Shown here one piece after another: positions 1-64,000 of a DNA stretch of 64,000 bases. Below the pieces are notes generated by a model, which was given only the letters and a program-made list of their open reading frames with translations, was not told where the DNA came from and searched no databases. Source of the stretch: Hydrogenothermaceae bacterium (GTDB taxonomy: Bacteria; Aquificota; Aquificia; Aquificales; Hydrogenothermaceae); contig WIAL01000065.1 in NCBI GenBank assembly GCA_015519975.1, forward strand, positions 1 through 64,000, written 5' to 3'. Position numbers and translations under genes: made by a program. Every line of letters starts with the position of its first letter. Positions within the stretch are counted from its first letter, which is position 1.

Positions 1-170
1 GCCTGAGAGTCTCTTAAAACCCTTTTCCTTATTTTATGCGGGTTTGCAGGCAATTTTTGCAAAAATTACCTCAAAAATGCCCTTCTCCCCTGCAATTTTG
101 GAACTTTTTTCAATAAAAATCCTCGCTAATCCTTGATATTAAACCCTGACAAAAGATTGATACCTTGAGT
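1..170 (-). other. Possible CRISPR leader fragment (array would lie left of the window)
   Basis: Non-coding. Read on the minus strand it is a run of A/T- and G-rich blocks: a TATCAAGG block, a GCAGGGGAGAAGGGCA block, a nearly perfect palindrome at 49-70 (GGCAATTTTTGC/GCAAAAATTACC), TGCAAACCC and AAGGAAAAGGGTTTT near position 20. This order resembles, from memory, leaders flanking type I-B/III CRISPR arrays in thermophiles. No repeat-spacer unit is visible inside the window, so the array, if present, starts beyond position 1. It could instead be an unrelated non-coding RNA or a decayed array end. Confidence 0.3.
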
Positions 171-303
171 GAAAATTTGATAATAGTATTGTAAAATTTT
201 ATAAAATCAAAAATCTTTATAAAAAAGTAAAATAGTAAAAATTCGTTTAAACTCTAATTTCTTTTATATATTTCCTGACAATTCTCATATTCATATTTCT
301 TTA

Positions 304-337
304 TATACTATAAGATTTAAGAGTAAATAATCTTAAA
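304..337 (+). promoter_or_regulatory. Globin promoter -10 with 23-bp NsrR-like palindrome
   Basis: A TATACT -10 element lies at 304-309 without a good -35. Just downstream, 312-334 reads AAGATT-N11-AATCTT, a 23-bp palindrome; a second, overlapping inverted repeat is TTTAAGA (316-322) and TCTTAAA (331-337). The AAGAT...ATCTT ends and the 23-bp span match the layout of NsrR (nitric-oxide sensor) boxes, but the inner bases match poorly. Placement across the expected transcription start would suit repression. A stem just upstream of the ribosome binding site (AAAGGAG, 336-342) is the alternative. A regulator identity is inference. Confidence 0.4.
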
Positions 338-348
338 AGGAGATAAAT

Positions 349-777
349 ATGGTAAGACCAGAAGTAATTGAAACAGTTAAAGCAACTGTTCCAGCAATTA
401 GAGAAAATGGAGAAAAAATTACAACAAGGATGTATGAGATACTTTTCTCAAAATATCCTGAAACAAAAGAGCTATTTAAAAATGCTCCAGAAGATCAATA
501 TAAAAGACTTGCAAATGCTATTTTAGCTTATGGAGCAAATATTGATAATTTAGAAAATTTACAAACAGCTGTTATGAGAATGGCAGAAAAGCACGTTGAA
601 ACAAATGTAAAACCTGAGCATTATCCACTTGTAAAAAATGCTTTAATGCAGGCAATTAAAGATGTTTTAAATCCTCCCGAAGAAGTTATAAAAGCATGGG
701 AAGAAGCTTATGATTTATTAGCTGAAACTTTAATTTCTATTGAAGAAGATTTATACAAAAAACAGCAGTTGGTTTAA
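349..777 (+). CDS. Single-domain globin (Vitreoscilla/flavohemoglobin-like)
   Basis: 142-aa heme protein matching the globin half of flavohemoglobins, without the reductase domain; the length equals Vitreoscilla hemoglobin. Visible heme-pocket residues: Tyr29 (B10), Phe43 (CD1), Gln50 (E7) and proximal His82 (F8) in AEKH, followed by the KPEHY motif (88-92) of the flavohemoglobin class. Tyr-B10/Gln-E7 is the pair used for O2 and NO chemistry, so NO dioxygenation or O2 delivery is the likely role, with an unlinked reductase. ATG start with AAAGGAG 7 nt upstream. The cupin gene follows after 1 nt, so the two are probably cotranscribed. The promoter carries a palindrome that could be NO-responsive. 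Confidence 0.93.
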   Translation: MVRPEVIETVKATVPAIRENGEKITTRMYEILFSKYPETKELFKNAPEDQYKRLANAILAYGANIDNLENLQTAVMRMAEKHVETNVKPEHYPLVKNALMQAIKDVLNPPEEVIKAWEEAYDLLAETLISIEEDLYKKQQLV

Positions 778-778
778 A

Positions 779-1117
779 ATGGCAAATATTATAAAACCTG
801 ATTTTTCAAAATTCAAAGATGAGAGGTTTTCTACCGAAATAGTAGTGGATGTTCCTGAATTTAAACTTGTTCATTTTTATTTAAAGGCTGGCCAGAAGGT
901 CAGTCTTCATTCTTCTAAATCCCATGTATTAACTACAGTTTTAAAAGGTAAAGGGAAGTTCTTTATAGGAAATGAGGAAAATATTCAAGTTTTAAATCAA
1001 GGCGAAAGTATCTACTATGAGCCTATGGAACCACACGGATTTGAAGCCATTGAAGATATGATAGTTGAAGCTTTTATTTCACCAAATCCTGTTTCCAAAA
1101 TATCCTTAGGAAAATAA
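779..1117 (+). CDS. Small single-domain cupin protein
   Basis: 112 aa, one beta-barrel cupin domain: first motif around the AGQKVSLH/KSH/GKGKF segments and second motif EPMEPHGFEA, with an FYEP-like run (YYEPMEPHGF) near the end. The His residues could bind a metal, but the H-x4-H spacing departs from the usual H-x-H, so metal use is uncertain. The ATG at 779 is chosen over an in-frame TTG at 740 because it begins 1 nt after the globin stop codon (translational coupling). No clear Shine-Dalgarno. Its last 44 nt are antisense to the MFS gene. Function is unknown; association with the globin suggests a role in redox or nitrosative stress (inference). Confidence 0.75.
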   Translation: MANIIKPDFSKFKDERFSTEIVVDVPEFKLVHFYLKAGQKVSLHSSKSHVLTTVLKGKGKFFIGNEENIQVLNQGESIYYEPMEPHGFEAIEDMIVEAFISPNPVSKISLGK

Positions 1118-2231
1118 ATGATAATATTAGAGAAAAAATACCTGAAATTGTAAACGGTAAACTACTTCCAAAACTATCCCATAAAATACCTGCTATTATC
1201 ATTGAAAAAAATGAGCTTATTCCAATTGAAGTATGATAGATTCCATAAGCGCTACCTTTAATATTTTCGTTTGTTAAATCAGATATTAAAGCCCTTGATA
1301 TTACTTCATATCCAGCCATAAAAATTCCATAGAAAGCAAAACCTATCCATCCAAATATAGAACTTTTTATTAAAAACAAAAAGGAAGTAATTGAAAAAGT
1401 TATGTATATAAAAAACATGGATTTTATTTTCCCGAATTTATCAGAAATAATACCAATTGGAAAACTAAAAAAAGCATAGACAATATTAAAAAATAAATAG
1501 GCAAGAGGAATAAAACCAATTGAAATACCAACATCATTTGCTTTTAGTATTATAAAAGCATAGTTCATAGTAAAGAGTGTAAAAATAGATTGAATTATTA
1601 CAAATTTTTTAAAATCTGACGGCAATATTTTAAAATTAATCTCTATTTTAGAGTCTTTTTTAATTTCCTTAGGTTCTTTTATAAAAAATATTAAAATTAA
1701 AACAGCTGTAATTGCAGGGAAAAAAGAATATAAAAATATTTTCCTAAAATTTTCTTCTGTTTCTCCAAAATATATTAAAAATAAAAAAGCAAATAATGAG
1801 CCTAAAACAGCGCCTACAGTATCCATTCCTCTGTGAATTCCAAAGGCATGTCCGCTTTTACCTTCAGAAAATGAAGATATTAATGCATCTCTAGGTGCTG
1901 TTCTTATTCCTTTACCAAGTCTTTCAACTGCTCTAATCCATAAAACGTGTGTCCAGTTTGTGGCAAAAAATAAAAGAGGTTTTGAAAAAGTGGAAAGGGA
2001 ATATCCAAGAACTACTAAAATTTTTCTTTTGCCTATCTTATCTGATAAATAACCAGAAAAAACTTTCAAAGTACTTGTTAAAAGTGCAGCAATACCTTCA
2101 ATTAAACCAATCTGTGTTTTTGTGGCATAAAGGAATTTTTCTAAAAATATAGGAAGAATTGGAAAAATCATCTCACTTGAAATATCCGTTAGTAAACTTA
2201 CTATCCCTAAAATAATTACATATTTTTTCAT
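1074..2231 (-). CDS. MFS transporter
   Basis: 385-aa major facilitator permease with 11-12 predicted membrane helices and little extramembrane sequence. The N-terminus has the SLLTDISSEMIFPILP motif, loop 2-3 has motif A (GYLSDKIGKRK, 60-70), and residues 107-118 give the GKGIRTAPRDAL signature of a prokaryotic MFS subgroup, often annotated as drug or metabolite exporters. Substrate unknown. It is the last gene of the minus-strand YbhGFSR/RNR operon, starting 3 nt after the YbhR-like stop codon. Its 3' end overlaps the cupin gene convergently by 44 nt, so no terminator separates them. Confidence 0.85.
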   Translation of the reverse strand: MKKYVIILGIVSLLTDISSEMIFPILPIFLEKFLYATKTQIGLIEGIAALLTSTLKVFSGYLSDKIGKRKILVVLGYSLSTFSKPLLFFATNWTHVLWIRAVERLGKGIRTAPRDALISSFSEGKSGHAFGIHRGMDTVGAVLGSLFAFLFLIYFGETEENFRKIFLYSFFPAITAVLILIFFIKEPKEIKKDSKIEINFKILPSDFKKFVIIQSIFTLFTMNYAFIILKANDVGISIGFIPLAYLFFNIVYAFFSFPIGIISDKFGKIKSMFFIYITFSITSFLFLIKSSIFGWIGFAFYGIFMAGYEVISRALISDLTNENIKGSAYGIYHTSIGISSFFSMIIAGILWDSFGSSLPFTISGIFSLILSFIFLRIFWKQDLVK

Positions 2232-2234
2232 TGC

Positions 2235-3314
2235 TTAGAATAATCTTCCTATTTTTCTAAAGCCAAATAAATAAAGCCCAAAGCTAAGTATGCTTAAAAC
2301 TATGAAATATGGAATTAAGTCAACAGATGGAATTCCTCTAAAAAATATACTTATACTTCCTTCAATATAATATCTTAGTGGAGAAAGATAAGATAAGTAC
2401 TGAATAATAGGATGCATTGAATAAATTGGAGTCCATGCACCGCTTAAAAATATCATAGGCATCATTATAATAACTGCCATTTGAGCTACCTTAAACATAT
2501 CTGATGCAACAGATGCTATAAAAAGGCCTATTCCTGTAATTGAAAACAGAAATATAAAAGTAAGTAAAATAAAACTGAAAAAATTTCCATTTATTGGAAT
2601 ATCAAAAACAGCAAATAAAATTAGTCCAACACATATTATTACATTAGCAATTATAATAACAATTTGAGATATACTTTTTGCAAGTATAATAATTTTTGAA
2701 TCTACAGGCATCAAAAGCATCAAATCCCACGTTCCCCTTTCTTTTTCTCTTACAAAAACAACAGCTGATAAAATAACTCCCATCAAAGTAACTACAGATA
2801 AAAATTCGGCAAAAGATATAAATTTTTTGGTATCTGCGTTTTGATTGAAAAGTTTATGTATTTTTAAATCAACTGGAAATTTTAAATCTGAAAATCTTAA
2901 AACAATGTTTTGAAGATAAGAAAGCGTCAAAAATGCCTGTGCTGCAGCAGTTGAATCAAGTAAAACATTAACTTGCGTCTTTTTATTTTTTAATAAATTT
3001 TTTTCAAAATCACTGTCAAAAACAAGTCCTACCGTAATTTCTTTATTAAAGATAGCTTTACTTAACTCTTCTTGTGAGTTAAATCTTTTAGGCTCCTGAA
3101 ATTCAGGTTTGTGTAAATGACTTAATATTTTTTTTGAAATAACTCCATCAGAGTAATCTACATAACCTACGGAAACATTTCTTGGTTTTACTTCAAATCC
3201 TTTACCTGCAATATATACATCTAACGTAAAAGAGTATAATACAACTAAAACAAGGCCCCAGCTTCTAAAAAAAGTTAAAATTTCTTTAAAAAAAATACTT
3301 AAAAAAGCTTTCAT
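2235..3314 (-). CDS. ABC-2 type exporter permease (YbhR-like)
   Basis: 359-aa permease: one helix near residues 13-31, a large extracytoplasmic domain to about 165, then five helices to the C-terminus. The VREKERGTWDLMLLMPV segment after the first C-terminal helix is diagnostic of ABC2_membrane_3 (YhhJ/YbhR/YbhS) permeases. It starts by TAATG overlap with the preceding permease (1 nt). Together with the HlyD-like adaptor and double ATPase upstream it reconstitutes an E. coli ybhGFSR-type exporter (drug, Na+/Li+ or lipid-like substrates in relatives). The closely spaced MFS gene follows. Confidence 0.88.
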   Translation of the reverse strand: MKAFLSIFFKEILTFFRSWGLVLVVLYSFTLDVYIAGKGFEVKPRNVSVGYVDYSDGVISKKILSHLHKPEFQEPKRFNSQEELSKAIFNKEITVGLVFDSDFEKNLLKNKKTQVNVLLDSTAAAQAFLTLSYLQNIVLRFSDLKFPVDLKIHKLFNQNADTKKFISFAEFLSVVTLMGVILSAVVFVREKERGTWDLMLLMPVDSKIIILAKSISQIVIIIANVIICVGLILFAVFDIPINGNFFSFILLTFIFLFSITGIGLFIASVASDMFKVAQMAVIIMMPMIFLSGAWTPIYSMHPIIQYLSYLSPLRYYIEGSISIFFRGIPSVDLIPYFIVLSILSFGLYLFGFRKIGRLF

Positions 3315-4426
3315 TAAAGCTCCTTTTTCATTAGCTTACTACCTAAAGCTAAAAGTAAAAATCCATAAAAAATTAAAATAAGAAAGTAAGTAATATTTTT
3401 ATCAGATGAAAGTCCTTGTCCTATTAAAAAGCAGTCATATACAATATGATTGTAGTACATTACAGGGAATAAATGAGCCTCTATATAAGCCTCTCCATGA
3501 AGAGAAGATATAGGCATTAAAATTCCTGAATATAAAAATCCAGGAATAACTGTGATTACAACTGTTGCAATTATAGCAACTACCTGTGTTCTTGTAATAA
3601 TAGAAACCAACAGTCCTATTGATAGGCTTATAAAAATATAAATTTCAGAAGTGATCCAATAAATAAAAAAATTACCTCTAAATGGAACATTAAAAATATA
3701 AGTGGCTAAAATAAAAAGTATAAAAATATTAAATGAGTGGAAGATAAAAGGTATAGAAAGTTTTGCTATCAGAAAATCAATCTTTGATACTGGAGAAGAA
3801 TAAAAGTTAAAAATAGTTCCATATTCTTTTTCCCTTACAATTAAAAGAGCAGAAAGTATAGCAGGTGCAACAAGCAAAATAATACCTATTAATCCTGGAA
3901 CAATTGCATTTTCATCTCGCATTGACTGGTTAAATAATGTTCTGTGGTTAACTGTTACAAGCTTTTTTACAGGAATGTTTTTCATATATTCTTTAGAAGC
4001 GTTTAAAAGAACCCCTTGTATATAGCTTTCAATTGTTGAACCTCTTAAAGGAAATGAGGCATCAATAAAAACTCCGATTTCTGCATTTTGACCTTTAAAA
4101 AGTCTTTTTTCAAAACTTTCAGGAATTATAATAAATGCATCTAACTTTCCTTGTTTCATTAATTTTAATGCTTTATTTTCGTCAATATTACTGTACTTAA
4201 CATTGAAATATTTAGAATGTTCAAACTTAGATGTTAAATCATAAGATAGTTTAGATTTATCATAATTTATAACAGCTGTTCTTGTATGGGTAACTTCCAT
4301 TCTAATACCATAACCAAATAAAAGCATAACCATTGAAGGCATTAAATATACAAAAATTATTAATCTTGATCTTATAAGTTCTGAAAGCTCTTTTATAAAA
4401 TACGCTTTAACAACACCTAAATTCAT
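3314..4426 (-). CDS. ABC-2 type exporter permease (YbhS-like)
   Basis: 370 aa with the same architecture as its downstream partner: an N-terminal helix (about 23-43), a periplasmic domain with a LMKQGKLDAFIIIPESFE segment, then C-terminal helices containing VREKEYGTIFNFYSSPVSK. Two different half-permeases next to each other, as in ybhS-ybhR, imply a heterodimeric channel. It begins by TAATG overlap with the cobalamin adenosyltransferase gene. That places a cofactor enzyme between the exporter ATPase and its permeases, although the reading frames are coupled as in one operon. Confidence 0.88.
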   Translation of the reverse strand: MNLGVVKAYFIKELSELIRSRLIIFVYLMPSMVMLLFGYGIRMEVTHTRTAVINYDKSKLSYDLTSKFEHSKYFNVKYSNIDENKALKLMKQGKLDAFIIIPESFEKRLFKGQNAEIGVFIDASFPLRGSTIESYIQGVLLNASKEYMKNIPVKKLVTVNHRTLFNQSMRDENAIVPGLIGIILLVAPAILSALLIVREKEYGTIFNFYSSPVSKIDFLIAKLSIPFIFHSFNIFILFILATYIFNVPFRGNFFIYWITSEIYIFISLSIGLLVSIITRTQVVAIIATVVITVIPGFLYSGILMPISSLHGEAYIEAHLFPVMYYNHIVYDCFLIGQGLSSDKNITYFLILIFYGFLLLALGSKLMKKEL

Positions 4427-4977
4427 TAATAATCAATTCCTTTTTTTGCTTTTATACCTTTTTCAAATGGATGTTTTATTTCTTTCATTTCAGTTACCAA
4501 ATCTGCAATATCGACTATGTTTTCAGGGCAGTTTCTGCCTGTAAGTATAAAGTCATTATTTTCTTTATTCTCAAGTAAAAAATTTTTTACAGTTTCTTCT
4601 TTTAGAAGCTTAAAATTTAAAGCTACACACACTTCATCAAGAATATATAAATCATAAGCTTTACTTTTTACCTTCTCTTTAACAAAGTTAAATCCTTCCT
4701 CTGCAAGTTTGTAATCTATATCTTCAAGTGGTTTAAAATGCTTTTTAAGTTTTGGATTTTTCTCAAGCATTTCTTTTGGAAGGTAAAAACCTTTCCTACC
4801 AAAAGTATATAAATCAAAATTTTGAATTTTATCTAAAATATTATCCTCAGATGATACACCTTTTTCCTTCATAAATTTAACCATTAAAACTTTTAATCCT
4901 GCACCTACTGCTCTTATACCTGTTCCAACCGCTGCTGTTGTTTTTCCTTTTCCATTTCCTGTAAATATGTAAATCAT
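4426..4977 (-). CDS. cobO: Cob(I)alamin adenosyltransferase (CobA/CobO/BtuR family)
   Basis: 183-aa cytoplasmic enzyme transferring the adenosyl group of ATP to corrinoid cobalt, giving adenosylcobalamin. P-loop GNGKGKTT at residues 7-14; LYILDEVCVALN carries the acidic Walker-B-like segment; the C-terminus has LTGRNCPENIVDIADLVTEM and KHPFEKGIKAKKGIDY, typical of BtuR. The ATG at 4977 overlaps the RNR stop (ATGA), so I take it over the upstream in-frame codon at 5010. It lies directly downstream of the class II RNR, which needs this product as its radical initiator, a strong functional pairing. Confidence 0.93.
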   Translation of the reverse strand: MIYIFTGNGKGKTTAAVGTGIRAVGAGLKVLMVKFMKEKGVSSEDNILDKIQNFDLYTFGRKGFYLPKEMLEKNPKLKKHFKPLEDIDYKLAEEGFNFVKEKVKSKAYDLYILDEVCVALNFKLLKEETVKNFLLENKENNDFILTGRNCPENIVDIADLVTEMKEIKHPFEKGIKAKKGIDY

Positions 4978-7511
4978 AATGAACACGCACTCCATCCACA
5001 AACTGGGCATTTAACACATCCTTCACTTCTAATTAAAGGTGAACCGCATACAGGACATTTCTCAACTTCCTCAGTTGAAATTTCCTCTTTTAGTCCAGCT
5101 TCTTTATAAATAGAAATACCTTTTACTTTCTCATCTTTTATAGGCGTTAAATTTGGTTTTTCTTCTTTTTCTTCTAAAGTTGGGACATAAACACTAGGAA
5201 TTGATTTGTATCTATAAACTGTTAATCCTTTACATCCTAACGAGTGAGCCAGTAAATATGCCTTTTTCATATCTTCCGGGGTTGCGTCTTCAGGAAAGTT
5301 AATTGTTTTTGATACGGAAGAATCAGTCCATTTTTGAATAGAAGCTAAAGCTCTAACATGGTCTTCAGCAGATATATCCATTGCTGTAACAAAAATTTTC
5401 CTCCATTTTTTTGGTATGTATTTTATATTTTTTATACTTCCTTCATTTTTAACTATGTCTCTTATTAAGTTATCATCAAAAAGTCCTTCTCTTTCCATTG
5501 TTTTTTCAAAAACAGGATCTACATAATAAAATGTTCCTATAGTTACTTTCTTTTCATATACGAGACTAAAAACTGGTTCAATCCCTGCTGATGTTCCTGC
5601 AATCATACTGATAGAACCTGTAGGTGCTACTACAGTTGTAAATGTATTTCTTAACCCGTATTTTTTGATTTTTTTAACTAAGGATTCCCAGTCTAAATTC
5701 CAGCTTTCTTTTTCATAATAACCTTTAATAGGCAATTTCCCTTCTGGATAAAAACTTTTTGAGTATGTTGGGAATTTTCCTCTTTTTACTGCCCTTTCAA
5801 TTGATGCTTCTTTTGAGTAATAATTTACAAATTCCATAACTTTTTCCATTTGTTTTCTTCCTTCTTCGCTGTTGTATGGAAGTTCTAGCTCAAAAAGCAT
5901 ATCTGCAAGTCCCATAATTCCAAGTCCTATTTTTCTGTTTCGTAATGTTGTTTTTTCAATCTCAGGAAAAGGATATTTATTAATATCAAGTACATTGTCT
6001 AAAAATCTTGTTGCTATTTTTACAGCTTCTTTAAAATCATCCCAATCAAAGTAAACTTTTCTTTTATTTCCTTCGTATTCTTCTTTTATAAATGCCCAAA
6101 GATTAAGAGATCCAAGATCGCAGCTTTCATTTGGATATAAAACAACTTCTCCGCAAGGATTTGTCGCATATATTTTTCCAAAGGATTTAAGTAATGGATT
6201 GTATTTGTTTATGTTATCGTCAAATAAAAGTCCCGGTTCTGCTGATTCCCAGCCTCCATACACGATCATATCAAATAAAGTTCTTGGATTAACATATTTC
6301 CAAACTTTTCCATCTCTAGGATTTACTAAAGGGTAAGGTTTGTTTTCTTTATAATAATCCCAAAAATCTTCTTTTAAAAAAACAGATATGTTGAAATTGG
6401 TAAGCTGTTTATTTCCTCTTTTTGCAGTTATAAAACTTTCAATATCAGGATGATCAGAATTTAAAATTCCCATATTAGCTCCTCTTCTAACTCCTCCCTG
6501 TTTTATAACTTCTGTCATCTTGTCGTAAAGAGTCATGAAGGCTATAGGTCCAGAGCTCCTTCCATTTGTAGTGCTTATAAAATCTCCTTTTGGTCTTAAT
6601 TTTGAAAAATTGTATCCACATCCACCACCTGCTTTAAATATTAAGGCAGCTCTTTTTAAAGTTTCCATAATAGAAACTAAAGAATCTTCCATATCGAGTA
6701 CAAAACATGCCATTCCCATTCCTAAAGGTCTTCCAAAATTTACTAAAACTGGGGTATTTGGCATAAATTTTTTATTGGTCATTAGATAGAAATAATCTTC
6801 TATTTCTTCTTCATATTTATCAAATTCTCCTTTTTTTATCATCTTTATTATTTCAGATAAAGATTTTTTCATATGTTTTTCTTTGTTTAATCTTTTGTAA
6901 ACCCTTATTAAGCCTTGAATATGGTATTGGTTCAAGTTGTATTTTCCTATTTTTAATTTTCCTGCAAGTTCCTTTTCATTAATTTCTTCATCTTTTTGTT
7001 TATTTTTTAATTTTTTCTTAGAAAAAACTTTATCGTCATAAAGTATGGATGGTATTGTTGTATGAATTGCGACACGTTCAAAAAGTTGTCTTGGAGATTC
7101 TATTATTTTTCCATTTATATCTTTTGCTAAGTATCTTGATGCTAATACCTGAAGTGCATTTATATCAAATTTTTTATCTATTTCATCAAGTTCTTTTTTA
7201 TTAAGAATCTGTTGTTTTTCTTTTCTTATTTCAGCCCTTTTTTGCCTATATAAAATATAAGCTTTGGCAACTTTTGACAGTCCTTCTTCTATTAAAACTT
7301 GTTCAACTATGTCTTGAACTTGTTCTACTGTTGGAATTTGATTCTCTTTTAAACTTTTTTCTAATTTTTTAACGACTTTTTCTGTTAATTTTTTTGCAAG
7401 GTTATTATCTGGTTTTCCAACTGCAAGCTTTGCTTTAAATATTGCGTTTTTAATTTTTTCTGGATTGAAATCAACGATTTTTCCATTTCTTTTGATAATT
7501 TGGCTTATCAT
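4974..7511 (-). CDS. nrdJ: Class II (adenosylcobalamin-dependent) ribonucleotide reductase
   Basis: About 845 aa; reduces ribonucleotides to deoxyribonucleotides using a cobalamin-derived thiyl radical. An ATP-cone domain covers the first ~100 residues. The catalytic barrel shows MACFVLD (redox Cys, ~265), FKAGGGCGYNF (~291-301), NPCGEV (radical Cys and catalytic Glu, ~450), ESCDLGSLNL (second redox Cys) and VAPTGSISMIAGTSAGIEP, the class II fingerprint. The C-terminus carries CPVCGSP and CPVCGWSAC, a zinc-ribbon/thiol-relay tail. The ATG at 7511 has an AGAGG upstream; an upstream TTG (7529) overlaps that site. No NrdB small subunit is adjacent. It sits inside an ABC exporter operon, with cobO directly behind it. 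Confidence 0.95.
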   Translation of the reverse strand: MISQIIKRNGKIVDFNPEKIKNAIFKAKLAVGKPDNNLAKKLTEKVVKKLEKSLKENQIPTVEQVQDIVEQVLIEEGLSKVAKAYILYRQKRAEIRKEKQQILNKKELDEIDKKFDINALQVLASRYLAKDINGKIIESPRQLFERVAIHTTIPSILYDDKVFSKKKLKNKQKDEEINEKELAGKLKIGKYNLNQYHIQGLIRVYKRLNKEKHMKKSLSEIIKMIKKGEFDKYEEEIEDYFYLMTNKKFMPNTPVLVNFGRPLGMGMACFVLDMEDSLVSIMETLKRAALIFKAGGGCGYNFSKLRPKGDFISTTNGRSSGPIAFMTLYDKMTEVIKQGGVRRGANMGILNSDHPDIESFITAKRGNKQLTNFNISVFLKEDFWDYYKENKPYPLVNPRDGKVWKYVNPRTLFDMIVYGGWESAEPGLLFDDNINKYNPLLKSFGKIYATNPCGEVVLYPNESCDLGSLNLWAFIKEEYEGNKRKVYFDWDDFKEAVKIATRFLDNVLDINKYPFPEIEKTTLRNRKIGLGIMGLADMLFELELPYNSEEGRKQMEKVMEFVNYYSKEASIERAVKRGKFPTYSKSFYPEGKLPIKGYYEKESWNLDWESLVKKIKKYGLRNTFTTVVAPTGSISMIAGTSAGIEPVFSLVYEKKVTIGTFYYVDPVFEKTMEREGLFDDNLIRDIVKNEGSIKNIKYIPKKWRKIFVTAMDISAEDHVRALASIQKWTDSSVSKTINFPEDATPEDMKKAYLLAHSLGCKGLTVYRYKSIPSVYVPTLEEKEEKPNLTPIKDEKVKGISIYKEAGLKEEISTEEVEKCPVCGSPLIRSEGCVKCPVCGWSACSL

Positions 7512-7572
7512 TTTTAAACCTCTAAACAAGCTTTAAATATAAACATAAATATCTATAATAAAAATGCAAAAT

Positions 7573-9186
7573 CTACTCGTAAAATTTAATAAATATATCT
7601 TCAAAACTTTTCGCTTCAGGGAATTTTTTATGCAAATTAGCTGGTGTATCATCTGCAACTTTTTTCCCTCTTTTTAATAAAACCACCCTGTCGCAGAATT
7701 CAGCTTCACTCATATAGTGTGTTGTTATTAAAATTGATATTCCCCATTTTTCCTTTAGCTGATGAAGTAAATTCCAAAGCTGTGCCCTTGCGATAGCATC
7801 AACTCCGCTTGTTGGCTCATCTAAAAATAAAAGTACAGGCTCATGAATAAGTGCTGCAGCAACTGAGAATCTTTGGTTTATTCCAAGTGGAAGTTCAGAA
7901 GGTAGATAATCCATATATTCTTTAAATCTAAGTCCTTCTGCAAGTTTGTTTATTCTTTTTAATGCTTTTACAGCAGGTATTTGATGCATATTTGCAAAGT
8001 AAATTAAATTTTCTCTGACTGTCATATCTTTATATAAAGCAAATTTTTGGCTTACATATCCAATTTTTGATTTTAGCTGTAATCTATCTTTATAACTTTT
8101 TATTTCTTTACCGAGGATTTTAAGTTTTCCTTCATCTATAGGGTATAATCCTAATATTGTTTTTATAAAAGTTGTTTTTCCAGCCCCATTTGGTCCAAGA
8201 AGTCCTACTATTTCTCCTTTTTTTATTATTAAATCTATATGGTCATTTGCTACAAAATTTCCAAATTTTTTGGTAATTCCTTTTGCTTCTAAAACAACAT
8301 CAGGAACTTCAGCTTTGGTTTCTCTTTCTTCTATCTTTATTTCTGGAATATTTCCATATTTTTTTAATGCATTTATGAAAAATACACCTTCAAGATCAGG
8401 GTCAGTATGGGGTACATCTAAAGGTTTTAGAGAATAAGTTTTCCCATTAAATGAAAAACAGCCGTTGCTACACTTTGTTTGTATATATGTATATTCTTTT
8501 ATACTTTCTTTTAGTTGTTTTGCAGTTCCTCTTGCTATGATTTTACCGCTGTCAAACAGTAAAACTTTGTCCATTTTCTCTGCTTCTTGCATGTACCCTG
8601 TACTTATTAAAGCGATAATTTTTTCTTTTCTTCTTATTCCATCAACAATTTCCCAAAGCTGTCTTCTACTGAGCGGGTCAACTCCTGTTGTTGGCTCATC
8701 AAGAATAAGAAGTTTTGGTTTATGAATTAAAGTAGATATTAAAGAAAGTTTTTGCTGCATCCCACCGCTAAGATGTCTTGCTTGCCTATCTTGAAATTCA
8801 TAAAGTCCTGCCATTTTTAAAAGTTTTTCTCTATACTGCCAGTACTTTTTATCTTTTTTTAAGTTTCTAATTGCAGTAAAAAAATCCAAATGTTCTTTTA
8901 CTGTTAAAAGTGGATATAAAACAAGTCCAATTCCTTGAGGCATAAGACCTATATAAGGTTTTACTTTTTCGGCTTCTTTTGGGGAGTGATAGGCATATCC
9001 TTTATAAACTACTTCACCTTCAAATTTTATCACCCCAGCAACAGCATGCATTAAGGAACTTTTCCCTGCCCCATCAGGACCAATAAAGCCTATGATTTCA
9101 CCATCGCTGGCTTCTAATGAAGCTTCTTTTATTCCTATTTTTTTCTTGTATCTGACAGTTATATTTTCTACCTTTAATGTCGGCAT
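7573..9186 (-). CDS. Double ABC ATPase of an ABC-2 exporter (YbhF-like)
   Basis: 537 aa with two nucleotide-binding domains and no membrane segment. Domain 1: Walker A GPDGAGKSS (36-44), signature LSGGMQQKL (139-147), Walker B/D-loop LDEPTTGVDP. Domain 2: GPNGAGKTTF (331-340), a degenerate signature LPLGINQRF (432-440), LDEPTSGVDA. The second signature lacks LSGGQ but matches the LPLGxxQR form of YbhF/RbbA proteins, so it is family-normal. Energises the two half-permeases encoded at 2235-4426. It starts directly after the adaptor stop codon (TAA-ATG). A 61-nt gap separates it from nrdJ. Confidence 0.93.
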   Translation of the reverse strand: MPTLKVENITVRYKKKIGIKEASLEASDGEIIGFIGPDGAGKSSLMHAVAGVIKFEGEVVYKGYAYHSPKEAEKVKPYIGLMPQGIGLVLYPLLTVKEHLDFFTAIRNLKKDKKYWQYREKLLKMAGLYEFQDRQARHLSGGMQQKLSLISTLIHKPKLLILDEPTTGVDPLSRRQLWEIVDGIRRKEKIIALISTGYMQEAEKMDKVLLFDSGKIIARGTAKQLKESIKEYTYIQTKCSNGCFSFNGKTYSLKPLDVPHTDPDLEGVFFINALKKYGNIPEIKIEERETKAEVPDVVLEAKGITKKFGNFVANDHIDLIIKKGEIVGLLGPNGAGKTTFIKTILGLYPIDEGKLKILGKEIKSYKDRLQLKSKIGYVSQKFALYKDMTVRENLIYFANMHQIPAVKALKRINKLAEGLRFKEYMDYLPSELPLGINQRFSVAAALIHEPVLLFLDEPTSGVDAIARAQLWNLLHQLKEKWGISILITTHYMSEAEFCDRVVLLKRGKKVADDTPANLHKKFPEAKSFEDIFIKFYE

Positions 9187-10344
9187 TTATAGTTCCGGTA
9201 ATTCTTTTAAACTTTTTGGAAGTCCTTTTCCATCTATTGAAATTACTCCAATTGCTGGAATACCAAGTTTTAGCAGCGGATTTGGTTTAACAGGTTTTAA
9301 ATGAACTGCATAAACCCTTTGAATTCTATCTTCTTTAACAGCTACTTCTTTTGGTGTAAATTCTGCCCTTTTTGCTATTTTCACAACTTTTGCCGGTATT
9401 GGTTTGTCAGGATAAGAATCTAAGAATATTTCAGCTTTATCTCCTATTTTTATTTTTCCGTTTTCCAGCGTATCAACAAACATCTTTAAGTAAAGGCTGT
9501 TTGGATTAATTGCTGTAAAAACAGGCATTCCAGGAGCTATAACTTCTCCCTCATTTGCTATCTTATCAACTATATAACCATTTAGCGGAGATTTTATTTT
9601 AAGTTCATCTAAAACTACTTCCACTTGCTGTTTTTTTGCTTTTAGTGCAAGCAGTGCTTCATTTAGTGCAGAAATTGTTTTTTCCAGTATTTCTATTTTC
9701 TTTAAAGTTGCTTTTGCTTGATTTAAACTGCTTTTTGCTATTTGAATAGAAGCAGTTATCTGTTTTCTTTTTTCTTGTAAAGCCTTTAATTTATCTTTGT
9801 CTGTTTCATACTTAAGTTTTATTTTTTCAAATTTTTCATAAGGAAATAAATCTTTTTCAGCTAAATTTTTAAATCTTTTAAAATCTTTTTCATCTTGTTT
9901 AACAACTTTCTCAAGGGATTGAATATTTTTCTCAAGCTCTGAAAGAACTGCTTGATTTGCTTCAATTGATGATCTGGCTTTTTTTACATTTTCAGGCAAA
10001 GATTCTTTTAAAATTTTAAGTTCTATTTTTTTTGCTTCTATCTCTTTTTGTTTTGCCTTTATTTCCTGTTTAACAGCATTAAGTTGTGCTTCATACTCTT
10101 TACTTGATATTAAAGCAAGGAGCTGATCTTTTTTTATTCTCTGTGATTCATCTGCATAAAGTTTTTCTATTCTTCCTGCATATTTAGTATTTATATTTAT
10201 TAAATCTCCATCTATTCTTCCAGTTCCTATTATTAAATTTGGAGGTACTTTTTTTGGATTAAGTTTTAAATAAATTAAATAAGAAGAAATTATAAAAAGA
10301 GCTAATAAAAAGAAACCTAAGAAATATTTTTTTAAAATCTGCAT
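9187..10344 (-). CDS. HlyD-family periplasmic adaptor (YbhG-like)
   Basis: 385-aa membrane-fusion protein: a cytoplasmic stub, one helix (about 9-28), a first half-lipoyl strand with NTKYAGRIEKLYADE, a long helical hairpin (about 75-235, Lys/Glu-rich heptads), the second lipoyl half (LNGYIVDKIANEGEVI) and a beta-barrel. Links the inner-membrane ABC exporter with an outer-membrane channel; no TolC is in this operon, but two are encoded elsewhere in the window. First gene of the operon. ATG start with AGGTG upstream, and a strong promoter at 10369-10397. Confidence 0.9.
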   Translation of the reverse strand: MQILKKYFLGFFLLALFIISSYLIYLKLNPKKVPPNLIIGTGRIDGDLININTKYAGRIEKLYADESQRIKKDQLLALISSKEYEAQLNAVKQEIKAKQKEIEAKKIELKILKESLPENVKKARSSIEANQAVLSELEKNIQSLEKVVKQDEKDFKRFKNLAEKDLFPYEKFEKIKLKYETDKDKLKALQEKRKQITASIQIAKSSLNQAKATLKKIEILEKTISALNEALLALKAKKQQVEVVLDELKIKSPLNGYIVDKIANEGEVIAPGMPVFTAINPNSLYLKMFVDTLENGKIKIGDKAEIFLDSYPDKPIPAKVVKIAKRAEFTPKEVAVKEDRIQRVYAVHLKPVKPNPLLKLGIPAIGVISIDGKGLPKSLKELPEL

Positions 10345-10368
10345 TTACTGCACCTATTTTTTCTTTTA

Positions 10369-10397
10369 ATTATAAGTATAAACTTATTCTTTATCAA
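10369..10397 (-). promoter_or_regulatory. Sigma-70-type promoter of the exporter/RNR operon
   Basis: On the minus strand: TTGATA (10397-10392), 17-nt spacer, perfect TATAAT (10374-10369). It starts about 25 nt before the adaptor ATG. The -35 lies inside the last codons of the upstream MscS gene. Likely drives adaptor, ATPase, nrdJ, cobO, both permeases and the MFS gene. Confidence 0.7.
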
Positions 10398-11508
10398 CTT
10401 TATGCTGTTTTATAATCAGCTCATTTTTAAACCATACATCTCTTTGAGGAAATGGAATCTCAATTCCATTTTCCTTAAATGCAAACCATATCTTATAGTT
10501 TAATTCACTTTTTGCTAAAAAAATTGGAATTCTTCTAATATTAATCCAAACAAGCAATTCAAAATTTAATGAGCTATCTCCAAATTCAATAAATCTTGCC
10601 TCAATTGGTTTGTTTTTTATTACAAAATCTGTATTTTGGGCAACTTCTATTAATATGTTTTTAACCTTTTCTACATCTGAACCATAAGAAACGCCAACAG
10701 GGATATGTATTCTGATTACAGGATCTATATATGACCAATTTATAAGCTGATTTCCTATTAGCTGAGAATTTGGGATAATAATATCTATGTTATCAAGCGT
10801 CCTTATAGTAGATGTTCTAACTCCAATGTCAACAACTTTCCCAAACTTATCCCCAATTGTAATCCAGTCTCCTCTTTTAATGGTTCTTCCAATTAATATA
10901 ATAAATCCACTTATAAAATTGTTAACAATATCTTGAATACCAAATCCAATTCCAATACCAAGTGCCCCTGCAATAGGAAGTAAAATTTTCCATGTAATTC
11001 CCATATTTGATAATGCTATAAAAAAGATAAAAATAAGGGCAGTATGATAAACCAAAATATCAATTGTAGAAGCAACTTCTTCTTTTTTTGATTTAAACTT
11101 GATATAGGCTTCAATAATCCTTCTTATTATTTTTGTTATTAAAAGCAAAATATAAAAGGTTAAAATGCCTTTAATTAAAGAATAAATACTTATTTTTATA
11201 GATTCTGTTTCTATTATGTTAATTTTTAAAATTGATATGATATATTTTTGGATATATATATCTATGTACGGAAAATGGATAAATACATTTAAAATTACTA
11301 GCACCAATAATATATTTAATAACCTATTTAGATTTAAAATTATTCCTTTAAAAGCTTCTTTATCTAAGTCAAATCTCTCCTGAAACTTTTTTAACTTGGT
11401 AAAGAAATATTTTTTTAATATAAAATAAATAATAAGTGAGGTTGCTAAGATAGATATTGGATATAGAAACGGTACTATAAAATCAAAATCTTTTAGGAAA
11501 TTTCCCAT
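10384..11508 (-). CDS. MscS-family mechanosensitive channel
   Basis: 374 aa with several N-terminal helices, then the pore-lining helix region GALGIGIGFGIQDIVNNFISG and the beta domain (RGDWITIGDKFGKVVDIGVR, then TIRTLDNIDIIIPNS), the core signature of small-conductance channels. Opens under membrane tension to release solutes during hypo-osmotic shock. Longer at the N-terminus than E. coli MscS, as in YbdG/YnaI-type relatives. ATG with GAGGG upstream. It follows the MarC gene by 10 nt and is probably cotranscribed with it. Confidence 0.9.
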   Translation of the reverse strand: MGNFLKDFDFIVPFLYPISILATSLIIYFILKKYFFTKLKKFQERFDLDKEAFKGIILNLNRLLNILLVLVILNVFIHFPYIDIYIQKYIISILKINIIETESIKISIYSLIKGILTFYILLLITKIIRRIIEAYIKFKSKKEEVASTIDILVYHTALIFIFFIALSNMGITWKILLPIAGALGIGIGFGIQDIVNNFISGFIILIGRTIKRGDWITIGDKFGKVVDIGVRTSTIRTLDNIDIIIPNSQLIGNQLINWSYIDPVIRIHIPVGVSYGSDVEKVKNILIEVAQNTDFVIKNKPIEARFIEFGDSSLNFELLVWINIRRIPIFLAKSELNYKIWFAFKENGIEIPFPQRDVWFKNELIIKQHKVDKE

Positions 11509-11518
11509 TTCACCCTCT

Positions 11519-12163
11519 TCAATACATATTCCATAATGTTTTTACACCAGAAACTATAAACTGGGAAGCAATAGCTCCTACTATAAGTCCCATTATTCTT
11601 GTGGTTATTTTTACACCTGTAACACCTAAAAACCTGTCAAGTAAAACTGCATTTTTTAACACTATAAATACCACTTCCATTGAAACAAAAATAGCCAAAA
11701 CTAAAAGAATTAAATCAATCAAGCTATGAGCAGAAGACTTAAAAATAACGATAGTAGTAAATGTTCCCGGACCAAAAAGTATTGGTATCCCAAGAGGTAT
11801 TATTGAAATATCATCTTTTTCCTTAGCTTCCTCATGTTCTTCTGGTGTGTGACTGCTTGATTCAAAAATCTCACCTTTTATCATACTAATAGCAAGAAGT
11901 AAAAGTATAATACCGCCTATTACTTTTATAGAGTGTATATTAATATCAAAAAGTTTAAACATTAAATCTCCTAAAAAAACTGCCAGCAGTGAGGCAATTA
12001 AAACTGTAAGTGTAGTTTTTTTGCTTATAGATGTTAGCTCTTGATTTGAAATAGGAGGTGTTAGCAAACTTACCATAATAGCAGCTGCAGCAATGGGATT
12101 TAAAATTGTAATCAGCCCAACTGTGAACTGGAGAAATGTCCTTAGATGATCAAAAAATTCCAT
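11519..12163 (-). CDS. MarC-family integral membrane protein (UPF0056)
   Basis: 214 aa, six predicted helices. The family hallmark LNPIAAAAI in helix 1 and the repeat-like LGIPILFGPGTFTTIVIF in the second half are present. A charged, cytoplasmic-looking loop (about 105-130, Glu/His-rich) joins the halves. The family's transport function is unestablished; the name MarC comes from proximity to mar genes, not from a proven drug role. ATG with an AGAGGGA site; TATACT at 12183-12178 on the minus strand may be its -10. Paired with MscS, suggesting envelope/osmotic physiology. Confidence 0.85.
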   Translation of the reverse strand: MEFFDHLRTFLQFTVGLITILNPIAAAAIMVSLLTPPISNQELTSISKKTTLTVLIASLLAVFLGDLMFKLFDINIHSIKVIGGIILLLLAISMIKGEIFESSSHTPEEHEEAKEKDDISIIPLGIPILFGPGTFTTIVIFKSSAHSLIDLILLVLAIFVSMEVVFIVLKNAVLLDRFLGVTGVKITTRIMGLIVGAIASQFIVSGVKTLWNMY

Positions 12164-12219
12164 TAATCCCTCTTTTTAGTATAATTTTTTATAAATTTTA
12201 TAACAGTTTAGGAGAGAAA

Positions 12220-12681
12220 ATGAAACTACAAAATCTAATCTATAATAAACTTGGAAATAGTTTTTCAGTTATGCTTTCAAATCCTGAAATTCAGATAATG
12301 GAAAAAGTAAATTCTCCTATTTATTTTGAAGGAAAGCAGTTTTATTATGAGATAGATGGAATATCTACAATGCATTTTGATAAATCTGTTTTACAGATAT
12401 TTTTAAAGCTTTACTCTCCAGAGTTTGAACACGACCTTTTTATTAAATTCTTGGAAAATGGAGAAGTTTTCTTAGAGGCAAAAGAAGAGTTTTTAGGAAA
12501 GTTTGAAAATGGAATATATACTTTCAAGCTTATTGAAGAAGAACCTTTAATAGTATTTAAGCTTTCTGCTGTAAATCCTGAATATTTTTCATTTGAAAAA
12601 GAAGATAAGTATCGGTTAAAAATAAAAGAAGAACACCTTATAAAAGGTGCCCTTGAGGTTTTATACTACATTTATAAATAA
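12220..12681 (+). CDS. Hypothetical protein (153 aa)
   Basis: Not recognised. 153 aa, acidic, no signal peptide or membrane helix; alternating hydrophobic/charged segments suggest a mainly beta fold, with Phe/Tyr-rich stretches (FYYEIDG, YYIYK at the end). I use the ATG at 12220, which has AGGAGA 5 nt upstream, over a longer frame from 12136 that would run back into the MarC gene. TATAAT at 12180-12185 may be its -10. A hairpin (CACCTT at 12634, AAGGTG at 12644) lies within its 3' end. Its stop overlaps the feoB stop convergently by 21 nt. Confidence 0.6.
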   Translation: MKLQNLIYNKLGNSFSVMLSNPEIQIMEKVNSPIYFEGKQFYYEIDGISTMHFDKSVLQIFLKLYSPEFEHDLFIKFLENGEVFLEAKEEFLGKFENGIYTFKLIEEEPLIVFKLSAVNPEYFSFEKEDKYRLKIKEEHLIKGALEVLYYIYK

Positions 12682-14766
12682 ACTGCCAACGTGGTAAACA
12701 ATGAAAGCTACTATCCACGCAACTGCAAAGCTGTAAGCAAGGAAAAGAGCTGCATATTTTTTATTTAGCTCCTGCGCCATAACTGCAAAAGTTGCAAGAC
12801 AGGAGTTATATATTAGTATAAGGATCATAAAAGACAGCGCAGATAAAGGCGTAAAGTTTTGCTTTATAACCTGTCTTAAAGACTGGTTTTCATCTTCTGC
12901 TATTTCAAAAGCAGAAATTCCTGGTTTTACAGCATCTATGATTGACATATAAACTGCTGTAAAAAATCCTTTTATTTGATTTATAAACTCTTCTTTTATA
13001 TTTATTCTTTCCTCTTTTTCTTCCATTTCAGCAGAGTACATTGTGCCGAGAGCACTAATTGCAGTTTCTCTTGCCAAAAATGCAGGAATTAAAGATGTAG
13101 TTGCTCTCCAGTCGTCTATGCCAACTGGCTCAAGTATAGGAGTTAAAGTTTTTCCAATTTTTGCCACATAACTTTCAGATATATTTTTTGCTGAAGGAGG
13201 TAAATTCATAAGTATCCAAATTACTATGGAAACAGCAAATATAACTGTACCGGCCTTTTTAATAAAATCTTTAACATGAATCCAAGATATGATAAGCAAA
13301 GATTTAATTGGAGGAATTCTATACGGAGGAAGCTCTAAAGCAAAATGTATAACTTCCCCTTTAAATTTAGTGAGCTTTAATATAATAGCCGTAATTACAG
13401 CAATAACTATACCAAGAAGATAAAAAGAAAGTATCACAAGGGCAGGATTATCGAAAAATATAACCGTAAAGAATGCAAAAACAACAAGCCTTGCAGGACA
13501 GGTCATAAAAGGAATCATCATAATTACTATGAATTTATCTCTCGGATTTTCTATAGCCCTTGTTGACATAATAGCAGGTACGTTACAGCCAAAACCAAGT
13601 ATTAACGGAATCAGCATATTTCCGTGAAGACCTATTTTTTCCATAAACCTGTCCATTAAAACGGCAATCCTTGGAAGATATCCAGACATTTCTAAAAAAC
13701 TTATAAGGAAAAATAATGTCCCAATTAAAGGAACGAAAGTTAAAACAAAACCAACACCGCCTATAACCGCTTCACTCCAGAACCTGTTTACAATATCAGG
13801 CAGTCCAAGTGATTCAAACAATGATAAAAATAAAGGAGAGACAAAATCATTTAAAAATCCATCTATCCAGTCAACATAAGGAGCTGAAAAATCAACAGCT
13901 ATCTTAAATACAGAGTACATTATCCAGATAAAAATTAATATGCCAAGTACAGGGTGAAGCAAAATATTATCAAGGCTTTCTGTTATATCTTTTCTTTTTT
14001 CTTTTTTCTTCTTAACTACATCTTTGGCAATACCGTGAGCATAACCAAATCTTTCATTTTTTATAATTTCTTCTACAGGTTCTCCAAAGTATTTTTCAAG
14101 TTTTTTTCGAAGCTTAAATAATGTTTCTTCAGGTATATGTGGATTTTTTTGCTTCCCAAGTAGTATATCTATAAGATAATGCTTATCTACCTCTGAATTA
14201 ATGAAGTTTTTTATTTCTTTTAAAGCTTCTTCAACTTCAAGATTGTACTTAAGCTCATAAGGTTTTTTTCTTTCTTCGTATACTTTAACAATAGCTTTTA
14301 ATATTTCATCAACGCCTTTTTTTTCTTTCCCTACTGTTTTTACAACTTCAACATTAAGCAGGTTTGCAAGTTTTTTATCATCTATTTCAATACCTTTTTT
14401 TTCTGCTTCATCTATCATATTCAAAACAAAAACTGTAGGTTTACCAAACTCTAAAAGTTCAACACCAAGAAGCATATTTTTTTCAAAATTTTGAGAATCT
14501 ATAACATCAACAATTACGTCAACATTCCCATTTTCAATAAAATCAACAGCTACTTTTTCAGCATCAGATAAAGGTTCTAATGTATAAATCCCTGGAAGGT
14601 CAACAAAATGTATCTCATAATCTCCGTATTTTATATTGGCTTCTTTTTTTTCTACGGTAACTCCTGCCCAGTTCCCAACTTTAAGGTTTGTTCCGGCAAT
14701 TGCATTTAAAATAGTGGTTTTCCCAACATTTGGATTACCAATAAAAGCAACAGTTATCTTTTTCAT
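12661..14766 (-). CDS. feoB: Ferrous iron transport protein B
   Basis: 701 aa: N-terminal GTPase domain with G1 GNPNVGKTT (10-18), G3 DLPG (56-59) and G4 NMID (116-119), a helical GDI-like domain to ~255, then a membrane domain with two gate-like repeats (LILGFGCNVPAIMSTRAIENP, around the Cys of GFGCNVP) and the later FLARETAISALGTMYS. Imports Fe2+ across the inner membrane. It overlaps feoA by 4 nt (ATGA). No feoC follows. The 3' end overlaps the unknown 153-aa gene by 21 nt. Confidence 0.96.
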   Translation of the reverse strand: MKKITVAFIGNPNVGKTTILNAIAGTNLKVGNWAGVTVEKKEANIKYGDYEIHFVDLPGIYTLEPLSDAEKVAVDFIENGNVDVIVDVIDSQNFEKNMLLGVELLEFGKPTVFVLNMIDEAEKKGIEIDDKKLANLLNVEVVKTVGKEKKGVDEILKAIVKVYEERKKPYELKYNLEVEEALKEIKNFINSEVDKHYLIDILLGKQKNPHIPEETLFKLRKKLEKYFGEPVEEIIKNERFGYAHGIAKDVVKKKKEKRKDITESLDNILLHPVLGILIFIWIMYSVFKIAVDFSAPYVDWIDGFLNDFVSPLFLSLFESLGLPDIVNRFWSEAVIGGVGFVLTFVPLIGTLFFLISFLEMSGYLPRIAVLMDRFMEKIGLHGNMLIPLILGFGCNVPAIMSTRAIENPRDKFIVIMMIPFMTCPARLVVFAFFTVIFFDNPALVILSFYLLGIVIAVITAIILKLTKFKGEVIHFALELPPYRIPPIKSLLIISWIHVKDFIKKAGTVIFAVSIVIWILMNLPPSAKNISESYVAKIGKTLTPILEPVGIDDWRATTSLIPAFLARETAISALGTMYSAEMEEKEERINIKEEFINQIKGFFTAVYMSIIDAVKPGISAFEIAEDENQSLRQVIKQNFTPLSALSFMILILIYNSCLATFAVMAQELNKKYAALFLAYSFAVAWIVAFIVYHVGSLFINVV

Positions 14767-14981
14767 TTTTCGACCTCTATTTTTTCAGCAAGGGATTTAT
14801 CTAAAGCTATTTTCCTTCCCTCTAATGAAACAACTATATTCCTACCTAAAATTTTTTCTACTTTCAGCCTTTCTCCCTTTTTTAATCCCATTGCTTCTAC
14901 TCTTTTTAGGAATGTATTTGATTTATCAGTTAAGTTTTTTACAACTGCTTCCTCTTTCTCTTTTAGGTCTATTAGTCTCAT
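14763..14981 (-). CDS. feoA: Ferrous iron transport protein A
   Basis: 72-aa SH3-like domain protein that partners the FeoB GTPase domain. Typical features: LKEKEEAVVKNL start, the RVEAMGLKKGERLKVEK centre and RNIVVSLEGRKIALDKSLAEKI end. ATG with GAGGCG upstream. It is the first gene of feoAB; the leader contains a perfect 8+8 palindrome that probably binds the iron-responsive regulator. Confidence 0.92.
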   Translation of the reverse strand: MRLIDLKEKEEAVVKNLTDKSNTFLKRVEAMGLKKGERLKVEKILGRNIVVSLEGRKIALDKSLAEKIEVEK

Positions 14982-14994
14982 TTACGCCTCGTTT

Positions 14995-15033
14995 TTGAGA
15001 TTTAATCTCAATTTAAATTATAAAAATATTATA
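14995..15033 (-). promoter_or_regulatory. feoAB promoter with palindromic operator
   Basis: Minus strand: two overlapping -10 candidates TATAAT (15033-15028 and 15022-15017), no convincing -35, then the palindrome TTGAGATTTAATCTCAA (14995-15011, 8-bp arms around one base) where transcription should start, 14 nt before the feoA ATG. The position suits a repressor. The sequence is not a classical Fur box (GATAATGATAATCATTATC), so a Fur/DtxR-type regulator with a divergent site is inference. Confidence 0.55.
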
Positions 15034-15062
15034 AGACTTTTAAGTATAAAATTCATGACAAA

Positions 15063-15806
15063 TCACAGATTAGATATAACAATATACGTACCTACGCAAA
15101 TTATGCTTACTGCAACTATCTTTTTAAAGGTTTTAGGTTTGACTTTTTTAGTTAAGTAATTACCGATAATCACTGCAGGTATTAAACCTAAAGTAGCAAA
15201 CAAAATAAACTTTAGGTCATAGAACTGCCTTGTTTTTTCATCAATGTAATAATAAATTCCACGGAAAATCAAAATAATTAAAAACAGTATCGATATATAA
15301 AATTTATAAACCCTTTTACTTACAAAAAGCTGATTAAAATAAAGGGCATAAATGCTTCCGGCACCGCCAACAAGACCGGAAAATATACCTCCAGTAATGC
15401 CGGTTATGATTTCATTTAACTTAGTTCTTTTTATCCTTAGATTTCTTAAGTTCCCAGTTTGTACTAAGAGATCATATACACCTGTTATTGCTACAACAGT
15501 TCCAAATACAAGTTTTATATGCTGTGCATCTGAAATACCTAAAAGGTAAGAGCCTATAAAAACACCCACTATAGAGGCTATTGTTATAAGGTAAATCCTT
15601 TTTAGGGAAAACTTTTTCAGTCTGTTTTTATAAATAATGTAAGAAACCCCAAACATATTTGTAACTGTAAGTGAAACAATAACAGTTTTTATATTTATGA
15701 AAAACAGTAAAATAGCAGGAATTATAATTCCAGAACCTATTCCCAAAAACCCTTGAACGAACCAACCTATAAATGAAGCTAAAAATATAATTAAATCCAA
15801 AAGCAT
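15063..15806 (-). CDS. TauE/SafE (TSUP) family membrane permease
   Basis: 247 aa, about eight helices in two related halves: WFVQGFLGIGSGIIIPAIL at 16-34 and GITGGIFSGLVGGAGSIYAL near 135-155, the repeated GxxxGxxG(S/G) helix-start motif of TSUP proteins. Relatives export sulfite or sulfolactate or carry organosulfur anions; substrate unknown, though a sulfur oxyanion would suit the sulfite-oxidase-like gene nearby. Only 38 nt separate it from the divergent NYN gene, with back-to-back -10-like elements. No clear Shine-Dalgarno. Confidence 0.85.
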   Translation of the reverse strand: MLLDLIIFLASFIGWFVQGFLGIGSGIIIPAILLFFINIKTVIVSLTVTNMFGVSYIIYKNRLKKFSLKRIYLITIASIVGVFIGSYLLGISDAQHIKLVFGTVVAITGVYDLLVQTGNLRNLRIKRTKLNEIITGITGGIFSGLVGGAGSIYALYFNQLFVSKRVYKFYISILFLIILIFRGIYYYIDEKTRQFYDLKFILFATLGLIPAVIIGNYLTKKVKPKTFKKIVAVSIICVGTYIVISNL

Positions 15807-15844
15807 ATTAAAATATTACTATACTTTAACTAAAAGGAGTTTAT

Positions 15845-16369
15845 ATGCACAGAAATATTTATAAAAATCAAAGAGTAGCTGTATTTTTAGATGTGCAGAA
15901 CCTTTACTATTCTGCCAGAGATGTTTTTAACAGAAAAGTAGATTTTGAAAAAGTGCTTTTTAAAATACTAAATGGAAGACAATTAATCAGGGCACTGGCT
16001 TATATTATAAGGCTTCAAGGTGTAGACCAAAAAGGATTTATAAGCTCTTTAAAACATATTGGGTATGAAATAAAAGAAAAAGAACCTAAGATATATAAAA
16101 GACTTGATGAAGAAGGCAACCTTATAACAACAATAAAAGCAGACTGGGATATGGGAATAGCTATGGATGCAATATCTATAGCTGAAAAAATAGATGTTGC
16201 TGTTTTAACAACAGGAGATGGGGATTTTGCAGACCTTGTTAAGTATCTTCATACAAAGGGTGTAAAGGTTGAGATAGCAGCTTTCAAACAAACAACTGCA
16301 AAAGAGCTTATAGAAGTTTGTGATGAGTTTATAGACCTTACGCATTTTGGAGAAGAAATATTTCTTTAA
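15845..16369 (+). CDS. NYN-domain (LabA/DUF88-like) putative ribonuclease
   Basis: 174-aa PIN-fold protein. Conserved acidic positions are in place: FLDVQN (Asp16, Asn19), DWDMGIAMD and LTTGDGDFADLV, which form the Mg2+ site of NYN nucleases. Family members such as LabA and MARF1/VPA0982 homologues act on RNA or in regulation; the target here is unknown. ATG with AAAGGAG 6 nt upstream. TATACT at 15820-15825 is a plausible -10. GrpE follows after 63 nt with its own promoter. Confidence 0.82.
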   Translation: MHRNIYKNQRVAVFLDVQNLYYSARDVFNRKVDFEKVLFKILNGRQLIRALAYIIRLQGVDQKGFISSLKHIGYEIKEKEPKIYKRLDEEGNLITTIKADWDMGIAMDAISIAEKIDVAVLTTGDGDFADLVKYLHTKGVKVEIAAFKQTTAKELIEVCDEFIDLTHFGEEIFL

Positions 16370-16398
16370 TTGAAAATAGCTTAAATTTTGCATATATT
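16370..16398 (+). promoter_or_regulatory. Promoter of grpE-dnaJ
   Basis: TTGAAA (16370-16375), 17-nt spacer, TATATT (16393-16398), about 35 nt before the grpE ATG. A housekeeping-type promoter; no CIRCE-like inverted repeat is visible in the gap. Confidence 0.55.
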
Positions 16399-16432
16399 TT
16401 TATAAAAAAATATTAGGAGGAAATACTAAAAA

Positions 16433-17050
16433 ATGGAAGAAAATAAAGAAAACACACAGAATCAGGAGAAGGAGAGAGAGGAAGTAAAAGCTGAAAACCA
16501 AGAGGCTGAAAATAAACAAGATCAAGAAGAAAAAACTGAATCTGTAGAAGAGCTAAAAGAAAAGATAAAACAGCTTGAAGAAAAACTTAAAAAAACAGAA
16601 GATCAGGCTAAAAAACTAAGTGTTTTATATCAAACACTTCAGCAAGATTTTGAAGCTTATAAAGCAAGGGCTATAAAAGAGAGACAAACAGCTATAGAAG
16701 AAGCCATAGAAAAATTTGCAAAAGAACTTTTAAATGTAATTGATAACTTTGAAAAAGCCCTTGAAAGTGCTAAAGTATCAGAAGACATTTCTGCTCTAAC
16801 AAAAGGTGTTCAGATGATACATTATCAGTTAGTTTCAACTTTAGAAAAATTTGGTATTCAGGAAATAGCCGGAGAAGGGGAATTTAATCCTCAGCATCAC
16901 GAGGCTATAGATACTTATATCTCAACAGAGCATAAACCAAATGAAATAGTTAAAGTACTTCAAAAAGGATACACGTATAAAGGAAAGGTTATAAGACCTG
17001 CAAGAGTTGTGGTAGCAGTCCCACCTGAGGAGAAAGAAGAAATTACGTAA
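16433..17050 (+). CDS. grpE: GrpE nucleotide exchange factor for DnaK
   Basis: 205 aa. The first ~45 residues are a low-complexity, Glu/Lys/Gln-rich tail, followed by a long coiled coil (about 45-115) and the beta wing with GVQMIHYQL...[18 protein letters not shown] and [17 protein letters not shown], the GrpE family end. Releases ADP from DnaK and acts as a thermosensor. ATG after a strong AGGAGG site. dnaJ starts 1 nt after its stop codon; dnaK is not in the window. Confidence 0.96.
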
Positions 17051-17051
17051 G

Positions 17052-17945
17052 ATGAATTATTATGAGCTTTTAGGTATTGCAAAAAATGCCAGCGAAGAAG
17101 AAATAAAAAAAGCCTTCAGGGAAAAGGCTAAAAAATACCATCCTGATGTAAACCCTGAAGGTTCTGAAATTTTTAAAGAAATTACCAAAGCCTATGAAAC
17201 TCTTATAGACCCTCAAAAAAGAAAACTTTACGATCAGAGTTTAAAACCGAAATCACTGAAGCAAAAGATAGAAAGTAAAATTGATAAGCTTTTTAAATCT
17301 GTAGTTATCAATGGAAGTAATATTTATATAGAGGAAAAACTTACTTTAGAAGAAGCCTTTACAGGTATAAGAAAAAATATTATTTTTCAAAGGAAAGAAA
17401 TATGTACAAGTTGTGAAGGCAGTGGTATAGGAGAAAACTCAATAATAAAAGAATGCCCTAAGTGTAAAGGAAAAGGAAAGATAAAAACCCCTTTAATCAA
17501 TATTCCCTGTCCATTTTGTAAAGGAAGAAAATTTGAAATCTTAAACCCTTGCAGTAGATGTGGAGGTAAAGGGTTAATAAAGAAAGATGTTCAGCTTAAT
17601 ATTTCTGTTCCTCCATTTTCTACAGATAGCCTAATGCTAGTTTTGAAAGGAGAAGGTAATAAAGGCTTAAATGGCGGAAAAAATGGAGATTTAAAAATAA
17701 AATTTTCTTTAGAAAAGCATCCTTTTTATATTAAAAAAGGACTGGATTTATATGCAAAAGTTTTTATTCCAAAAAGTAAACAAAATAAAGAAAACTTTAT
17801 AAAAATAAAAAATTTAAAGGGAGAAAATATTCAAGTAAAAATTCCTAAAAATGCAGAAAATCTTATTCTAAGGATAACAGGAGAGGGATTTATTTCAAAA
17901 AACGGAAAAAAAGGAAATATCTATTTATCGGTAGAGTATGTTTAA
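17052..17945 (+). CDS. dnaJ: DnaJ-family co-chaperone (short form)
   Basis: 297 aa, shorter than the usual ~375. J domain 1-65 with HPD at 30-32. A Lys-rich linker replaces the Gly/Phe-rich region. Then four Cys repeats: CTSCEGSG, CPKCKGKG, CPFCKGRK and CSRCGGKG, so the zinc fingers are complete. The C-terminal peptide-binding domain includes GEGNKGLNGGKNGDL. The missing G/F region usually alters DnaK stimulation, so it may be a specialised DnaJ. Coupled to grpE by 1 nt; it overlaps the convergent Spy-like gene by 4 nt. Confidence 0.9.
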   Translation: MNYYELLGIAKNASEEEIKKAFREKAKKYHPDVNPEGSEIFKEITKAYETLIDPQKRKLYDQSLKPKSLKQKIESKIDKLFKSVVINGSNIYIEEKLTLEEAFTGIRKNIIFQRKEICTSCEGSGIGENSIIKECPKCKGKGKIKTPLINIPCPFCKGRKFEILNPCSRCGGKGLIKKDVQLNISVPPFSTDSLMLVLKGEGNKGLNGGKNGDLKIKFSLEKHPFYIKKGLDLYAKVFIPKSKQNKENFIKIKNLKGENIQVKIPKNAENLILRITGEGFISKNGKKGNIYLSVEYV

Positions 17946-18373
17946 ATAGACTTTCCTTCTAAATAAGATAAAATCTTTTTATACTGGCTTTCTGTAAGGT
18001 TGTTTTGTATTTCTCTAATCTCTTTTATCTTTAAAACTAAATTCTCAGATTTTAATTGGGCAAGTTTTAAAATAATAGATTTTATTTTTGCAGAGTCTCC
18101 ACCATGGAGAATTAAATCTTTAAGCTGATTTTCAAGATCATCTATTTGTTTTTTTCTTTCGTTTATCATTGGTTCATACTGGCTTATTGCAGCTTCTATT
18201 GCCTCATTTTGAGTAGTAGAAAGGTTTAACTGGTCTTTATTATCAAGGATTACTTTTATTACATCAGGATAAGAGGCTAAAAAATATTTATTACAGCTAG
18301 TATCTTGGGCAAACGATAGTTTAAATAAAAAAATTAATGAAAAAATTATAAAGAATATCTTTCTTCTTTCCAT
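17942..18373 (-). CDS. Periplasmic Spy/CpxP-like LTxxQ protein
   Basis: 143 aa from the ATG at 18373 (the frame stays open to 18409). A Sec signal peptide (MERRK, then a hydrophobic core, cleavage after FAQ) leaves a helical domain with two alternating-charge helices and LTESQYKKIL near the end, the LTxxQ motif of Spy/CpxP/ZraP proteins. These are periplasmic chaperones or metal/stress sensors. The mature protein has a single Cys near its start. The start overlaps the sulfite-oxidase-like gene by 28 nt, so it is translationally linked. Weak homology makes the family call moderate. Confidence 0.6.
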   Translation of the reverse strand: MERRKIFFIIFSLIFLFKLSFAQDTSCNKYFLASYPDVIKVILDNKDQLNLSTTQNEAIEAAISQYEPMINERKKQIDDLENQLKDLILHGGDSAKIKSIILKLAQLKSENLVLKIKEIREIQNNLTESQYKKILSYLEGKSI

Positions 18374-18936
18374 GGGTCCCCTCTCATATGGTATCCTCTT
18401 TGTTCCCAAAATCCTGGAATATCTTCTTTTAAAAACTCAACACCCGATACAAACTTGGCACTTTTCCAGGCATAAAGTTTTGGTACAACAAGCCTAAGAG
18501 GAAAACCGTGATCAGCTGGTAGAGGCTTGTCAAAAAGTTTGTAAGCAAATATTACATCTTCATCAAAAAAGTATTCTATGGGAATATTTGTAGTATATCC
18601 ATCAAGTGAATGTATCATTACAGCTTTTACATCGGGCTTTATTTTAACCAGTTTTTTCAGCTCATTTACGTGAAATCCTTCCCACTCAACATCTTTTGCA
18701 CTCCATCTTGTGACGCAGTGGAAATCAGCAATTAATTTTACCTTTTCAAGGTCTAAAATATCATCCCATAATAAGGTTAAAGGTTCCTCAACTTCTCCGA
18801 ATATTCTAAATCTGTATCGTGATAGATCTGCAGGAGGAGGACCTGCAATATCTAAAACTATGAGCCTGTCAACCCAGTGCTGTCCAGGGGGAAGTCTGTC
18901 TTTCCTAAAATTTATTGGACTGATAATTTCTTTCAT
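18346..18936 (-). CDS. Sulfite-oxidase-like molybdopterin oxidoreductase
   Basis: 196 aa, the SUOX/YedY molybdopterin fold without heme or dimerisation domain. DFHCVTRWS supplies the molybdenum-ligand Cys74; further family segments are WEGFHVNEL, HSLDGYTTNIP, FDKPLPADHGFPLRLVVP and YAWKSAKFV. There is no Tat signal or membrane anchor, so unlike MsrP/YedY it looks cytoplasmic. Relatives oxidise sulfite or reduce S-/N-oxides; the reaction here is unknown. It directly follows the PerR-like gene (TAA-ATG), suggesting oxidative-stress control. MobB, a Mo-cofactor gene, is at 36834. Confidence 0.88.
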   Translation of the reverse strand: MKEIISPINFRKDRLPPGQHWVDRLIVLDIAGPPPADLSRYRFRIFGEVEEPLTLLWDDILDLEKVKLIADFHCVTRWSAKDVEWEGFHVNELKKLVKIKPDVKAVMIHSLDGYTTNIPIEYFFDEDVIFAYKLFDKPLPADHGFPLRLVVPKLYAWKSAKFVSGVEFLKEDIPGFWEQRGYHMRGDPWKEERYSL

Positions 18937-19320
18937 TTAGTTTCCTTTGCACTTATAACATATTCCTTTTAGTATAACAAAAGCATCTTTTAACTGATAG
19001 CCTTTTTCTTCAAGATTTGTAGATATTAGGACTTCTTCTTTTTCTATATCATATAATCCGCCGCATTTTTCACATTTAAAATGATAGTGGGGCTGTGTTT
19101 TTGCATCAAATCTGCTTTGCTTTGAGTCCTGTATTTCTATAATTTTTCCTTCTTCTTTTAGAATATTGAGGTTTCTGTAAACTGTCCCAAGGCTTATATT
19201 AGGGATAAACTTCTTAGCCTTTTCATATATCCAGTCTGCTGTCGGATGTATATCTGTAGATGTTAAAATATCATATATTATAGCTCTTTGCTTGGTATTT
19301 CTTCTTTTAATACCTTCCAC
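18937..19320 (-). CDS. perR: PerR-like Fur-family regulator
   Basis: 127-aa winged-helix metalloregulator. The DNA-binding helix region is GTVYRNLNILKEEGKI. Residues matching the PerR regulatory site are His25, Asp72, His78, His80 and Asp91; the structural zinc site is Cys83, Cys86, Cys121 and Cys124. This set, with HPTADWIY and RFDAKTQPHYHF, fits PerR (peroxide sensing by His oxidation) better than Fur, but a Fur role cannot be excluded. First gene of an operon with the sulfite-oxidase-like and Spy-like genes; divergent from fetB. A PerR-box-like site lies in the shared gap. Confidence 0.82.
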   Translation of the reverse strand: MEGIKRRNTKQRAIIYDILTSTDIHPTADWIYEKAKKFIPNISLGTVYRNLNILKEEGKIIEIQDSKQSRFDAKTQPHYHFKCEKCGGLYDIEKEEVLISTNLEEKGYQLKDAFVILKGICYKCKGN

Positions 19321-19358
19321 TTTTTACTCCTGCATAAATTAATATATAATTTTAACTT

Positions 19359-19373
19359 TATTAATAATTATAT
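19359..19373. promoter_or_regulatory. Candidate PerR box between perR-like and fetB genes
   Basis: The minus-strand reading contains ATAATTATTA, matching the core of the PerR consensus TTATAATNATTATAA with mismatches at the ends. It would serve autoregulation and fetB control. The gap is very A/T-rich, so chance is a serious alternative. Confidence 0.25.
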
Positions 19374-19410
19374 TCAATTGCGTTAATTTTTCAAAACCAA
19401 AGGAGAGTTA

Positions 19411-20151
19411 GTGGAATTTAAGTTTCTTATTTCGTATGTACTTATTTTAATTGCTCTTTATTATTCATATAAAGAAAAACTAGGTATTGAAAAACAGATA
19501 CTTATAAACTCAATCAGAGCATTTATACAGCTTTTAATACTTGGGTATATGTTAGTTTATATTTTTAAGCTTAAAGAGCCTATATTTCTAATTTTAATTT
19601 TAATTTTTATGTGTGGTTTTGCTGCTTACACCGCACAAGATAGGATTGAAATAAAAGAAAAGGGACTGTTAACAGCATTTATATGCATATTTTCTGCATC
19701 TTTTATTGTAATTGGTTCTTTACTTTTGATGGGAGTAATTTCTTTTAAACCAAATGAGATAATTCCTGTAGGTGGGATGGTAATAGGAAATTCATTAAAT
19801 ATCTATACCCTTACAGTTGACAGGTTAAAAGGGGAAATCCAATCTAATATTGATTTAATAGAAAACTTTGTAGCTCTTGGAACAACTTTAAAACAAGCTT
19901 TAAAGGAGTTAATGAAAAAAGCAGTAAAATCTGCATTAATACCAACTGTTAATAGCCTTCAGACTGTAGGTATTATACATATTCCGGGAATTACAACAGG
20001 TATGCTTTTAGCAGGGGCTCCTCCTTTGCAGGCAGTTTCCTATCAGCTTGTTATAATGTATATGATGGTGGCAGTAGCTCTTTTTACTTCTGTAATTACT
20101 ATAAATTTTGCGTATAAAAGAATATTTTACACAGCTGTTTTGACAAGATAG
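19411..20151 (+). CDS. fetB: FetB-like (UPF0014) iron/metal export permease
   Basis: 246 aa, about seven helices. Family segments: NSIRAFIQLLILGYML, IPVGGMVIGNSLN, NFVALGTTLKQAL, ALIPTVNSLQTVGIIHIPG and MLLAGAPPLQAVSYQLVIMYM. In E. coli FetAB exports iron and protects from peroxide stress, which suits its place opposite a PerR-like regulator. The ATPase FetA is not adjacent, so the partner is elsewhere or absent. GTG start preceded by AGGAGAG. Confidence 0.85.
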   Translation: MEFKFLISYVLILIALYYSYKEKLGIEKQILINSIRAFIQLLILGYMLVYIFKLKEPIFLILILIFMCGFAAYTAQDRIEIKEKGLLTAFICIFSASFIVIGSLLLMGVISFKPNEIIPVGGMVIGNSLNIYTLTVDRLKGEIQSNIDLIENFVALGTTLKQALKELMKKAVKSALIPTVNSLQTVGIIHIPGITTGMLLAGAPPLQAVSYQLVIMYMMVAVALFTSVITINFAYKRIFYTAVLTR

Positions 20152-20164
20152 AAGGAGGTAGTGC

Positions 20165-21352
20165 TTGTACACGCTCATATATGTATTCCTTATGTTTTTA
20201 CTTGTTCCTTATCTCAAAATAAAATCCGCATTAAAAGGGTATAGTTTTTCTTTAAAAGAAAGATTTGTTTTGTATAAAGATAAACTAGATAATACATTAT
20301 GGTTTCATTGTGCAAGTGTTGGAGAACTTAATACGGTAAGACCTATATATAATTACTATAAAGATAGATTTAATATCCTAATAACCGTTTCCTCACCAAG
20401 AGGAAAAAAATATGCAGTTGATAATTTTCCAAAAGCAAAGATTAGAGAACTACCATTTGACATTACTTTTTTAATAAAAAAGTTTATAAATATTTATAAT
20501 CCAAAAGCTTTAATAATAGTTGAAGAGGAGCTCTGGCTAAATTTAATTAAAGCTTCATCCAAAAATATCCCTGTTGTTTTAATTAATGGACGTATATCTC
20601 CTTCATCATTTAAAGTTTACAAATTTTTATCTTTTATCTATAAAAAGATTTTCAGCTATTTTAAACTTATTATAGCTCGTTCAAAAAAGGACGCAGATTA
20701 TATTTCATATTTTATAGATGATAAATCTAAAATAATTGTTTGCGGGGACTTAAAGTTTATTTCTTCAACCATAAAAAAAGATATTGATTTAAATTTCCCA
20801 AAAAATAAAAAAATAATAGTTGCAGGAAGCACGTATAAAAGTGAGGAAAAACTTTTACTGGAAGCATTTAAAGAGTTCAAAAATAACGCTGTACTAGTCC
20901 TTGCTCCAAGGCATTTGGAAAGGCTAAATGAAGTTATAAACATGGTTGAAGAAAATGGATACTCGTATCAACTTTATTCAAAAATAACAGGGAATATAAA
21001 TAAGCAAGTTTTAATAGTTGATAAAATGGGAATCTTGCCGTCATTATATAAATATGCAGATGCTGTTTTTATAGGTGGGACCATTGAAAATATAGGAGGA
21101 CATAACATTTTAGAGGCTTTAGTTGAAAATAAACCAGTAATAATAGGTAAAAACTATTACAAAATAAAACCGCTGGTTAAAGAATTTAAAGATTATATTT
21201 TTATCGTTGAAACAGAAAATCAGTTAAAAGAAGCTGTAGAAAAACTTTTTAACCAAAAAAATAAAAATATCCCAATAAAAGAGAAAATTGATAAAATCTA
21301 TAAATGTTATATAAAAAATTTGGAAAAGGTGATTAATGAAAGCAGGAGTTGA
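20165..21352 (+). CDS. waaA: 3-deoxy-D-manno-octulosonate (Kdo) transferase
   Basis: 395-aa GT-B glycosyltransferase adding Kdo to lipid IVA in lipopolysaccharide assembly. An N-terminal membrane anchor (1-20) precedes FHCASVGELNTVRP, with the catalytic Glu54, then EEELW (120-124), NGRISP, and the CMP-binding half with GSTYKSEEKLLLEAF, LAPRHLERL, DAVFIGGTIENIGGHNILEAL. TTG start 7 nt after AAGGAGG. Overlaps the ROK gene by 17 nt. Direct evidence for an LPS outer membrane. Confidence 0.93.
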   Translation: MYTLIYVFLMFLLVPYLKIKSALKGYSFSLKERFVLYKDKLDNTLWFHCASVGELNTVRPIYNYYKDRFNILITVSSPRGKKYAVDNFPKAKIRELPFDITFLIKKFINIYNPKALIIVEEELWLNLIKASSKNIPVVLINGRISPSSFKVYKFLSFIYKKIFSYFKLIIARSKKDADYISYFIDDKSKIIVCGDLKFISSTIKKDIDLNFPKNKKIIVAGSTYKSEEKLLLEAFKEFKNNAVLVLAPRHLERLNEVINMVEENGYSYQLYSKITGNINKQVLIVDKMGILPSLYKYADAVFIGGTIENIGGHNILEALVENKPVIIGKNYYKIKPLVKEFKDYIFIVETENQLKEAVEKLFNQKNKNIPIKEKIDKIYKCYIKNLEKVINESRS

Positions 21353-22223
21353 TATTGGCGGAACATTTGTAAAATTTGCTTTTGAAGAAAATGGGAATAT
21401 TAAAACAGAGAAAATTTTGATAAAACATTACATAGAAAATAAAGATATAAAAGGACTTTTAGAAGAAATACTAAATGTTTTAAAAAATAAAAACATTAAA
21501 AAGCTTGGAATAGCAGTTGCTGGTCTTGTAAATAAAGAAAAGGGATGGGTTGATACATCTCCTAACATACCTTTAATAGAAAAATTTCCTATATCTAACT
21601 TTTTTGAAGAAAACTTAAAAGCTGACGTTTTTATTGAAAATGATGCCAATGCTGCAGCCCTTGGTGAGTATAAATATGGAAATGGAAAAGAAAGTAAAAT
21701 ACTTATAACTCTTACACTTGGAACTGGACTTGGAAGCGGTGCAGTTATAAATGGAAAGCTACTTTCAGGAGTAAATGGCGTTGCAATGGAATTTGGACAT
21801 ACAACTATTGAAAAAAACGGGCTAAAATGCCACTGCGGGAGAAAAGGCTGTTTAGAAGCATATGTTTCATCTTACGGTTTAGAAAGAATTTATTTCTTAA
21901 TATCAGATAAACATTTAAGCTCAGCAGAAATAATTACACTTGCTAATGAAGGAGATGAAAAAGCATTAGAAGCTTTTGAAATATTTAACGACTATTTCTC
22001 AACAGGTCTTATGAACATTGTTCATATTTTCAATCCTGATAAAATATTACTTTCTGGAGGAATTCCTGAGTATTATCCATTAATTACAAAAATGGCATAT
22101 TCTAAGCTAAAAGGAAAAGCATTTCCTTTATCTATAGAAAGTTTAGATATAAATTTAGCTAAACTTGGAGAATTTAGCGGTGCCTATGGAGCTCTTGCAT
22201 TAACAACTCAGGAGGAGGTTTAA
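21336..22223 (+). CDS. ROK-family sugar kinase (glucokinase-like)
   Basis: 295 aa. Phosphate loop DIGGT (6-10), AVAGLVN, catalytic-Asp segment [22 protein letters not shown], and the zinc-site signature [23 protein letters not shown] with three Cys and a His. Likely phosphorylates glucose or an N-acyl hexosamine with ATP. Absence of an N-terminal winged helix makes it a kinase rather than a NagC-type repressor. It begins inside the waaA 3' end; purT follows after 1 nt. Confidence 0.88.
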
Positions 22224-22224
22224 T

Positions 22225-23415
22225 ATGAAAATAGGAACGCCTTTATCTCATAATGCAACTAAAATACTTTTACTTGGAAGCGGTGAACTTGGAAAAGAGT
22301 TTGTAATTGAAGCATTAAGACTTGGAATTGAAGTAATAGCAGTTGATAACTATGAATTTGCTCCTGCAATGCAGGTAGCACAAAGAAGCTATGTAATTGA
22401 TATGAAAAATGGTCAGCAGATAAAAAATATAGTTTACAGGGAAAAACCACATTTTATAGTACCTGAGATAGAAGCCATTGATACCGATGCACTTGTAGAT
22501 TTAGAAAAAGAGGGATTTACGGTTATACCTTGTGCTCAGGCTGTTAAATATACAATGAACAGAATAGGCATTAGAAGACTTGCAGCTGAAGAAGTAGGTC
22601 TTCCAACCTCAAAATACAGATTTGCTTCTGATATTGAAACATATAAAAAAGCAGTAAAAGAAATAGGTCTTCCAGTTGTAGTTAAGCCAGTAATGAGCTC
22701 TTCAGGAAAAGGTCAAAGCATAGTTAAAACAGAAGAAGAAATAGAAAAAGCATGGCACTATGCGCAGGAAAATGCAAGAGGAAAAGGTGGAGAGGTAATA
22801 ATTGAAGAATTTATAGATTTTGATTATGAAATAACCCTTTTAACAGTAAGAACAAAAAATCAGGGAACTTTATTTTGCCCTCCAATTGGGCATATACAAG
22901 TTGAAGGAGATTACTGGGAAAGCTGGCAGCCTCATCCGATGAGTGAAAAAGCTTTAGAAAGAGCAAAAGATATAGCTAAAAAAATAACAGATGCACTTGG
23001 CGGATACGGAATTTTTGGTTGTGAGCTTTTTGTAAAAGAAGATATGGTATGGTTTAACGAGATATCCCCAAGACCCCATGATACCGGTATGGTTACGATG
23101 ATTTCCCAAAATATGTCCGAATTTGAGATTCATCTAAGGGCAATCCTTGGACTTCCTATAGATATAAAGATGATAGCTCCAGCAGGCGCTTCTTACTGTT
23201 TTCATGCTAAAACAAACTCTGTAGCTCCTTATTATGAAGGATTAGAAAATGCTTTATCACTTCCTGATACAAAAATTAGAATATTTGGAAAACCTACAAC
23301 AAGACCAAAAAGAAGAATGGGAGTAGCTTTAGCAGCAGGAGAAAATATTGAAGAAGCAAGAGAAAAAGCTAAAAAAGCTGCAGAAAGTATTAAAATAATA
23401 GAAATGGGGCTGTAG
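22225..23415 (+). CDS. purT: Formate-dependent GAR transformylase (PurT)
   Basis: 396-aa ATP-grasp enzyme; formylates glycinamide ribonucleotide with formate and ATP in purine synthesis. Sequence marks: [12 protein letters not shown] (substrate P-loop), [14 protein letters not shown] (ATP lid), [51 protein letters not shown], and [16 protein letters not shown] at the C-terminus, all PurT-specific. AGGAGG sits in the last codons of the ROK gene. A hairpin terminator spans its stop codon. Confidence 0.96.
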
Positions 23416-23426
23416 AAAGCCCCTTT
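23406..23426 (+). terminator. Hairpin terminator of purT
   Basis: GGGGCT (23406-23411), 6-nt loop including the purT TAG, AGCCCC (23418-23423), then TTT. GC-rich stem in an A/T-rich region; the short T run makes termination probable rather than certain. It separates purT from the convergent gltD-like gene. Confidence 0.6.
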
Positions 23427-23432
23427 AAAAAT

Positions 23433-24902
23433 TTAAGCTTTTGCTTCTTCTTCTTCGCCTTGGTACTTCCATACACCTGTAGTGAGATATTCATGGATAG
23501 ATTGAGCTGCCTTTTTACCGTGAGATATGGCTGTTACAACAGTATCTCCACCGTTTACAACGTCACCACCGGCAAATATACCTTCAACATTTGTTCTAAA
23601 TCCTTCATCAACTGTTGAAAGGTTGTTCCATTTATCTATTTTTAAACCTGGGATATTTTTATAAGCTGTTGGGTTATCTCCCTGACCAACAGCCATAACA
23701 ACAACATCACATTCTATTATATGCTCAGACCCTTCAACTGGCTTAGGTCTTGGTCTTCCACCTTTTTCATCAGGAACAAGCTCCATTTTTACACATTTAA
23801 GACCAACAACCTCTCCTTTTTCATTTCCGATTACTTCAATTGGTTGTGTTAACCAGTGTAGTATCACGCCTTCATCTGCTACGTGGTCCCATTCTTCATC
23901 TCTGGCCGAGGATGTATCTCTTGTTCTTCTGTATATAAGATGAGTTTCATTTCCAAGTCTTACAGATGTAATTAAACAGTCAACTGCAGTAAATCCACCA
24001 CCTATAACTGCGACTCTTTTACCTCTTGGAAGTTCTATATCTGATTCAGGAGCGAGCATTGGATCTATGTAATCTGTGTTTACTTTCATCAAAAATCCTA
24101 TAGCCGTGTAAACACCTTTTAAATCTTCCCCTGGAATGCCCATTTTCTTTCCTCTACCTGAACCAACTGCAATGAAAACTGCATCGTGGGCATTTCTTAT
24201 ATCCTCAAATGGAATATCTACGCCAACTTTTACACCTGTTTTTATTTTAACCCCAAGTTTTTCTATTAATGAAATTTCATAATCTAACGCTCTTCTATCA
24301 AGTCTAGCTGCCGGTATACCGTATCTCATTACACCGCCGGCAAAAGGAAGAGCTTCATAAACGGTAACATCGTGACCTTTTCTTGCTAAGAAATATGCAG
24401 CGGCAAGCCCGGCAGGCCCAGCTCCAATTATTCCAACAGATTTTCCTGTAGGAGGTTCTTTTTCATCAACCCACTCAACACCTGACATTCTGATTGAATC
24501 ACCTACAAATCTTTCAAGCCCTCCAATGCCAACAGAAAGACCATTGTCCTTAAATGTTAAAACACAGGTACTTTCACAAAGTCTTTCTTGAGGACAAACC
24601 CTTCCGCAAACAGAGCTGAAGGGATTATTTCTTCTAAGTATTTTGTATGCTTCCCACACATTTTGCTTTTGAATTTCCTCTATCCATTTTTCCATCTCAG
24701 AGTTAACAGGACAGGAAGGCGTACAAGGAGGCTTTTTACATAGGATACATCTATCTGCTTCATCAAGAGCCACAGTATGACCGTATCCCAATGCGTATTC
24801 TTTATTTAAGTACTTTTTTCTTATTTCTGGGTCTAAAAGGGGTATTTCGTTTCTATCGTGTCTTCTGTAAACAACCTTTTTCCTTTGTTTTTTCTCAGCC
24901 AT
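23433..24902 (-). CDS. gltD: Glutamate synthase small subunit-type NADPH oxidoreductase
   Basis: 489 aa. N-terminal 4Fe-4S segment with C52-C55-C60-C64 and C99-C103-C109-C113, FAD motif GAGPAG (160-165), GGVMRYGIPAARLDRR, NADPH motif GGGFTAVDCL, and the closing DVVNGGDTVVTAISHGKKAA. It feeds electrons to a glutamate synthase large subunit, which is not adjacent; homotetrameric GltA-like and NfnB-like versions of this fold act alone or with other partners. Directly downstream of argF (TAA-ATG), consistent with amino-acid/nitrogen metabolism. Confidence 0.9.
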   Translation of the reverse strand: MAEKKQRKKVVYRRHDRNEIPLLDPEIRKKYLNKEYALGYGHTVALDEADRCILCKKPPCTPSCPVNSEMEKWIEEIQKQNVWEAYKILRRNNPFSSVCGRVCPQERLCESTCVLTFKDNGLSVGIGGLERFVGDSIRMSGVEWVDEKEPPTGKSVGIIGAGPAGLAAAYFLARKGHDVTVYEALPFAGGVMRYGIPAARLDRRALDYEISLIEKLGVKIKTGVKVGVDIPFEDIRNAHDAVFIAVGSGRGKKMGIPGEDLKGVYTAIGFLMKVNTDYIDPMLAPESDIELPRGKRVAVIGGGFTAVDCLITSVRLGNETHLIYRRTRDTSSARDEEWDHVADEGVILHWLTQPIEVIGNEKGEVVGLKCVKMELVPDEKGGRPRPKPVEGSEHIIECDVVVMAVGQGDNPTAYKNIPGLKIDKWNNLSTVDEGFRTNVEGIFAGGDVVNGGDTVVTAISHGKKAAQSIHEYLTTGVWKYQGEEEEAKA

Positions 24903-25823
24903 TTAAATATTACCTCCTCTATATATAAAATTTAAAAGTGATTTTTGTGCATGGAGTCTATTTTCAGCCTGCTCAAATATAACATCTGCAAACTGTTCAA
25001 AAACTTCTTCAGTAATCTCTTCCCCTTTATGGGCAGGAAGACAGTGCATAACAACAGCATTTTTATTTGCTTTTTTAAGAAGTTCCTTATCTATGGTAAA
25101 TCCTTCAAAGTCTTTTTTCTTATCTTTCTCTCCTTCCTGTCCCATACTTACCCATACATCTGTATAAAGTACATCCGCTTCTTTTACTGCCTTCTCGGGA
25201 TCATTTAAGATTTCAACTGAAACCCCTGTTTCTTTTGCAAAATCTAAAGCTTTTTTTACAGCTTTACCGTTTGGTTCATACCATTCAGGAGTAGCAACTG
25301 AGATATTTATCCCCATCATCGCACAGGCAATCAAAAGGGTATTTGTCATATTGTTGCCGTCACCTATATAAGCAAGTTTTAAACCTTCAAGCTTTCCAAA
25401 TCTTTCTCTTATAGTTTGTAAATCTGCTAAAACCTGACAGGGATGCTGGTAATCTGTTAGAGCATTGATAACAGGAATACTGCCGTATCTTGCTAAATCT
25501 TCAACCTCTTTATGTGAATATGTTCTGATAACTATTCCATGAAGATACCTTGACATTACCCTTGCAGTATCTTTTATGTCTTCACCTCTTGAAAGCTGTG
25601 TTGATGAACCTTGTATATATATTGGCTGTCCACCAAGTTGATGTACACCGACTTCAAAGGATAATCTTGTTCGAGTAGATTGTTTCATAAAAATAAGGCC
25701 TATGGATTTATTTTTAAGTACACTACTGTCAAAAGGATTTTTCTTGATGTAATCAGCATAATCTAAAACCTGTAGAACCTCATCCTTATTTAGATCTTCA
25801 AAATTCACAAAATCTCTTTTCAT
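24903..25823 (-). CDS. argF: Ornithine carbamoyltransferase
   Basis: 306 aa. Makes citrulline from ornithine and carbamoyl phosphate. Carbamoyl-phosphate motif STRTR (49-53), HPCQ (127-130), ornithine-binding VWVSMGQE, and MHCLPAHKGEEIT with the catalytic Cys. The ATG at 25823 has GGAGG at the right distance; the upstream in-frame ATG (25835) overlaps that site. No other arginine genes adjoin; the glutamate synthase subunit follows in the same operon. Confidence 0.96.
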   Translation of the reverse strand: MKRDFVNFEDLNKDEVLQVLDYADYIKKNPFDSSVLKNKSIGLIFMKQSTRTRLSFEVGVHQLGGQPIYIQGSSTQLSRGEDIKDTARVMSRYLHGIVIRTYSHKEVEDLARYGSIPVINALTDYQHPCQVLADLQTIRERFGKLEGLKLAYIGDGNNMTNTLLIACAMMGINISVATPEWYEPNGKAVKKALDFAKETGVSVEILNDPEKAVKEADVLYTDVWVSMGQEGEKDKKKDFEGFTIDKELLKKANKNAVVMHCLPAHKGEEITEEVFEQFADVIFEQAENRLHAQKSLLNFIYRGGNI

Positions 25824-25850
25824 AATATCCTCCATTATCTGGAAATAAAA

Positions 25851-25879
25851 AATATAACACTGTTTGATTTTATTTTCAA
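25851..25879 (-). promoter_or_regulatory. argF promoter
   Basis: Minus strand TTGAAA (25879-25874), 17-nt spacer, TATATT (25856-25851), 27 nt before the argF ATG. Same hexamers and spacing as the grpE promoter. Confidence 0.6.
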
Positions 25880-25939
25880 GTTAACTAAAAAGCTTTATTT
25901 ACCGAAAGAATAATAAAATTTTAAGATAGGGACAATAAA

Positions 25940-27613
25940 ATGATAACAGAAATTAGGGATAATTTAGTAAGAAATTTAAATAGAGAAAGTACAGTTGTAT
26001 TTTTTGATAATAAAATTGCCGATATTTCAGAAAATCTCCTTGAACCTTTAAGTGATTACAAGATAATAGGTAAAGTTTTTTCAAAGAATGATGCATTTGA
26101 TTTGAAACAGCTGTTAAATCAAAAAGGCTCCAAAAAAGAAAAAATTGAGTTTAAAAATTTATCAATATTTGATCTTTTAGTTCCTATGTTAAACCCATCT
26201 GTTGATTTTGAACTTCCGCAGGAACTCAATTTTCCCCATAAGCTCTATAATTATCAAGTACAGGGAGTTAAATTTTTAATTTCAAATCAATCTGCACTTC
26301 TAGCAGACCAGATGGGGACTGGAAAAACCGTCCAGTCAACTACAGCCCTTAGAATTCTATTTATAAAAGGGAAGATAAAAAAGACACTTATAGTGGCACC
26401 TTCATCACTGCTTTCTGTCTGGCAGGAACATTTGAAAAAATGGGCTCCTGAGCTTTTATTTATTACAGTCAATGAAAGAAAAGAAATCCGCAAAATTTTA
26501 TTTAACACTCAGGCACATGTTTATATAATCTCTTATGATACTTTAAAAAATGAGTATAAAAACAACAGAGATTTTTTAAAAGATTTTTCTAAAGACTTAG
26601 ACTTAGTTTTACTTGATGAAGCACATAACATAAAAAATAAAGATGCATTAAAAACAAAAGCTGTGAAATTTGTAAGTAAAAATGCAAAATACAGATGGGC
26701 ATTAACTGGAACTCCCCTTCAAAATAACATTAAAGAGTTTATTTCATTGTATGAGTTTCTATTTCCAAATAAAGATCTAAAAGAAAATCTAACCCCTGAA
26801 GAAGCACAAAGCCTTATAAAACCTATAATGCTTAGAAGACTTAAAAAAGATGTTTTAAAGGACTTGCCTGAAAAACTTCCTCCTGTAATAGAAAAACTTG
26901 CATTATCACCACAACAGCAAATGGAATATGATCATATTTTGGGAATAGAGCAGGAAAGAATTCAAAATCTTATTGAAAAGCACAAAAAAGAAAAAAATTT
27001 CAAGTTTATATTAAAGCAAAACATTATTCATTCTATTCAAAAACTAAGACAAATATGCAATTTCCCATCAAAAAGTATAGAAAGTCCAAAGGCACAGAGA
27101 TTAAAAGAAATTGCATTGGAGCTTGTTGAAAATGATGAAAAATTAATAATATTTACCAACTTTTATAACTACGGGATAGAAAGGATTTTCAATTATTTAT
27201 CAAAATATATTTCACCTTCAAAAATAGTTCAGTTTCACGGGAAAATGAACCATAAAGAAAAGAAAAAATCTGTTAAAAAATTTAAAGAAGAAGCAAATAT
27301 ATTTATTGGAACAATTGGAGCAGCAGGAGAAGGGCTTACACTAACAGAGTCTAGCTATGCAGTATTTTTTGATATGCACTGGAATCCAGCAAAAATGTGG
27401 CAGGCTGAAGATAGAATTCATAGAATAGGACAAAAAAATAAGGTGGTAATACACAGTCTTATCACTCAAAATACAATAGAAGAAAAAATACTTCAAAAAA
27501 TAGAAGAGAAGAAAAAACTAATAAATGAAGTTGTAGATGGTGTAAAATATAAACATGAAGAGCTTGAAATTGAAGATTTACTTGAATTTTTAGGATTGGG
27601 GGAAAATAAATGA
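25940..27613 (+). CDS. SNF2-family DNA-dependent ATPase
   Basis: 557 aa. Two RecA-like lobes: Walker A MGTGKT (125-130), APSSLLSVW, DEAH (226-229), ALTGTPLQNN in lobe 1; FTNFYNYG, GTIGAAGEGLTL and RIHRIGQ in lobe 2, the SWI2/SNF2 rather than DEAD-box pattern. The first ~100 residues have no recognisable domain; there is no zinc SWIM domain. Probable role in DNA translocation, repair or transcription recycling. It overlaps the next gene by 4 nt and leads a five-gene operon with dUTPase. Confidence 0.9.
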   Translation: MITEIRDNLVRNLNRESTVVFFDNKIADISENLLEPLSDYKIIGKVFSKNDAFDLKQLLNQKGSKKEKIEFKNLSIFDLLVPMLNPSVDFELPQELNFPHKLYNYQVQGVKFLISNQSALLADQMGTGKTVQSTTALRILFIKGKIKKTLIVAPSSLLSVWQEHLKKWAPELLFITVNERKEIRKILFNTQAHVYIISYDTLKNEYKNNRDFLKDFSKDLDLVLLDEAHNIKNKDALKTKAVKFVSKNAKYRWALTGTPLQNNIKEFISLYEFLFPNKDLKENLTPEEAQSLIKPIMLRRLKKDVLKDLPEKLPPVIEKLALSPQQQMEYDHILGIEQERIQNLIEKHKKEKNFKFILKQNIIHSIQKLRQICNFPSKSIESPKAQRLKEIALELVENDEKLIIFTNFYNYGIERIFNYLSKYISPSKIVQFHGKMNHKEKKKSVKKFKEEANIFIGTIGAAGEGLTLTESSYAVFFDMHWNPAKMWQAEDRIHRIGQKNKVVIHSLITQNTIEEKILQKIEEKKKLINEVVDGVKYKHEELEIEDLLEFLGLGENK

Positions 27614-27948
27614 AGGTTTCAGAATATCACAAACAGGGTTTAAAAAATTTTGTAGAAGAAAAACCTCAAGGATATGAGGTTTTTGGTGAAGCAAAAGAAG
27701 GAGTTCATAAAATAGTCTGTTTTGTAAATGAAGAAAATGGGAAAATAGTAGATGCTAAGTTTAACTCATCAAAAAGATGTAAAAAGCTAATGGCAATAGC
27801 AGATTTAGTTTGCGAAAAATTAAAAGGACAGTCTAGAGAAAGTATTAAAATAGATGATGAAAAAATTCTACAGTTTTTTAAAGAAGAAAAAGAAAAAGAC
27901 AAAATGATAAACAGACTAAATATATTAAAAAAAGCATTAGGAGTTTAA
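27610..27948 (+). CDS. IscU/NifU N-domain-like protein, Cys-poor
   Basis: 112 aa. The central stretch GKIVDAKFNSSKRCKKLMAI aligns with IscU (GKIVDAKFKTFGCGSAIA), keeping the second scaffold Cys position (Cys57), but the first (CGD motif) and third Cys positions are not conserved; other Cys are 37 and 68. It is unlikely to be a normal Fe-S scaffold and could be a derived binding protein. ATGA overlap with the SNF2 gene and TAA-ATG junction with the dUTPase gene mean tight cotranslation. Confidence 0.55.
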   Translation: MKVSEYHKQGLKNFVEEKPQGYEVFGEAKEGVHKIVCFVNEENGKIVDAKFNSSKRCKKLMAIADLVCEKLKGQSRESIKIDDEKILQFFKEEKEKDKMINRLNILKKALGV

Positions 27949-28635
27949 ATGAACACAGAAATTTTAGACATGCTCTCATTGCAGGAACAGTTAAATAAAA
28001 AAATAAATGAAAACTGGAGAAATGAAAGAACAAAAGAGGATTTTGCAAGGGCAACATGGGTTGAGTGTGCTGAAGCACTTGACAGCCTGCCGTGGAAATG
28101 GTGGAAAAAACAGGAAGCTGATTTGGATAATCTAAAAATTGAAGTTGTGGATGTATGGCATTTTGTTATGTCTTACATATTATTAGACTATGAGGATCTT
28201 GGAAAGGCCCTTGAAAGTGATTACATTGAGTACTTCAAAAAAGGAGTAAATGAAGATTTTCATAATATTGAAATAAATGCAGTTTATGTCCATCACTACC
28301 TTGGCGAAACAGACTACTACAAAAAACTTATGTTTTTAATAGAAAGGATAGCAGAAGGATTTTTGAAAGATGCGCCTTTAGAAGGAATATTTTTCTTTGG
28401 ACTTTTAGTAAAAAATACAATATCATTTAAAGAGCTTTATCTTTTATATATAGGTAAAAACATTTTAAATCATATCCGGCAGGAAACTGGTTATAAAGAT
28501 GGAAGTTATAAAAAAGTAATAAACGGAATGGAAGATAATCAGTATCTGTTTAAAATAGTTAAAGAAGTAACCTCAAAAGAAGAACTTGAAGAGAAAATAA
28601 GACAGGCATTTAAAGAGTTACAAGGAGGAAATTAA
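27949..28635 (+). CDS. Dimeric dUTPase (all-alpha, MazG-like)
   Basis: 228 aa. Hydrolyses dUTP to dUMP. The N-terminal LSLQEQLNKKINENW and RATWVECAEALDSLPWKWWK, followed by LKIEVVDVWHFVMS (Glu/Asp Mg2+ ligands), are the dUTPase_2 signature of Campylobacter/phage-type dimeric enzymes. Unrelated to trimeric Dut. Keeps uracil out of DNA and supplies dUMP for thymidylate. It sits between an IscU-like gene and a membrane protease gene. Confidence 0.9.
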   Translation: MNTEILDMLSLQEQLNKKINENWRNERTKEDFARATWVECAEALDSLPWKWWKKQEADLDNLKIEVVDVWHFVMSYILLDYEDLGKALESDYIEYFKKGVNEDFHNIEINAVYVHHYLGETDYYKKLMFLIERIAEGFLKDAPLEGIFFFGLLVKNTISFKELYLLYIGKNILNHIRQETGYKDGSYKKVINGMEDNQYLFKIVKEVTSKEELEEKIRQAFKELQGGN

Positions 28636-28637
28636 TT

Positions 28638-29495
28638 ATGGATCCATACGGATTTTTTATAAGTCAACTTTTCTGGCTTATATTTTTATTTCTTTTGATA
28701 TTCCCTATGCTTAAAGCTCAGACTTTAGAGTGGAGTAGAGAAAGGCTAATTAGAGCTATAGAGGAAAAGAGAAAATCAAGAGTTATTACTATGATTCATA
28801 GGCAGGAAACTCGCTCACTGCTTGGATTTTTTATGATGAGATTTATAACTATAGAGGATTCAGAGCAGGTTTTAAGAGCCATAAGGCTAACACCTAAAGA
28901 TATGCCTATAGACTTCATTATTCACACACCTGGGGGACTTGCACTTGCTGCGACTCAAATTGCAAAAGCACTTGCAGACCACGAGGCACAGGTAAGAGTT
29001 ATTGTTCCTCATTATGCTATGTCTGGAGGAACTTTAATTGCACTGGCAGCAGATGAGATTATAATGGATAAACATGCAGTACTTGGTCCAGTTGATCCTC
29101 AACTTGGACAGGAGCCTGCTGCATCACTTGTAAAGATAAAAGATTTAAAAGATGCAAATGAAATAGATGATGCTACATGGGTAAAAATTGATGTTAGTGA
29201 GAAGGCTTTAAACCAGATGCGTGAAAATGTTAAATCACTACTTCTTCAAAAAGGATATTCTGAAGATGTGGCAGAAAAAGTAGCACAGGAATTAGCTTTA
29301 GGAAAATATACACACGACTATCCTATAACTGTAGAAAAAGCTAAAGAACTTGGTCTTAGAGTTTCGACAGATGTACCTGAAGAAGTTTATGCATTAATGG
29401 ATCTTTATCCTCAGCCTTCAGGTCCTCAGTCAGTTCAGTACATACCAGTTCCATATCAAAGACCAGGTAACTCTGCAAATCATCCAGTGAAATGA
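28638..29495 (+). CDS. Membrane-anchored ClpP-class serine protease (SDH/DUF114 family)
   Basis: 285 aa. An N-terminal helix (7-27) anchors a crotonase-fold domain: FIIHTPGGLALAATQIA, then PHYAMSGGTLIALAADEI with nucleophile Ser129, and HAVLGPVDPQLG. The family combines ClpP-like catalytic architecture with a single membrane span, and is distant from signal peptide peptidase A. The C-terminal ~30 residues are Pro/Gln-rich and probably disordered. Substrate unknown. AGGAGG in the preceding gene; overlaps the DUF502 gene by 4 nt. Confidence 0.87.
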   Translation: MDPYGFFISQLFWLIFLFLLIFPMLKAQTLEWSRERLIRAIEEKRKSRVITMIHRQETRSLLGFFMMRFITIEDSEQVLRAIRLTPKDMPIDFIIHTPGGLALAATQIAKALADHEAQVRVIVPHYAMSGGTLIALAADEIIMDKHAVLGPVDPQLGQEPAASLVKIKDLKDANEIDDATWVKIDVSEKALNQMRENVKSLLLQKGYSEDVAEKVAQELALGKYTHDYPITVEKAKELGLRVSTDVPEEVYALMDLYPQPSGPQSVQYIPVPYQRPGNSANHPVK

Positions 29496-30088
29496 AAAAT
29501 TTTTTACTGAAAATAAGAGATTTATTAATAACTGGATTTTTTGTTCTTCTGCCTATAGGGATAACCCTATGGGTTGTCCTTAGTCTTCTTACTTTTGTAA
29601 ATAATCTTATTCTTCCTTATATTCGTATTTTTATTCCAATTCCGGATATTCCTGGAGTTGGTGTTTTAACCACACTCTTACTTGTTTTACTTACAGGTCT
29701 TCTAGCACAAAATTATGTAGGAAAGAAACTTTTAGAACTTTGGGATAAATTAATAAATAAAATTCCTTTAGTTAGAGCTATATATTCTGCTACAAAACAA
29801 ACATTAGATTCTTTATTTTCCAGCAAAAAGAACTTTAAGAAAACTGTTTTAGTTGAGTTTCCAAGAAAAGGAATGCTCTCTATAGCTTTTGTTGCAAATG
29901 AGCTGAGAATTGATGGTGAGAGATATTTTGCTGTTTATGTACCGACAGCTCCAAATCCGACTTCTGGATATACTATATTTGTAAAAGAAGATGAAGTTGT
30001 ACATACAGATTTATCTATAGACGAAGCAACCAGAATTATTTTATCTGGTGGTTTAGTAGTAAAAGAAAATATAAAAATAGTCGATTAG
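29492..30088 (+). CDS. DUF502 membrane protein
   Basis: 198 aa. Two helices (about 10-35 and 55-75) with the DUF502 start TGFFVLLPIGITLWV, then a soluble region with IPLVRAIYSATKQTLDSLFS, VLVEFPRKGMLSIAFV, YVPTAPNPTSGYTIFV and a SIDEATRIILSGGLV tail. Function unestablished; frequent in Aquificota and Deltaproteobacteria-like genomes. ATGA overlap with the protease gene suggests the two work together at the membrane. Confidence 0.88.
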   Translation: MKNFLLKIRDLLITGFFVLLPIGITLWVVLSLLTFVNNLILPYIRIFIPIPDIPGVGVLTTLLLVLLTGLLAQNYVGKKLLELWDKLINKIPLVRAIYSATKQTLDSLFSSKKNFKKTVLVEFPRKGMLSIAFVANELRIDGERYFAVYVPTAPNPTSGYTIFVKEDEVVHTDLSIDEATRIILSGGLVVKENIKIVD

Positions 30089-30089
30089 A

Positions 30090-30398
30090 TTATTTTTCTA
30101 AACTTTCAAGATATGCTTTTATTTCGTCAACAAGTTTATTGTAAACATATTTAATTTCATAAGCCTTATCAATAAACTTTTGTTCTCCTAAGCTTTCTGC
30201 AAGTTTAATTAAAGGAATAATCTCGATGTTAATTTTATCCATATACTCTTCTAAATCAGCTTTTAGTTCCTCTTCTGTAAGGTCTTCCATCGCATGTATG
30301 TAAGATTGATAAGTTATATTAGCTGATATTAAGTGATGCTTTAACTGCTTTTCAAAATCACCTCTATCACTTCCAGCTTTTGTAAAATCAGCACCCAT
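30090..30398 (-). CDS. Hypothetical small helical protein (102 aa)
   Basis: Not recognised. 102 aa, acidic, all-helical by inspection, with a regular heptad-like pattern from about residue 15, a HHLISANITYQSYIHAM helix and no Cys. Cytoplasmic. ATG with AGAGGAAA upstream; the leader has a short palindrome AAGAACATTCTT. Convergent with the DUF502 gene, 1 nt apart. The FolD gene on the same strand ends 64 nt upstream, just before a T-rich run. Confidence 0.6.
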   Translation of the reverse strand: MGADFTKAGSDRGDFEKQLKHHLISANITYQSYIHAMEDLTEEELKADLEEYMDKINIEIIPLIKLAESLGEQKFIDKAYEIKYVYNKLVDEIKAYLESLEK

Positions 30399-30462
30399 TT
30401 TATTTCCTCTTAAGAATGTTCTTTTCTTTTAATATTAAAACCAAAGAAAAAAAAGGTCTATG

Positions 30463-31347
30463 TTAAATGTCAGTTAGAGGGTGTTTTTCAAAACCGTGTT
30501 TTTGTCTATAAATACTTACAGTGTTAACAAGCAGTGATGCTACAGTCATAGGACCAACTCCCCCGGGAACAGGAGTAATTGCAGAAACTTTATTTAAAAG
30601 TGCCTCAAAATCTGTATCACCAACCAGTTTTCCATTTTCAAGTCTGTTAATTCCAACATCAACAACAACTGCACCTTCTTTTACCATATCTTCAGTAATA
30701 AGGTGAGGTTTTCCCACTGCCACTATTAAAATATCTGCCTGTCTTGTATGATGAGCTAGATCTTTTGTGTTTCTATGGCACACAGTTACTGTCGCCTCTT
30801 CATTTCTCAAAAGTAAAAGACTCATTGGTTTACCTACAATGTTGCTCGCACCAACCATTACAACGTCTTTTTTGTAAGTTTGAATTTCATATTCTTTAAG
30901 TAATATCCATATACCAAGGGGTGTGCACGGAATTATACAGTCTTTCATTCCTGTTGCAAGTTTTCCAATATTTTCTGGATGAAATCCATCTACATCTTTA
31001 TGTGGGTCTATTGCAGTAATTATATTTTGTGTGTTTATATGTTTTGGGAGAGGAAGCTGAACTAATATTCCATCAACTTCATCATCTTTATTTAATCTTT
31101 CAATGTATTTTAAAAGTTCTTCTTCAGGTATTTCCTCTTTTAAATGTATGTATATAGAATTTATTCCAACTTCTTCACATGCTTTTCTTTTATTTCTAAC
31201 ATAAACTTCACTTGCAGGATCATTTCCAACAAGGACTACAGCTAAACTTGGATTTCTAAGACCTTTAGATGTATATTTCTTTATCTCATCTTTTAGCTGG
31301 TTTTTAATTTTCTGAGCAACTTTTTTACCATCAAGTAATAAAGCCAT
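30463..31347 (-). CDS. folD: Bifunctional methylene-THF dehydrogenase/cyclohydrolase
   Basis: 294 aa. Interconverts 5,10-methylene- and 10-formyl-THF. Catalytic Lys in YVRNKRKACEEVGI, DGILVQLPLPKHI, KDVDGFHPENIGKL, NADP-binding VGASNIVGKPMSLLLL and ITPVPGGVGPMTVASLL, all FolD motifs. The ATG at 31347 is preferred over GTG at 31353, which would overlap the AAGGAG site. It starts 2 nt after an 83-aa unknown gene, probably in one operon. Confidence 0.96.
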   Translation of the reverse strand: MALLLDGKKVAQKIKNQLKDEIKKYTSKGLRNPSLAVVLVGNDPASEVYVRNKRKACEEVGINSIYIHLKEEIPEEELLKYIERLNKDDEVDGILVQLPLPKHINTQNIITAIDPHKDVDGFHPENIGKLATGMKDCIIPCTPLGIWILLKEYEIQTYKKDVVMVGASNIVGKPMSLLLLRNEEATVTVCHRNTKDLAHHTRQADILIVAVGKPHLITEDMVKEGAVVVDVGINRLENGKLVGDTDFEALLNKVSAITPVPGGVGPMTVASLLVNTVSIYRQKHGFEKHPLTDI

Positions 31348-31349
31348 TT

Positions 31350-31601
31350 TCACTCCTTCAGTTTTTCTTCAATTTCTATAGATTCTGCTAAATCAAAGAT
31401 TTTATTGATTTTTCCAATTAAAATACCTTTTTTAGATAAAATATTACATTGATAAAATGGAACTTTATTTACAGTTCCGATAATATTGCCTTTTAAATGA
31501 ATTTTCTCAACTTTTTTTAAATCTTCGATTTTTAGATTTTTATCTAATATAAAAATTTCAAAATCTAAGATTATCTCATCTTTAATACTGTCTTTAATCA
31601 A
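31350..31601 (-). CDS. Hypothetical protein (about 83 aa)
   Basis: Not recognised. About 83 aa, Ile/Lys/Glu-rich, predicted beta/alpha, one Cys (FYQCN). The TTG at 31601 has GAGGA 5 nt upstream and fits better than the in-frame TTG at 31613, which overlaps that site. Situated between an extended -10 promoter and folD, 2 nt apart, so real translation is likely; a leader role for folD is possible. Confidence 0.5.
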   Translation of the reverse strand: MIKDSIKDEIILDFEIFILDKNLKIEDLKKVEKIHLKGNIIGTVNKVPFYQCNILSKKGILIGKINKIFDLAESIEIEEKLKE

Positions 31602-31634
31602 AAGTTTCCTCAAAAAAGATTTTGAGCTTTAAAT

Positions 31635-31643
31635 ATTATACCA
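31635..31643 (-). promoter_or_regulatory. Extended -10 promoter of the folD operon
   Basis: Minus strand TGGTATAAT (31643-31635), a TGn-TATAAT extended -10, with no good -35. Back-to-back with the TetR promoter whose -35 is only 10 nt away, so TetR binding or polymerase occupancy could affect both. Confidence 0.5.
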
Positions 31644-31652
31644 CCTTGCCCC

Positions 31653-31681
31653 TTGACTTGAATTTCTTTCTTTCTTATACT
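31653..31681 (+). promoter_or_regulatory. Promoter of the tetR-emrAB operon; predicted leaderless start
   Basis: TTGACT (31653-31658), 17-nt spacer, TATACT (31676-31681). Transcription should start 6-9 nt downstream, that is at or 1-3 nt before the ATG at 31690, leaving no room for a ribosome binding site, and none is seen. Confidence 0.6.
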
Positions 31682-31689
31682 TATGATTG

Positions 31690-32238
31690 ATGAGTCAGTC
31701 AGATACAAAAGTAAAGCTTATTGATGCAGCTGTAAAGGTTTTTTCTGAAAAGGGATACTTTAATACCCGTGTTTCTGACATAGTAAAAGAAGCAGGTGTA
31801 GCACAGGGAACATTTTATATTTATTTCAAGAGTAAAGAAGATGCATTTTTATTCATTGTAAATATGGTGACTTCTCAGATGGAAGATATTATTGAAAAAT
31901 ATAGAAGATTAGATTTATCTCAAAAAGATAAGATAATAAGATTTGCAGAAGAAAGTTATAATCTTATTTCAGATTACAGAGAAATTGCCAAAATTTTGTT
32001 TTTCCAGCTTATGTGTGTAGATGAAAAATTTAAAGAAATCTATGTAGAAACAAATAATAAAATAAAAACTTTTTATATTGAAACATTTAAAAATAAAAAA
32101 AATGCCGAAATTTTTGCAGATATAATACTCGGATTTGGAAAAAGACTTCTTGAGTTTGACCTTTTAATGGATGATAAACCTGTAAAGCATGTTATAGACA
32201 AGTTTACATCCGGTATCCAAATAATTTTGGGGGACTAA
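31690..32238 (+). CDS. TetR-family repressor of an efflux operon
   Basis: 182 aa. N-terminal helix-turn-helix VSDIVKEAGVAQGTFYIYF, the TetR core, then a helical ligand/dimer domain. It is the first gene of the operon with TolC, EmrA and EmrB, so it probably represses its own promoter until a substrate binds. ATG at 31690 rather than the TTG one codon earlier. No Shine-Dalgarno precedes it, and the promoter places the transcription start at the start codon. TolC follows after 2 nt. Confidence 0.88.
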   Translation: MSQSDTKVKLIDAAVKVFSEKGYFNTRVSDIVKEAGVAQGTFYIYFKSKEDAFLFIVNMVTSQMEDIIEKYRRLDLSQKDKIIRFAEESYNLISDYREIAKILFFQLMCVDEKFKEIYVETNNKIKTFYIETFKNKKNAEIFADIILGFGKRLLEFDLLMDDKPVKHVIDKFTSGIQIILGD

Positions 32239-32240
32239 AA

Positions 32241-33527
32241 ATGAAAAGATATATGCCTTTATTAATACCTGTTATTTCTTATGCTTTAACCTTTGATGAG
32301 GCTGTAAATAAGGCCTTACAGCAAAACCTTTCTTTAAAAGAAAAACAAAAACAGATTTTAATCGATAAATTAAGCTTAAAAGAGGATAAACAGCTCTGGA
32401 TGCCTCAGTTTTTTGCAAACTATTCTTATACTATTTTTAAAGATACTCCTTACACAAACATACCACCAAATCCTCCTTTACTCCCTGTTCCTATTGAGTT
32501 TAAACAGTTTGAGAAAAATTTTTCAAATTTTGAAATAGGTTTAAATTATCCAGTTTTTACAGGTTTTCAAAGAATAAACAAAATAAAAATTTCAAAACTT
32601 CAAATAAAAGCAGATAAAGATGTATTAAGTGAAGAAAAACTCCGGTTAATTGGAAAAGTAAAAAAAGCTTACTTAGATGCTTTATCAGCAAGAGAAATTT
32701 TAGAAATTTATCTAAAACAAAAAGAAGCAGTTCAGATAAGTTTAAAACAGGCAGAGGAATTTCATAAAGAGGGACTTGTAACAAAAGTAGACGTTCTTCA
32801 GGCAAAAGTAAAACTTGCAGAGGTTGAAAGAAATATAAAAAAAGCAGAAGGTGATTTAAAAGTTGCTAAAGCATATTTAAATAATCTTATTAATGAAGAT
32901 TTAGAAAAAGATATAAAATTGGAAAATGTAAACATTGAGCTTCCTAAAATCTTAAATTTAAAAAAATTAGAAGAAACTGCACAAAAAAACAGACCTATTT
33001 TAAAAGCCTTAGATAAAAATACAAAACAGCTTGATTATTACGAAAAAATTCAAAAAGGTCAGTTTTTACCAAAAGTTATAGCACAAGGTAAATATTTTTA
33101 TACCAGCCAGTATCCATATTTAGACCCAAAAAGTAATTTTTCTGCTTCTTTAGCCTTAACATTAAACTTTCAAGGGATTAAACCTTATTATTCTGCCCTT
33201 AAAATTAAAGAAGAAAAATCAAAACTTTTTTTAAAAATAAAACAGTTAAAAAACAACATAAAACTGCAGGTTAAAACAGCTTATGAAAAATTTCTGGTAG
33301 CCAAAAAAAACTTAAAAATTGCAGAAAACTCTTTAAAGGAAGCAAAACAGTATTATGAAATGGTAAAACAGCAGTATAAAAACCAGCTTGCTTCAATGAC
33401 AGACCTTTTGACAGCAGAAAGCTATTATACTTCCGCAAAAAACGGCAAAACTATTTCTTATTACCAGCTTTTGAAAGCGCTTATTGACCTTGAAACGGCA
33501 GTTGGAGGAAAAGTAATTGAAAAATAA
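32241..33527 (+). CDS. TolC-family outer membrane efflux channel (first copy)
   Basis: 428 aa. Short signal peptide (MKRYMPLLIPVISYA), then two repeats of the OEP fold: LTFDEAVNKALQQNLSLKEKQ, the YFxGxxx-like FPVFTGFQRINKIK-type beta segment (about 95-110), long helices, and the second repeat ending ASMTDLLTAESYYTSAKN. Forms the outer-membrane exit duct for the EmrAB pump encoded next. ATG 2 nt after the tetR stop. The adaptor gene starts inside its last codons. Confidence 0.92.
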   Translation: MKRYMPLLIPVISYALTFDEAVNKALQQNLSLKEKQKQILIDKLSLKEDKQLWMPQFFANYSYTIFKDTPYTNIPPNPPLLPVPIEFKQFEKNFSNFEIGLNYPVFTGFQRINKIKISKLQIKADKDVLSEEKLRLIGKVKKAYLDALSAREILEIYLKQKEAVQISLKQAEEFHKEGLVTKVDVLQAKVKLAEVERNIKKAEGDLKVAKAYLNNLINEDLEKDIKLENVNIELPKILNLKKLEETAQKNRPILKALDKNTKQLDYYEKIQKGQFLPKVIAQGKYFYTSQYPYLDPKSNFSASLALTLNFQGIKPYYSALKIKEEKSKLFLKIKQLKNNIKLQVKTAYEKFLVAKKNLKIAENSLKEAKQYYEMVKQQYKNQLASMTDLLTAESYYTSAKNGKTISYYQLLKALIDLETAVGGKVIEK

Positions 33528-34641
33528 AATAGGTATTGTAGTTGTTTTAATTTTAATAGCTGTCTTTGCAGTTATAGCTTTTAAATGGATAAAACATAGA
33601 ATGGAATATGCTATTACAGATGCAGTTTTTGTTGAAACAGATAGTCTTTCCAATGTCTCGTTTAAAAGGGTTGCAGGGAAAATAATAAAGTTTTACAAAA
33701 ATGAAGGAGATAAAATAAAAAAAGGAGAAGTTCTTGCTCAGATAGACCCTAAAGATTATGTTTTACAGCTTGAAAAAATAAAAAAAGAGATAAACAGTCT
33801 AAAATTTAAAAAGAAAGCCCTTGAAGAAAAGAAAAAAAGAATAAGCCAGCAAATAGAAAAAAATATTCAAATTTCAAACCTTTCTTTAGAAGAAAGTAAA
33901 AAAATTAAGCAGTCAGTTCTCTCTCAAATTAAAGGTATAGATGCACAACTTACGCAACTTGAAAAAGATAAAAAAAGATTTTCAGAGCTTGTTAAAAAGG
34001 ATTTAGCCCCAAAAAGAAAACTTGAAGAAATAGAAACAAATATCAATGTGTTGAAATCTAAAAAAGACGCACTTTTTGCAAAAATTGAGCAGCTGCAAAT
34101 CCACCACAAAATTTTAAATGAAAAATTACAGCTTGCAAAAGTAAAGAAAATTCAAGTAAAAGAACTTGAAAATGAAATAAAAGCCTTAACAAACAAGATA
34201 AAATCTTTAAAAAAGTCAAAAGAAGATATAGAAAACTTAATTGAATACACAAAGTTAAAAGCCCCTTTTGATGGAGTTATAGCGAAAAAATTTAAAAGTG
34301 TCGGTGAAATAGTTTCCTCAGGTATTCCTGTTTATGCTGTATATCCTTTAAATGATGTTTATATAAAGGTTCTTCTTGAAGAAACAAAACTTAAAGGTGT
34401 AAAGATTGGAAATAAAGCTGTAATTCATATTGATGCGTATCCTGATGAGTATTTTGAAGGGGTTATTTATGAAATAAGTCCTGCTGCAGCAGCCAAATTT
34501 GCACTTGTTCCAAGGGACGTAACTGCTGGAGAATTTACAAAAGTTGCTCAAAGAATACCTGTAAAAATTAAAATAACAAAAGGAAAAATAGAACTTCTAA
34601 AAGTTGGAATGGGCGGTGAGGTTGAAATAGAGAAGAAATGA
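33517..34641 (+). CDS. emrA: EmrA-type membrane fusion protein
   Basis: 374 aa. N-terminal helix (5-22), VAGKIIKFYKNEGDKIKKGE lipoyl half, a long Lys/Glu-rich helical hairpin (about 80-235), a second lipoyl half (YTKLKAPFDGVIAKKFKSVG) and a beta-barrel (KAVIHIDAYPDEYFEG). HlyD/EmrA architecture without an alpha-beta-barrel extension of RND adaptors. TTG start with GGAGG about 9 nt upstream, overlapping tolC by 11 nt. Four-nt overlap with emrB. Confidence 0.9.
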   Translation: MKNKIGIVVVLILIAVFAVIAFKWIKHRMEYAITDAVFVETDSLSNVSFKRVAGKIIKFYKNEGDKIKKGEVLAQIDPKDYVLQLEKIKKEINSLKFKKKALEEKKKRISQQIEKNIQISNLSLEESKKIKQSVLSQIKGIDAQLTQLEKDKKRFSELVKKDLAPKRKLEEIETNINVLKSKKDALFAKIEQLQIHHKILNEKLQLAKVKKIQVKELENEIKALTNKIKSLKKSKEDIENLIEYTKLKAPFDGVIAKKFKSVGEIVSSGIPVYAVYPLNDVYIKVLLEETKLKGVKIGNKAVIHIDAYPDEYFEGVIYEISPAAAAKFALVPRDVTAGEFTKVAQRIPVKIKITKGKIELLKVGMGGEVEIEKK

Positions 34642-36194
34642 GTCAGGAGATTCCCATTTATCAGAAAATATCTACTGGAGAAAGAGGTTTAATAACTTTT
34701 ATAGTTATGACAGGAGCCTTTATGGCTGTCCTTGATACAACTATAGTTGATATTATTGTTCCTAAAATCACAGGTCCACTTCAAACAGACCTTTACGGTG
34801 TGCAGTGGGTTATAACTGCTTATATGATAGCTTCTGCTACGATGCTTATTTTATCTGAATGGCTTGACAAAAATTTTGGGCTGAAAAAGATATACATTAT
34901 AGGAGTTGCACTGTTTACTATTTCTTCTTTTGCGTGTGGAATATCCGACAGCCTTGAATCAATGGTAACTGCAAGGGTATTTCAGGGTATAGGTGAAGCA
35001 CTTATTATGGCAACTGCCCAAACAATACTTTTTGCTGTTTATCCTCCTGAAAAGAAAGGAATTGCAATGGGTATTTTTGGTCTTGGTGTAAGTTTTGCAC
35101 CTTCCCTTGGTCCTACGCTTGGAGGATACATAACAGAGTTCTTAAACTGGAGGTGGGTGTTTTTTATAAATATTCCTTTTGGGATATTAACTGTTTTACT
35201 TGCTGTGTTTTATCTTCCAGAAACATCTGTTTTTAGAGAAAAGGCGAAACTTAATTTTATATCTTTTACGTTTTTATCTATTTTTACTATAACTACATTG
35301 ATAATACTTTCAAAAGGACAGCAGCTTGGATGGTTTATGTCAGATATTATTGTTTATCTTGTAATAATTTCAGTTTTTTCACTTCTTTTTTATGTACTTT
35401 CTGAACTTATTTCAAAAGAACCATTAATTGATTTTTCAATTTTTAAAAACAGAGAGTATTTTGTCGGCATATCTGTTTTTTTTCTGCTTCTTGGATTTTC
35501 AATGTATCAGGTTTTTTATCTTCTTCCAATATATTTTGAAAAGTTAAAAGGATTATCAACCCTTGACACCGGTATTCACATTCTTGCATTTGCTATTTTC
35601 ATTGCCCTTTTTTCTCCTATAGCTGGAATTTTATCTGATAAAATTGGTGAAAAATATGTTCTTTATATAACTGCTGTTTTATATCTTGCAAGCTCACTTT
35701 TTATTCTGCCAAAACTTGATTATTTTACGCCAAGCGTACAGGCTGCCATCATGACCGTACCTCTTGGGATTTCACTTGGAATGTTCTTTGCACCTGTGAC
35801 TACTTTAGCCCTTAGAAATCTTGGGGAGAAAACATCCCTTGGCACAGGGCTACTGCATTACTCAAGATTTATTGGAGGTTCATTTGGAACTGCTATAGCA
35901 ACAAATGACCTTTATAAATACAGCTATGAACATTTTGACGGCATTAACAATATGCAAAACCATTCCTATATAGAAATGAAAATAAATGAATTTATACACA
36001 TGTTTTCCCAGATCTTTGATATAGAAAAAGCTCAAAAACTTGCTAATGCTTTAGTTTATAAAGTACAGGCTTTATACGCTCTTAACTGGTCTATGCGGGA
36101 TACTTTTTTTGTAGCCGGTTTGTTTGGACTTGTTGGAAGTTTACCAATCTTACTTCTTATTATTCAGGACTTTAGGAAAAGGTTAGATGGATAA
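34638..36194 (+). CDS. emrB: EmrB/QacA-type DHA2 drug:H+ antiporter
   Basis: 518 aa, 14 predicted helices. Motif D1 region FMAVLDTTIVDIIVPKI in helix 1, GVQWVITAYMIASATMLIL, motif A-like WLDKNFGLKKIY, motif C GLGVSFAPSLGPTLGGYI, all DHA2. Exports drugs or lipophilic compounds at the expense of the proton gradient; with the adjacent EmrA and TolC it spans both membranes. Starts by ATGA overlap with emrA and overlaps the following Cys-cluster gene by 8 nt. Confidence 0.93.
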   Translation: MSQEIPIYQKISTGERGLITFIVMTGAFMAVLDTTIVDIIVPKITGPLQTDLYGVQWVITAYMIASATMLILSEWLDKNFGLKKIYIIGVALFTISSFACGISDSLESMVTARVFQGIGEALIMATAQTILFAVYPPEKKGIAMGIFGLGVSFAPSLGPTLGGYITEFLNWRWVFFINIPFGILTVLLAVFYLPETSVFREKAKLNFISFTFLSIFTITTLIILSKGQQLGWFMSDIIVYLVIISVFSLLFYVLSELISKEPLIDFSIFKNREYFVGISVFFLLLGFSMYQVFYLLPIYFEKLKGLSTLDTGIHILAFAIFIALFSPIAGILSDKIGEKYVLYITAVLYLASSLFILPKLDYFTPSVQAAIMTVPLGISLGMFFAPVTTLALRNLGEKTSLGTGLLHYSRFIGGSFGTAIATNDLYKYSYEHFDGINNMQNHSYIEMKINEFIHMFSQIFDIEKAQKLANALVYKVQALYALNWSMRDTFFVAGLFGLVGSLPILLLIIQDFRKRLDG

Positions 36195-36837
36195 ACTACA
36201 GGATATTTTTACAGCTTTTATTTATATAGTTAACCAGCCCCAGATTTTAGAAGATATTGAAAATTATCAGAAAAATATACATGTAAAAGTTTTAAAGGCA
36301 GTCCACACCCAGAAAGGACTTGTCTGTGAAAAGGGCTGTGCTTACTGCTGTTACGGCTGGCAGGTTAAATTAACTTTTGCAGAACTTTTTCTGTTTTTAA
36401 AAGCTTTAAATAAACTTGATAATTCCCTAAAAAAGGAAATAGTACAAAAACTGGAAAAGTTTAAGGAAAGATATGATGAAAATACTCCCTGTCCTTTTTT
36501 GATAAATAATCTATGCAGTGTCTATGAAGCAAGACCTTTTGTATGTAGAACTTTTTCATCTTATGATAAAAAACTCTGCGAGAAGAAAATAACTTTTGAG
36601 TTTCCTTCTTTTATTGAAGATATAATAAAAAATATTGTAATACCTATGGAAAATAGTATTACTGAAGAATTCAAGATTTTATTCAATACAAAAACAGCCA
36701 TAACAAATATACAGTTTGATAAGGAAAAAGAAGTTTTTTATGTAAATATTTTTGATTTTGTTAAAATATACACTCTTGGAGATAAATATAGGCTTGAGCC
36801 TTTGAAACTTTATAAAAAACTTACAGGAGAACAATGA
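36187..36837 (+). CDS. YkgJ-family Cys-cluster (Zn/Fe-binding) protein
   Basis: 216 aa. Cys47, 51, 54 and 55 (CEKGCAYCC) plus Cys102, 110, 120 and 131 in PCPFLINNLCSVYEARPFVC form the YkgJ cluster, predicted to bind Zn or an Fe-S centre. Function unproven; homologues lie next to flagellar, tRNA or maturation genes. It overlaps emrB by 8 nt and mobB by 4 nt, so it belongs to the pump operon. Confidence 0.85.
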   Translation: MDKLQDIFTAFIYIVNQPQILEDIENYQKNIHVKVLKAVHTQKGLVCEKGCAYCCYGWQVKLTFAELFLFLKALNKLDNSLKKEIVQKLEKFKERYDENTPCPFLINNLCSVYEARPFVCRTFSSYDKKLCEKKITFEFPSFIEDIIKNIVIPMENSITEEFKILFNTKTAITNIQFDKEKEVFYVNIFDFVKIYTLGDKYRLEPLKLYKKLTGEQ

Positions 36838-37331
36838 AAATAATAGGAATAGTAGGTGCTCACAACAGCGGAAAAACCACATTTATTGAAAAAGTAATAA
36901 AAAAGCTTAAAGAAAAAGGCTATAAAGTTGTAGCTATAAAACACGACCCTAAAGGAAAAGCAAAAACAGATACCGAAGGAAAAGACAGCTGGAAGTTTCA
37001 GCAGGCAGGAGCTGATCAGGTTATCTTGGCTTCTCCCAATAAGATAACAACCTTTAATAAAACAGAAAAAGAGCTAACTCCCTTTGAAATAATTGAAAGG
37101 TTTGCTGATAAATCTGCAGATTTGATAATCCTTGAAGGTTTTAAATGGTATAAAGGTTTTGATAAGTTTGAAGTCATAAGAAAAGAGGAAAACAGGGATC
37201 TCCTGTTGAAAGGAAATCCTGAATTAAAAGGCGTTATAACTGATTATTATAATTTTAATCCTTCCTTTGATATAAACGATGAAACCCAGTTTATTAATTT
37301 CTTAGAAAAAAATTACCTTAAGAATCTTTAG
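36834..37331 (+). CDS. mobB: Molybdopterin-guanine dinucleotide biosynthesis protein MobB
   Basis: 165-aa P-loop GTPase: GAHNSGKTT (8-16), AIKHDPKGKAKTDTEGKDSW and ILEGFKWYKGFDKFEVIR, diagnostic of MobB. Helps deliver guanine-dinucleotide Mo cofactor with MobA, which is absent here. ATGA overlap with the YkgJ-like gene. The last 14 nt overlap the convergent orphan gene. Confidence 0.93.
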   Translation: MKIIGIVGAHNSGKTTFIEKVIKKLKEKGYKVVAIKHDPKGKAKTDTEGKDSWKFQQAGADQVILASPNKITTFNKTEKELTPFEIIERFADKSADLIILEGFKWYKGFDKFEVIRKEENRDLLLKGNPELKGVITDYYNFNPSFDINDETQFINFLEKNYLKNL

Positions 37332-38742
37332 CTGTGTTAACAATTTCTTTCACTTCTATTTTATCTTGGAGATCTTCTTTATCTTCCACATTGTTTTCAA
37401 CTAGATCAAGTCCTCTTTTAATGCTCTGAAGTATTCTATAGGCTTTAACAGCAGAATTTACAATTTCTTTAGCTTCATAAATCCATTTTGGCTCTTCAAT
37501 ATCAATTAATTCTTTCTCTATAAACATTCTTTTTCCTGGAAGATATATATCTTCTCCTTTATAGTTTATATTTTCAGTTCTTAGTATTTGATAAACAGCT
37601 TTTGCTATTGATGATGGTTTTGTCCTTTGCCATTTAAATTTTCCTGTTTCTTTGTCTTTTACCTTACGCTGCACAGGGATAGGTATAGTTGTATTTAGTT
37701 TCCCATTATTTGCTGTAATTGATGCATAAGACCATATAGATGGAATTTTATCGATTCCATAAATACCTTTTAAGTAAAGGTTCTTATAATTTACCTGTAG
37801 TTTTTTTCCGTTTAAGTGATAAGTATGTTTTTCCATATACTCATCTACTGAAGATTTTTTGGATAAAATATCTTTTCTTTTAAAAATATTAACCTGCATT
37901 GCTGCCGGAAACCATTCTTCTTCTTTTTCATATCCTATTCCAAAAATAGTAAATGCTACAGGTCTTTCTAAGTATAAATTTTCATATTCATAAACATTAC
38001 CGAACTCATCGTATATTTCTGCCTTTATACTATCTTTATCTTTTATAATCCTGCACTCTGATAAAATTTCATAATTATCAACTGGGTATTCTTCAATATA
38101 TAAAGCTGTTTTATCTTTAGGCTTTACTTTGTTTTTTGTTTCTTCTTTACTTACCGCAATAGCTTGTGCTTTTATTGTGGCAAGGTCTATATCTTTTAAG
38201 TTTTCCGGAATGTTTACAAGTTTTTTCTTTATCTCAATTTTTTCTTTTTTATAAAGTAAAATATTTCTTAAAGCCAAATCTTCATAAATCTTTAATATTT
38301 CCAAAACATATTTGTCTTTTTTTTCTCCCAATTTTAAAAATGTGTATTCCTTTTCTGTTTCTATTTTTGTTACAGGATAAAAAACAATATTATCTGTTCT
38401 GTGCTGGGTATCCTTAACAGCATTTGCAACTACAGGTACGTTGCAAAAAGAATGATGGGTCATTTTGCTAATTTTTAATCCGCTGTTTAATCCTTCATAG
38501 CTGTGTTTTGCTTCAAAAGCATAAAAATTTTCCATTAAAAGTTTTGCAAGTTTGCTTACGTATGGTAAAAAATAATATTCTTCTTGTGGATTGTATAAAA
38601 GGTTTAATTTCCAGTTTTTAACATAGTTAATAGCATCTTTTAAATTTTCAAATTTTTCATTTCCTTTAAAATCTTTAACATCTAAATTATTAAGATTTTT
38701 TTCAAGTTTTTTTAATCCGGATAGTATTTCTTGAATTTCCAT
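37318..38742 (-). CDS. Hypothetical protein (474 aa), orphan
   Basis: Not recognised. 474 aa, very Lys/Glu-rich, soluble, no signal or helix anchor. Helical N-terminus (1-50), a central region with MTHHSFCNVPVVANAVKD and repeated alternating beta-like stretches (EYPVDNYEILSECRI), a Lys-rich TTIPIPVQRKVKDKETGKF segment, and a coiled-coil C-terminus (about 420-474). The single conserved-looking Cys sits in the HHSFCN motif, which could bind a metal. ATG at 38742 has GGAG upstream. No homologous operon partner is evident; MobB is convergent and the methyltransferase gene lies upstream with its own gap. Confidence 0.7.
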   Translation of the reverse strand: MEIQEILSGLKKLEKNLNNLDVKDFKGNEKFENLKDAINYVKNWKLNLLYNPQEEYYFLPYVSKLAKLLMENFYAFEAKHSYEGLNSGLKISKMTHHSFCNVPVVANAVKDTQHRTDNIVFYPVTKIETEKEYTFLKLGEKKDKYVLEILKIYEDLALRNILLYKKEKIEIKKKLVNIPENLKDIDLATIKAQAIAVSKEETKNKVKPKDKTALYIEEYPVDNYEILSECRIIKDKDSIKAEIYDEFGNVYEYENLYLERPVAFTIFGIGYEKEEEWFPAAMQVNIFKRKDILSKKSSVDEYMEKHTYHLNGKKLQVNYKNLYLKGIYGIDKIPSIWSYASITANNGKLNTTIPIPVQRKVKDKETGKFKWQRTKPSSIAKAVYQILRTENINYKGEDIYLPGKRMFIEKELIDIEEPKWIYEAKEIVNSAVKAYRILQSIKRGLDLVENNVEDKEDLQDKIEVKEIVNTAKDS

Positions 38743-38810
38743 AAAATACTCCAATATAAAAAGTGAATGCTATAATTTGTGAAAAAATCTTTGAATTTCA
38801 ATAAGTTAGG

Positions 38811-39443
38811 TTATTTTTCTCCTCTTATAACTACAAATGATCCTTCCCCATATCCATCTTTTACTTTATCTACTGCTTTTAACTCAGTATAAAATTTAAA
38901 AATTGTCTGTTTGTATTTAAAATTATTAAAACCAACTTCTTTAAGGAGGTTTGTAATTTCCTCTGTTGAGAAGAAGTTTGCCACTTTGTAAAACGGCGAT
39001 TTATCCTTATTTTCAAGATAAAATTTTCCAACAGGCGAGTTTTTATCAATAAATCCAATTAAAACTTTTCCATTTTCTTTTAAAACTCTGTAAATTTCTT
39101 TTAATGCTTTTTTCGGATCTTCTAGAAAACATATAGTTGTAACCATAAGACAGTAATCAAAAGTTTTATTTTTAAAAGGAATGTGTTCACCTACAGCTTT
39201 GACTGCTTTTATTCCAAGGCTTTTTGCAATTTTTAACATTTGCAAGGAAGGGTCAATTCCGTACTGTACGCCAAGTGGTTTTGCAAACCTGCCTGTTCCA
39301 ACTCCAACTTCAAGACCTACCCCTTCAGAAATTAAAGAGCCTACTGCCTCAAGTTCTGACCAGTAGGCAAATTTGTTCTTTACAAACCAGTTTTCATATC
39401 TTTCAGTAAATTTTTCAAATGGAAGAACTTTCTCTTTATCCAT
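38811..39443 (-). CDS. Class I SAM-dependent methyltransferase
   Basis: 210 aa. SAM motif I LEVGVGTGRFAKPL (44-57), GIDPSLQMLKIAKS, motif II/III DYCLMVTTICFLEDPKKALKE and YRVLKENGKVLIGFID, typical of UbiE/COQ5-like small-molecule methyltransferases. Substrate unknown. Its ATG overlaps the gatB stop codon (ATGGATAA, 8 nt), so the two are cotranslated; a link to tRNA amidation is not obvious. Confidence 0.88.
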   Translation of the reverse strand: MDKEKVLPFEKFTERYENWFVKNKFAYWSELEAVGSLISEGVGLEVGVGTGRFAKPLGVQYGIDPSLQMLKIAKSLGIKAVKAVGEHIPFKNKTFDYCLMVTTICFLEDPKKALKEIYRVLKENGKVLIGFIDKNSPVGKFYLENKDKSPFYKVANFFSTEEITNLLKEVGFNNFKYKQTIFKFYTELKAVDKVKDGYGEGSFVVIRGEK

Positions 39444-40866
39444 TTAATATTTCATTTAGTATCTTGTTAACAATTTTTGGATTTGCTTTTCCTTTTGTTG
39501 CTTTCATTACCTGTCCAACAAAAAATCCTAGAAGTTTTGTGTTTCCAGATTTATATTTTTCTACTTCTGCTGGATGGCTGTTTACAATTTCTTCAACAAT
39601 TTTTCTTATTTCTCCTTCATCTGAAACCTGTTTTAATCCTTTCTCTTCTACTATCTGTTTAGGCTGTTTTCCTGTTTTGAAACTTTCGTCAAATACTTCT
39701 TTTGCTATTTTTGTTGATATTGTTCCTTCATCTATTAATGAAACAATCTGTGCTATGTACTCAGGTTTTACAGGACTTTCTGATATTGGAATTCCCTCTT
39801 CATTTAATCTACCGAGAAGCTCGTTTATTATCCAGTTTGCAACGGCTTTAGGATTTTTCTTGTAATGTTTTATAGCTTCCTCAAAGAATACAGCTCTATC
39901 TTTATCTGCAACTAAAACATCTGCATCATACTCTGTTAGATTATATTCCTCAACATATCTTTTTGCTTTATCATCAGGAAGTTCAGGAAGCGTTTTTCTT
40001 ATTTCCTCTATCAGCTCTTTTTTCAGTCTTACAGGGATAAGGTCTGGATCAGGGAAATATCTGTAATCATGGGCTTCTTCTTTTGTTCTCATAGTGTAAG
40101 TTTTTCCTGATGATGGGTCAAAAAGCCTTGTTTCCTGAATTATTTCTTCACCTTTTTTGAGCAATTTTGCCTGCCTTTCTATTTCATACTCTATTGCTTT
40201 TTGAACAAATCTAAATGAGTTTAAGTTTTTAATTTCAACTTTTGTTCCGAGTTTGTCACTTCCTTTTGGTTTTAGAGATATATTTACATCACATCTTAGC
40301 TGTCCTTTTTCCATATCAGCATTTGAAACGCCGATATATCTCATTATATTTCTTAATTTTTCAAGATAAAGCCTTGCACCTACAGCAGATGTAATATCAG
40401 GTTCTGTAACTATCTCCATTAAAGGCGTTCCGGCTCTATTTAAATCAACATAAGAAAATTTTCCCTTATGTATTGTTTTCCCTGCATCCTCTTCCATATG
40501 TAGTCTGTGTATTCTAACTCTTTCTGTTTTTCCATCAACTTTTATATCTATGTATCCATTGGTTGCAAGAGGTTTGTCATACTGTGAAATCTGATAACCT
40601 TTAGGAAGATCAGGATAAAAGTAATGCTTCCTTGCGAAAACAGAAAGCTCATGAACTTCACAGTTAAGGGCAAGGGAGGCCTTTATTGCATATTCTAAAG
40701 CCTTTTCATTTAGTACAGGTAAACTTCCAGGAAGTGCTAAACATACAGGGCATACATTTGTATTAGGTTCATTTCCAAATTCAACTGGACAACTGCAAAA
40801 ACATTTTGTATTTGTTGACATTTGAACGTGGGTTTCAAGTCCTATTACAACATCAAACTCTGACAT
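39436..40866 (-). CDS. gatB: Asp-tRNA(Asn)/Glu-tRNA(Gln) amidotransferase subunit B
   Basis: 476 aa. Kinase/transferase domain with VVIGLETHVQM, CPVCLALPGSLPVLN, the zinc Cys pair set (CFCSCP, CPVC), YFYPDLPKGYQISQYD, LHMEEDAGKTIH and VDLNRAGTPLMEIVTEPDI, then the tail YqeY-like helical domain ending KANPKIVNKILNEIL. Converts mischarged Glu-tRNA(Gln)/Asp-tRNA(Asn) with GatA and GatC, which are not adjacent. ATG at 40866 with AGAGG 7 nt upstream; the TTG two codons earlier is rejected. Confidence 0.97.
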   Translation of the reverse strand: MSEFDVVIGLETHVQMSTNTKCFCSCPVEFGNEPNTNVCPVCLALPGSLPVLNEKALEYAIKASLALNCEVHELSVFARKHYFYPDLPKGYQISQYDKPLATNGYIDIKVDGKTERVRIHRLHMEEDAGKTIHKGKFSYVDLNRAGTPLMEIVTEPDITSAVGARLYLEKLRNIMRYIGVSNADMEKGQLRCDVNISLKPKGSDKLGTKVEIKNLNSFRFVQKAIEYEIERQAKLLKKGEEIIQETRLFDPSSGKTYTMRTKEEAHDYRYFPDPDLIPVRLKKELIEEIRKTLPELPDDKAKRYVEEYNLTEYDADVLVADKDRAVFFEEAIKHYKKNPKAVANWIINELLGRLNEEGIPISESPVKPEYIAQIVSLIDEGTISTKIAKEVFDESFKTGKQPKQIVEEKGLKQVSDEGEIRKIVEEIVNSHPAEVEKYKSGNTKLLGFFVGQVMKATKGKANPKIVNKILNEILNG

Positions 40867-40937
40867 TACCAAACCTCTTTTAATTTTGTTATAAACAATT
40901 ATAAAATAAAGCCAGAATTATTTTCCATTTTAAAAAG

Positions 40938-40966
40938 TTGACATAAAAATATTTTTATATTTTAAT
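40938..40966 (+). promoter_or_regulatory. Promoter of the tolC-adaptor-RND operon
   Basis: Perfect TTGACA (40938-40943), 17-nt spacer, TTTAAT (40961-40966), one mismatch from TATAAT, 36 nt before the ATG. The leader of this gene has only a weak GGA ribosome site. Confidence 0.65.
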
Positions 40967-41001
40967 AAAAAAACAAATATCTTTTAATTTATGGATAGCT
41001 A

Positions 41002-42270
41002 ATGAGATTACTAATTACTGCTGTTTTATGCTTATTTTCATTATCTTACAGTTTAACTTTACAGGAAGCTGTAAAAATAGCTTTGAAAAATAATTTAGAC
41101 ATAAAAAATCAAGAAATAAATGAGACTATTTCTAATGAAAAAGCAAAAGAAGTAAAAAGTACAAGATTTGGAAAGCTGGATTTATTTGCAAATTATACGT
41201 ATTACGAATCAAAAAGAATAGTTACCCCTATTTCTATACCTGTAAGTATATCAAAACTAAAAGGATCAAGGGATATATTTATTCCTGGAATTAGATATAC
41301 AGTTCCTATTTTTAGAGGTTTTAAAATAAAAAGAAATATTGAAATATCAAATTTAGGAGAAAAGTTAGAAAAATTAAAAACAGATCTTACAAAAAATGAG
41401 ATAGTTTTCAATGTTCGTTCTATTTATCTTAAGATTTTGTCCTTACAGAAACAGCTAAATGCTATGAGAAACTATAAAAAAGCTTTGAATAAGCTTTATC
41501 AAGATGTATATAATGCTTATAAGCTGGGAAAAAAGCCGGAAGTTGACCTGTTAAAAGTTGAATATCAAAAAGAAAATTTAAACAGCATAGTTAAGCAGTT
41601 AGAAAATAACATAGACACACTTAAAAAGGTTTTGCAAACTCTTTTAAATACAGATGAAAAAATAGAAGTTGAAGATATAAAACTTAGAACAATAGATAAA
41701 AATTACAGTGTTAATAATCTATTAAAAACTTATTTCCCAAAACTTTATTCTTATAAACAGCTAGAGATAAGAGAAAAAATCCAGAAGAAGAAAGTATATA
41801 CAGCAAAATCTGAATATTTCCCTTATCTTTATTTATCTGGAATTTATCAAAGAAATATTGGTGGCAGTGTAAATCAGGAAGTCTGGCAAATTGCACTTAC
41901 AGGCACTTATACATTATTTGATTTTGGAAAAAGAAAGCATAGACTCTTAAAAGAAAAACTTGCCCTTTCTCAGATAAAAATCCAAGAACAAAAGCTTCTT
42001 TTAAATAAAGAAAAACAGCTAACAGATGCATTAAACCAAATAAAAACAGCAGATTTTAAAATAAAAGCTACTAAGAAACAGCTAAATTATTCAAATCAGG
42101 TAGAAAAAATTGAAAAATTAAAATATGAAGAAGGTGTGTCAAGTCTATACGATTATCTTTACGCTAAAAGTCAAAAATACATTGCTCAAAGTAAATATTA
42201 TGAGGCTCTGTATGATAAACAAAGGGCAATTTATTATTTAGACTATGTACTTGAAAAAGGATTTAAATAA
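41002..42270 (+). CDS. TolC-family outer membrane channel (second copy)
   Basis: 422 aa. Signal peptide MRLLITAVLCLFSLSYS, repeat one LTLQEAVKIALKNNLDIKNQEI, beta segment RYTVPIFRGFKIKRN, long periplasmic helices, repeat two with YTLFDFGKRKHRLLKEKLAL. Divergent from the TolC at 32241, so it is not a recent duplication. Serves the RND pump two genes downstream; 14 nt before the adaptor gene. Confidence 0.92.
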   Translation: MRLLITAVLCLFSLSYSLTLQEAVKIALKNNLDIKNQEINETISNEKAKEVKSTRFGKLDLFANYTYYESKRIVTPISIPVSISKLKGSRDIFIPGIRYTVPIFRGFKIKRNIEISNLGEKLEKLKTDLTKNEIVFNVRSIYLKILSLQKQLNAMRNYKKALNKLYQDVYNAYKLGKKPEVDLLKVEYQKENLNSIVKQLENNIDTLKKVLQTLLNTDEKIEVEDIKLRTIDKNYSVNNLLKTYFPKLYSYKQLEIREKIQKKKVYTAKSEYFPYLYLSGIYQRNIGGSVNQEVWQIALTGTYTLFDFGKRKHRLLKEKLALSQIKIQEQKLLLNKEKQLTDALNQIKTADFKIKATKKQLNYSNQVEKIEKLKYEEGVSSLYDYLYAKSQKYIAQSKYYEALYDKQRAIYYLDYVLEKGFK

Positions 42271-42284
42271 AAAGAGGTATAAAA

Positions 42285-43475
42285 ATGGGTAAATTTTTAA
42301 AGATTTTAATAGCATTGATAATTATCGCTTTGCTGGTAATTGGCGGAATCAAACTTTTAAAAACAAGGAAAGCCCAGCTTGCAAATCTTCCAGCACCTGA
42401 AGAACCTGTCTATGTTGTAAAAGGGGCTTTTGTTAAAAAAGGTGTCGTTTTAGAAAAATCTAAATACTTGGGAAAAATTGTTCCTGAAAATGAGGTAACA
42501 GTTTCAACAAAATTTGCTGGAAATATTGAAAAAGTTTATGTAAATGAAGGGGATAAAGTTAAAAAAGGACAGTTAATCGCAAAACTTGACGATAATCCTA
42601 TCCAGCTTGCAATTCAGAACCTCAAAATAAATAAAGAAGCTCTTCAAAACCAGTTAAAAGGTCTTGAAGCCCAGCTTGATGCAGCTAAATCAAATTATGA
42701 GTTTGCAAAAACAAATTTTGAAAGAGATAAGAAATTGTACGAAGGGAAAGCAATTTCTGAAATTCAGTATTTAAGATCAAAAACTCAGCTTGATACAGCA
42801 AAAGCTAAAATAGAAAGTATAAAAGCAAATATAGAAGCTCTAAAAAATAAAATTTCTTCTATAGATAAGCAAATTGAGATTAAAAAAGATGATCTGAAAT
42901 ATCTTGATATTTATAGTAATGTAGATGGAGTAGTTGAAAAAGTTTTCTTAAGAGAAGGAAACTTAGCACTTCCTGGAAAGCCAATTTTAAAACTCCAGTC
43001 TTCTAAATATAAAATTTTAATTAGCTTCCCAAAAGAGTATTTAGGGCTAATAAAAGTAGGGACGCTCGCCACAGTTGATTTTCATGGGATAGTAAAAAGA
43101 TTAAGAATAGATAACATCTACCCATCCGCAGATAGAAATTCTCTCGCAATGGCGGAAATCTATATGAATAAACTTCCATCAAACACACCTTCAAATTCTT
43201 TTGTAAATGTAACTTTAATTACTAAAAAAGTGGAAGGCTTAACTGTTCCTAAACTTGCAGTCCTGCAACTGACAAATGGAGCATTTGTTTTAACGAATAA
43301 AGAAGGGAAATTTGTAAAAGTTCCTGTAAAAGTTTTGGCTTCTGATGAGAAAAAGGCAGTAATAACAGGAAATATTCAGGAAGGAACACCTGTAGCAATT
43401 GCAATGGAGAATAAATTAAGACTTCTGGCTATGGGTAAAAAAGGAAAAATAATTGTAGCAGGTGAAAATAAATGA
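42285..43475 (+). CDS. RND periplasmic adaptor (AcrA/MexA-type)
   Basis: 396 aa. N-terminal helix (6-25), lipoyl halves TKFAGNIEKVYVNEGDKV and NVDGVVEKVFLREGNLALPG around a helical hairpin (about 95-200) of Ala/Lys/Glu heptads, then a beta-barrel and a membrane-proximal domain (KKVEGLTVPKLAVLQL...EGTPVAIAMENKL), the four-domain RND adaptor order. No lipobox; the helix anchors it. GAGG site upstream; ATGA overlap with the pump gene. Confidence 0.92.
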   Translation: MGKFLKILIALIIIALLVIGGIKLLKTRKAQLANLPAPEEPVYVVKGAFVKKGVVLEKSKYLGKIVPENEVTVSTKFAGNIEKVYVNEGDKVKKGQLIAKLDDNPIQLAIQNLKINKEALQNQLKGLEAQLDAAKSNYEFAKTNFERDKKLYEGKAISEIQYLRSKTQLDTAKAKIESIKANIEALKNKISSIDKQIEIKKDDLKYLDIYSNVDGVVEKVFLREGNLALPGKPILKLQSSKYKILISFPKEYLGLIKVGTLATVDFHGIVKRLRIDNIYPSADRNSLAMAEIYMNKLPSNTPSNSFVNVTLITKKVEGLTVPKLAVLQLTNGAFVLTNKEGKFVKVPVKVLASDEKKAVITGNIQEGTPVAIAMENKLRLLAMGKKGKIIVAGENK

Positions 43476-46400
43476 ATAAAGACCTCGTTAGCTTTATATT
43501 AAGAAGGCCACATTTTATACTTTCTGTAACTTTTGCATTAACAATTTTAGGAATAATTGGATTCTTCAATATAAAACAAAAACTCTTCCCAGATGTTGAT
43601 AGACCTCAAATTGCGGTTGTGGTCATACAGCATGGAGCATCTGCACAGGATATGATAGATAATGTTGCAGCACCTATAGAAAGAAGACTTTACACAATAG
43701 ACCAGGTTAGAAGAGTCTATTCAACGTCAAAAGATGAAGTTTCTGTAATCACAGCAGAATTTGAATATACAAAGGACTTAGGCGAAGCAGCAACAGATGT
43801 AACAAACGAACTTTCCAAAATAAAAGCCCAGCTTCCAAAAAATATAGAAGAACCTCAGATTTACAAAATATCCTCTGCTACTCCACCGGTTATTGTGCTT
43901 TCGGTTTATCCGAAAGATAGATCTTTAGACCTTGCAGATGTAAGGCAGATAGCAGAAAATCAGATAAAAGATGAAATCCTTAAACTAAAACCTGTTGCAA
44001 ATGTTGATGTATTTGGTGGTTATAAAAAAGAAGTTTTTATAGAAATAGATAAAGATAAACTAAATGAATACAATCTTTCTTTACCTTTAGTCCTCGCGAA
44101 AATAAGAAAAACTAATGCCGACCTTCCTATTGGATTTATTATAAATAAAGAAGGTGAATTCCTTTTAAAATCAAATAATAAAGCATTTAAACTCGACCAG
44201 CTAAAAAAGATACAGATTACAAAAGATATAAAACTTTCGGATATTGCAAAAATAAAATACGCTTACTATGAGAATAACTCCCTTTACTACGGTAATGGAA
44301 AACCAGCAATAGCATTAGCAGTTCAAAGACCAATCACAGGTGATGCACTAAAAACAATAGATGCAGTTAAATCTGTTATCCCAAAACTTCAGGCTCAGTT
44401 TCCAAATCTGGGATTTGAAGTCTCAGACAGTCAGGAAAAGATTATTAGACTAAGTAATTTGAACATGCTTGAAGCTCTAAAAGACGCGATTATAATGACG
44501 GCAATCGTTATATTTTTCTTCCTTGCAAACATCAGACAGATGATAATAGCAGGTCTTTCTATCCCATTTGTTTATGGGATCACAATAGCAATAATGTGGC
44601 TGATTGGAATGGAGTTTAATATTGTTACACTTACTGCAATTATTCTTGCTCTTGGGATGCTTATAGATGATGCTGTTGTTGTTCTTGAAAATATAGAAAG
44701 ACATCTTTATGAACTGAAAGAACCTGTAAAAGAAGCCGTCATTAACGGAACAAGGGAAGTTGTTTTTGCTGTTTTAGCAGGAACAATAGCAACTTCTGTT
44801 GTTTTAATACCTTTACTTTTTGTTGGTGATTACCCACAGCATATATTTAGACCTCTTGCAGGAACGCTTTTAATTGCTGTTATTGTTTCATATTTTGTTT
44901 CAATAACATTTATTCCTCTTGTTTCTCCATATCTTCTCAAGAAGGACAATTCTAAAAATAAAATAGAGCTAATCACATATAAGATTTCTGAATTTTTCTT
45001 AAAACCTTTAAAAAACTTTTATGTGTCGGCGGTTGCACTGGTTTTTAGAAAAAAGTTTTTAGCTGTGCCTTATTTTGTGTTTATCATCGCTATGTTTGTG
45101 ATTAGCCTGAGATTAATCATTCCTACAGTTGGAAAAGAAATAATGCCTCCAATGGATACTGGAATTGTAAAGGGAAATATAGTTGCTGACAGTAATTTAT
45201 CCATTTATCAGGTAGAAGAAATTGTAAAAAAGATTTCTGACATGCTCAAAAATGATAAAAGAGTTGAAATGTTTTCAATTGCTGTTGGTTCTGAACCTGG
45301 TGTTTTAACTATGGGAAGAGGTAAATCTCCTCAATCTATATCCCTTACGATTCATTACATAGACAGATTTCATAGAAAAGAGGATATATGGTCTATTGAA
45401 AGAAAGCTTTCCAAAAAAATCTGGGAAATTCCCAATTTGAAATACGTTGATATCTTCGATTATGGTGCAACACCACTTTCTAATATACGTGCAAACCTTG
45501 ATGTAATGATAAGCGGAGATGATTTAAGAGTATTAGATAAAATTGCTGAGAAAATCAAAGAAAAAGTTTATGAAGTTAAAGGCTTAAAATCTGTATCAAG
45601 AACGTGGGATTATGACAAGATTACTTATGATTTAAAGATAGATGATAGGCTTGCTTCTTTTTATGGACTAACTCCTTTAGATATAGCTGTTCAGCTTGGA
45701 GCTAAAATTAGAGGGAATATTGTTTCTTTATATAATGTTCCAAATGAAACAGGACTTAAAGTTAGGGTTGTTTTCAATAAGGAAAATAGAAATTCATTGA
45801 TAGACCTCAATTCTTACTATATAAATACACCAAAAGGGAAAATTCCTTTATCTGCTGTCGCCAAATATGAAAAAAGAATTGAACCTACTGTTATCACAAG
45901 AGAAGGATTGAACTACACAGTTGACGTTCTGGCTTATAGAGAAAAAGCAGCGATTTCGCACATTATGGAAAACTTTAAAAAGGTAATGGAAAAATCAGGT
46001 GGAAAACTTCCTCCAGGGTATGAGATTTCACAGGAAGGTGATGAGAAACAGATGATGGATGCCATGATGAGAATGCTTAAAGCTATAGGTATTGGAGTTG
46101 TTCTTCTTTTCTTTGCACTTGCTCCACCTTTCCGTTCATTTGGTGCACCTATTGCTGTTATCTTTGCAATTCCACTTGCTATGATTGGTGCAGCGTGGTC
46201 TATACTTGCTATGGGATATCACCAGTCTATGCCCGGATTAATGGGAATAATACTCCTTGCAGGTATCATCACTAAAAACTCAATACTTTTAATTGATTTT
46301 ATAAACCAGGCCCTTGATAAAGGAAAAGATATTGAAACAGCAATTCTTGAAAGTATAAAGGTAAGAACAAGACCTGTTTTAATGACTGCATTTGGAACGT

Positions 46401-46570
46401 CTGTAGGAATGATACCAATTGCCCTAGGATGGGCTCTTGGTCTTGAAAGACTTGCACCTCTTGGGACAGTTGCTATTGGTGGACTTATTGTAGGTACATT
46501 TTTAACTTTAATATATGTTCCTCTTTTATATTATTACATTTATAAAGTTAGAAAAATTTTATTCTCCTGA
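43472..46570 (+). CDS. RND efflux pump inner-membrane transporter (HAE1-type)
   Basis: 1032 aa, full length. Start FILRRPHFILSV (helix 1) and KLFPDVDRPQIAVV, PIERRLYTIDQVRR in the porter domain, helix 4 GMLIDDAVVVLENIERHL with proton-relay Asp399-Asp400, second half GLMGIILLAGIITKNSILLIDF and KVRTRPVLMTAFGTSVGMIP. HAE1 (drug) rather than metal-type CzcA. Probably a drug/bile/solvent exporter with the adaptor and TolC before it. Its end overlaps the convergent DUF72 gene by 12 nt. Confidence 0.95.
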   Translation: MNKDLVSFILRRPHFILSVTFALTILGIIGFFNIKQKLFPDVDRPQIAVVVIQHGASAQDMIDNVAAPIERRLYTIDQVRRVYSTSKDEVSVITAEFEYTKDLGEAATDVTNELSKIKAQLPKNIEEPQIYKISSATPPVIVLSVYPKDRSLDLADVRQIAENQIKDEILKLKPVANVDVFGGYKKEVFIEIDKDKLNEYNLSLPLVLAKIRKTNADLPIGFIINKEGEFLLKSNNKAFKLDQLKKIQITKDIKLSDIAKIKYAYYENNSLYYGNGKPAIALAVQRPITGDALKTIDAVKSVIPKLQAQFPNLGFEVSDSQEKIIRLSNLNMLEALKDAIIMTAIVIFFFLANIRQMIIAGLSIPFVYGITIAIMWLIGMEFNIVTLTAIILALGMLIDDAVVVLENIERHLYELKEPVKEAVINGTREVVFAVLAGTIATSVVLIPLLFVGDYPQHIFRPLAGTLLIAVIVSYFVSITFIPLVSPYLLKKDNSKNKIELITYKISEFFLKPLKNFYVSAVALVFRKKFLAVPYFVFIIAMFVISLRLIIPTVGKEIMPPMDTGIVKGNIVADSNLSIYQVEEIVKKISDMLKNDKRVEMFSIAVGSEPGVLTMGRGKSPQSISLTIHYIDRFHRKEDIWSIERKLSKKIWEIPNLKYVDIFDYGATPLSNIRANLDVMISGDDLRVLDKIAEKIKEKVYEVKGLKSVSRTWDYDKITYDLKIDDRLASFYGLTPLDIAVQLGAKIRGNIVSLYNVPNETGLKVRVVFNKENRNSLIDLNSYYINTPKGKIPLSAVAKYEKRIEPTVITREGLNYTVDVLAYREKAAISHIMENFKKVMEKSGGKLPPGYEISQEGDEKQMMDAMMRMLKAIGIGVVLLFFALAPPFRSFGAPIAVIFAIPLAMIGAAWSILAMGYHQSMPGLMGIILLAGIITKNSILLIDFINQALDKGKDIETAILESIKVRTRPVLMTAFGTSVGMIPIALGWALGLERLAPLGTVAIGGLIVGTFLTLIYVPLLYYYIYKVRKILFS

Positions 46571-47281
46571 TAAAAGAAATTTTTTTAGTTTTAAAGCATT
46601 AAAAGGAGCATAAGCATTAAAATCATTGTTGAAATAAGAGTATAAATTTTTGCATTTTAAATTTTTTATTTTTTCTGCATAATTTCTTATCTCTTCGTCA
46701 GAATAGTTATATTTATACCATTTATCTTTACCGTGAAATCTAATATAAATATCATATGAAGTTTTTATTATATTATCAGGTAATTTTGGAGCACTTACAC
46801 TGCAAAATATTATTTTATTTTCTCTAAGTGTTTTATAAACTTCTTCATTCCACCATGATGTATGTCTAAACTCAACTACATTTTTAAAGTCTTTATTTAA
46901 ATTTTCAACTATTAATTTAATATTTTCTTTTGAATATTTAAAAGATGGAGGCATTTGAAAAAGTAAACATCCTAATTTTTCTTCAAGCAAACTTGAAGTT
47001 TCATAAAATTTATTTAATTCTTCTTTTACATCTTTAAATCTTTTTAAATGTGTGATGGATTTATGAACCTTTAGTGTAAATTTAAAATTTTCCGGGGCTT
47101 CTTTGTACCATTTCTTGACAGAAGAACTTTTAGGAAAATGGTAAAAAGTTGAATTTATTTCTACAGTATTAAAAACTTTACTGTAATACTTAAACCATTG
47201 ATTTGGCTTTAAATCTTCCGGATAAAACTTTCCTTTCCATCCCCAATAAAAGTATCCTGAACAACCAATGTAATAATTCAT
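46559..47281 (-). CDS. DUF72 family TIM-barrel protein (YecE-like)
   Basis: 240 aa. IGCSGYFYWGWKGKFYPE at the N-terminus, FNTVEINSTFYHFP, FKFTLKVHKSITHLKRF, CLLFQMPPSFKYS and VEFRHTSWWNEEVYKTLREN, the standard DUF72 series. Function unestablished; related to endonuclease-IV-like barrels. ATG at 47281 or GTG at 47287; I see no good Shine-Dalgarno. No operon partner on its strand. Confidence 0.88.
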   Translation of the reverse strand: MNYYIGCSGYFYWGWKGKFYPEDLKPNQWFKYYSKVFNTVEINSTFYHFPKSSSVKKWYKEAPENFKFTLKVHKSITHLKRFKDVKEELNKFYETSSLLEEKLGCLLFQMPPSFKYSKENIKLIVENLNKDFKNVVEFRHTSWWNEEVYKTLRENKIIFCSVSAPKLPDNIIKTSYDIYIRFHGKDKWYKYNYSDEEIRNYAEKIKNLKCKNLYSYFNNDFNAYAPFNALKLKKFLLSGE

Positions 47282-47300
47282 TTTCACTTTTATGATAAAA

Positions 47301-47358
47301 TGATCTTAAATTAAAAATTCTTATTTATATTTTAACTCAAATAAATTAAATAAGATCA
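47301..47358. promoter_or_regulatory. Distant inverted repeat between DUF72 and peroxidase genes
   Basis: TGATCTTA (47301-47308) and TAAGATCA (47351-47358), an exact 8-bp inverted repeat 42 nt apart in the divergent gap. It could be a paired regulator site or looping operator; a chance match in A/T-rich DNA is possible. Confidence 0.25.
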
Positions 47359-47399
47359 AAGCCGAGAATATTAAAAAATAAAATAAAGAAGGCTTAATT

Positions 47400-48317
47400 G
47401 TGAGATTAATTTTTATTAACTTATTTTTATTATTTCATATAGCTTTATCTTTTGAATTAATTAAACCTATACCTGAAAATTTACCTGTTAATGATAAAAA
47501 AGCACAGCTTGGAAAGCTACTTTTTCACGACCCAATACTATCAAAAGATAAAAAAGTTTCATGTTTTTCCTGCCACGACATATATAATAAATGCGGTACC
47601 GACCACAGAAAGTTCTCAAAAGGTTTTAACGGACTTGAAGGAACGGCAAATGCTTTAACTGTTTACAATGCAGTTTTTAATTTCAGACTTTTTTGGAACA
47701 GCAGAGCTAAAGATTTAAAAGAGCAGGTATTTTTTGTACTTCAAAACCCAAGGGAAATGAATATTTCAAAAGAAGAGGCCGAAAAAAGGATAAATTCTCA
47801 TTCTTTTTATAAAAAGAAATTTAAAGAAGTTTATGGTGTAAATTATGTTACTGCAGATATGATAGCAGATGCCATTGCAGAATTTGAAAAAACATTAATC
47901 ACTCCTGACAGCAAATTTGATTTATATTTAAAGGGTAAAGTAAAACTTTCTCCAGATGAAGAAAAAGGTCTTAAACTTTTTAAAAGATACGGCTGCATCA
48001 CGTGTCATAATGGTATAAATTTTGGAGGGAATTCTTTTCAAAAATTTGGAGCTGTAATTCCATATAAATGGAAGCCTTATTTCCCAGATAGATATCAAAT
48101 AACAAAAAAAGAGTATGATAAAAATGTCTACAGGGTTCCTTCTTTGAGAAATGTTGAATGTACCTATCCATATTTCCATGATGGTAGTGCAAAAACTTTA
48201 GAAGAGGCTGTAAGGAAAATGGCTTACCATAATTTAGGCATAGAATTAACAGATAAGGAAACAATGTATATAGTAAAATTCTTAAAAACATTAACAGGTA
48301 AGCTGAAAATAAAATGA
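47400..48317 (+). CDS. Diheme cytochrome c peroxidase family protein
   Basis: 305 aa. Signal peptide (1-17), CFSCH (55-59) and CITCH (199-203) heme c sites, LGKLLFHDPILSKDKKVSC, FSKGFNGLEGTANALTVYNA, FWNSRAKDLKEQ and YPYFHDGSAKTLEEAVR, the CCP/MauG arrangement. Periplasmic reduction of H2O2, electrons from a small cytochrome c. GTG start; weak AGAAGG site. ATGA overlap with the c-di-GMP gene makes one operon. Confidence 0.93.
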   Translation: MRLIFINLFLLFHIALSFELIKPIPENLPVNDKKAQLGKLLFHDPILSKDKKVSCFSCHDIYNKCGTDHRKFSKGFNGLEGTANALTVYNAVFNFRLFWNSRAKDLKEQVFFVLQNPREMNISKEEAEKRINSHSFYKKKFKEVYGVNYVTADMIADAIAEFEKTLITPDSKFDLYLKGKVKLSPDEEKGLKLFKRYGCITCHNGINFGGNSFQKFGAVIPYKWKPYFPDRYQITKKEYDKNVYRVPSLRNVECTYPYFHDGSAKTLEEAVRKMAYHNLGIELTDKETMYIVKFLKTLTGKLKIK

Positions 48318-50410
48318 AAAATAGAAAACTTTATTTAGTGCCTTTAATAGCTGTTTTATTTGCTTTTTTGACAGTATTTTTAGGTCATTATACGCAGTCT
48401 TTATTAAGAGCTCATATCCAATTTTTAAATCATTTAAGCGGAGTTGAAAGTAATTTACATAAAATTTCAGAAAATATATATAAAAGCAGTTTCTTTATAT
48501 ATTATAACTATGATGAATTAGACAAAAATATAAATAAAGTATATAAAATCTTTGAACACGTAGATGAAGATCATAAAAGTATCATAAATCTTTATCCAGA
48601 ATCTTATAAAAAACTATTGGAATTTGAAAAATTATTTAAAAAAGAAGAAGAAAAAATTTATCGTTTTCAAAGTTTAAATTCAATTTTAAAAAACTCTCAG
48701 ATATATATACCTTCTCTTGCCATTAGATACTTAAAAATAGCGAAGAATCCAGATAAAAAATATTTGACTTTACTTGTTGAAACAGTGGCGAATGTACTTA
48801 TCCTAAAAAATAGTTTTGATATTCAAAGTGCAGATATAAAATCTAACATAGAAGAATTAAGAAACTATGAAAAATATTTAAAGACAGATGAAGAAAAGCA
48901 GTTTAACAAAATTATTTTAAAACATCTAATTACTTTAGATAAATATTATCCAGAATATATTGATTTATTTTCATCTTTAACTGTGAAAAATAATCTTGTT
49001 CCATTTTTAAATGAGATTAAAAATATCTTTGAAAAAGAAAGCCAGACAAAACTTTCCATTGTAAAAACTATATCTTGGATACTAAATGTAGTATTTTTTA
49101 TAGTTATATCTTATCTTGCAGTTTTACTTATTAAAATAGATAAACAGAAAAAAGAGCTTGATTTACTGCATAAAAATCTTGAAAAAGCATTAGTAACCGA
49201 TGAGTTAACAGGATTACCTAATAGAAAAGCTTTTTATTTAGATAAAAGCTCATATAAAAATCCGACAGTTATTCTTATTAATTTAGATAAATTTAAAAAT
49301 ATAAATGATCTTTATGGACATCATATTGGAGACAAACTTTTAAAAAAAGTTGCAAAAGATTTAAAGGAGTTCATACAAAAATGTTCTCAAAATGAACAAT
49401 GTAAAGTTAAATTATATCGCGTGGGGGCAGATGATTTTTTAATATTAATGGAAGATCACTTAAATGAGGCTTTAACTTTAGCTCAAGAAATAGCATCTTT
49501 CATCGAAAATAAAACCTTTAATGTAGAAGGTATAGACATTTCTATAAGTGTATCTTGCGGAATATCTGCAGAAAGACCGTTACTTGAGAAAGCAGACATG
49601 GCTTTAAAATTTGCAAAAGTCAGCAGAGAAAGAATTGTTGTATATGATAAAAATTTAAACTTAGAAAAAGAATTTGAAGAAAATATAAAAACTATACATA
49701 TAGTAAAAGATGCATTGAAAAACGATAGACTTGTCGTGTTTTACCAACCTCTAGTAGATAATAAAACAGGAAAAATAGATAAATATGAAGCTTTATTTAG
49801 AATAATAGATAAAGATGGTAATATTATACCTCCTCTTCAAGTACTGACTACAATTCAAAAAACAAAATACTATAGAGACATTACAGAAGAAGTTGCAAGA
49901 AAAGTTATTAAAACTTTAAAGAAACATGAAAACATTCAGATATCTATTAATCTATCTTATGAAGATATTGTAGATAAAGAAGTTAAATCATTTTTAATGG
50001 AAAATATATGTAAGGTTTCTGATATAGCCCATAGGGTAAGCTTTGAAATTCTCGAATCAGAAAGTATTAAAAACTATGAGAATGTGGATAATTTCATTAA
50101 AGCTGTAAGAAAACATGGTTCAAAAATCTCAATAGATGATTTTGGCAGCGGATATTCTAATTTTGTATATTTGTCTAAGATGAAACCTGATTATATAAAA
50201 ATAGATGGTTCATTAATTAAAGATATTCATAAGAATGAAGAACTTAAGATAATAGTTGCAACAATAAATAACTTTGCCCATAAACTTGGGATTAAAACTG
50301 TAGCTGAATATGTACACTGTAAAGAAGTATTTGAAATTGTAAATGAACTTGGAATTGACTATTCTCAGGGATATTATATAGGAAAACCATCACCTCATAT
50401 TGTTATCTGA
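48314..50410 (+). CDS. GGDEF-EAL cyclic-di-GMP protein with degenerate GGDEF
   Basis: 698 aa. Helix 1 (7-28), a periplasmic sensor-like helical domain (about 30-250), helix 2 (about 252-275), then a GGDEF domain with DELTGLPNRKAF and, where GGDEF is expected (~370), RVGADDF, so cyclase activity is doubtful. The EAL domain looks intact: YEALFRI (~492), SINLSYED, FEILESES, SIDDFGSGYSNF (~607), IKIDGSLI and the SQGYYIGKP end. Predicted phosphodiesterase lowering c-di-GMP. Cotranscribed with the periplasmic peroxidase, so the sensor may report redox state (inference). Confidence 0.9.
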   Translation: MKNRKLYLVPLIAVLFAFLTVFLGHYTQSLLRAHIQFLNHLSGVESNLHKISENIYKSSFFIYYNYDELDKNINKVYKIFEHVDEDHKSIINLYPESYKKLLEFEKLFKKEEEKIYRFQSLNSILKNSQIYIPSLAIRYLKIAKNPDKKYLTLLVETVANVLILKNSFDIQSADIKSNIEELRNYEKYLKTDEEKQFNKIILKHLITLDKYYPEYIDLFSSLTVKNNLVPFLNEIKNIFEKESQTKLSIVKTISWILNVVFFIVISYLAVLLIKIDKQKKELDLLHKNLEKALVTDELTGLPNRKAFYLDKSSYKNPTVILINLDKFKNINDLYGHHIGDKLLKKVAKDLKEFIQKCSQNEQCKVKLYRVGADDFLILMEDHLNEALTLAQEIASFIENKTFNVEGIDISISVSCGISAERPLLEKADMALKFAKVSRERIVVYDKNLNLEKEFEENIKTIHIVKDALKNDRLVVFYQPLVDNKTGKIDKYEALFRIIDKDGNIIPPLQVLTTIQKTKYYRDITEEVARKVIKTLKKHENIQISINLSYEDIVDKEVKSFLMENICKVSDIAHRVSFEILESESIKNYENVDNFIKAVRKHGSKISIDDFGSGYSNFVYLSKMKPDYIKIDGSLIKDIHKNEELKIIVATINNFAHKLGIKTVAEYVHCKEVFEIVNELGIDYSQGYYIGKPSPHIVI

Positions 50411-50441
50411 AATTAAAATTTCCTTATCTTAAGTGTATTTA

Positions 50442-50469
50442 TTGATTTATATAAAGATTCCTTTATATT
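50442..50469 (+). promoter_or_regulatory. Promoter with inverted repeat ahead of the pump/metabolism operon
   Basis: TTGATT (50442-50447), 16-nt spacer, TATATT (50464-50469). An exact inverted repeat ATATAAAG (50449-50456), loop ATTC, CTTTATAT (50461-50468) covers the spacer and -10, an arrangement suited to a repressor. Without a T run after it, a terminator is less likely. The ppsA ATG with AGGAGG follows about 40 nt on. Confidence 0.5.
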
Positions 50470-50508
50470 TAAAGTTAAGATATATTAAATCATTATAGGA
50501 GGATTTCT

Positions 50509-52941
50509 ATGGAAAAGAAACTAGTTGTGTGGCTCAAAGAAGTCACAATGGATGATGTTCCACTGGTGGGAGGGAAAAATGCCTCATTAGGTGAAATGAT
50601 GAATGCCCTCTCTTCAAAAGGAGTAAATGTTCCAAACGGTTTTGCTACTACTTCGGAAGCTTATTGGTATTTCCTTGATTACAACAATCTCAGAGAAAAG
50701 ATCAAGGAAGCATTAAAAGATCTTGACGTAAATGATGTTGAAAATCTTCATAAACACGGAGTTAAAGTCAGAAATCTTATCAGAGGAGGGGAATTTCCAC
50801 CTGACCTAAAAGAAAAAATCCTCGAATATTATCACCAGTTAAGTAAAGAATACGGTAAAGAGTATGTTGATGTCGCCGTTCGTTCATCTGCAACTGCAGA
50901 AGACACAGAAGAAGCTTCCTTTGCAGGACAGCAGGAAACTTATCTAAATATCAAAGGTGATGAATCTCTATTAGATGCAATCAAAAGATGTTATGCATCT
51001 CTATTCACAGACAGAGCAATTTCATACAGAGAAACATTCGGATTTGATCATTTTTCTGTAGCACTTTCTGCAACAGTTCAAAAAATGGTTCGTTCGGACA
51101 AAGGTTCCTCAGGAGTAATGTTTACATTGGACACTGAAAGTGGATTTAAAGATGTTGTTCTCGTTACTTCAATATTCGGATTAGGAGAACTTATAGTCGG
51201 TGGTGCCGTTACACCTGATGAATTTTTAGTATTTAAACCTACCCTTGAAAAGGGATATAAAGCAATAATTGAGAAAAAATTAGGACATAAAGATAAAAAA
51301 ATGGTTTACGGAGAAGGAGAGGAAAAAACAAAAATCGTTCCTGTTCCTTTAGAACAGCAAAAACAGTTTTCACTTTCAGATGAAGAAGTTTTAAAACTTG
51401 CAAAATGGGGAATGCTTATTGAAGAGCACTATTCGGATAGAAATGGCAGATGGACACCTATGGATATAGAATGGGCAAAAGATGGAGAACTTAACGAACT
51501 TTTTGTAGTTCAGGCTAGACCTGAAACAGTCCATTCAAGACAGGATAAAACAAAAATAAAAGTTTATAAAATAACAGAACCTTTAGAAGAAAGAAGAAAA
51601 AAAGTTCTTATAACTGGTATAGCAGTAGGAAGCAAAATAGCTTCTGGAAAAGTGAAAATATTGATGTCTCCTGAAGAAGGTGAAAAGTTTGAGCAAGGAG
51701 ATGTATTAGTTACAGATATGACAGACCCAGATTGGGAACCAATTATGAAGAAAGCAGCGGCTATTGTAACAAACAGAGGTGGAAGAACATGCCACGCTGC
51801 AATTGTTGCAAGGGAGCTTGGGGTTCCGGCAGTTGTAGGAACACATAACGCAACGGAAGTTTTAAAAGACGGACAACTTGTAACAGTTTCCTGTGCTGAA
51901 GGGGATACAGGATATGTATATGATGGAAAAATTGCATATGAAGAAGAAGAATTCGACCTTACAAAATTACCTAAAACAAAAACACCTATAATGATGAATA
52001 TTGCCACACCAGAAAGTGCATTTAATTTTTCATTCTTCCCAAATTCAGGAGTAGGTCTTGCAAGGGAAGAGTTTATTATAAACAACTACATAGGAATACA
52101 CCCTAATGCACTTTTAAATTTTGAAAAGATAAAAGAAAAAGACCCACATCTTGCAAGAGAAATAGAAGTAAGAACATTCGGATACGATAGCTGTGTTCAA
52201 TTTTATGTTGATAAACTTTCTTACGGTGTAGCCAAAATCGCTGCTGCATTTTATCCAAAACCTGTAATAGTTAGATTTTCAGACTTTAAATCAAACGAAT
52301 ATGCAAATCTTTTAGGTGGAAAATATTTTGAACCAGAAGAAGAAAATCCAATGCTCGGATGGAGAGGAGCTTCAAGATATTACTCACCACAATTTAAAGA
52401 TGCGTTTGGGCTTGAGTGTAAAGCCATCAAAAAAGTAAGAGAAGAAATGGGACTGGATAATGTAATCACAATGATACCTTTCTGTAGAACTGTAGAAGAA
52501 GGTAAAAAAGTAGAAGAAGTTATGAACGAATATGGTCTTAAAAGAGGAGAAAACGGTCTTCAGGTTTATGTTATGACTGAAATACCTTCAAACGTTTTAC
52601 TTCTAGAAAAATTTGCCCAGTATTTCGACGGATTTTCAATCGGATCAAACGATCTTACACAGCTGACACTTGGGCTTGATAGAGATTCTAACCTTGTGGC
52701 ACATCTGTATGACGAAAGAAATGAAGCTGTCAAAGAAATGGTATCGATGGCAATACATAAGGCTAAAAAAGTAAAAAGAAAAATCGGTATATGCGGACAG
52801 GCACCATCTGATCACCCAGATTTTGCTCAGTTTTTAGTTGAAGAAGGTATAGATACAATCTCCATAAATCCAGATGCAATAATAAAAACAACACTTGCCA
52901 TATATGAGATAGAAAAGAAATTAGGATTGCATAATGATTAA
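50509..52941 (+). CDS. ppsA: Phosphoenolpyruvate synthase
   Basis: 810 aa. Converts pyruvate and ATP to PEP, AMP and phosphate. ATP-binding half VGGKNASLGEM, VRSSATAEDTEEASFAGQQE; phosphohistidine GGRTCHAAIVAREL with His429; PEP/pyruvate barrel with GLDRDSNLVAHLYDERNEAV and GICGQAPSDHP with catalytic Cys762. PPS rather than PPDK judged by the C-terminal barrel and lack of PPDK insertions. First gene of the long operon; 20 nt to the proton ATPase gene. Confidence 0.96.
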   Translation: MEKKLVVWLKEVTMDDVPLVGGKNASLGEMMNALSSKGVNVPNGFATTSEAYWYFLDYNNLREKIKEALKDLDVNDVENLHKHGVKVRNLIRGGEFPPDLKEKILEYYHQLSKEYGKEYVDVAVRSSATAEDTEEASFAGQQETYLNIKGDESLLDAIKRCYASLFTDRAISYRETFGFDHFSVALSATVQKMVRSDKGSSGVMFTLDTESGFKDVVLVTSIFGLGELIVGGAVTPDEFLVFKPTLEKGYKAIIEKKLGHKDKKMVYGEGEEKTKIVPVPLEQQKQFSLSDEEVLKLAKWGMLIEEHYSDRNGRWTPMDIEWAKDGELNELFVVQARPETVHSRQDKTKIKVYKITEPLEERRKKVLITGIAVGSKIASGKVKILMSPEEGEKFEQGDVLVTDMTDPDWEPIMKKAAAIVTNRGGRTCHAAIVARELGVPAVVGTHNATEVLKDGQLVTVSCAEGDTGYVYDGKIAYEEEEFDLTKLPKTKTPIMMNIATPESAFNFSFFPNSGVGLAREEFIINNYIGIHPNALLNFEKIKEKDPHLAREIEVRTFGYDSCVQFYVDKLSYGVAKIAAAFYPKPVIVRFSDFKSNEYANLLGGKYFEPEEENPMLGWRGASRYYSPQFKDAFGLECKAIKKVREEMGLDNVITMIPFCRTVEEGKKVEEVMNEYGLKRGENGLQVYVMTEIPSNVLLLEKFAQYFDGFSIGSNDLTQLTLGLDRDSNLVAHLYDERNEAVKEMVSMAIHKAKKVKRKIGICGQAPSDHPDFAQFLVEEGIDTISINPDAIIKTTLAIYEIEKKLGLHND

Positions 52942-52961
52942 ATAAGATAACGGAGGGGAAA

Positions 52962-55616
52962 ATGGCTGTAGTTGATGAATACAAAAATAAATCAATAGAA
53001 GAAACGTTAGTAGAACTTGGAGTTAATAAAGAAAAAGGCCTCACAGAGGAAGAAGCAAAAGAAAGATTAAAAAAGTACGGACCCAATGAGATTCCCGAGA
53101 AAGAGGAACCACTCTGGCACAGGATATTTCGGCGTTTCTGGGGGCCTATTCCGTGGATGATAGAAATAGCGGCCATCCTCTCTGCATCTGTTCAGAAATG
53201 GGAAGATTTTACAATCATAATGATTCTTCTGTTCGTGAATGCAGGTGTTGATTTCTGGCAGGAGCATAAAGCTCTTTCTGCATTAAAGGTTTTAAAACAG
53301 AAGTTGGCAAGAAAAGCTATAGTCCTCAGAGACGGTGTCTGGAAAGAGATAGATGCAAAATATATTGTTCCAGGGGATATAGTAAAACTCAGGATAGGGG
53401 ATATTATCCCTGCTGATATGAAACTTATAGAAGGTGATTTTATTCTTGTAGATCAGTCAGCCCTGACAGGAGAGTCTCTCCCTGTTACTAAAAAAGCTGG
53501 AGATGTTGCCTATGCAAACTCTATTGTAAAACAGGGTGAAATGATTGCAGTCGTAGTTGCAACTGGACTTAATACATATTTTGGAAAAACGGTTAAACTT
53601 GTAGCTCAGGCAGAGAGAGAACAGCGTTCTCACCTTCAGGAAATGGTTATTAAGGTTGGAAACTTTCTCATTGTAATTACTATATTTCTCGTGGCAATCA
53701 TTATATTAGTTGGAATATCACGGCATGAATCCTATATAGAACTGCTTAGATTCTCCCTTGTATTAACAGTTTCGGCTATTCCAGTTGCACTACCTGCTGT
53801 CCTTACGGTTACAATGGCAATAGGAGCCCTTTCCTTAGCAAGAAAACAGGCTATCGTCAGCAGGCTTGCTTCAATTGAAGAGATGTCTGGAATGGATATT
53901 CTTTGTTCTGATAAAACAGGAACCCTTACAAAAAATCAGATGACAATTTCCATTCCATATACGGTAGATGGTTATAAAACAGAAGATGTGATATTTTATG
54001 CAGCTCTTGCTTCAAAAGAAGAAAATAAAGATCCAATTGAAATCCCAATATTTGACTGGCTAAAAGAACATAATCTTTACGATAAGCTGAAAGAATGGAA
54101 ACAGATTAAATTCATTCCATTTGACCCTGTAAGAAAAAGAACAGAAGCTATCGTAGAACATAATGGAACCCAATTGTTGGTGGCTAAAGGGGCGCCTCAA
54201 GTTATTATTGAAATGTGTGATGATTCAGAATTCGATAAAGAAGTTGTTTATCAAAAAGTAGAAGAGTTTGCACAAAACGGATTCAGAACTTTAGGAGTAG
54301 CATACAAAAAACCTGACGAACCAAAATTTAATTTTGTAGGTCTTATTCCGCTGTTTGATCCGCCCCGGGAAGATTCAAAAGAGGCAGTAGAAGAGGCAAA
54401 AAGACTCGGTGTAGAAGTGAAAATGGTGACAGGTGATAATATCGCTGTTGCCAGATATATAGCCAAGATACTCGGTATCGGAGAAAAGATATACGATATA
54501 AAACAGCTTAGAGGTGAGACTTACGAAGAATACACAGTTTTAGCAGAAGTAATAGCAAAGGCTATTTATCAGAAACTAAGTCCACACGTGACTGAAAAGG
54601 AAGCTGAGAAGTTTGCAGAAGAAATTGCCCAACTGGTAGAACAGGAACTTGAAAGAAGAAAACTACCTAAAGGAATAGTTAAAAGACATGAATCAGAAAT
54701 TATTAAAATTATCGAAGAAGCAAACGGTTTTGCACAGGTATTTCCGGAAGATAAATATTTTATTGTTGATAAACTTCAGAAAGCAGAACATATCGTAGGA
54801 ATGACTGGAGACGGTGTTAACGATGCACCAGCACTTAGAAAAGCCGATTGTGGTATTGCTGTGGCAGGAGCTACTGACGCTGCAAGGGCTGCTGCTGATA
54901 TTGTTCTTCTTGCCCCTGGTCTAAAAGTGATAGTTGATGCAATCAGAATCTCAAGAGAAATCTTCAGAAGAATGGAATCTTACACTATCTACAGAATTGC
55001 AGAGACAATCAGAATAATCCTGTTTATGACCCTTTCCATCGTGATATTTAACTTTTATCCAATCACGGCTCTTATGATTATCCTCTTGGCATTATTAAAC
55101 GATATTCCTATACTTACGATTGCCTATGACAATGAAAAAGCTTCCCCAAAACCTCAAACCTGGGACATGACAGAGATTCTTGTTCTCTCATCCTGGCTTG
55201 GAGTGGCAGGAGTTATTTCTTCATTTACGCTGTATTTCTTACTTGTAGAATACTGGAAACTTCCAATGGATATGATTCAGTCAATTATATTCACAAAACT
55301 AATTGTTGCTGGACATAACACTATTTTTAACACAAGAAGAAAAACATGGTTCTGGATTAAGCCTTGGCCTTCACCTGCTTTATTCTGGGCAACAATAGGA
55401 ACAAGCTTTATTGGAACAGTTATAGCAGTTTATGGATTTGACCTTATTACACCTGTTGGATGGAAATGGGGAATATTTATATGGGGATATGCAATGGTAT
55501 GGTTCCTATTTAACGATGCTGTAAAAGTATTTTTCTTCCACGTTTACAGAAATAAAAGATTTGCTTTTGGAAAATTTATAGGATTTAAGAAAAAAATAAG
55601 ACCTAATGAAATTTAA
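52962..55616 (+). CDS. P3A-type proton-pumping ATPase (first copy)
   Basis: 884 aa, related to fungal/plant plasma-membrane H+-ATPases. Actuator LTGESLPV, phosphorylation motif DKTGTLTKNQ (Asp317), KGAPQVIIE, MVTGDN and GMTGDGVNDAPALRKAD. Helix M6 carries LLALLNDIPIL, the Asp of which matches the proton-binding Asp of P3A pumps, and M2 has LLFVNAGVDFWQEHKA. No autoinhibitory tail. Expels H+ using ATP. GGAGG upstream. A second copy lies at 58092, sharing nearly identical DNA blocks with this one. Confidence 0.95.
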   Translation: MAVVDEYKNKSIEETLVELGVNKEKGLTEEEAKERLKKYGPNEIPEKEEPLWHRIFRRFWGPIPWMIEIAAILSASVQKWEDFTIIMILLFVNAGVDFWQEHKALSALKVLKQKLARKAIVLRDGVWKEIDAKYIVPGDIVKLRIGDIIPADMKLIEGDFILVDQSALTGESLPVTKKAGDVAYANSIVKQGEMIAVVVATGLNTYFGKTVKLVAQAEREQRSHLQEMVIKVGNFLIVITIFLVAIIILVGISRHESYIELLRFSLVLTVSAIPVALPAVLTVTMAIGALSLARKQAIVSRLASIEEMSGMDILCSDKTGTLTKNQMTISIPYTVDGYKTEDVIFYAALASKEENKDPIEIPIFDWLKEHNLYDKLKEWKQIKFIPFDPVRKRTEAIVEHNGTQLLVAKGAPQVIIEMCDDSEFDKEVVYQKVEEFAQNGFRTLGVAYKKPDEPKFNFVGLIPLFDPPREDSKEAVEEAKRLGVEVKMVTGDNIAVARYIAKILGIGEKIYDIKQLRGETYEEYTVLAEVIAKAIYQKLSPHVTEKEAEKFAEEIAQLVEQELERRKLPKGIVKRHESEIIKIIEEANGFAQVFPEDKYFIVDKLQKAEHIVGMTGDGVNDAPALRKADCGIAVAGATDAARAAADIVLLAPGLKVIVDAIRISREIFRRMESYTIYRIAETIRIILFMTLSIVIFNFYPITALMIILLALLNDIPILTIAYDNEKASPKPQTWDMTEILVLSSWLGVAGVISSFTLYFLLVEYWKLPMDMIQSIIFTKLIVAGHNTIFNTRRKTWFWIKPWPSPALFWATIGTSFIGTVIAVYGFDLITPVGWKWGIFIWGYAMVWFLFNDAVKVFFFHVYRNKRFAFGKFIGFKKKIRPNEI
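53097..53137 (+). repeat. 41-nt block identical to 58227-58267 (proton ATPase genes)
   Basis: Exact DNA identity between the two ATPase genes at the helix M1 region (encodes EKEEPLWHRIFRRF), while neighbouring codons differ at many third positions. Paired with 58227-58267. Confidence 0.85.
53481..53578 (+). repeat. 98-nt block almost identical to 58611-58708 (proton ATPase genes)
   Basis: One mismatch in 98 nt with 58611-58708, within the actuator-domain region. Flanking coding sequence is much less similar at DNA level. Confidence 0.85.
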
Positions 55617-55629
55617 GGAGGAGTTTATT

Positions 55630-56544
55630 ATGACTAATTTTGAGATACCTGCGGATGTGCCGGAGGACAAGATTAATGAATATATAAAGAATATGAATGA
55701 AATCACCGGCGGAAGCGGAAGGCTTATGCTTTTCGCTGGTGATCAGAAAGTAGAACATCTGAACGATGACTTTTATGGAGAAGGAATTCCATTAGATGAT
55801 ACTCATCCTGAGCATCTTTTTAGAATAGCCTCTCTTGCGAAAATAGGTGTATTTGCAACTCAGATGGGATTAATAGCAAGATACGGTAGGAAATACCCAA
55901 CAGTTTCTTACCTTGTAAAAATAAACTCAAAAACAAATCTTGTCCCTTATGAAATAAGAGATCCGATAAGCCTTGCTTGGTATTCATTTGAGCAAGTTTT
56001 AGATTTTAGAGAAAAGTCTGGACTGAAAATCTACGGTATCGGTTATACGGTTTATTTAGGAAGTGAGTTTGAACATAAAATGCTGAAACAGGCTGCACAG
56101 CTTATCTACGAAACACATCGACAAGGTATGATTGCTGTTTTATGGATGTATCCTAAAGGAAAAGCCATAAAAGATGAACACGACCCACATCTGATAGCAG
56201 GGGCGGCAGGCGTAGCAAACTGCCTTGGAGCTGATTTTGTAAAAGTGAAAGTTCCTTATAAAGAAGGGCATAAATCTGCAGAGGCTTTGAAAGAGGCTGT
56301 TTTAGCTGCAGGAAATACGGGAATTCTCTGTGAAGGAGGTAAAAAAGAAAATCCTGAACAGTTCTTGACTGAACTTTACGAGCAGATACATATAGGAGGA
56401 GCAAGAGGAAACGGGACAGGAAGAAATATTCATCAAAACACACTTGAAGATGCCGTAAGAATGGCCAACGCAATTTATGCAATAACTGTTGAGAACAAAA
56501 CTGTAGAAAAAGCTTTACAAATTCTAAAAGGAGAACCATTATAA
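55630..56544 (+). CDS. Class I aldolase (archaeal-type FBP aldolase/DeoC-LacD superfamily)
   Basis: 304 aa TIM barrel. RLMLFAGDQKVEHLNDDFYG start, GADFVKVKVPYKEG with candidate Schiff-base Lys205 or Lys207, GGKKENPEQFL and GARGNGTGRNIHQ (phosphate-binding C-terminus), the archaeal-type fructose-bisphosphate aldolase pattern. With PEP synthase it could serve gluconeogenesis. The ATG at 55630 has GGAGG upstream; an upstream ATG (55606) overlaps the ATPase gene and lacks one. 16 nt to the flavoprotein gene. Confidence 0.85.
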   Translation: MTNFEIPADVPEDKINEYIKNMNEITGGSGRLMLFAGDQKVEHLNDDFYGEGIPLDDTHPEHLFRIASLAKIGVFATQMGLIARYGRKYPTVSYLVKINSKTNLVPYEIRDPISLAWYSFEQVLDFREKSGLKIYGIGYTVYLGSEFEHKMLKQAAQLIYETHRQGMIAVLWMYPKGKAIKDEHDPHLIAGAAGVANCLGADFVKVKVPYKEGHKSAEALKEAVLAAGNTGILCEGGKKENPEQFLTELYEQIHIGGARGNGTGRNIHQNTLEDAVRMANAIYAITVENKTVEKALQILKGEPL

Positions 56545-56560
56545 AAAATGGAGGGTCAAA

Positions 56561-57961
56561 ATGGAAAAATATGATGTAGTAGTTATTGGAGCAGGGCCTG
56601 GAGGAACGCCAGCAGCAGAATTTCTGGCTAAAAAAGGGAAAAAGGTTCTATTGATAGACGAAAGAGGAAAGCCTGGAGGAGAATGTTTATTTGAAGGATG
56701 TATTCCATCAAAAATTCTTGAAACTTCTGCAGATTACTTTTATCAGGCAAAAAAATTAGATATTTTCGGAATAGATATCGAAGGGAATATAAAAGTAAAC
56801 TGGAAAAATGTTATAAAAAGAAAAGATAATATTCTTGAAAAAAGAGCAAATGCCGCACTTCAAAGACTCAGCCAGATACCAAACTTAGTTTTTAAAGAAG
56901 GAAAAGGAAGTTTTATTTCTGAGAATCAGATTGAAATAAAAAAATCAGATGGTTCAACAGAGACGGTAGAATTTGAAAAAGCTCTTATTGCAACAGGTTC
57001 TTCTCCTTTTATCCCACCAATTGAAGGGAACGGAGTGGATAAAGTTTGGACAAACAGAACTATATTTGATGTTGAGGATCTTCCAGACTCTATTCTTATT
57101 GTAGGTGGAGGGCCAATAGGAATAGAATTTGGTCAAATGTTTAATAAATTAGGTGTAAAAGTAGTTATTGTTGAGCTTATGGAAAGAATACTTATGCCTG
57201 TAGATGAAGAGTTTGCACTGATTTTACAGGATAAAATTCAAAAAGATGGGATAGAACTTCATCTAAAATCTCTTGTGAAAAGAATTGATTTTGAAAACGA
57301 GAGATTTAAAATATCCTTTGAAAAAGAAGGTAATCTTCAAACGGTAGGAGTAGAAAAAGTTTTAGTCGCCGTTGGAAGAAAACCAAATGTAGAAGGACTT
57401 GATCTTGAGAAAGCTAATGTTGAGTACGACAAAAAAGGTATTATCACTAATCAGTATTATCAAACATCAAATCCAGATATTTACGCAGCAGGAGACGTTA
57501 TAAAAGAGCCAAAATTCCAGCACCTTGCAAGAAATCAGGCATTAGCTGCTGCAAAAAATATGTTAGAAGGAAACAAATATAGTATCGATCTTGATAAACT
57601 ATCGTGGGTTTTATTCTCTGACCCTGAAATAGCTTCTGCCGGACTTACAGAAGAGCAGGCAAAGAATAGAGGAATAGATTACATAGTAGGTAAATACCCT
57701 TATCAGATAGATGCAAGGGCACAGATATTTGATACTGATTTTGGATATTTGAAATATGTTGTAAATAAGCAAACCAATGAAATCATAGGCGTTCATATAA
57801 TGACAGAGGGTTCTTCTTCTCTTGTAGGAGAGGCTTCCGTTATCGTTGCAAATAAGTTAACCTTAGAACAGGTCGCCAACGGAATACATCCTCATCCGAC
57901 CTTAACAGAAAGTTTTGAATTTTTAGCAAAAAATATGCTTATGGAGGGAAAATATGTGTGA
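56561..57961 (+). CDS. Dihydrolipoamide-dehydrogenase-like flavoprotein disulfide reductase
   Basis: 466 aa. FAD motif GAGPGG (10-15), redox-active ECLFEGC (Cys42, Cys47), second Rossmann ILIVGGGPIGIEFGQ, IYAAGDV, and the acid-base pair in HPHPTLTESFEF near the C-terminus, as in Lpd. Could be the E3 of a 2-oxoacid dehydrogenase or another dithiol/mercuric-type reductase; no E1/E2 genes are nearby, so the partner is unknown. It overlaps the 45-aa membrane protein gene by 8 nt. Confidence 0.9.
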   Translation: MEKYDVVVIGAGPGGTPAAEFLAKKGKKVLLIDERGKPGGECLFEGCIPSKILETSADYFYQAKKLDIFGIDIEGNIKVNWKNVIKRKDNILEKRANAALQRLSQIPNLVFKEGKGSFISENQIEIKKSDGSTETVEFEKALIATGSSPFIPPIEGNGVDKVWTNRTIFDVEDLPDSILIVGGGPIGIEFGQMFNKLGVKVVIVELMERILMPVDEEFALILQDKIQKDGIELHLKSLVKRIDFENERFKISFEKEGNLQTVGVEKVLVAVGRKPNVEGLDLEKANVEYDKKGIITNQYYQTSNPDIYAAGDVIKEPKFQHLARNQALAAAKNMLEGNKYSIDLDKLSWVLFSDPEIASAGLTEEQAKNRGIDYIVGKYPYQIDARAQIFDTDFGYLKYVVNKQTNEIIGVHIMTEGSSSLVGEASVIVANKLTLEQVANGIHPHPTLTESFEFLAKNMLMEGKYV

Positions 57962-58091
57962 AAAAGATATTTTATTCTGTATTTTTTATTATTTAGGTTA
58001 TATAGCAATAGGAGGAGCTTTACTTGCAGGCTTTTTTATTTTTTCAGACTGGATGAAAAGAAAAAGACAGGAAGAACAGGAGGGAAAATAA
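57954..58091 (+). CDS. 45-aa single-span membrane protein, candidate proton-ATPase subunit
   Basis: Not recognised; too short for standard gene calls. ATG at 57954 has GGAGG 7-8 nt upstream; TAA at 58089-58091 is followed at once by the ATPase ATG (TAA-ATG). Residues 1-5 MCEKD, then a ~25-residue hydrophobic helix (ILFCIFYYLGYIAIG, then GALLAGFFIF) and a charged tail (DWMKRKRQEEQEGK). The positive tail predicts a cytoplasmic C-terminus. Size and topology resemble small P-type ATPase regulators such as KdpF, Pmp1 or sarcolipin. Coupled translation with one pump but no copy ahead of the first pump suggests a specific partner of ATPase 2 (inference). Confidence 0.7.
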   Translation: MCEKDILFCIFYYLGYIAIGGALLAGFFIFSDWMKRKRQEEQEGK

Positions 58092-60761
58092 ATGACTGTT
58101 ATTGATGAAGTTAAAGATAAACCTGTAGGAGAGGTAATTAAAGAATTTCAAACAGATTTAAAAAAAGGACTGTCTGAAGAAGAAGTAAAAGAACGACTGA
58201 AAAAATACGGACTAAATGAGATACCAGAGAAAGAGGAACCACTCTGGCACAGGATATTTCGGCGTTTTTGGGGCCCTATTCCGTGGATGATTGAGATAGC
58301 AGCTATCCTTTCTGCATCTGTTCAAAAGTGGGAAGATTTTACAATCATAATGATTCTTCTGTTTGTGAATGCAGGCGTTGATTTCTGGCAGGAGCACAAA
58401 GCTCTTTCTGCCCTGAAAGTTTTAAAAGAAAAACTTGCTAAGAAGACGATAGTCCTCAGAGACGGTGTCTGGAAAGAAATAGATGCACGGTATGTTGTTC
58501 CAGGTGATGTGATAAAACTGAAAATAGGAGACATTATTCCTGCTGATGTTAAACTTGCAGAAGGGGATTTTATCCTTGTGGATCAATCTGCCCTTACAGG
58601 TGAGTCTCTTCCTGTTACTAAAAAAGCTGGAGATGTTGCCTATGCAAACTCTATTGTAAAACAGGGAGAAATGATTGCAGTCGTAGTTGCAACTGGACTT
58701 AATACATACTTTGGAAAAACAGTAAAACTTGTAGCAAAAGCGGAGAGAGAGCAACGTTCACACTTTCAAGAGATGGTTATTAAAGTTGGAAACTTTTTAA
58801 TAGTGCTTACACTTATAATTGTTGCTTTGATGATTTTATTTGAGTTAAATCGAGGTGCTGACTGGAAAGAACTGCTAAGATTTTCACTTGTTTTAACGGT
58901 AGCAGCTATTCCTGTTGCACTACCTGCCGTCTTAACTGTTACTATGGCAATAGGAGCTTTATACCTTGCAAAGCGTCAGGTTATTGTAAGTAGACTCGCA
59001 TCAATAGAAGAGTTGGCAGGGGTAGATGTTCTTTGTTCTGATAAAACAGGAACATTAACAAAAAACCAAATGACAACATCAGTTCCATTTACTGTAGATG
59101 GATATAAATCTGAAGATCTTATGTTTTATGCGGCTTTAGCATCAAAAGAAGAAAACAAAGACCCTATTGAAATTCCAATATTTGATTGGCTAAAAGAACA
59201 CAATCTTTATGAAAAAGTAAAAAAATGTAAGCAAAAAAAGTTTATCCCTTTTGACCCTGTAAGAAAAAGAACAGAGGCTTTAGTGGAATGTGATGGTAAA
59301 GAAATAGTAGTTACAAAAGGAGCACCTCAAGTAATTATAGAACTTTGCAATCCATCAGAATTTAATAAAGAAGTAGCTTATCAAAGAGTAGAAGAGTTTG
59401 CTGAAAACGGCTTTAGGACATTAGGAGTTGCATATAAAAAACCTGAAGAAGAAGAGTTTCATTTTGTAGGTCTGATTCCTCTATTTGATCCTCCAAGAGA
59501 AGATTCAAAACCGGCTATTGAGGAAGCTAGAAAATACGGTGTAGAAGTTAAAATGGTAACTGGAGATAATATAGCAGTTGCCAAATATATAGCAAAAATT
59601 TTAGGTATTGGAGATAAGATTTACAGTGCAAGAGAACTTCGTGGACAAACCTATGAAGAGTATGTTGTACTTGCAAAAGTAATAACAAAAGCTCTTTTAG
59701 AAGTTGAAGAAAATCTTTCAGAAGAAGAAGCAGAAAAAAGAGCTCAAAAAATCGCAAAACTTGTGGAAAAAGAGCTTGAAAATACTAAACTTCCTGTTGG
59801 AACAGTAAAAAGACACGAATCAGAAATCATCAAGATCATCGAAGAAGCAAACGGTTTTGCTGAAGTATTCCCTGAAGATAAATATTTTATTGTTGATAAA
59901 CTTCAAAAAGCCGACCATATAGTTGGAATGACAGGTGATGGTGTTAATGACGCACCAGCACTTAGAAAAGCTGATGCAGGAATAGCAGTTTCTAATGCAA
60001 CCGATGCTGCCCGTGCTGCAGCAGACCTTGTTTTACTCGCACCTGGTTTGATGGTTATTGTAAAAGCTATAGAAATAGCCCGTCAGATATTTGGACGAAT
60101 GGAAGCATACACAATATACAGGATTGCTGAAACGATAAGGGTTGTTTTCTTTATGGCTTTATCCATTATGATATTCCAGTTTTACCCTGTTACTGCTTTA
60201 ATGATTATTCTCTTAGCATTGTTAAACGATATACCAATCCTATCTATAGCCTATGACAATGCTAAAATATCCCCAAAACCTGTTCGGTGGGATATGTATG
60301 AGATAAATATAATGGCTTTCTGGCTGGGAGTGGCAGGGGTTATATCTTCATTCACATTATTCTTCTTATTAGTGGAATACTGGAAATTACCTGAAGATTT
60401 AATCCAGTCTATAATCTTTACAAAACTTGTAGTTGCAGGACACGGAACGATTTACAACACCCGTGTTAAAGACTGGTTCTGGAAAAAACCATGGCCTTCA
60501 CCAATTCTTTTTGTAGCGACTTTTGGAACAAGAATTTTAGGAACATTTATAGCTGTTTACGGATTTGGTCTGATAACTCCTGTTGGCTGGGGCTGGGCAT
60601 TGTTTATATGGGGATATGCGATGGTATGGTTCTTCTTTAACGATGCTGTAAAAATGGCTATTTTAAAAATGTACTGGGAAAAGAAATTTTTCTTTGCTCC
60701 AGGGCATTTTACGTGGTTAAAGAAAGAAATGGGTGAAAAAGTAGAACAAGGACATAGTTAA
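58092..60761 (+). CDS. P3A-type proton-pumping ATPase (second copy)
   Basis: 889 aa, closely related to the pump at 52962 along its length. All motifs are intact: LTGESLPV, DKTGTLTKNQ (Asp317), KGAPQVIIE, GMTGDGVNDAPAL, M6 LLALLNDIPIL with the proton-site Asp. Differences concentrate in the extreme N-terminus, the nucleotide domain surface, and the C-terminal tail (EKKFFFAPGHFTWL). Two active-looking paralogues imply a heteromeric or conditionally expressed pump. ATG directly after the 45-aa gene; TTG of the NRAMP gene directly after its stop. Confidence 0.95.
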   Translation: MTVIDEVKDKPVGEVIKEFQTDLKKGLSEEEVKERLKKYGLNEIPEKEEPLWHRIFRRFWGPIPWMIEIAAILSASVQKWEDFTIIMILLFVNAGVDFWQEHKALSALKVLKEKLAKKTIVLRDGVWKEIDARYVVPGDVIKLKIGDIIPADVKLAEGDFILVDQSALTGESLPVTKKAGDVAYANSIVKQGEMIAVVVATGLNTYFGKTVKLVAKAEREQRSHFQEMVIKVGNFLIVLTLIIVALMILFELNRGADWKELLRFSLVLTVAAIPVALPAVLTVTMAIGALYLAKRQVIVSRLASIEELAGVDVLCSDKTGTLTKNQMTTSVPFTVDGYKSEDLMFYAALASKEENKDPIEIPIFDWLKEHNLYEKVKKCKQKKFIPFDPVRKRTEALVECDGKEIVVTKGAPQVIIELCNPSEFNKEVAYQRVEEFAENGFRTLGVAYKKPEEEEFHFVGLIPLFDPPREDSKPAIEEARKYGVEVKMVTGDNIAVAKYIAKILGIGDKIYSARELRGQTYEEYVVLAKVITKALLEVEENLSEEEAEKRAQKIAKLVEKELENTKLPVGTVKRHESEIIKIIEEANGFAEVFPEDKYFIVDKLQKADHIVGMTGDGVNDAPALRKADAGIAVSNATDAARAAADLVLLAPGLMVIVKAIEIARQIFGRMEAYTIYRIAETIRVVFFMALSIMIFQFYPVTALMIILLALLNDIPILSIAYDNAKISPKPVRWDMYEINIMAFWLGVAGVISSFTLFFLLVEYWKLPEDLIQSIIFTKLVVAGHGTIYNTRVKDWFWKKPWPSPILFVATFGTRILGTFIAVYGFGLITPVGWGWALFIWGYAMVWFFFNDAVKMAILKMYWEKKFFFAPGHFTWLKKEMGEKVEQGHS
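58227..58267 (+). repeat. 41-nt block identical to 53097-53137 (proton ATPase genes)
   Basis: Partner of 53097-53137; encodes EKEEPLWHRIFRRF with identical codons. Confidence 0.85.
58611..58708 (+). repeat. 98-nt block almost identical to 53481-53578 (proton ATPase genes)
   Basis: Partner of 53481-53578, one mismatch, between stretches of lower DNA similarity. Confidence 0.85.
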
Positions 60762-61982
60762 TTGAAAGAAAGTAAAAAAAGGTTAAGAAATTTAAAAAAG
60801 CTTGGACCTGGAATAATAACTGGCGGGGCTGGGGACGATCCTGCCGGTATTCTTACATATACTATTGTTGGAGCTACAACAGGATTTTCCCAGTTGTGGT
60901 TAATGCTTTTGTCAACTCCTATGATGATTGCCGTTCAAGATACAGCAGCAAAATTAGCCCTTGTTACAGGGAAAAGTCTGCCGGAAATACTTAATGCTTA
61001 TTATTCAAGAAAACTTACATATTTTATTGTCTTAAGTCTTGCGGTAGCTAATATTTTTACAATAGGAGCAGATTTGGAAGCAATTGCAGCTATTCTTGAG
61101 ATAATAACAGGGATTAAGGCAATTTACTTATTAATTCCTATTACATTTTTAATTGCTTATTTAGTCATATTTAAAGCTTATAAAACAGTTAAAAAAGTTT
61201 TAATAGTCCTTACATCTTTACTTGCTGTTTATATTATTTCTGCTATTCTTGCTAAGCCAGATTTAAAACAGATGATTCTTGACACCTTTATTCCACAAAT
61301 AAAACCTGATTTAGCTTTTATTCTTGCTGCACTTGGACTTTTGGGTACCACTATTTCTCCTTATATGATTTTCTGGCAGGCATCTGAAGAGAAAGAAGAA
61401 CATGCAACAGTTTCACAGGCAAAAGTTATGGAAGCAGATACAGCCCTTGGAATGATTTATTCTAATGTTATTGCTTACGCAATTATTGTATCTTCTGCAG
61501 TTATACTATTTGGACATAAAGAAATTCAGACTATAGCAGATGCAGCACTTGCACTTAAGCCTGCTGCTGGAGAATATGCATTTTTATTATTTAGTATAGG
61601 AGTTATAGTATCTGGATTCCTTGCAATACCTGTTTTAGCTGGTTCTACAGCTTATGCTGTAGCAGATACATTTGGATGGCGTGAGGGAATGGATAACAAA
61701 GTAAGTGATGCAAAAGGATTTTATTTAGTATTTTTAGGTTCTTTGTTTGTGGGAGATTTGATTAATTTATCTGGTATATCTACAGTTGATGCTCTTTATT
61801 ACAGCCAAATTTTTGATGGAACATTATTGCCTATATTAAGTGGATTATTATTTGTTTTGGGAAATAATAAAAAAATATTAGGAAAATACATAAATAAAAA
61901 GTTTAATAATGTATTTTTAATACTGACATTTATAGTCTCTATTATTGCCACAATTTATATGTTTTATACCTTATTGACTTAA
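60762..61982 (+). CDS. NRAMP-family transporter with non-canonical metal site (NRMT-like)
   Basis: 406 aa, about 11 helices. LGPGIITGGAGDDPAGILTY matches helix 1 of NRAMP, but the DPGN motif reads DPAG (Asp26, Gly29 in place of Asn), and helix 6, normally MPHN, reads SPYM in GTTISPYMIFWQAS. Loss of the metal-selective Met and Asn is reported for NRAMP-related Mg2+ transporters, so Mg2+ or another hard cation is more likely than Mn2+/Fe2+ (inference from memory). TTG start directly after the ATPase stop, with a weak AGGA. Confidence 0.85.
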   Translation: MKESKKRLRNLKKLGPGIITGGAGDDPAGILTYTIVGATTGFSQLWLMLLSTPMMIAVQDTAAKLALVTGKSLPEILNAYYSRKLTYFIVLSLAVANIFTIGADLEAIAAILEIITGIKAIYLLIPITFLIAYLVIFKAYKTVKKVLIVLTSLLAVYIISAILAKPDLKQMILDTFIPQIKPDLAFILAALGLLGTTISPYMIFWQASEEKEEHATVSQAKVMEADTALGMIYSNVIAYAIIVSSAVILFGHKEIQTIADAALALKPAAGEYAFLLFSIGVIVSGFLAIPVLAGSTAYAVADTFGWREGMDNKVSDAKGFYLVFLGSLFVGDLINLSGISTVDALYYSQIFDGTLLPILSGLLFVLGNNKKILGKYINKKFNNVFLILTFIVSIIATIYMFYTLLT

Positions 61983-61999
61983 TTAATTGGAGGTAAAGT

Positions 62000-63283
62000 T
62001 TGACAGAAGCCCAGCTTGGAGAACTGCTTTTAATATTAGCTCTTTTATTCGGTCTCAGTTATGCCCTTGGGGGCCTTCTCCTAAAAGCAAGAATTCCTGT
62101 TATCTTAGGTGCCCTTTTTGTTGGAATGGGAATTCATTACACAACCATTGTTGACAGGATCCTTACAAACGGGGCAACAGCAACAGGATTTAATTTCCTT
62201 GCAGAACTTGGAGTTTTATTCCTGCTATTTTATATTGGTCTTCAGATAGACTTTTCTGAAATGAAAAAGCTCAGTAAAGATATAATCTGGGCTACTGTTT
62301 TAAATACAGCATTTCCTTTTTTGTTCGGTGTTCTTGTTATGCTTCTTTTAGGGTATGGATGGCTGATTGCCTTTGTTATCGGGCTAACAAGGATGCCAAC
62401 GGCTGAAGCTGTTATTGTTCCGATTTTAGATGAGTTTAATCTGATAAAAACCAGAGTTGGTAGTTTTATTGTAGGGGCAGGAGTCCTTGATGATGTGATT
62501 GAGGTTTTCCTTGTGGCTGTTGTTTCCATATGGATAGCACAGGCAACTGGAACTCACATGAGCGTTGAAAGGGAAATTGGGGATGTTGTTTTAGGAACGG
62601 TTATTTTCATAATAGCAACCTTTGTTGTTTATAAATGGATTATAAAGCCTATTTCACACTGGCTAAAGCCAAAACCTGCAAATCTTGTTCTTCTCAGTAT
62701 GTTTATTCTTCTCGCCTTCGGTGGATTTTCCCAATATGTGGGACTTGGACTTGTTGTCGGTGCAATCGTTGCAGGAATAATAATGAGACCTGCTTTAAAT
62801 GCAGCAAAAAATATAGGCGAAGAAACTGTTCATGTTTTAAGGGCTATAAGTTATGGATTTTTCGGTGTGGTTTTCTTTTTATGGATTGGTCTCAGTGTTG
62901 ATTTAACAGGATTATTTGAACATCCAGAACTTGCGATACTTCTTTTCCTTGCTGCGTTTGTAGGTAAGTTAGTAGGCATATTTTTAATGGTTCCTATGAA
63001 AAAAATAACTGTAAAAGAAGCATGGACAATCGGCATTGGACTTAATGCAAGACTTACAACCGAAATAATAGTGGCCAAACTTCTTTACGATGCCCATCTG
63101 ATAGATGTTGAACTGTTTACTGCTTTAGTGGCAGCTTCTTCTGTTTCTACAGTTGTTGTTCCAGTTTTATTCACTCTCTTTGTAAGGATGTGGGGCAAAG
63201 AACTTCAAGCTCCACCTGTTCTTGAAGTTAGTGAGGAACACATAAAAACCAAAAAACTTCATGATTTTAAAGGTGAAAGCTGA
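62000..63283 (+). CDS. CPA2-family cation:proton antiporter (Kef/NapA-like)
   Basis: 427 aa, about 12-13 helices, no RCK/TrkA-N domain. GLTRMPTAEAVIVPILDEF unwound helix, then GAGVLDDVIEVFLVAVV with the ion-site Asp164-Asp165, a second-half motif GLSVDLTGLF and LNARLTTEIIVAKLLYDAHLI. Exchanges Na+ or K+ for H+. TTG start preceded by GGAGG. Its stop overlaps the next gene's ATG (TGATG). Coupling of a proton-driven antiporter to two proton pumps fits pH and Na+/K+ homeostasis. Confidence 0.9.
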   Translation: MTEAQLGELLLILALLFGLSYALGGLLLKARIPVILGALFVGMGIHYTTIVDRILTNGATATGFNFLAELGVLFLLFYIGLQIDFSEMKKLSKDIIWATVLNTAFPFLFGVLVMLLLGYGWLIAFVIGLTRMPTAEAVIVPILDEFNLIKTRVGSFIVGAGVLDDVIEVFLVAVVSIWIAQATGTHMSVEREIGDVVLGTVIFIIATFVVYKWIIKPISHWLKPKPANLVLLSMFILLAFGGFSQYVGLGLVVGAIVAGIIMRPALNAAKNIGEETVHVLRAISYGFFGVVFFLWIGLSVDLTGLFEHPELAILLFLAAFVGKLVGIFLMVPMKKITVKEAWTIGIGLNARLTTEIIVAKLLYDAHLIDVELFTALVAASSVSTVVVPVLFTLFVRMWGKELQAPPVLEVSEEHIKTKKLHDFKGES

Positions 63284-64000
63284 TGACTGAGAAAAAGACC
63301 TTAGAAAATAAATACGACTGGGCAGCTTTAAAAGTAGAAGATGTAATAAAAGCTTTAAAAACAGATCAAGAAAAAGGTCTATCATCTAAAGAAGCAGAAA
63401 AAAGATTAAAAAAATATGGACTAAATCAATTACAAAAATATAAAAAAGCCACGTGGTATGAAGTTTTAGCCAGACAGTTTATAGATGTTTTGATTATTAT
63501 TCTTTTAATTGCTGCTGGAATTTCTATTTTGATTGGTGAAATTGGAGATGCTCTTACGATTCTTGCCATCGTTATATTAAATGGAATACTTGGTTTCGTT
63601 CAGGAATGGAAAGCAGAAAAAGCAATAGAAGCCCTTCAAAAAATGCTTTCCCCAAAGGCAAAGGTTATTCGGGATGGAAAACAGATAGAAATTGATTCTA
63701 AATATATCGTTCCTGGGGATATTGTTGTTCTCCAGATAGGAGATAAAGTCCCTGCAGATTTACGGCTTATTGAAGCCATTAACCTGAAAGCAGATGAATC
63801 ACCGCTTACAGGAGAATCTGTCCCTGTTCATAAATCCGTTGAACCAGTGAAACCTGGAACTTCCCTTGCAGCAAAATCTTCTATGGCCTGGATGGGAACA
63901 AGTATAGTTAATGGAGTCGGAAAAGGTGTTGTAGTCGCAACAGGAATGGAAACAGAATTCGGAAAAATAGCAAAACTTACCCAAACGGTAGAAACAAAAC
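63283..64000 (+). CDS. P2A-type (Ca2+-like) cation ATPase, partial at right edge
   Basis: N-terminal 239 residues of an open frame that runs off the window. EDVIKALKTDQEKGLSSKEA is the cation-ATPase N-domain; helices M1-M2 follow (DVLIIILLIAAGISILIGE; TILAIVILNGILGFVQEWKA), then the actuator domain VIRDGKQIEIDSKYIVPGDI, GDKVPADLRLIEA and SPLTGESVPVHK. FVQEWKAEKAIEALQKM and the TGES context match SERCA/PMR1-type pumps rather than P3A. Ca2+ is the usual ion; the phosphorylation site is beyond the edge. One-nt overlap with the antiporter gene. Confidence 0.88.
   Translation, partial: MTEKKTLENKYDWAALKVEDVIKALKTDQEKGLSSKEAEKRLKKYGLNQLQKYKKATWYEVLARQFIDVLIIILLIAAGISILIGEIGDALTILAIVILNGILGFVQEWKAEKAIEALQKMLSPKAKVIRDGKQIEIDSKYIVPGDIVVLQIGDKVPADLRLIEAINLKADESPLTGESVPVHKSVEPVKPGTSLAAKSSMAWMGTSIVNGVGKGVVVATGMETEFGKIAKLTQTVETK

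Follow-up and report, generated by a model that had tools for sequence, protein, structure and literature searches.

The product of a 45-codon gene in the 64,000-nucleotide stretch of DNA analysed here (the window), MCEKDILFCIFYYLGYIAIGGALLAGFFIFSDWMKRKRQEEQEGK, probably serves one clade of bacterial P3A ATPases as a dedicated, single-span accessory subunit, a proposal built on comparative sequence analysis. The gene, hereafter the micro-gene, stands directly in front of one of the two P3A ATPase genes of the window (ATPase B), and it is the constancy of this pairing across genomes that makes a dedicated accessory subunit the probable function of the peptide. The second P3A pump of the window (ATPase A) belongs to a sister clade and has no micro-gene in front of it. 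The positions of these features are collected in Table 1.

Table 1. Features of the micro-gene locus and of the two P3A ATPase genes in the window.
Feature	Position	Strand	Evidence
Micro-gene: 45-aa single-span membrane protein, proposed P3A ATPase accessory subunit	57954..58091	+	sequence, homologues, pN/pS, AlphaFold
Ribosome-binding site of the micro-gene, GGAGG	57943..57947	+	read in sequence
Shine-Dalgarno-like AGGAGGG of ATPase B, within the 3' end of the micro-gene	58078..58084	+	read in sequence
ATPase B: P3A-type (plasma-membrane proton-efflux) P-type ATPase with P-domain insert, 889 aa	58092..60761	+	TIGR01647 E 2.6e-288
ATPase A: second P3A ATPase, sister clade, no micro-gene in front	52962..55616	+	TIGR01647 E 6.8e-298; tree; upstream region
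Dihydrolipoyl-dehydrogenase-like flavoprotein, upstream neighbour, 8-nt overlap with the micro-gene	56561..57961	+	profile match; elsewhere inconstant

The micro-gene is a real protein gene under purifying selection. Its 45-codon frame is intact from the ATG at 57954 to the TAA at 58089-58091, six bases separate the GGAGG from the start codon, and a G-rich stretch resembling a Shine-Dalgarno sequence precedes the gene in all 13 orthologues first found. These signals had been named in the original prediction, made from the letters of the window, and on re-reading they proved exact. The same prediction had set conservation of the frame as the test on which the gene would fall; in 10 orthologues no stop interrupts the frame, pN/pS amounts to 0.18 for this frame but to 1.34 and 1.16 for the two remaining sense frames, and the variable columns at codon positions 1, 2 and 3 number 14, 10 and 32, with third positions varying most. 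Since the stop of the micro-gene abuts the start of ATPase B (TAAATG, with the ATG at 58092) and the Shine-Dalgarno-like motif of the ATPase lies within the micro-ORF, translation of the two genes is likely to be coupled. The 8-nt overlap with the preceding flavoprotein gene, also pointed out beforehand as a sign of insertion in the operon, does exist, but the flavoprotein gene is missing from this position in many relatives; because the upstream gene varies among genomes, the overlap is incidental, and it was rejected as a meaningful part of the system.

A search for homologues, a check that had been suggested for Aquificota genomes upstream of P3A ATPases, detected the micro-gene in 13 of 61 genomes (its own included) at E<=6.8e-9, all of them Hydrogenothermaceae, and then in further families. 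When 136 Aquificota genomes were searched with a profile, one Aquificaceae-type genus and the Desulfurobacteriaceae joined the list; among the latter, all sampled members having this pump carry the micro-gene. Eight relatives were obtained in a pattern scan of 84,980 species genomes, namely seven Hydrogenothermaceae/Persephonella records and Thermodesulfobacterium hydrogeniphilum; the pattern requires FC[IV]FYY[LF]G, so that divergent micro-genes, such as those of the Desulfurobacteriaceae, are missed by it. A second genome from the phylum of T. hydrogeniphilum also encodes the micro-gene, and in both of these genomes outside the Aquificota it is again paired with the ATPase. Weak genome matches lacking an adjoining ATPase (L014-L020, L048-L051 and L133-L150) were set aside as chance, judging by their score and position. 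Profile searches against Pfam, NCBIfam, PHROG and the PDB returned no family match for the peptide, the Pfam matches to LapA, melittin and THEG4 being far under cut-off.

At every locus except one, the micro-gene lies directly upstream of an insert-bearing P3A ATPase, and at all complete loci its stop codon keeps close to the ATPase start, from 24 nt ahead of it to 20 nt beyond it. A tree was built from 34 insert-type P3A ATPases, six classic P3A ATPases serving as the outgroup (quick search, no bootstrap); in it a single clade with an SH-aLRT of 99 holds all 26 micro-gene-bearing ATPases, and none of the 8 insert-type ATPases outside this clade is preceded by the micro-gene. These eight comprise four PpdK-linked paralogues, ATPase A included, and four mesophilic pumps of the other phylum, in whose upstream DNA a reading of three frames showed no such small ORF in front of the pump. 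One gain on the ATPase tree would suffice to account for this distribution. The genes found before the pair vary (flavoprotein, DeoC/LacD-type aldolase, PpdK, histidine kinase, GroEL), and some pairs stand alone, with no same-strand gene upstream and opposite-strand neighbours only; since the upstream neighbours change and the pair does not, the constant unit consists of the micro-gene and the ATPase. The coupling to a P3A ATPase is thus stronger than originally claimed, with 26 of 26 cases in one clade, spread over several lineages and several operon settings. The exception is the MAG G015 (L027:3-2561), in which ATPase B has been deleted and an intact micro-gene is found behind the end of ATPase A, after which come the first 13 codons of ATPase B, joined to an amino-acid permease gene. 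The peptide may work with ATPase A as well, or the loss of ATPase B may be recent; as the micro-gene outlives ATPase B here, ATPase B may not be its sole partner.

The peptide alone was predicted by AlphaFold to form one helix spanning residues 3-44 (pLDDT 88.5), with a 17-residue hydropathy maximum of 2.1; having one transmembrane helix in fewer than 60 residues, it classes as a single-span protein. The helix is followed by DWMKRKR, in agreement with the single helix and charged tail first described. Among 25 micro-protein sequences D5, F8 and G15 are invariant and M1, F11 and G26 nearly so, and conservation over residues 5-31 is periodic at 103-104 degrees per residue (p=2e-4 versus shuffles), which places F8, F11, G15, A18, I19, A22, G26 and I29 on one conserved face of the helix. 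A single conserved face rich in small residues is to be expected when a helix packs against a larger membrane protein. Most of the conserved residues lie in the N-terminal two thirds of the peptide, far from the ATPase junction. The charge pattern of the window peptide, with an acidic N-terminus and the basic residues after the helix, suggests an N-out, C-in topology, which is less clear in the Desulfurobacteriaceae. Two cysteines, C2 and C9, stand two helix turns apart in all 16 sequences from outside the Desulfurobacteriaceae (alignment A2), that is, in Hydrogenothermaceae, the Aquificaceae genus and Thermodesulfobacterium; the Desulfurobacteriaceae have neither.

The partner pump is a P3A ATPase, as had been proposed: ATPase B scores 958.4 bits against TIGR01647 (cut-off 615.5) and 367 bits against the Mg2+ model TIGR01524, which is under the cut-off of 610.75. 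Its top PDB match is AHA2 (5ksd), and in the alignment with this structure the arginine of TM5 (tiRvvf/tiRivf) and the aspartate of TM6 (llnD/ilnD) of AHA2 are kept, consistent with proton transport by ATPase B. In both P3A ATPases of the window the P-domain contains an insert of about 50 residues, visible as a GDN to VFPE spacing of 105-107 as against 50-57 in classic P3A pumps. Relatives in the Aquificota share the insert, as do a few genomes of the Thermodesulfobacterium phylum. At ten positions all ATPases of the micro-gene clade have the same residue and those outside it a different one. Five of the ten (736, 741, 743, 860 and 865) map to the cytoplasmic ends of TM7 and TM10, on a helix assignment drawn from the AHA2 alignment and general knowledge of P-type folds. 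These ends make up 21 of 506 eligible positions, and the enrichment (p=1.7e-5) is post hoc; since the region was defined after the positions had been seen, the p-value is optimistic and the observation is a lead and not a result. It gives a weak hint that the peptide might dock at these cytoplasmic ends, the region where the beta subunit binds in Na,K-ATPase. AlphaFold modelling of a read-through fusion of micro-ORF and ATPase B, with the TAA as Q (13 sequences), gave a pLDDT of 36, too low for an interface to be read from it.

Based on these features, we hypothesize that the peptide would be made just ahead of the pump, its synthesis being coupled to that of ATPase B, and would insert as one helix, the N-terminus probably outside and the lysine/arginine-rich tail in the cytoplasm. 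The face formed by D5, F8, F11/Y12, G15, I19, A22, G26 and I29 would pack on the membrane domain of the pump, and the bound peptide would stabilise or tune it, the simplest form of this being a constant subunit comparable to KdpF in KdpFABC. That the peptide and the pump make up an obligate two-subunit P3A pump in one thermophile clade, with the 45-aa subunit bound close to where TM7 and TM10 end on the cytoplasmic side, is a more specific proposal that we regard as rather unlikely. Several observations count against an accessory subunit: in G015 the micro-gene survives the deletion of ATPase B, ATPase A and the mesophilic insert-type pumps do without a micro-gene of their own, and the sequence of the peptide would also permit self-association.

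The main rival is a conditional regulator of the same pump which, in the manner of MgtS, MgtR, MgtU or sarcolipin, would control proteolysis by FtsH or affinity. It is a sub-case of action on the same ATPase, and so overlaps with an accessory subunit; we consider it a serious possibility, if on balance an improbable one. The best-known small partners of bacterial P3-type pumps do affect FtsH turnover (PMC10710835), the peptide is a single helix with a charged tail, and the paired C2 and C9 could allow redox control. However, the Desulfurobacteriaceae lack these cysteines, and the gene directly precedes that of the pump, the stop and start codons almost touching or overlapping, which suggests fixed co-production.

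The TAAATG junction and the Shine-Dalgarno-like motif of the ATPase within the micro-ORF would equally be expected of a translational leader, a short ORF that only couples translation into the ATPase gene and whose product is dispensable. Such a leader is very unlikely, given that selection acts on the amino acids (pN/pS 0.18), and mostly on those of the N-terminal two thirds, that the distance across the junction ranges from -24 to +20 nt, and that ATPase A and the mesophilic homologues do without any leader. A membrane peptide with a role of its own, either self-assembling or the partner of another membrane protein and carried along with the pump gene, would explain why the micro-gene persists in G015 after the loss of ATPase B, and the A22xxxG26 small-residue spacing on the conserved face could drive self-association; nevertheless, the linkage of the micro-gene to a single ATPase clade is perfect in different families and phyla and with changing neighbours, which makes this improbable. 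A chance ORF without a product is refuted by the conservation, the pN/pS and the clade linkage, and has practically no probability left. An accessory subunit dedicated to the pump is accordingly retained as the probable reading.

In the window, the micro-gene is part of an ion-transport island (50509-64000, continued in L169:1-5687) whose genes lie on a single strand with short gaps, in the order PpdK, ATPase A, DeoC/LacD aldolase, Lpd-like flavoprotein, micro-gene, ATPase B and Nramp, followed by a Na/H exchanger, a further P-type cation ATPase (P2A-like by eye) and an amino-acid permease. The five other genomes of the genus to which the window belongs (G001-G005), some of them incomplete, gave no P3A ATPase match at E<=1e-100; the distribution of the island in the genus is thus uneven, perhaps as a result of acquisition or of repeated loss. 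In one Aquificaceae genus, four genomes (L055, L064, L066 and L083) have a different 44-aa single-span ORF (MGISEIVG...) whose end lies 24-26 nt ahead of the classic P3A ATPase; it shows weak similarity to DUF3149 (E 0.002, below cut-off) and may be another, independent case of a small protein partnering a P3A pump. Among about 30 P3A loci of the other phylum, an approximate count since it covers those resolved by a start-finder that missed some, the only plausible small hydrophobic ORF at the pump start is that of L125, which is unrelated to the micro-gene: it encodes 83 histidine-rich residues with one hydrophobic stretch and ends 3 nt before the ATPase start.

According to a 2023 review, the P3A ATPase is a single membrane-embedded polypeptide, and the transport function of the prokaryotic P3A pumps is still to be determined (PMC10654040). 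The authors of the MgtA structure ask whether more P-type ATPases have small partner proteins (PMC10925321). The micro-gene offers a clean case, being a gene of fewer than 50 codons with one putative gain on the ATPase tree, and the sister paralogue ATPase A, which lacks it in the same gene cluster, constitutes a built-in control. These organisms would also supply thermostable material for structural work on a P3A pump together with a small subunit. Within the open PMC literature the novelty is confined to bacterial P3A pumps, the class named in the original statement; for the bacterial P3B pumps MgtA and MgtB, the small partners MgtS, MgtR and MgtU are already known.

Those three proteins, of 28-31 aa, act on the P3B Mg2+ pumps MgtA and MgtB via FtsH turnover (PMC10710835). 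The MgtA-MgtS complex stays together in the mild detergent GDN (PMC10925321). All three share with the peptide, in the role proposed for it here, the action of a small protein on a bacterial P3-type ATPase, and differ from it in their P3B partner, whereas here a gene with no model match is fixed upstream in one P3A clade. In yeast, Pmp1 and Pmp2 are single-span peptides of about 40 residues that act on the P3A proton pump Pma1. They are like the micro-gene product in size, single span and pump class, and unlike it in being eukaryotic and encoded by genes unlinked to the pump. Sarcolipin, a type of peptide that regulates SERCA, is likewise a single-span partner packing on an ATPase membrane domain, as are phospholamban, FXYD and the beta subunit of the P2 pumps; these, in contrast, are eukaryotic and either conditional regulators or glycosylated subunits, and the profile search of PDB chains found no relative of the peptide. 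KdpF (about 30 aa), reported or supposed to stabilise the KdpFABC complex (PMC10925321, PMC3618439), is single-span and co-transcribed with its pump genes, as is proposed for the micro-gene product. It belongs, however, to a P1A multi-subunit pump with a channel subunit, KdpA, that is absent here: no kdpA or kdpC lies beside the micro-gene or ATPase B, the partner is a TIGR01647 P3A ATPase, and no KdpF match to the peptide was obtained up to E 10 in either Pfam or NCBIfam. On these comparisons the peptide appears unrelated in sequence to both KdpF and MgtS, and it resembles them in its position and in its predicted shape.
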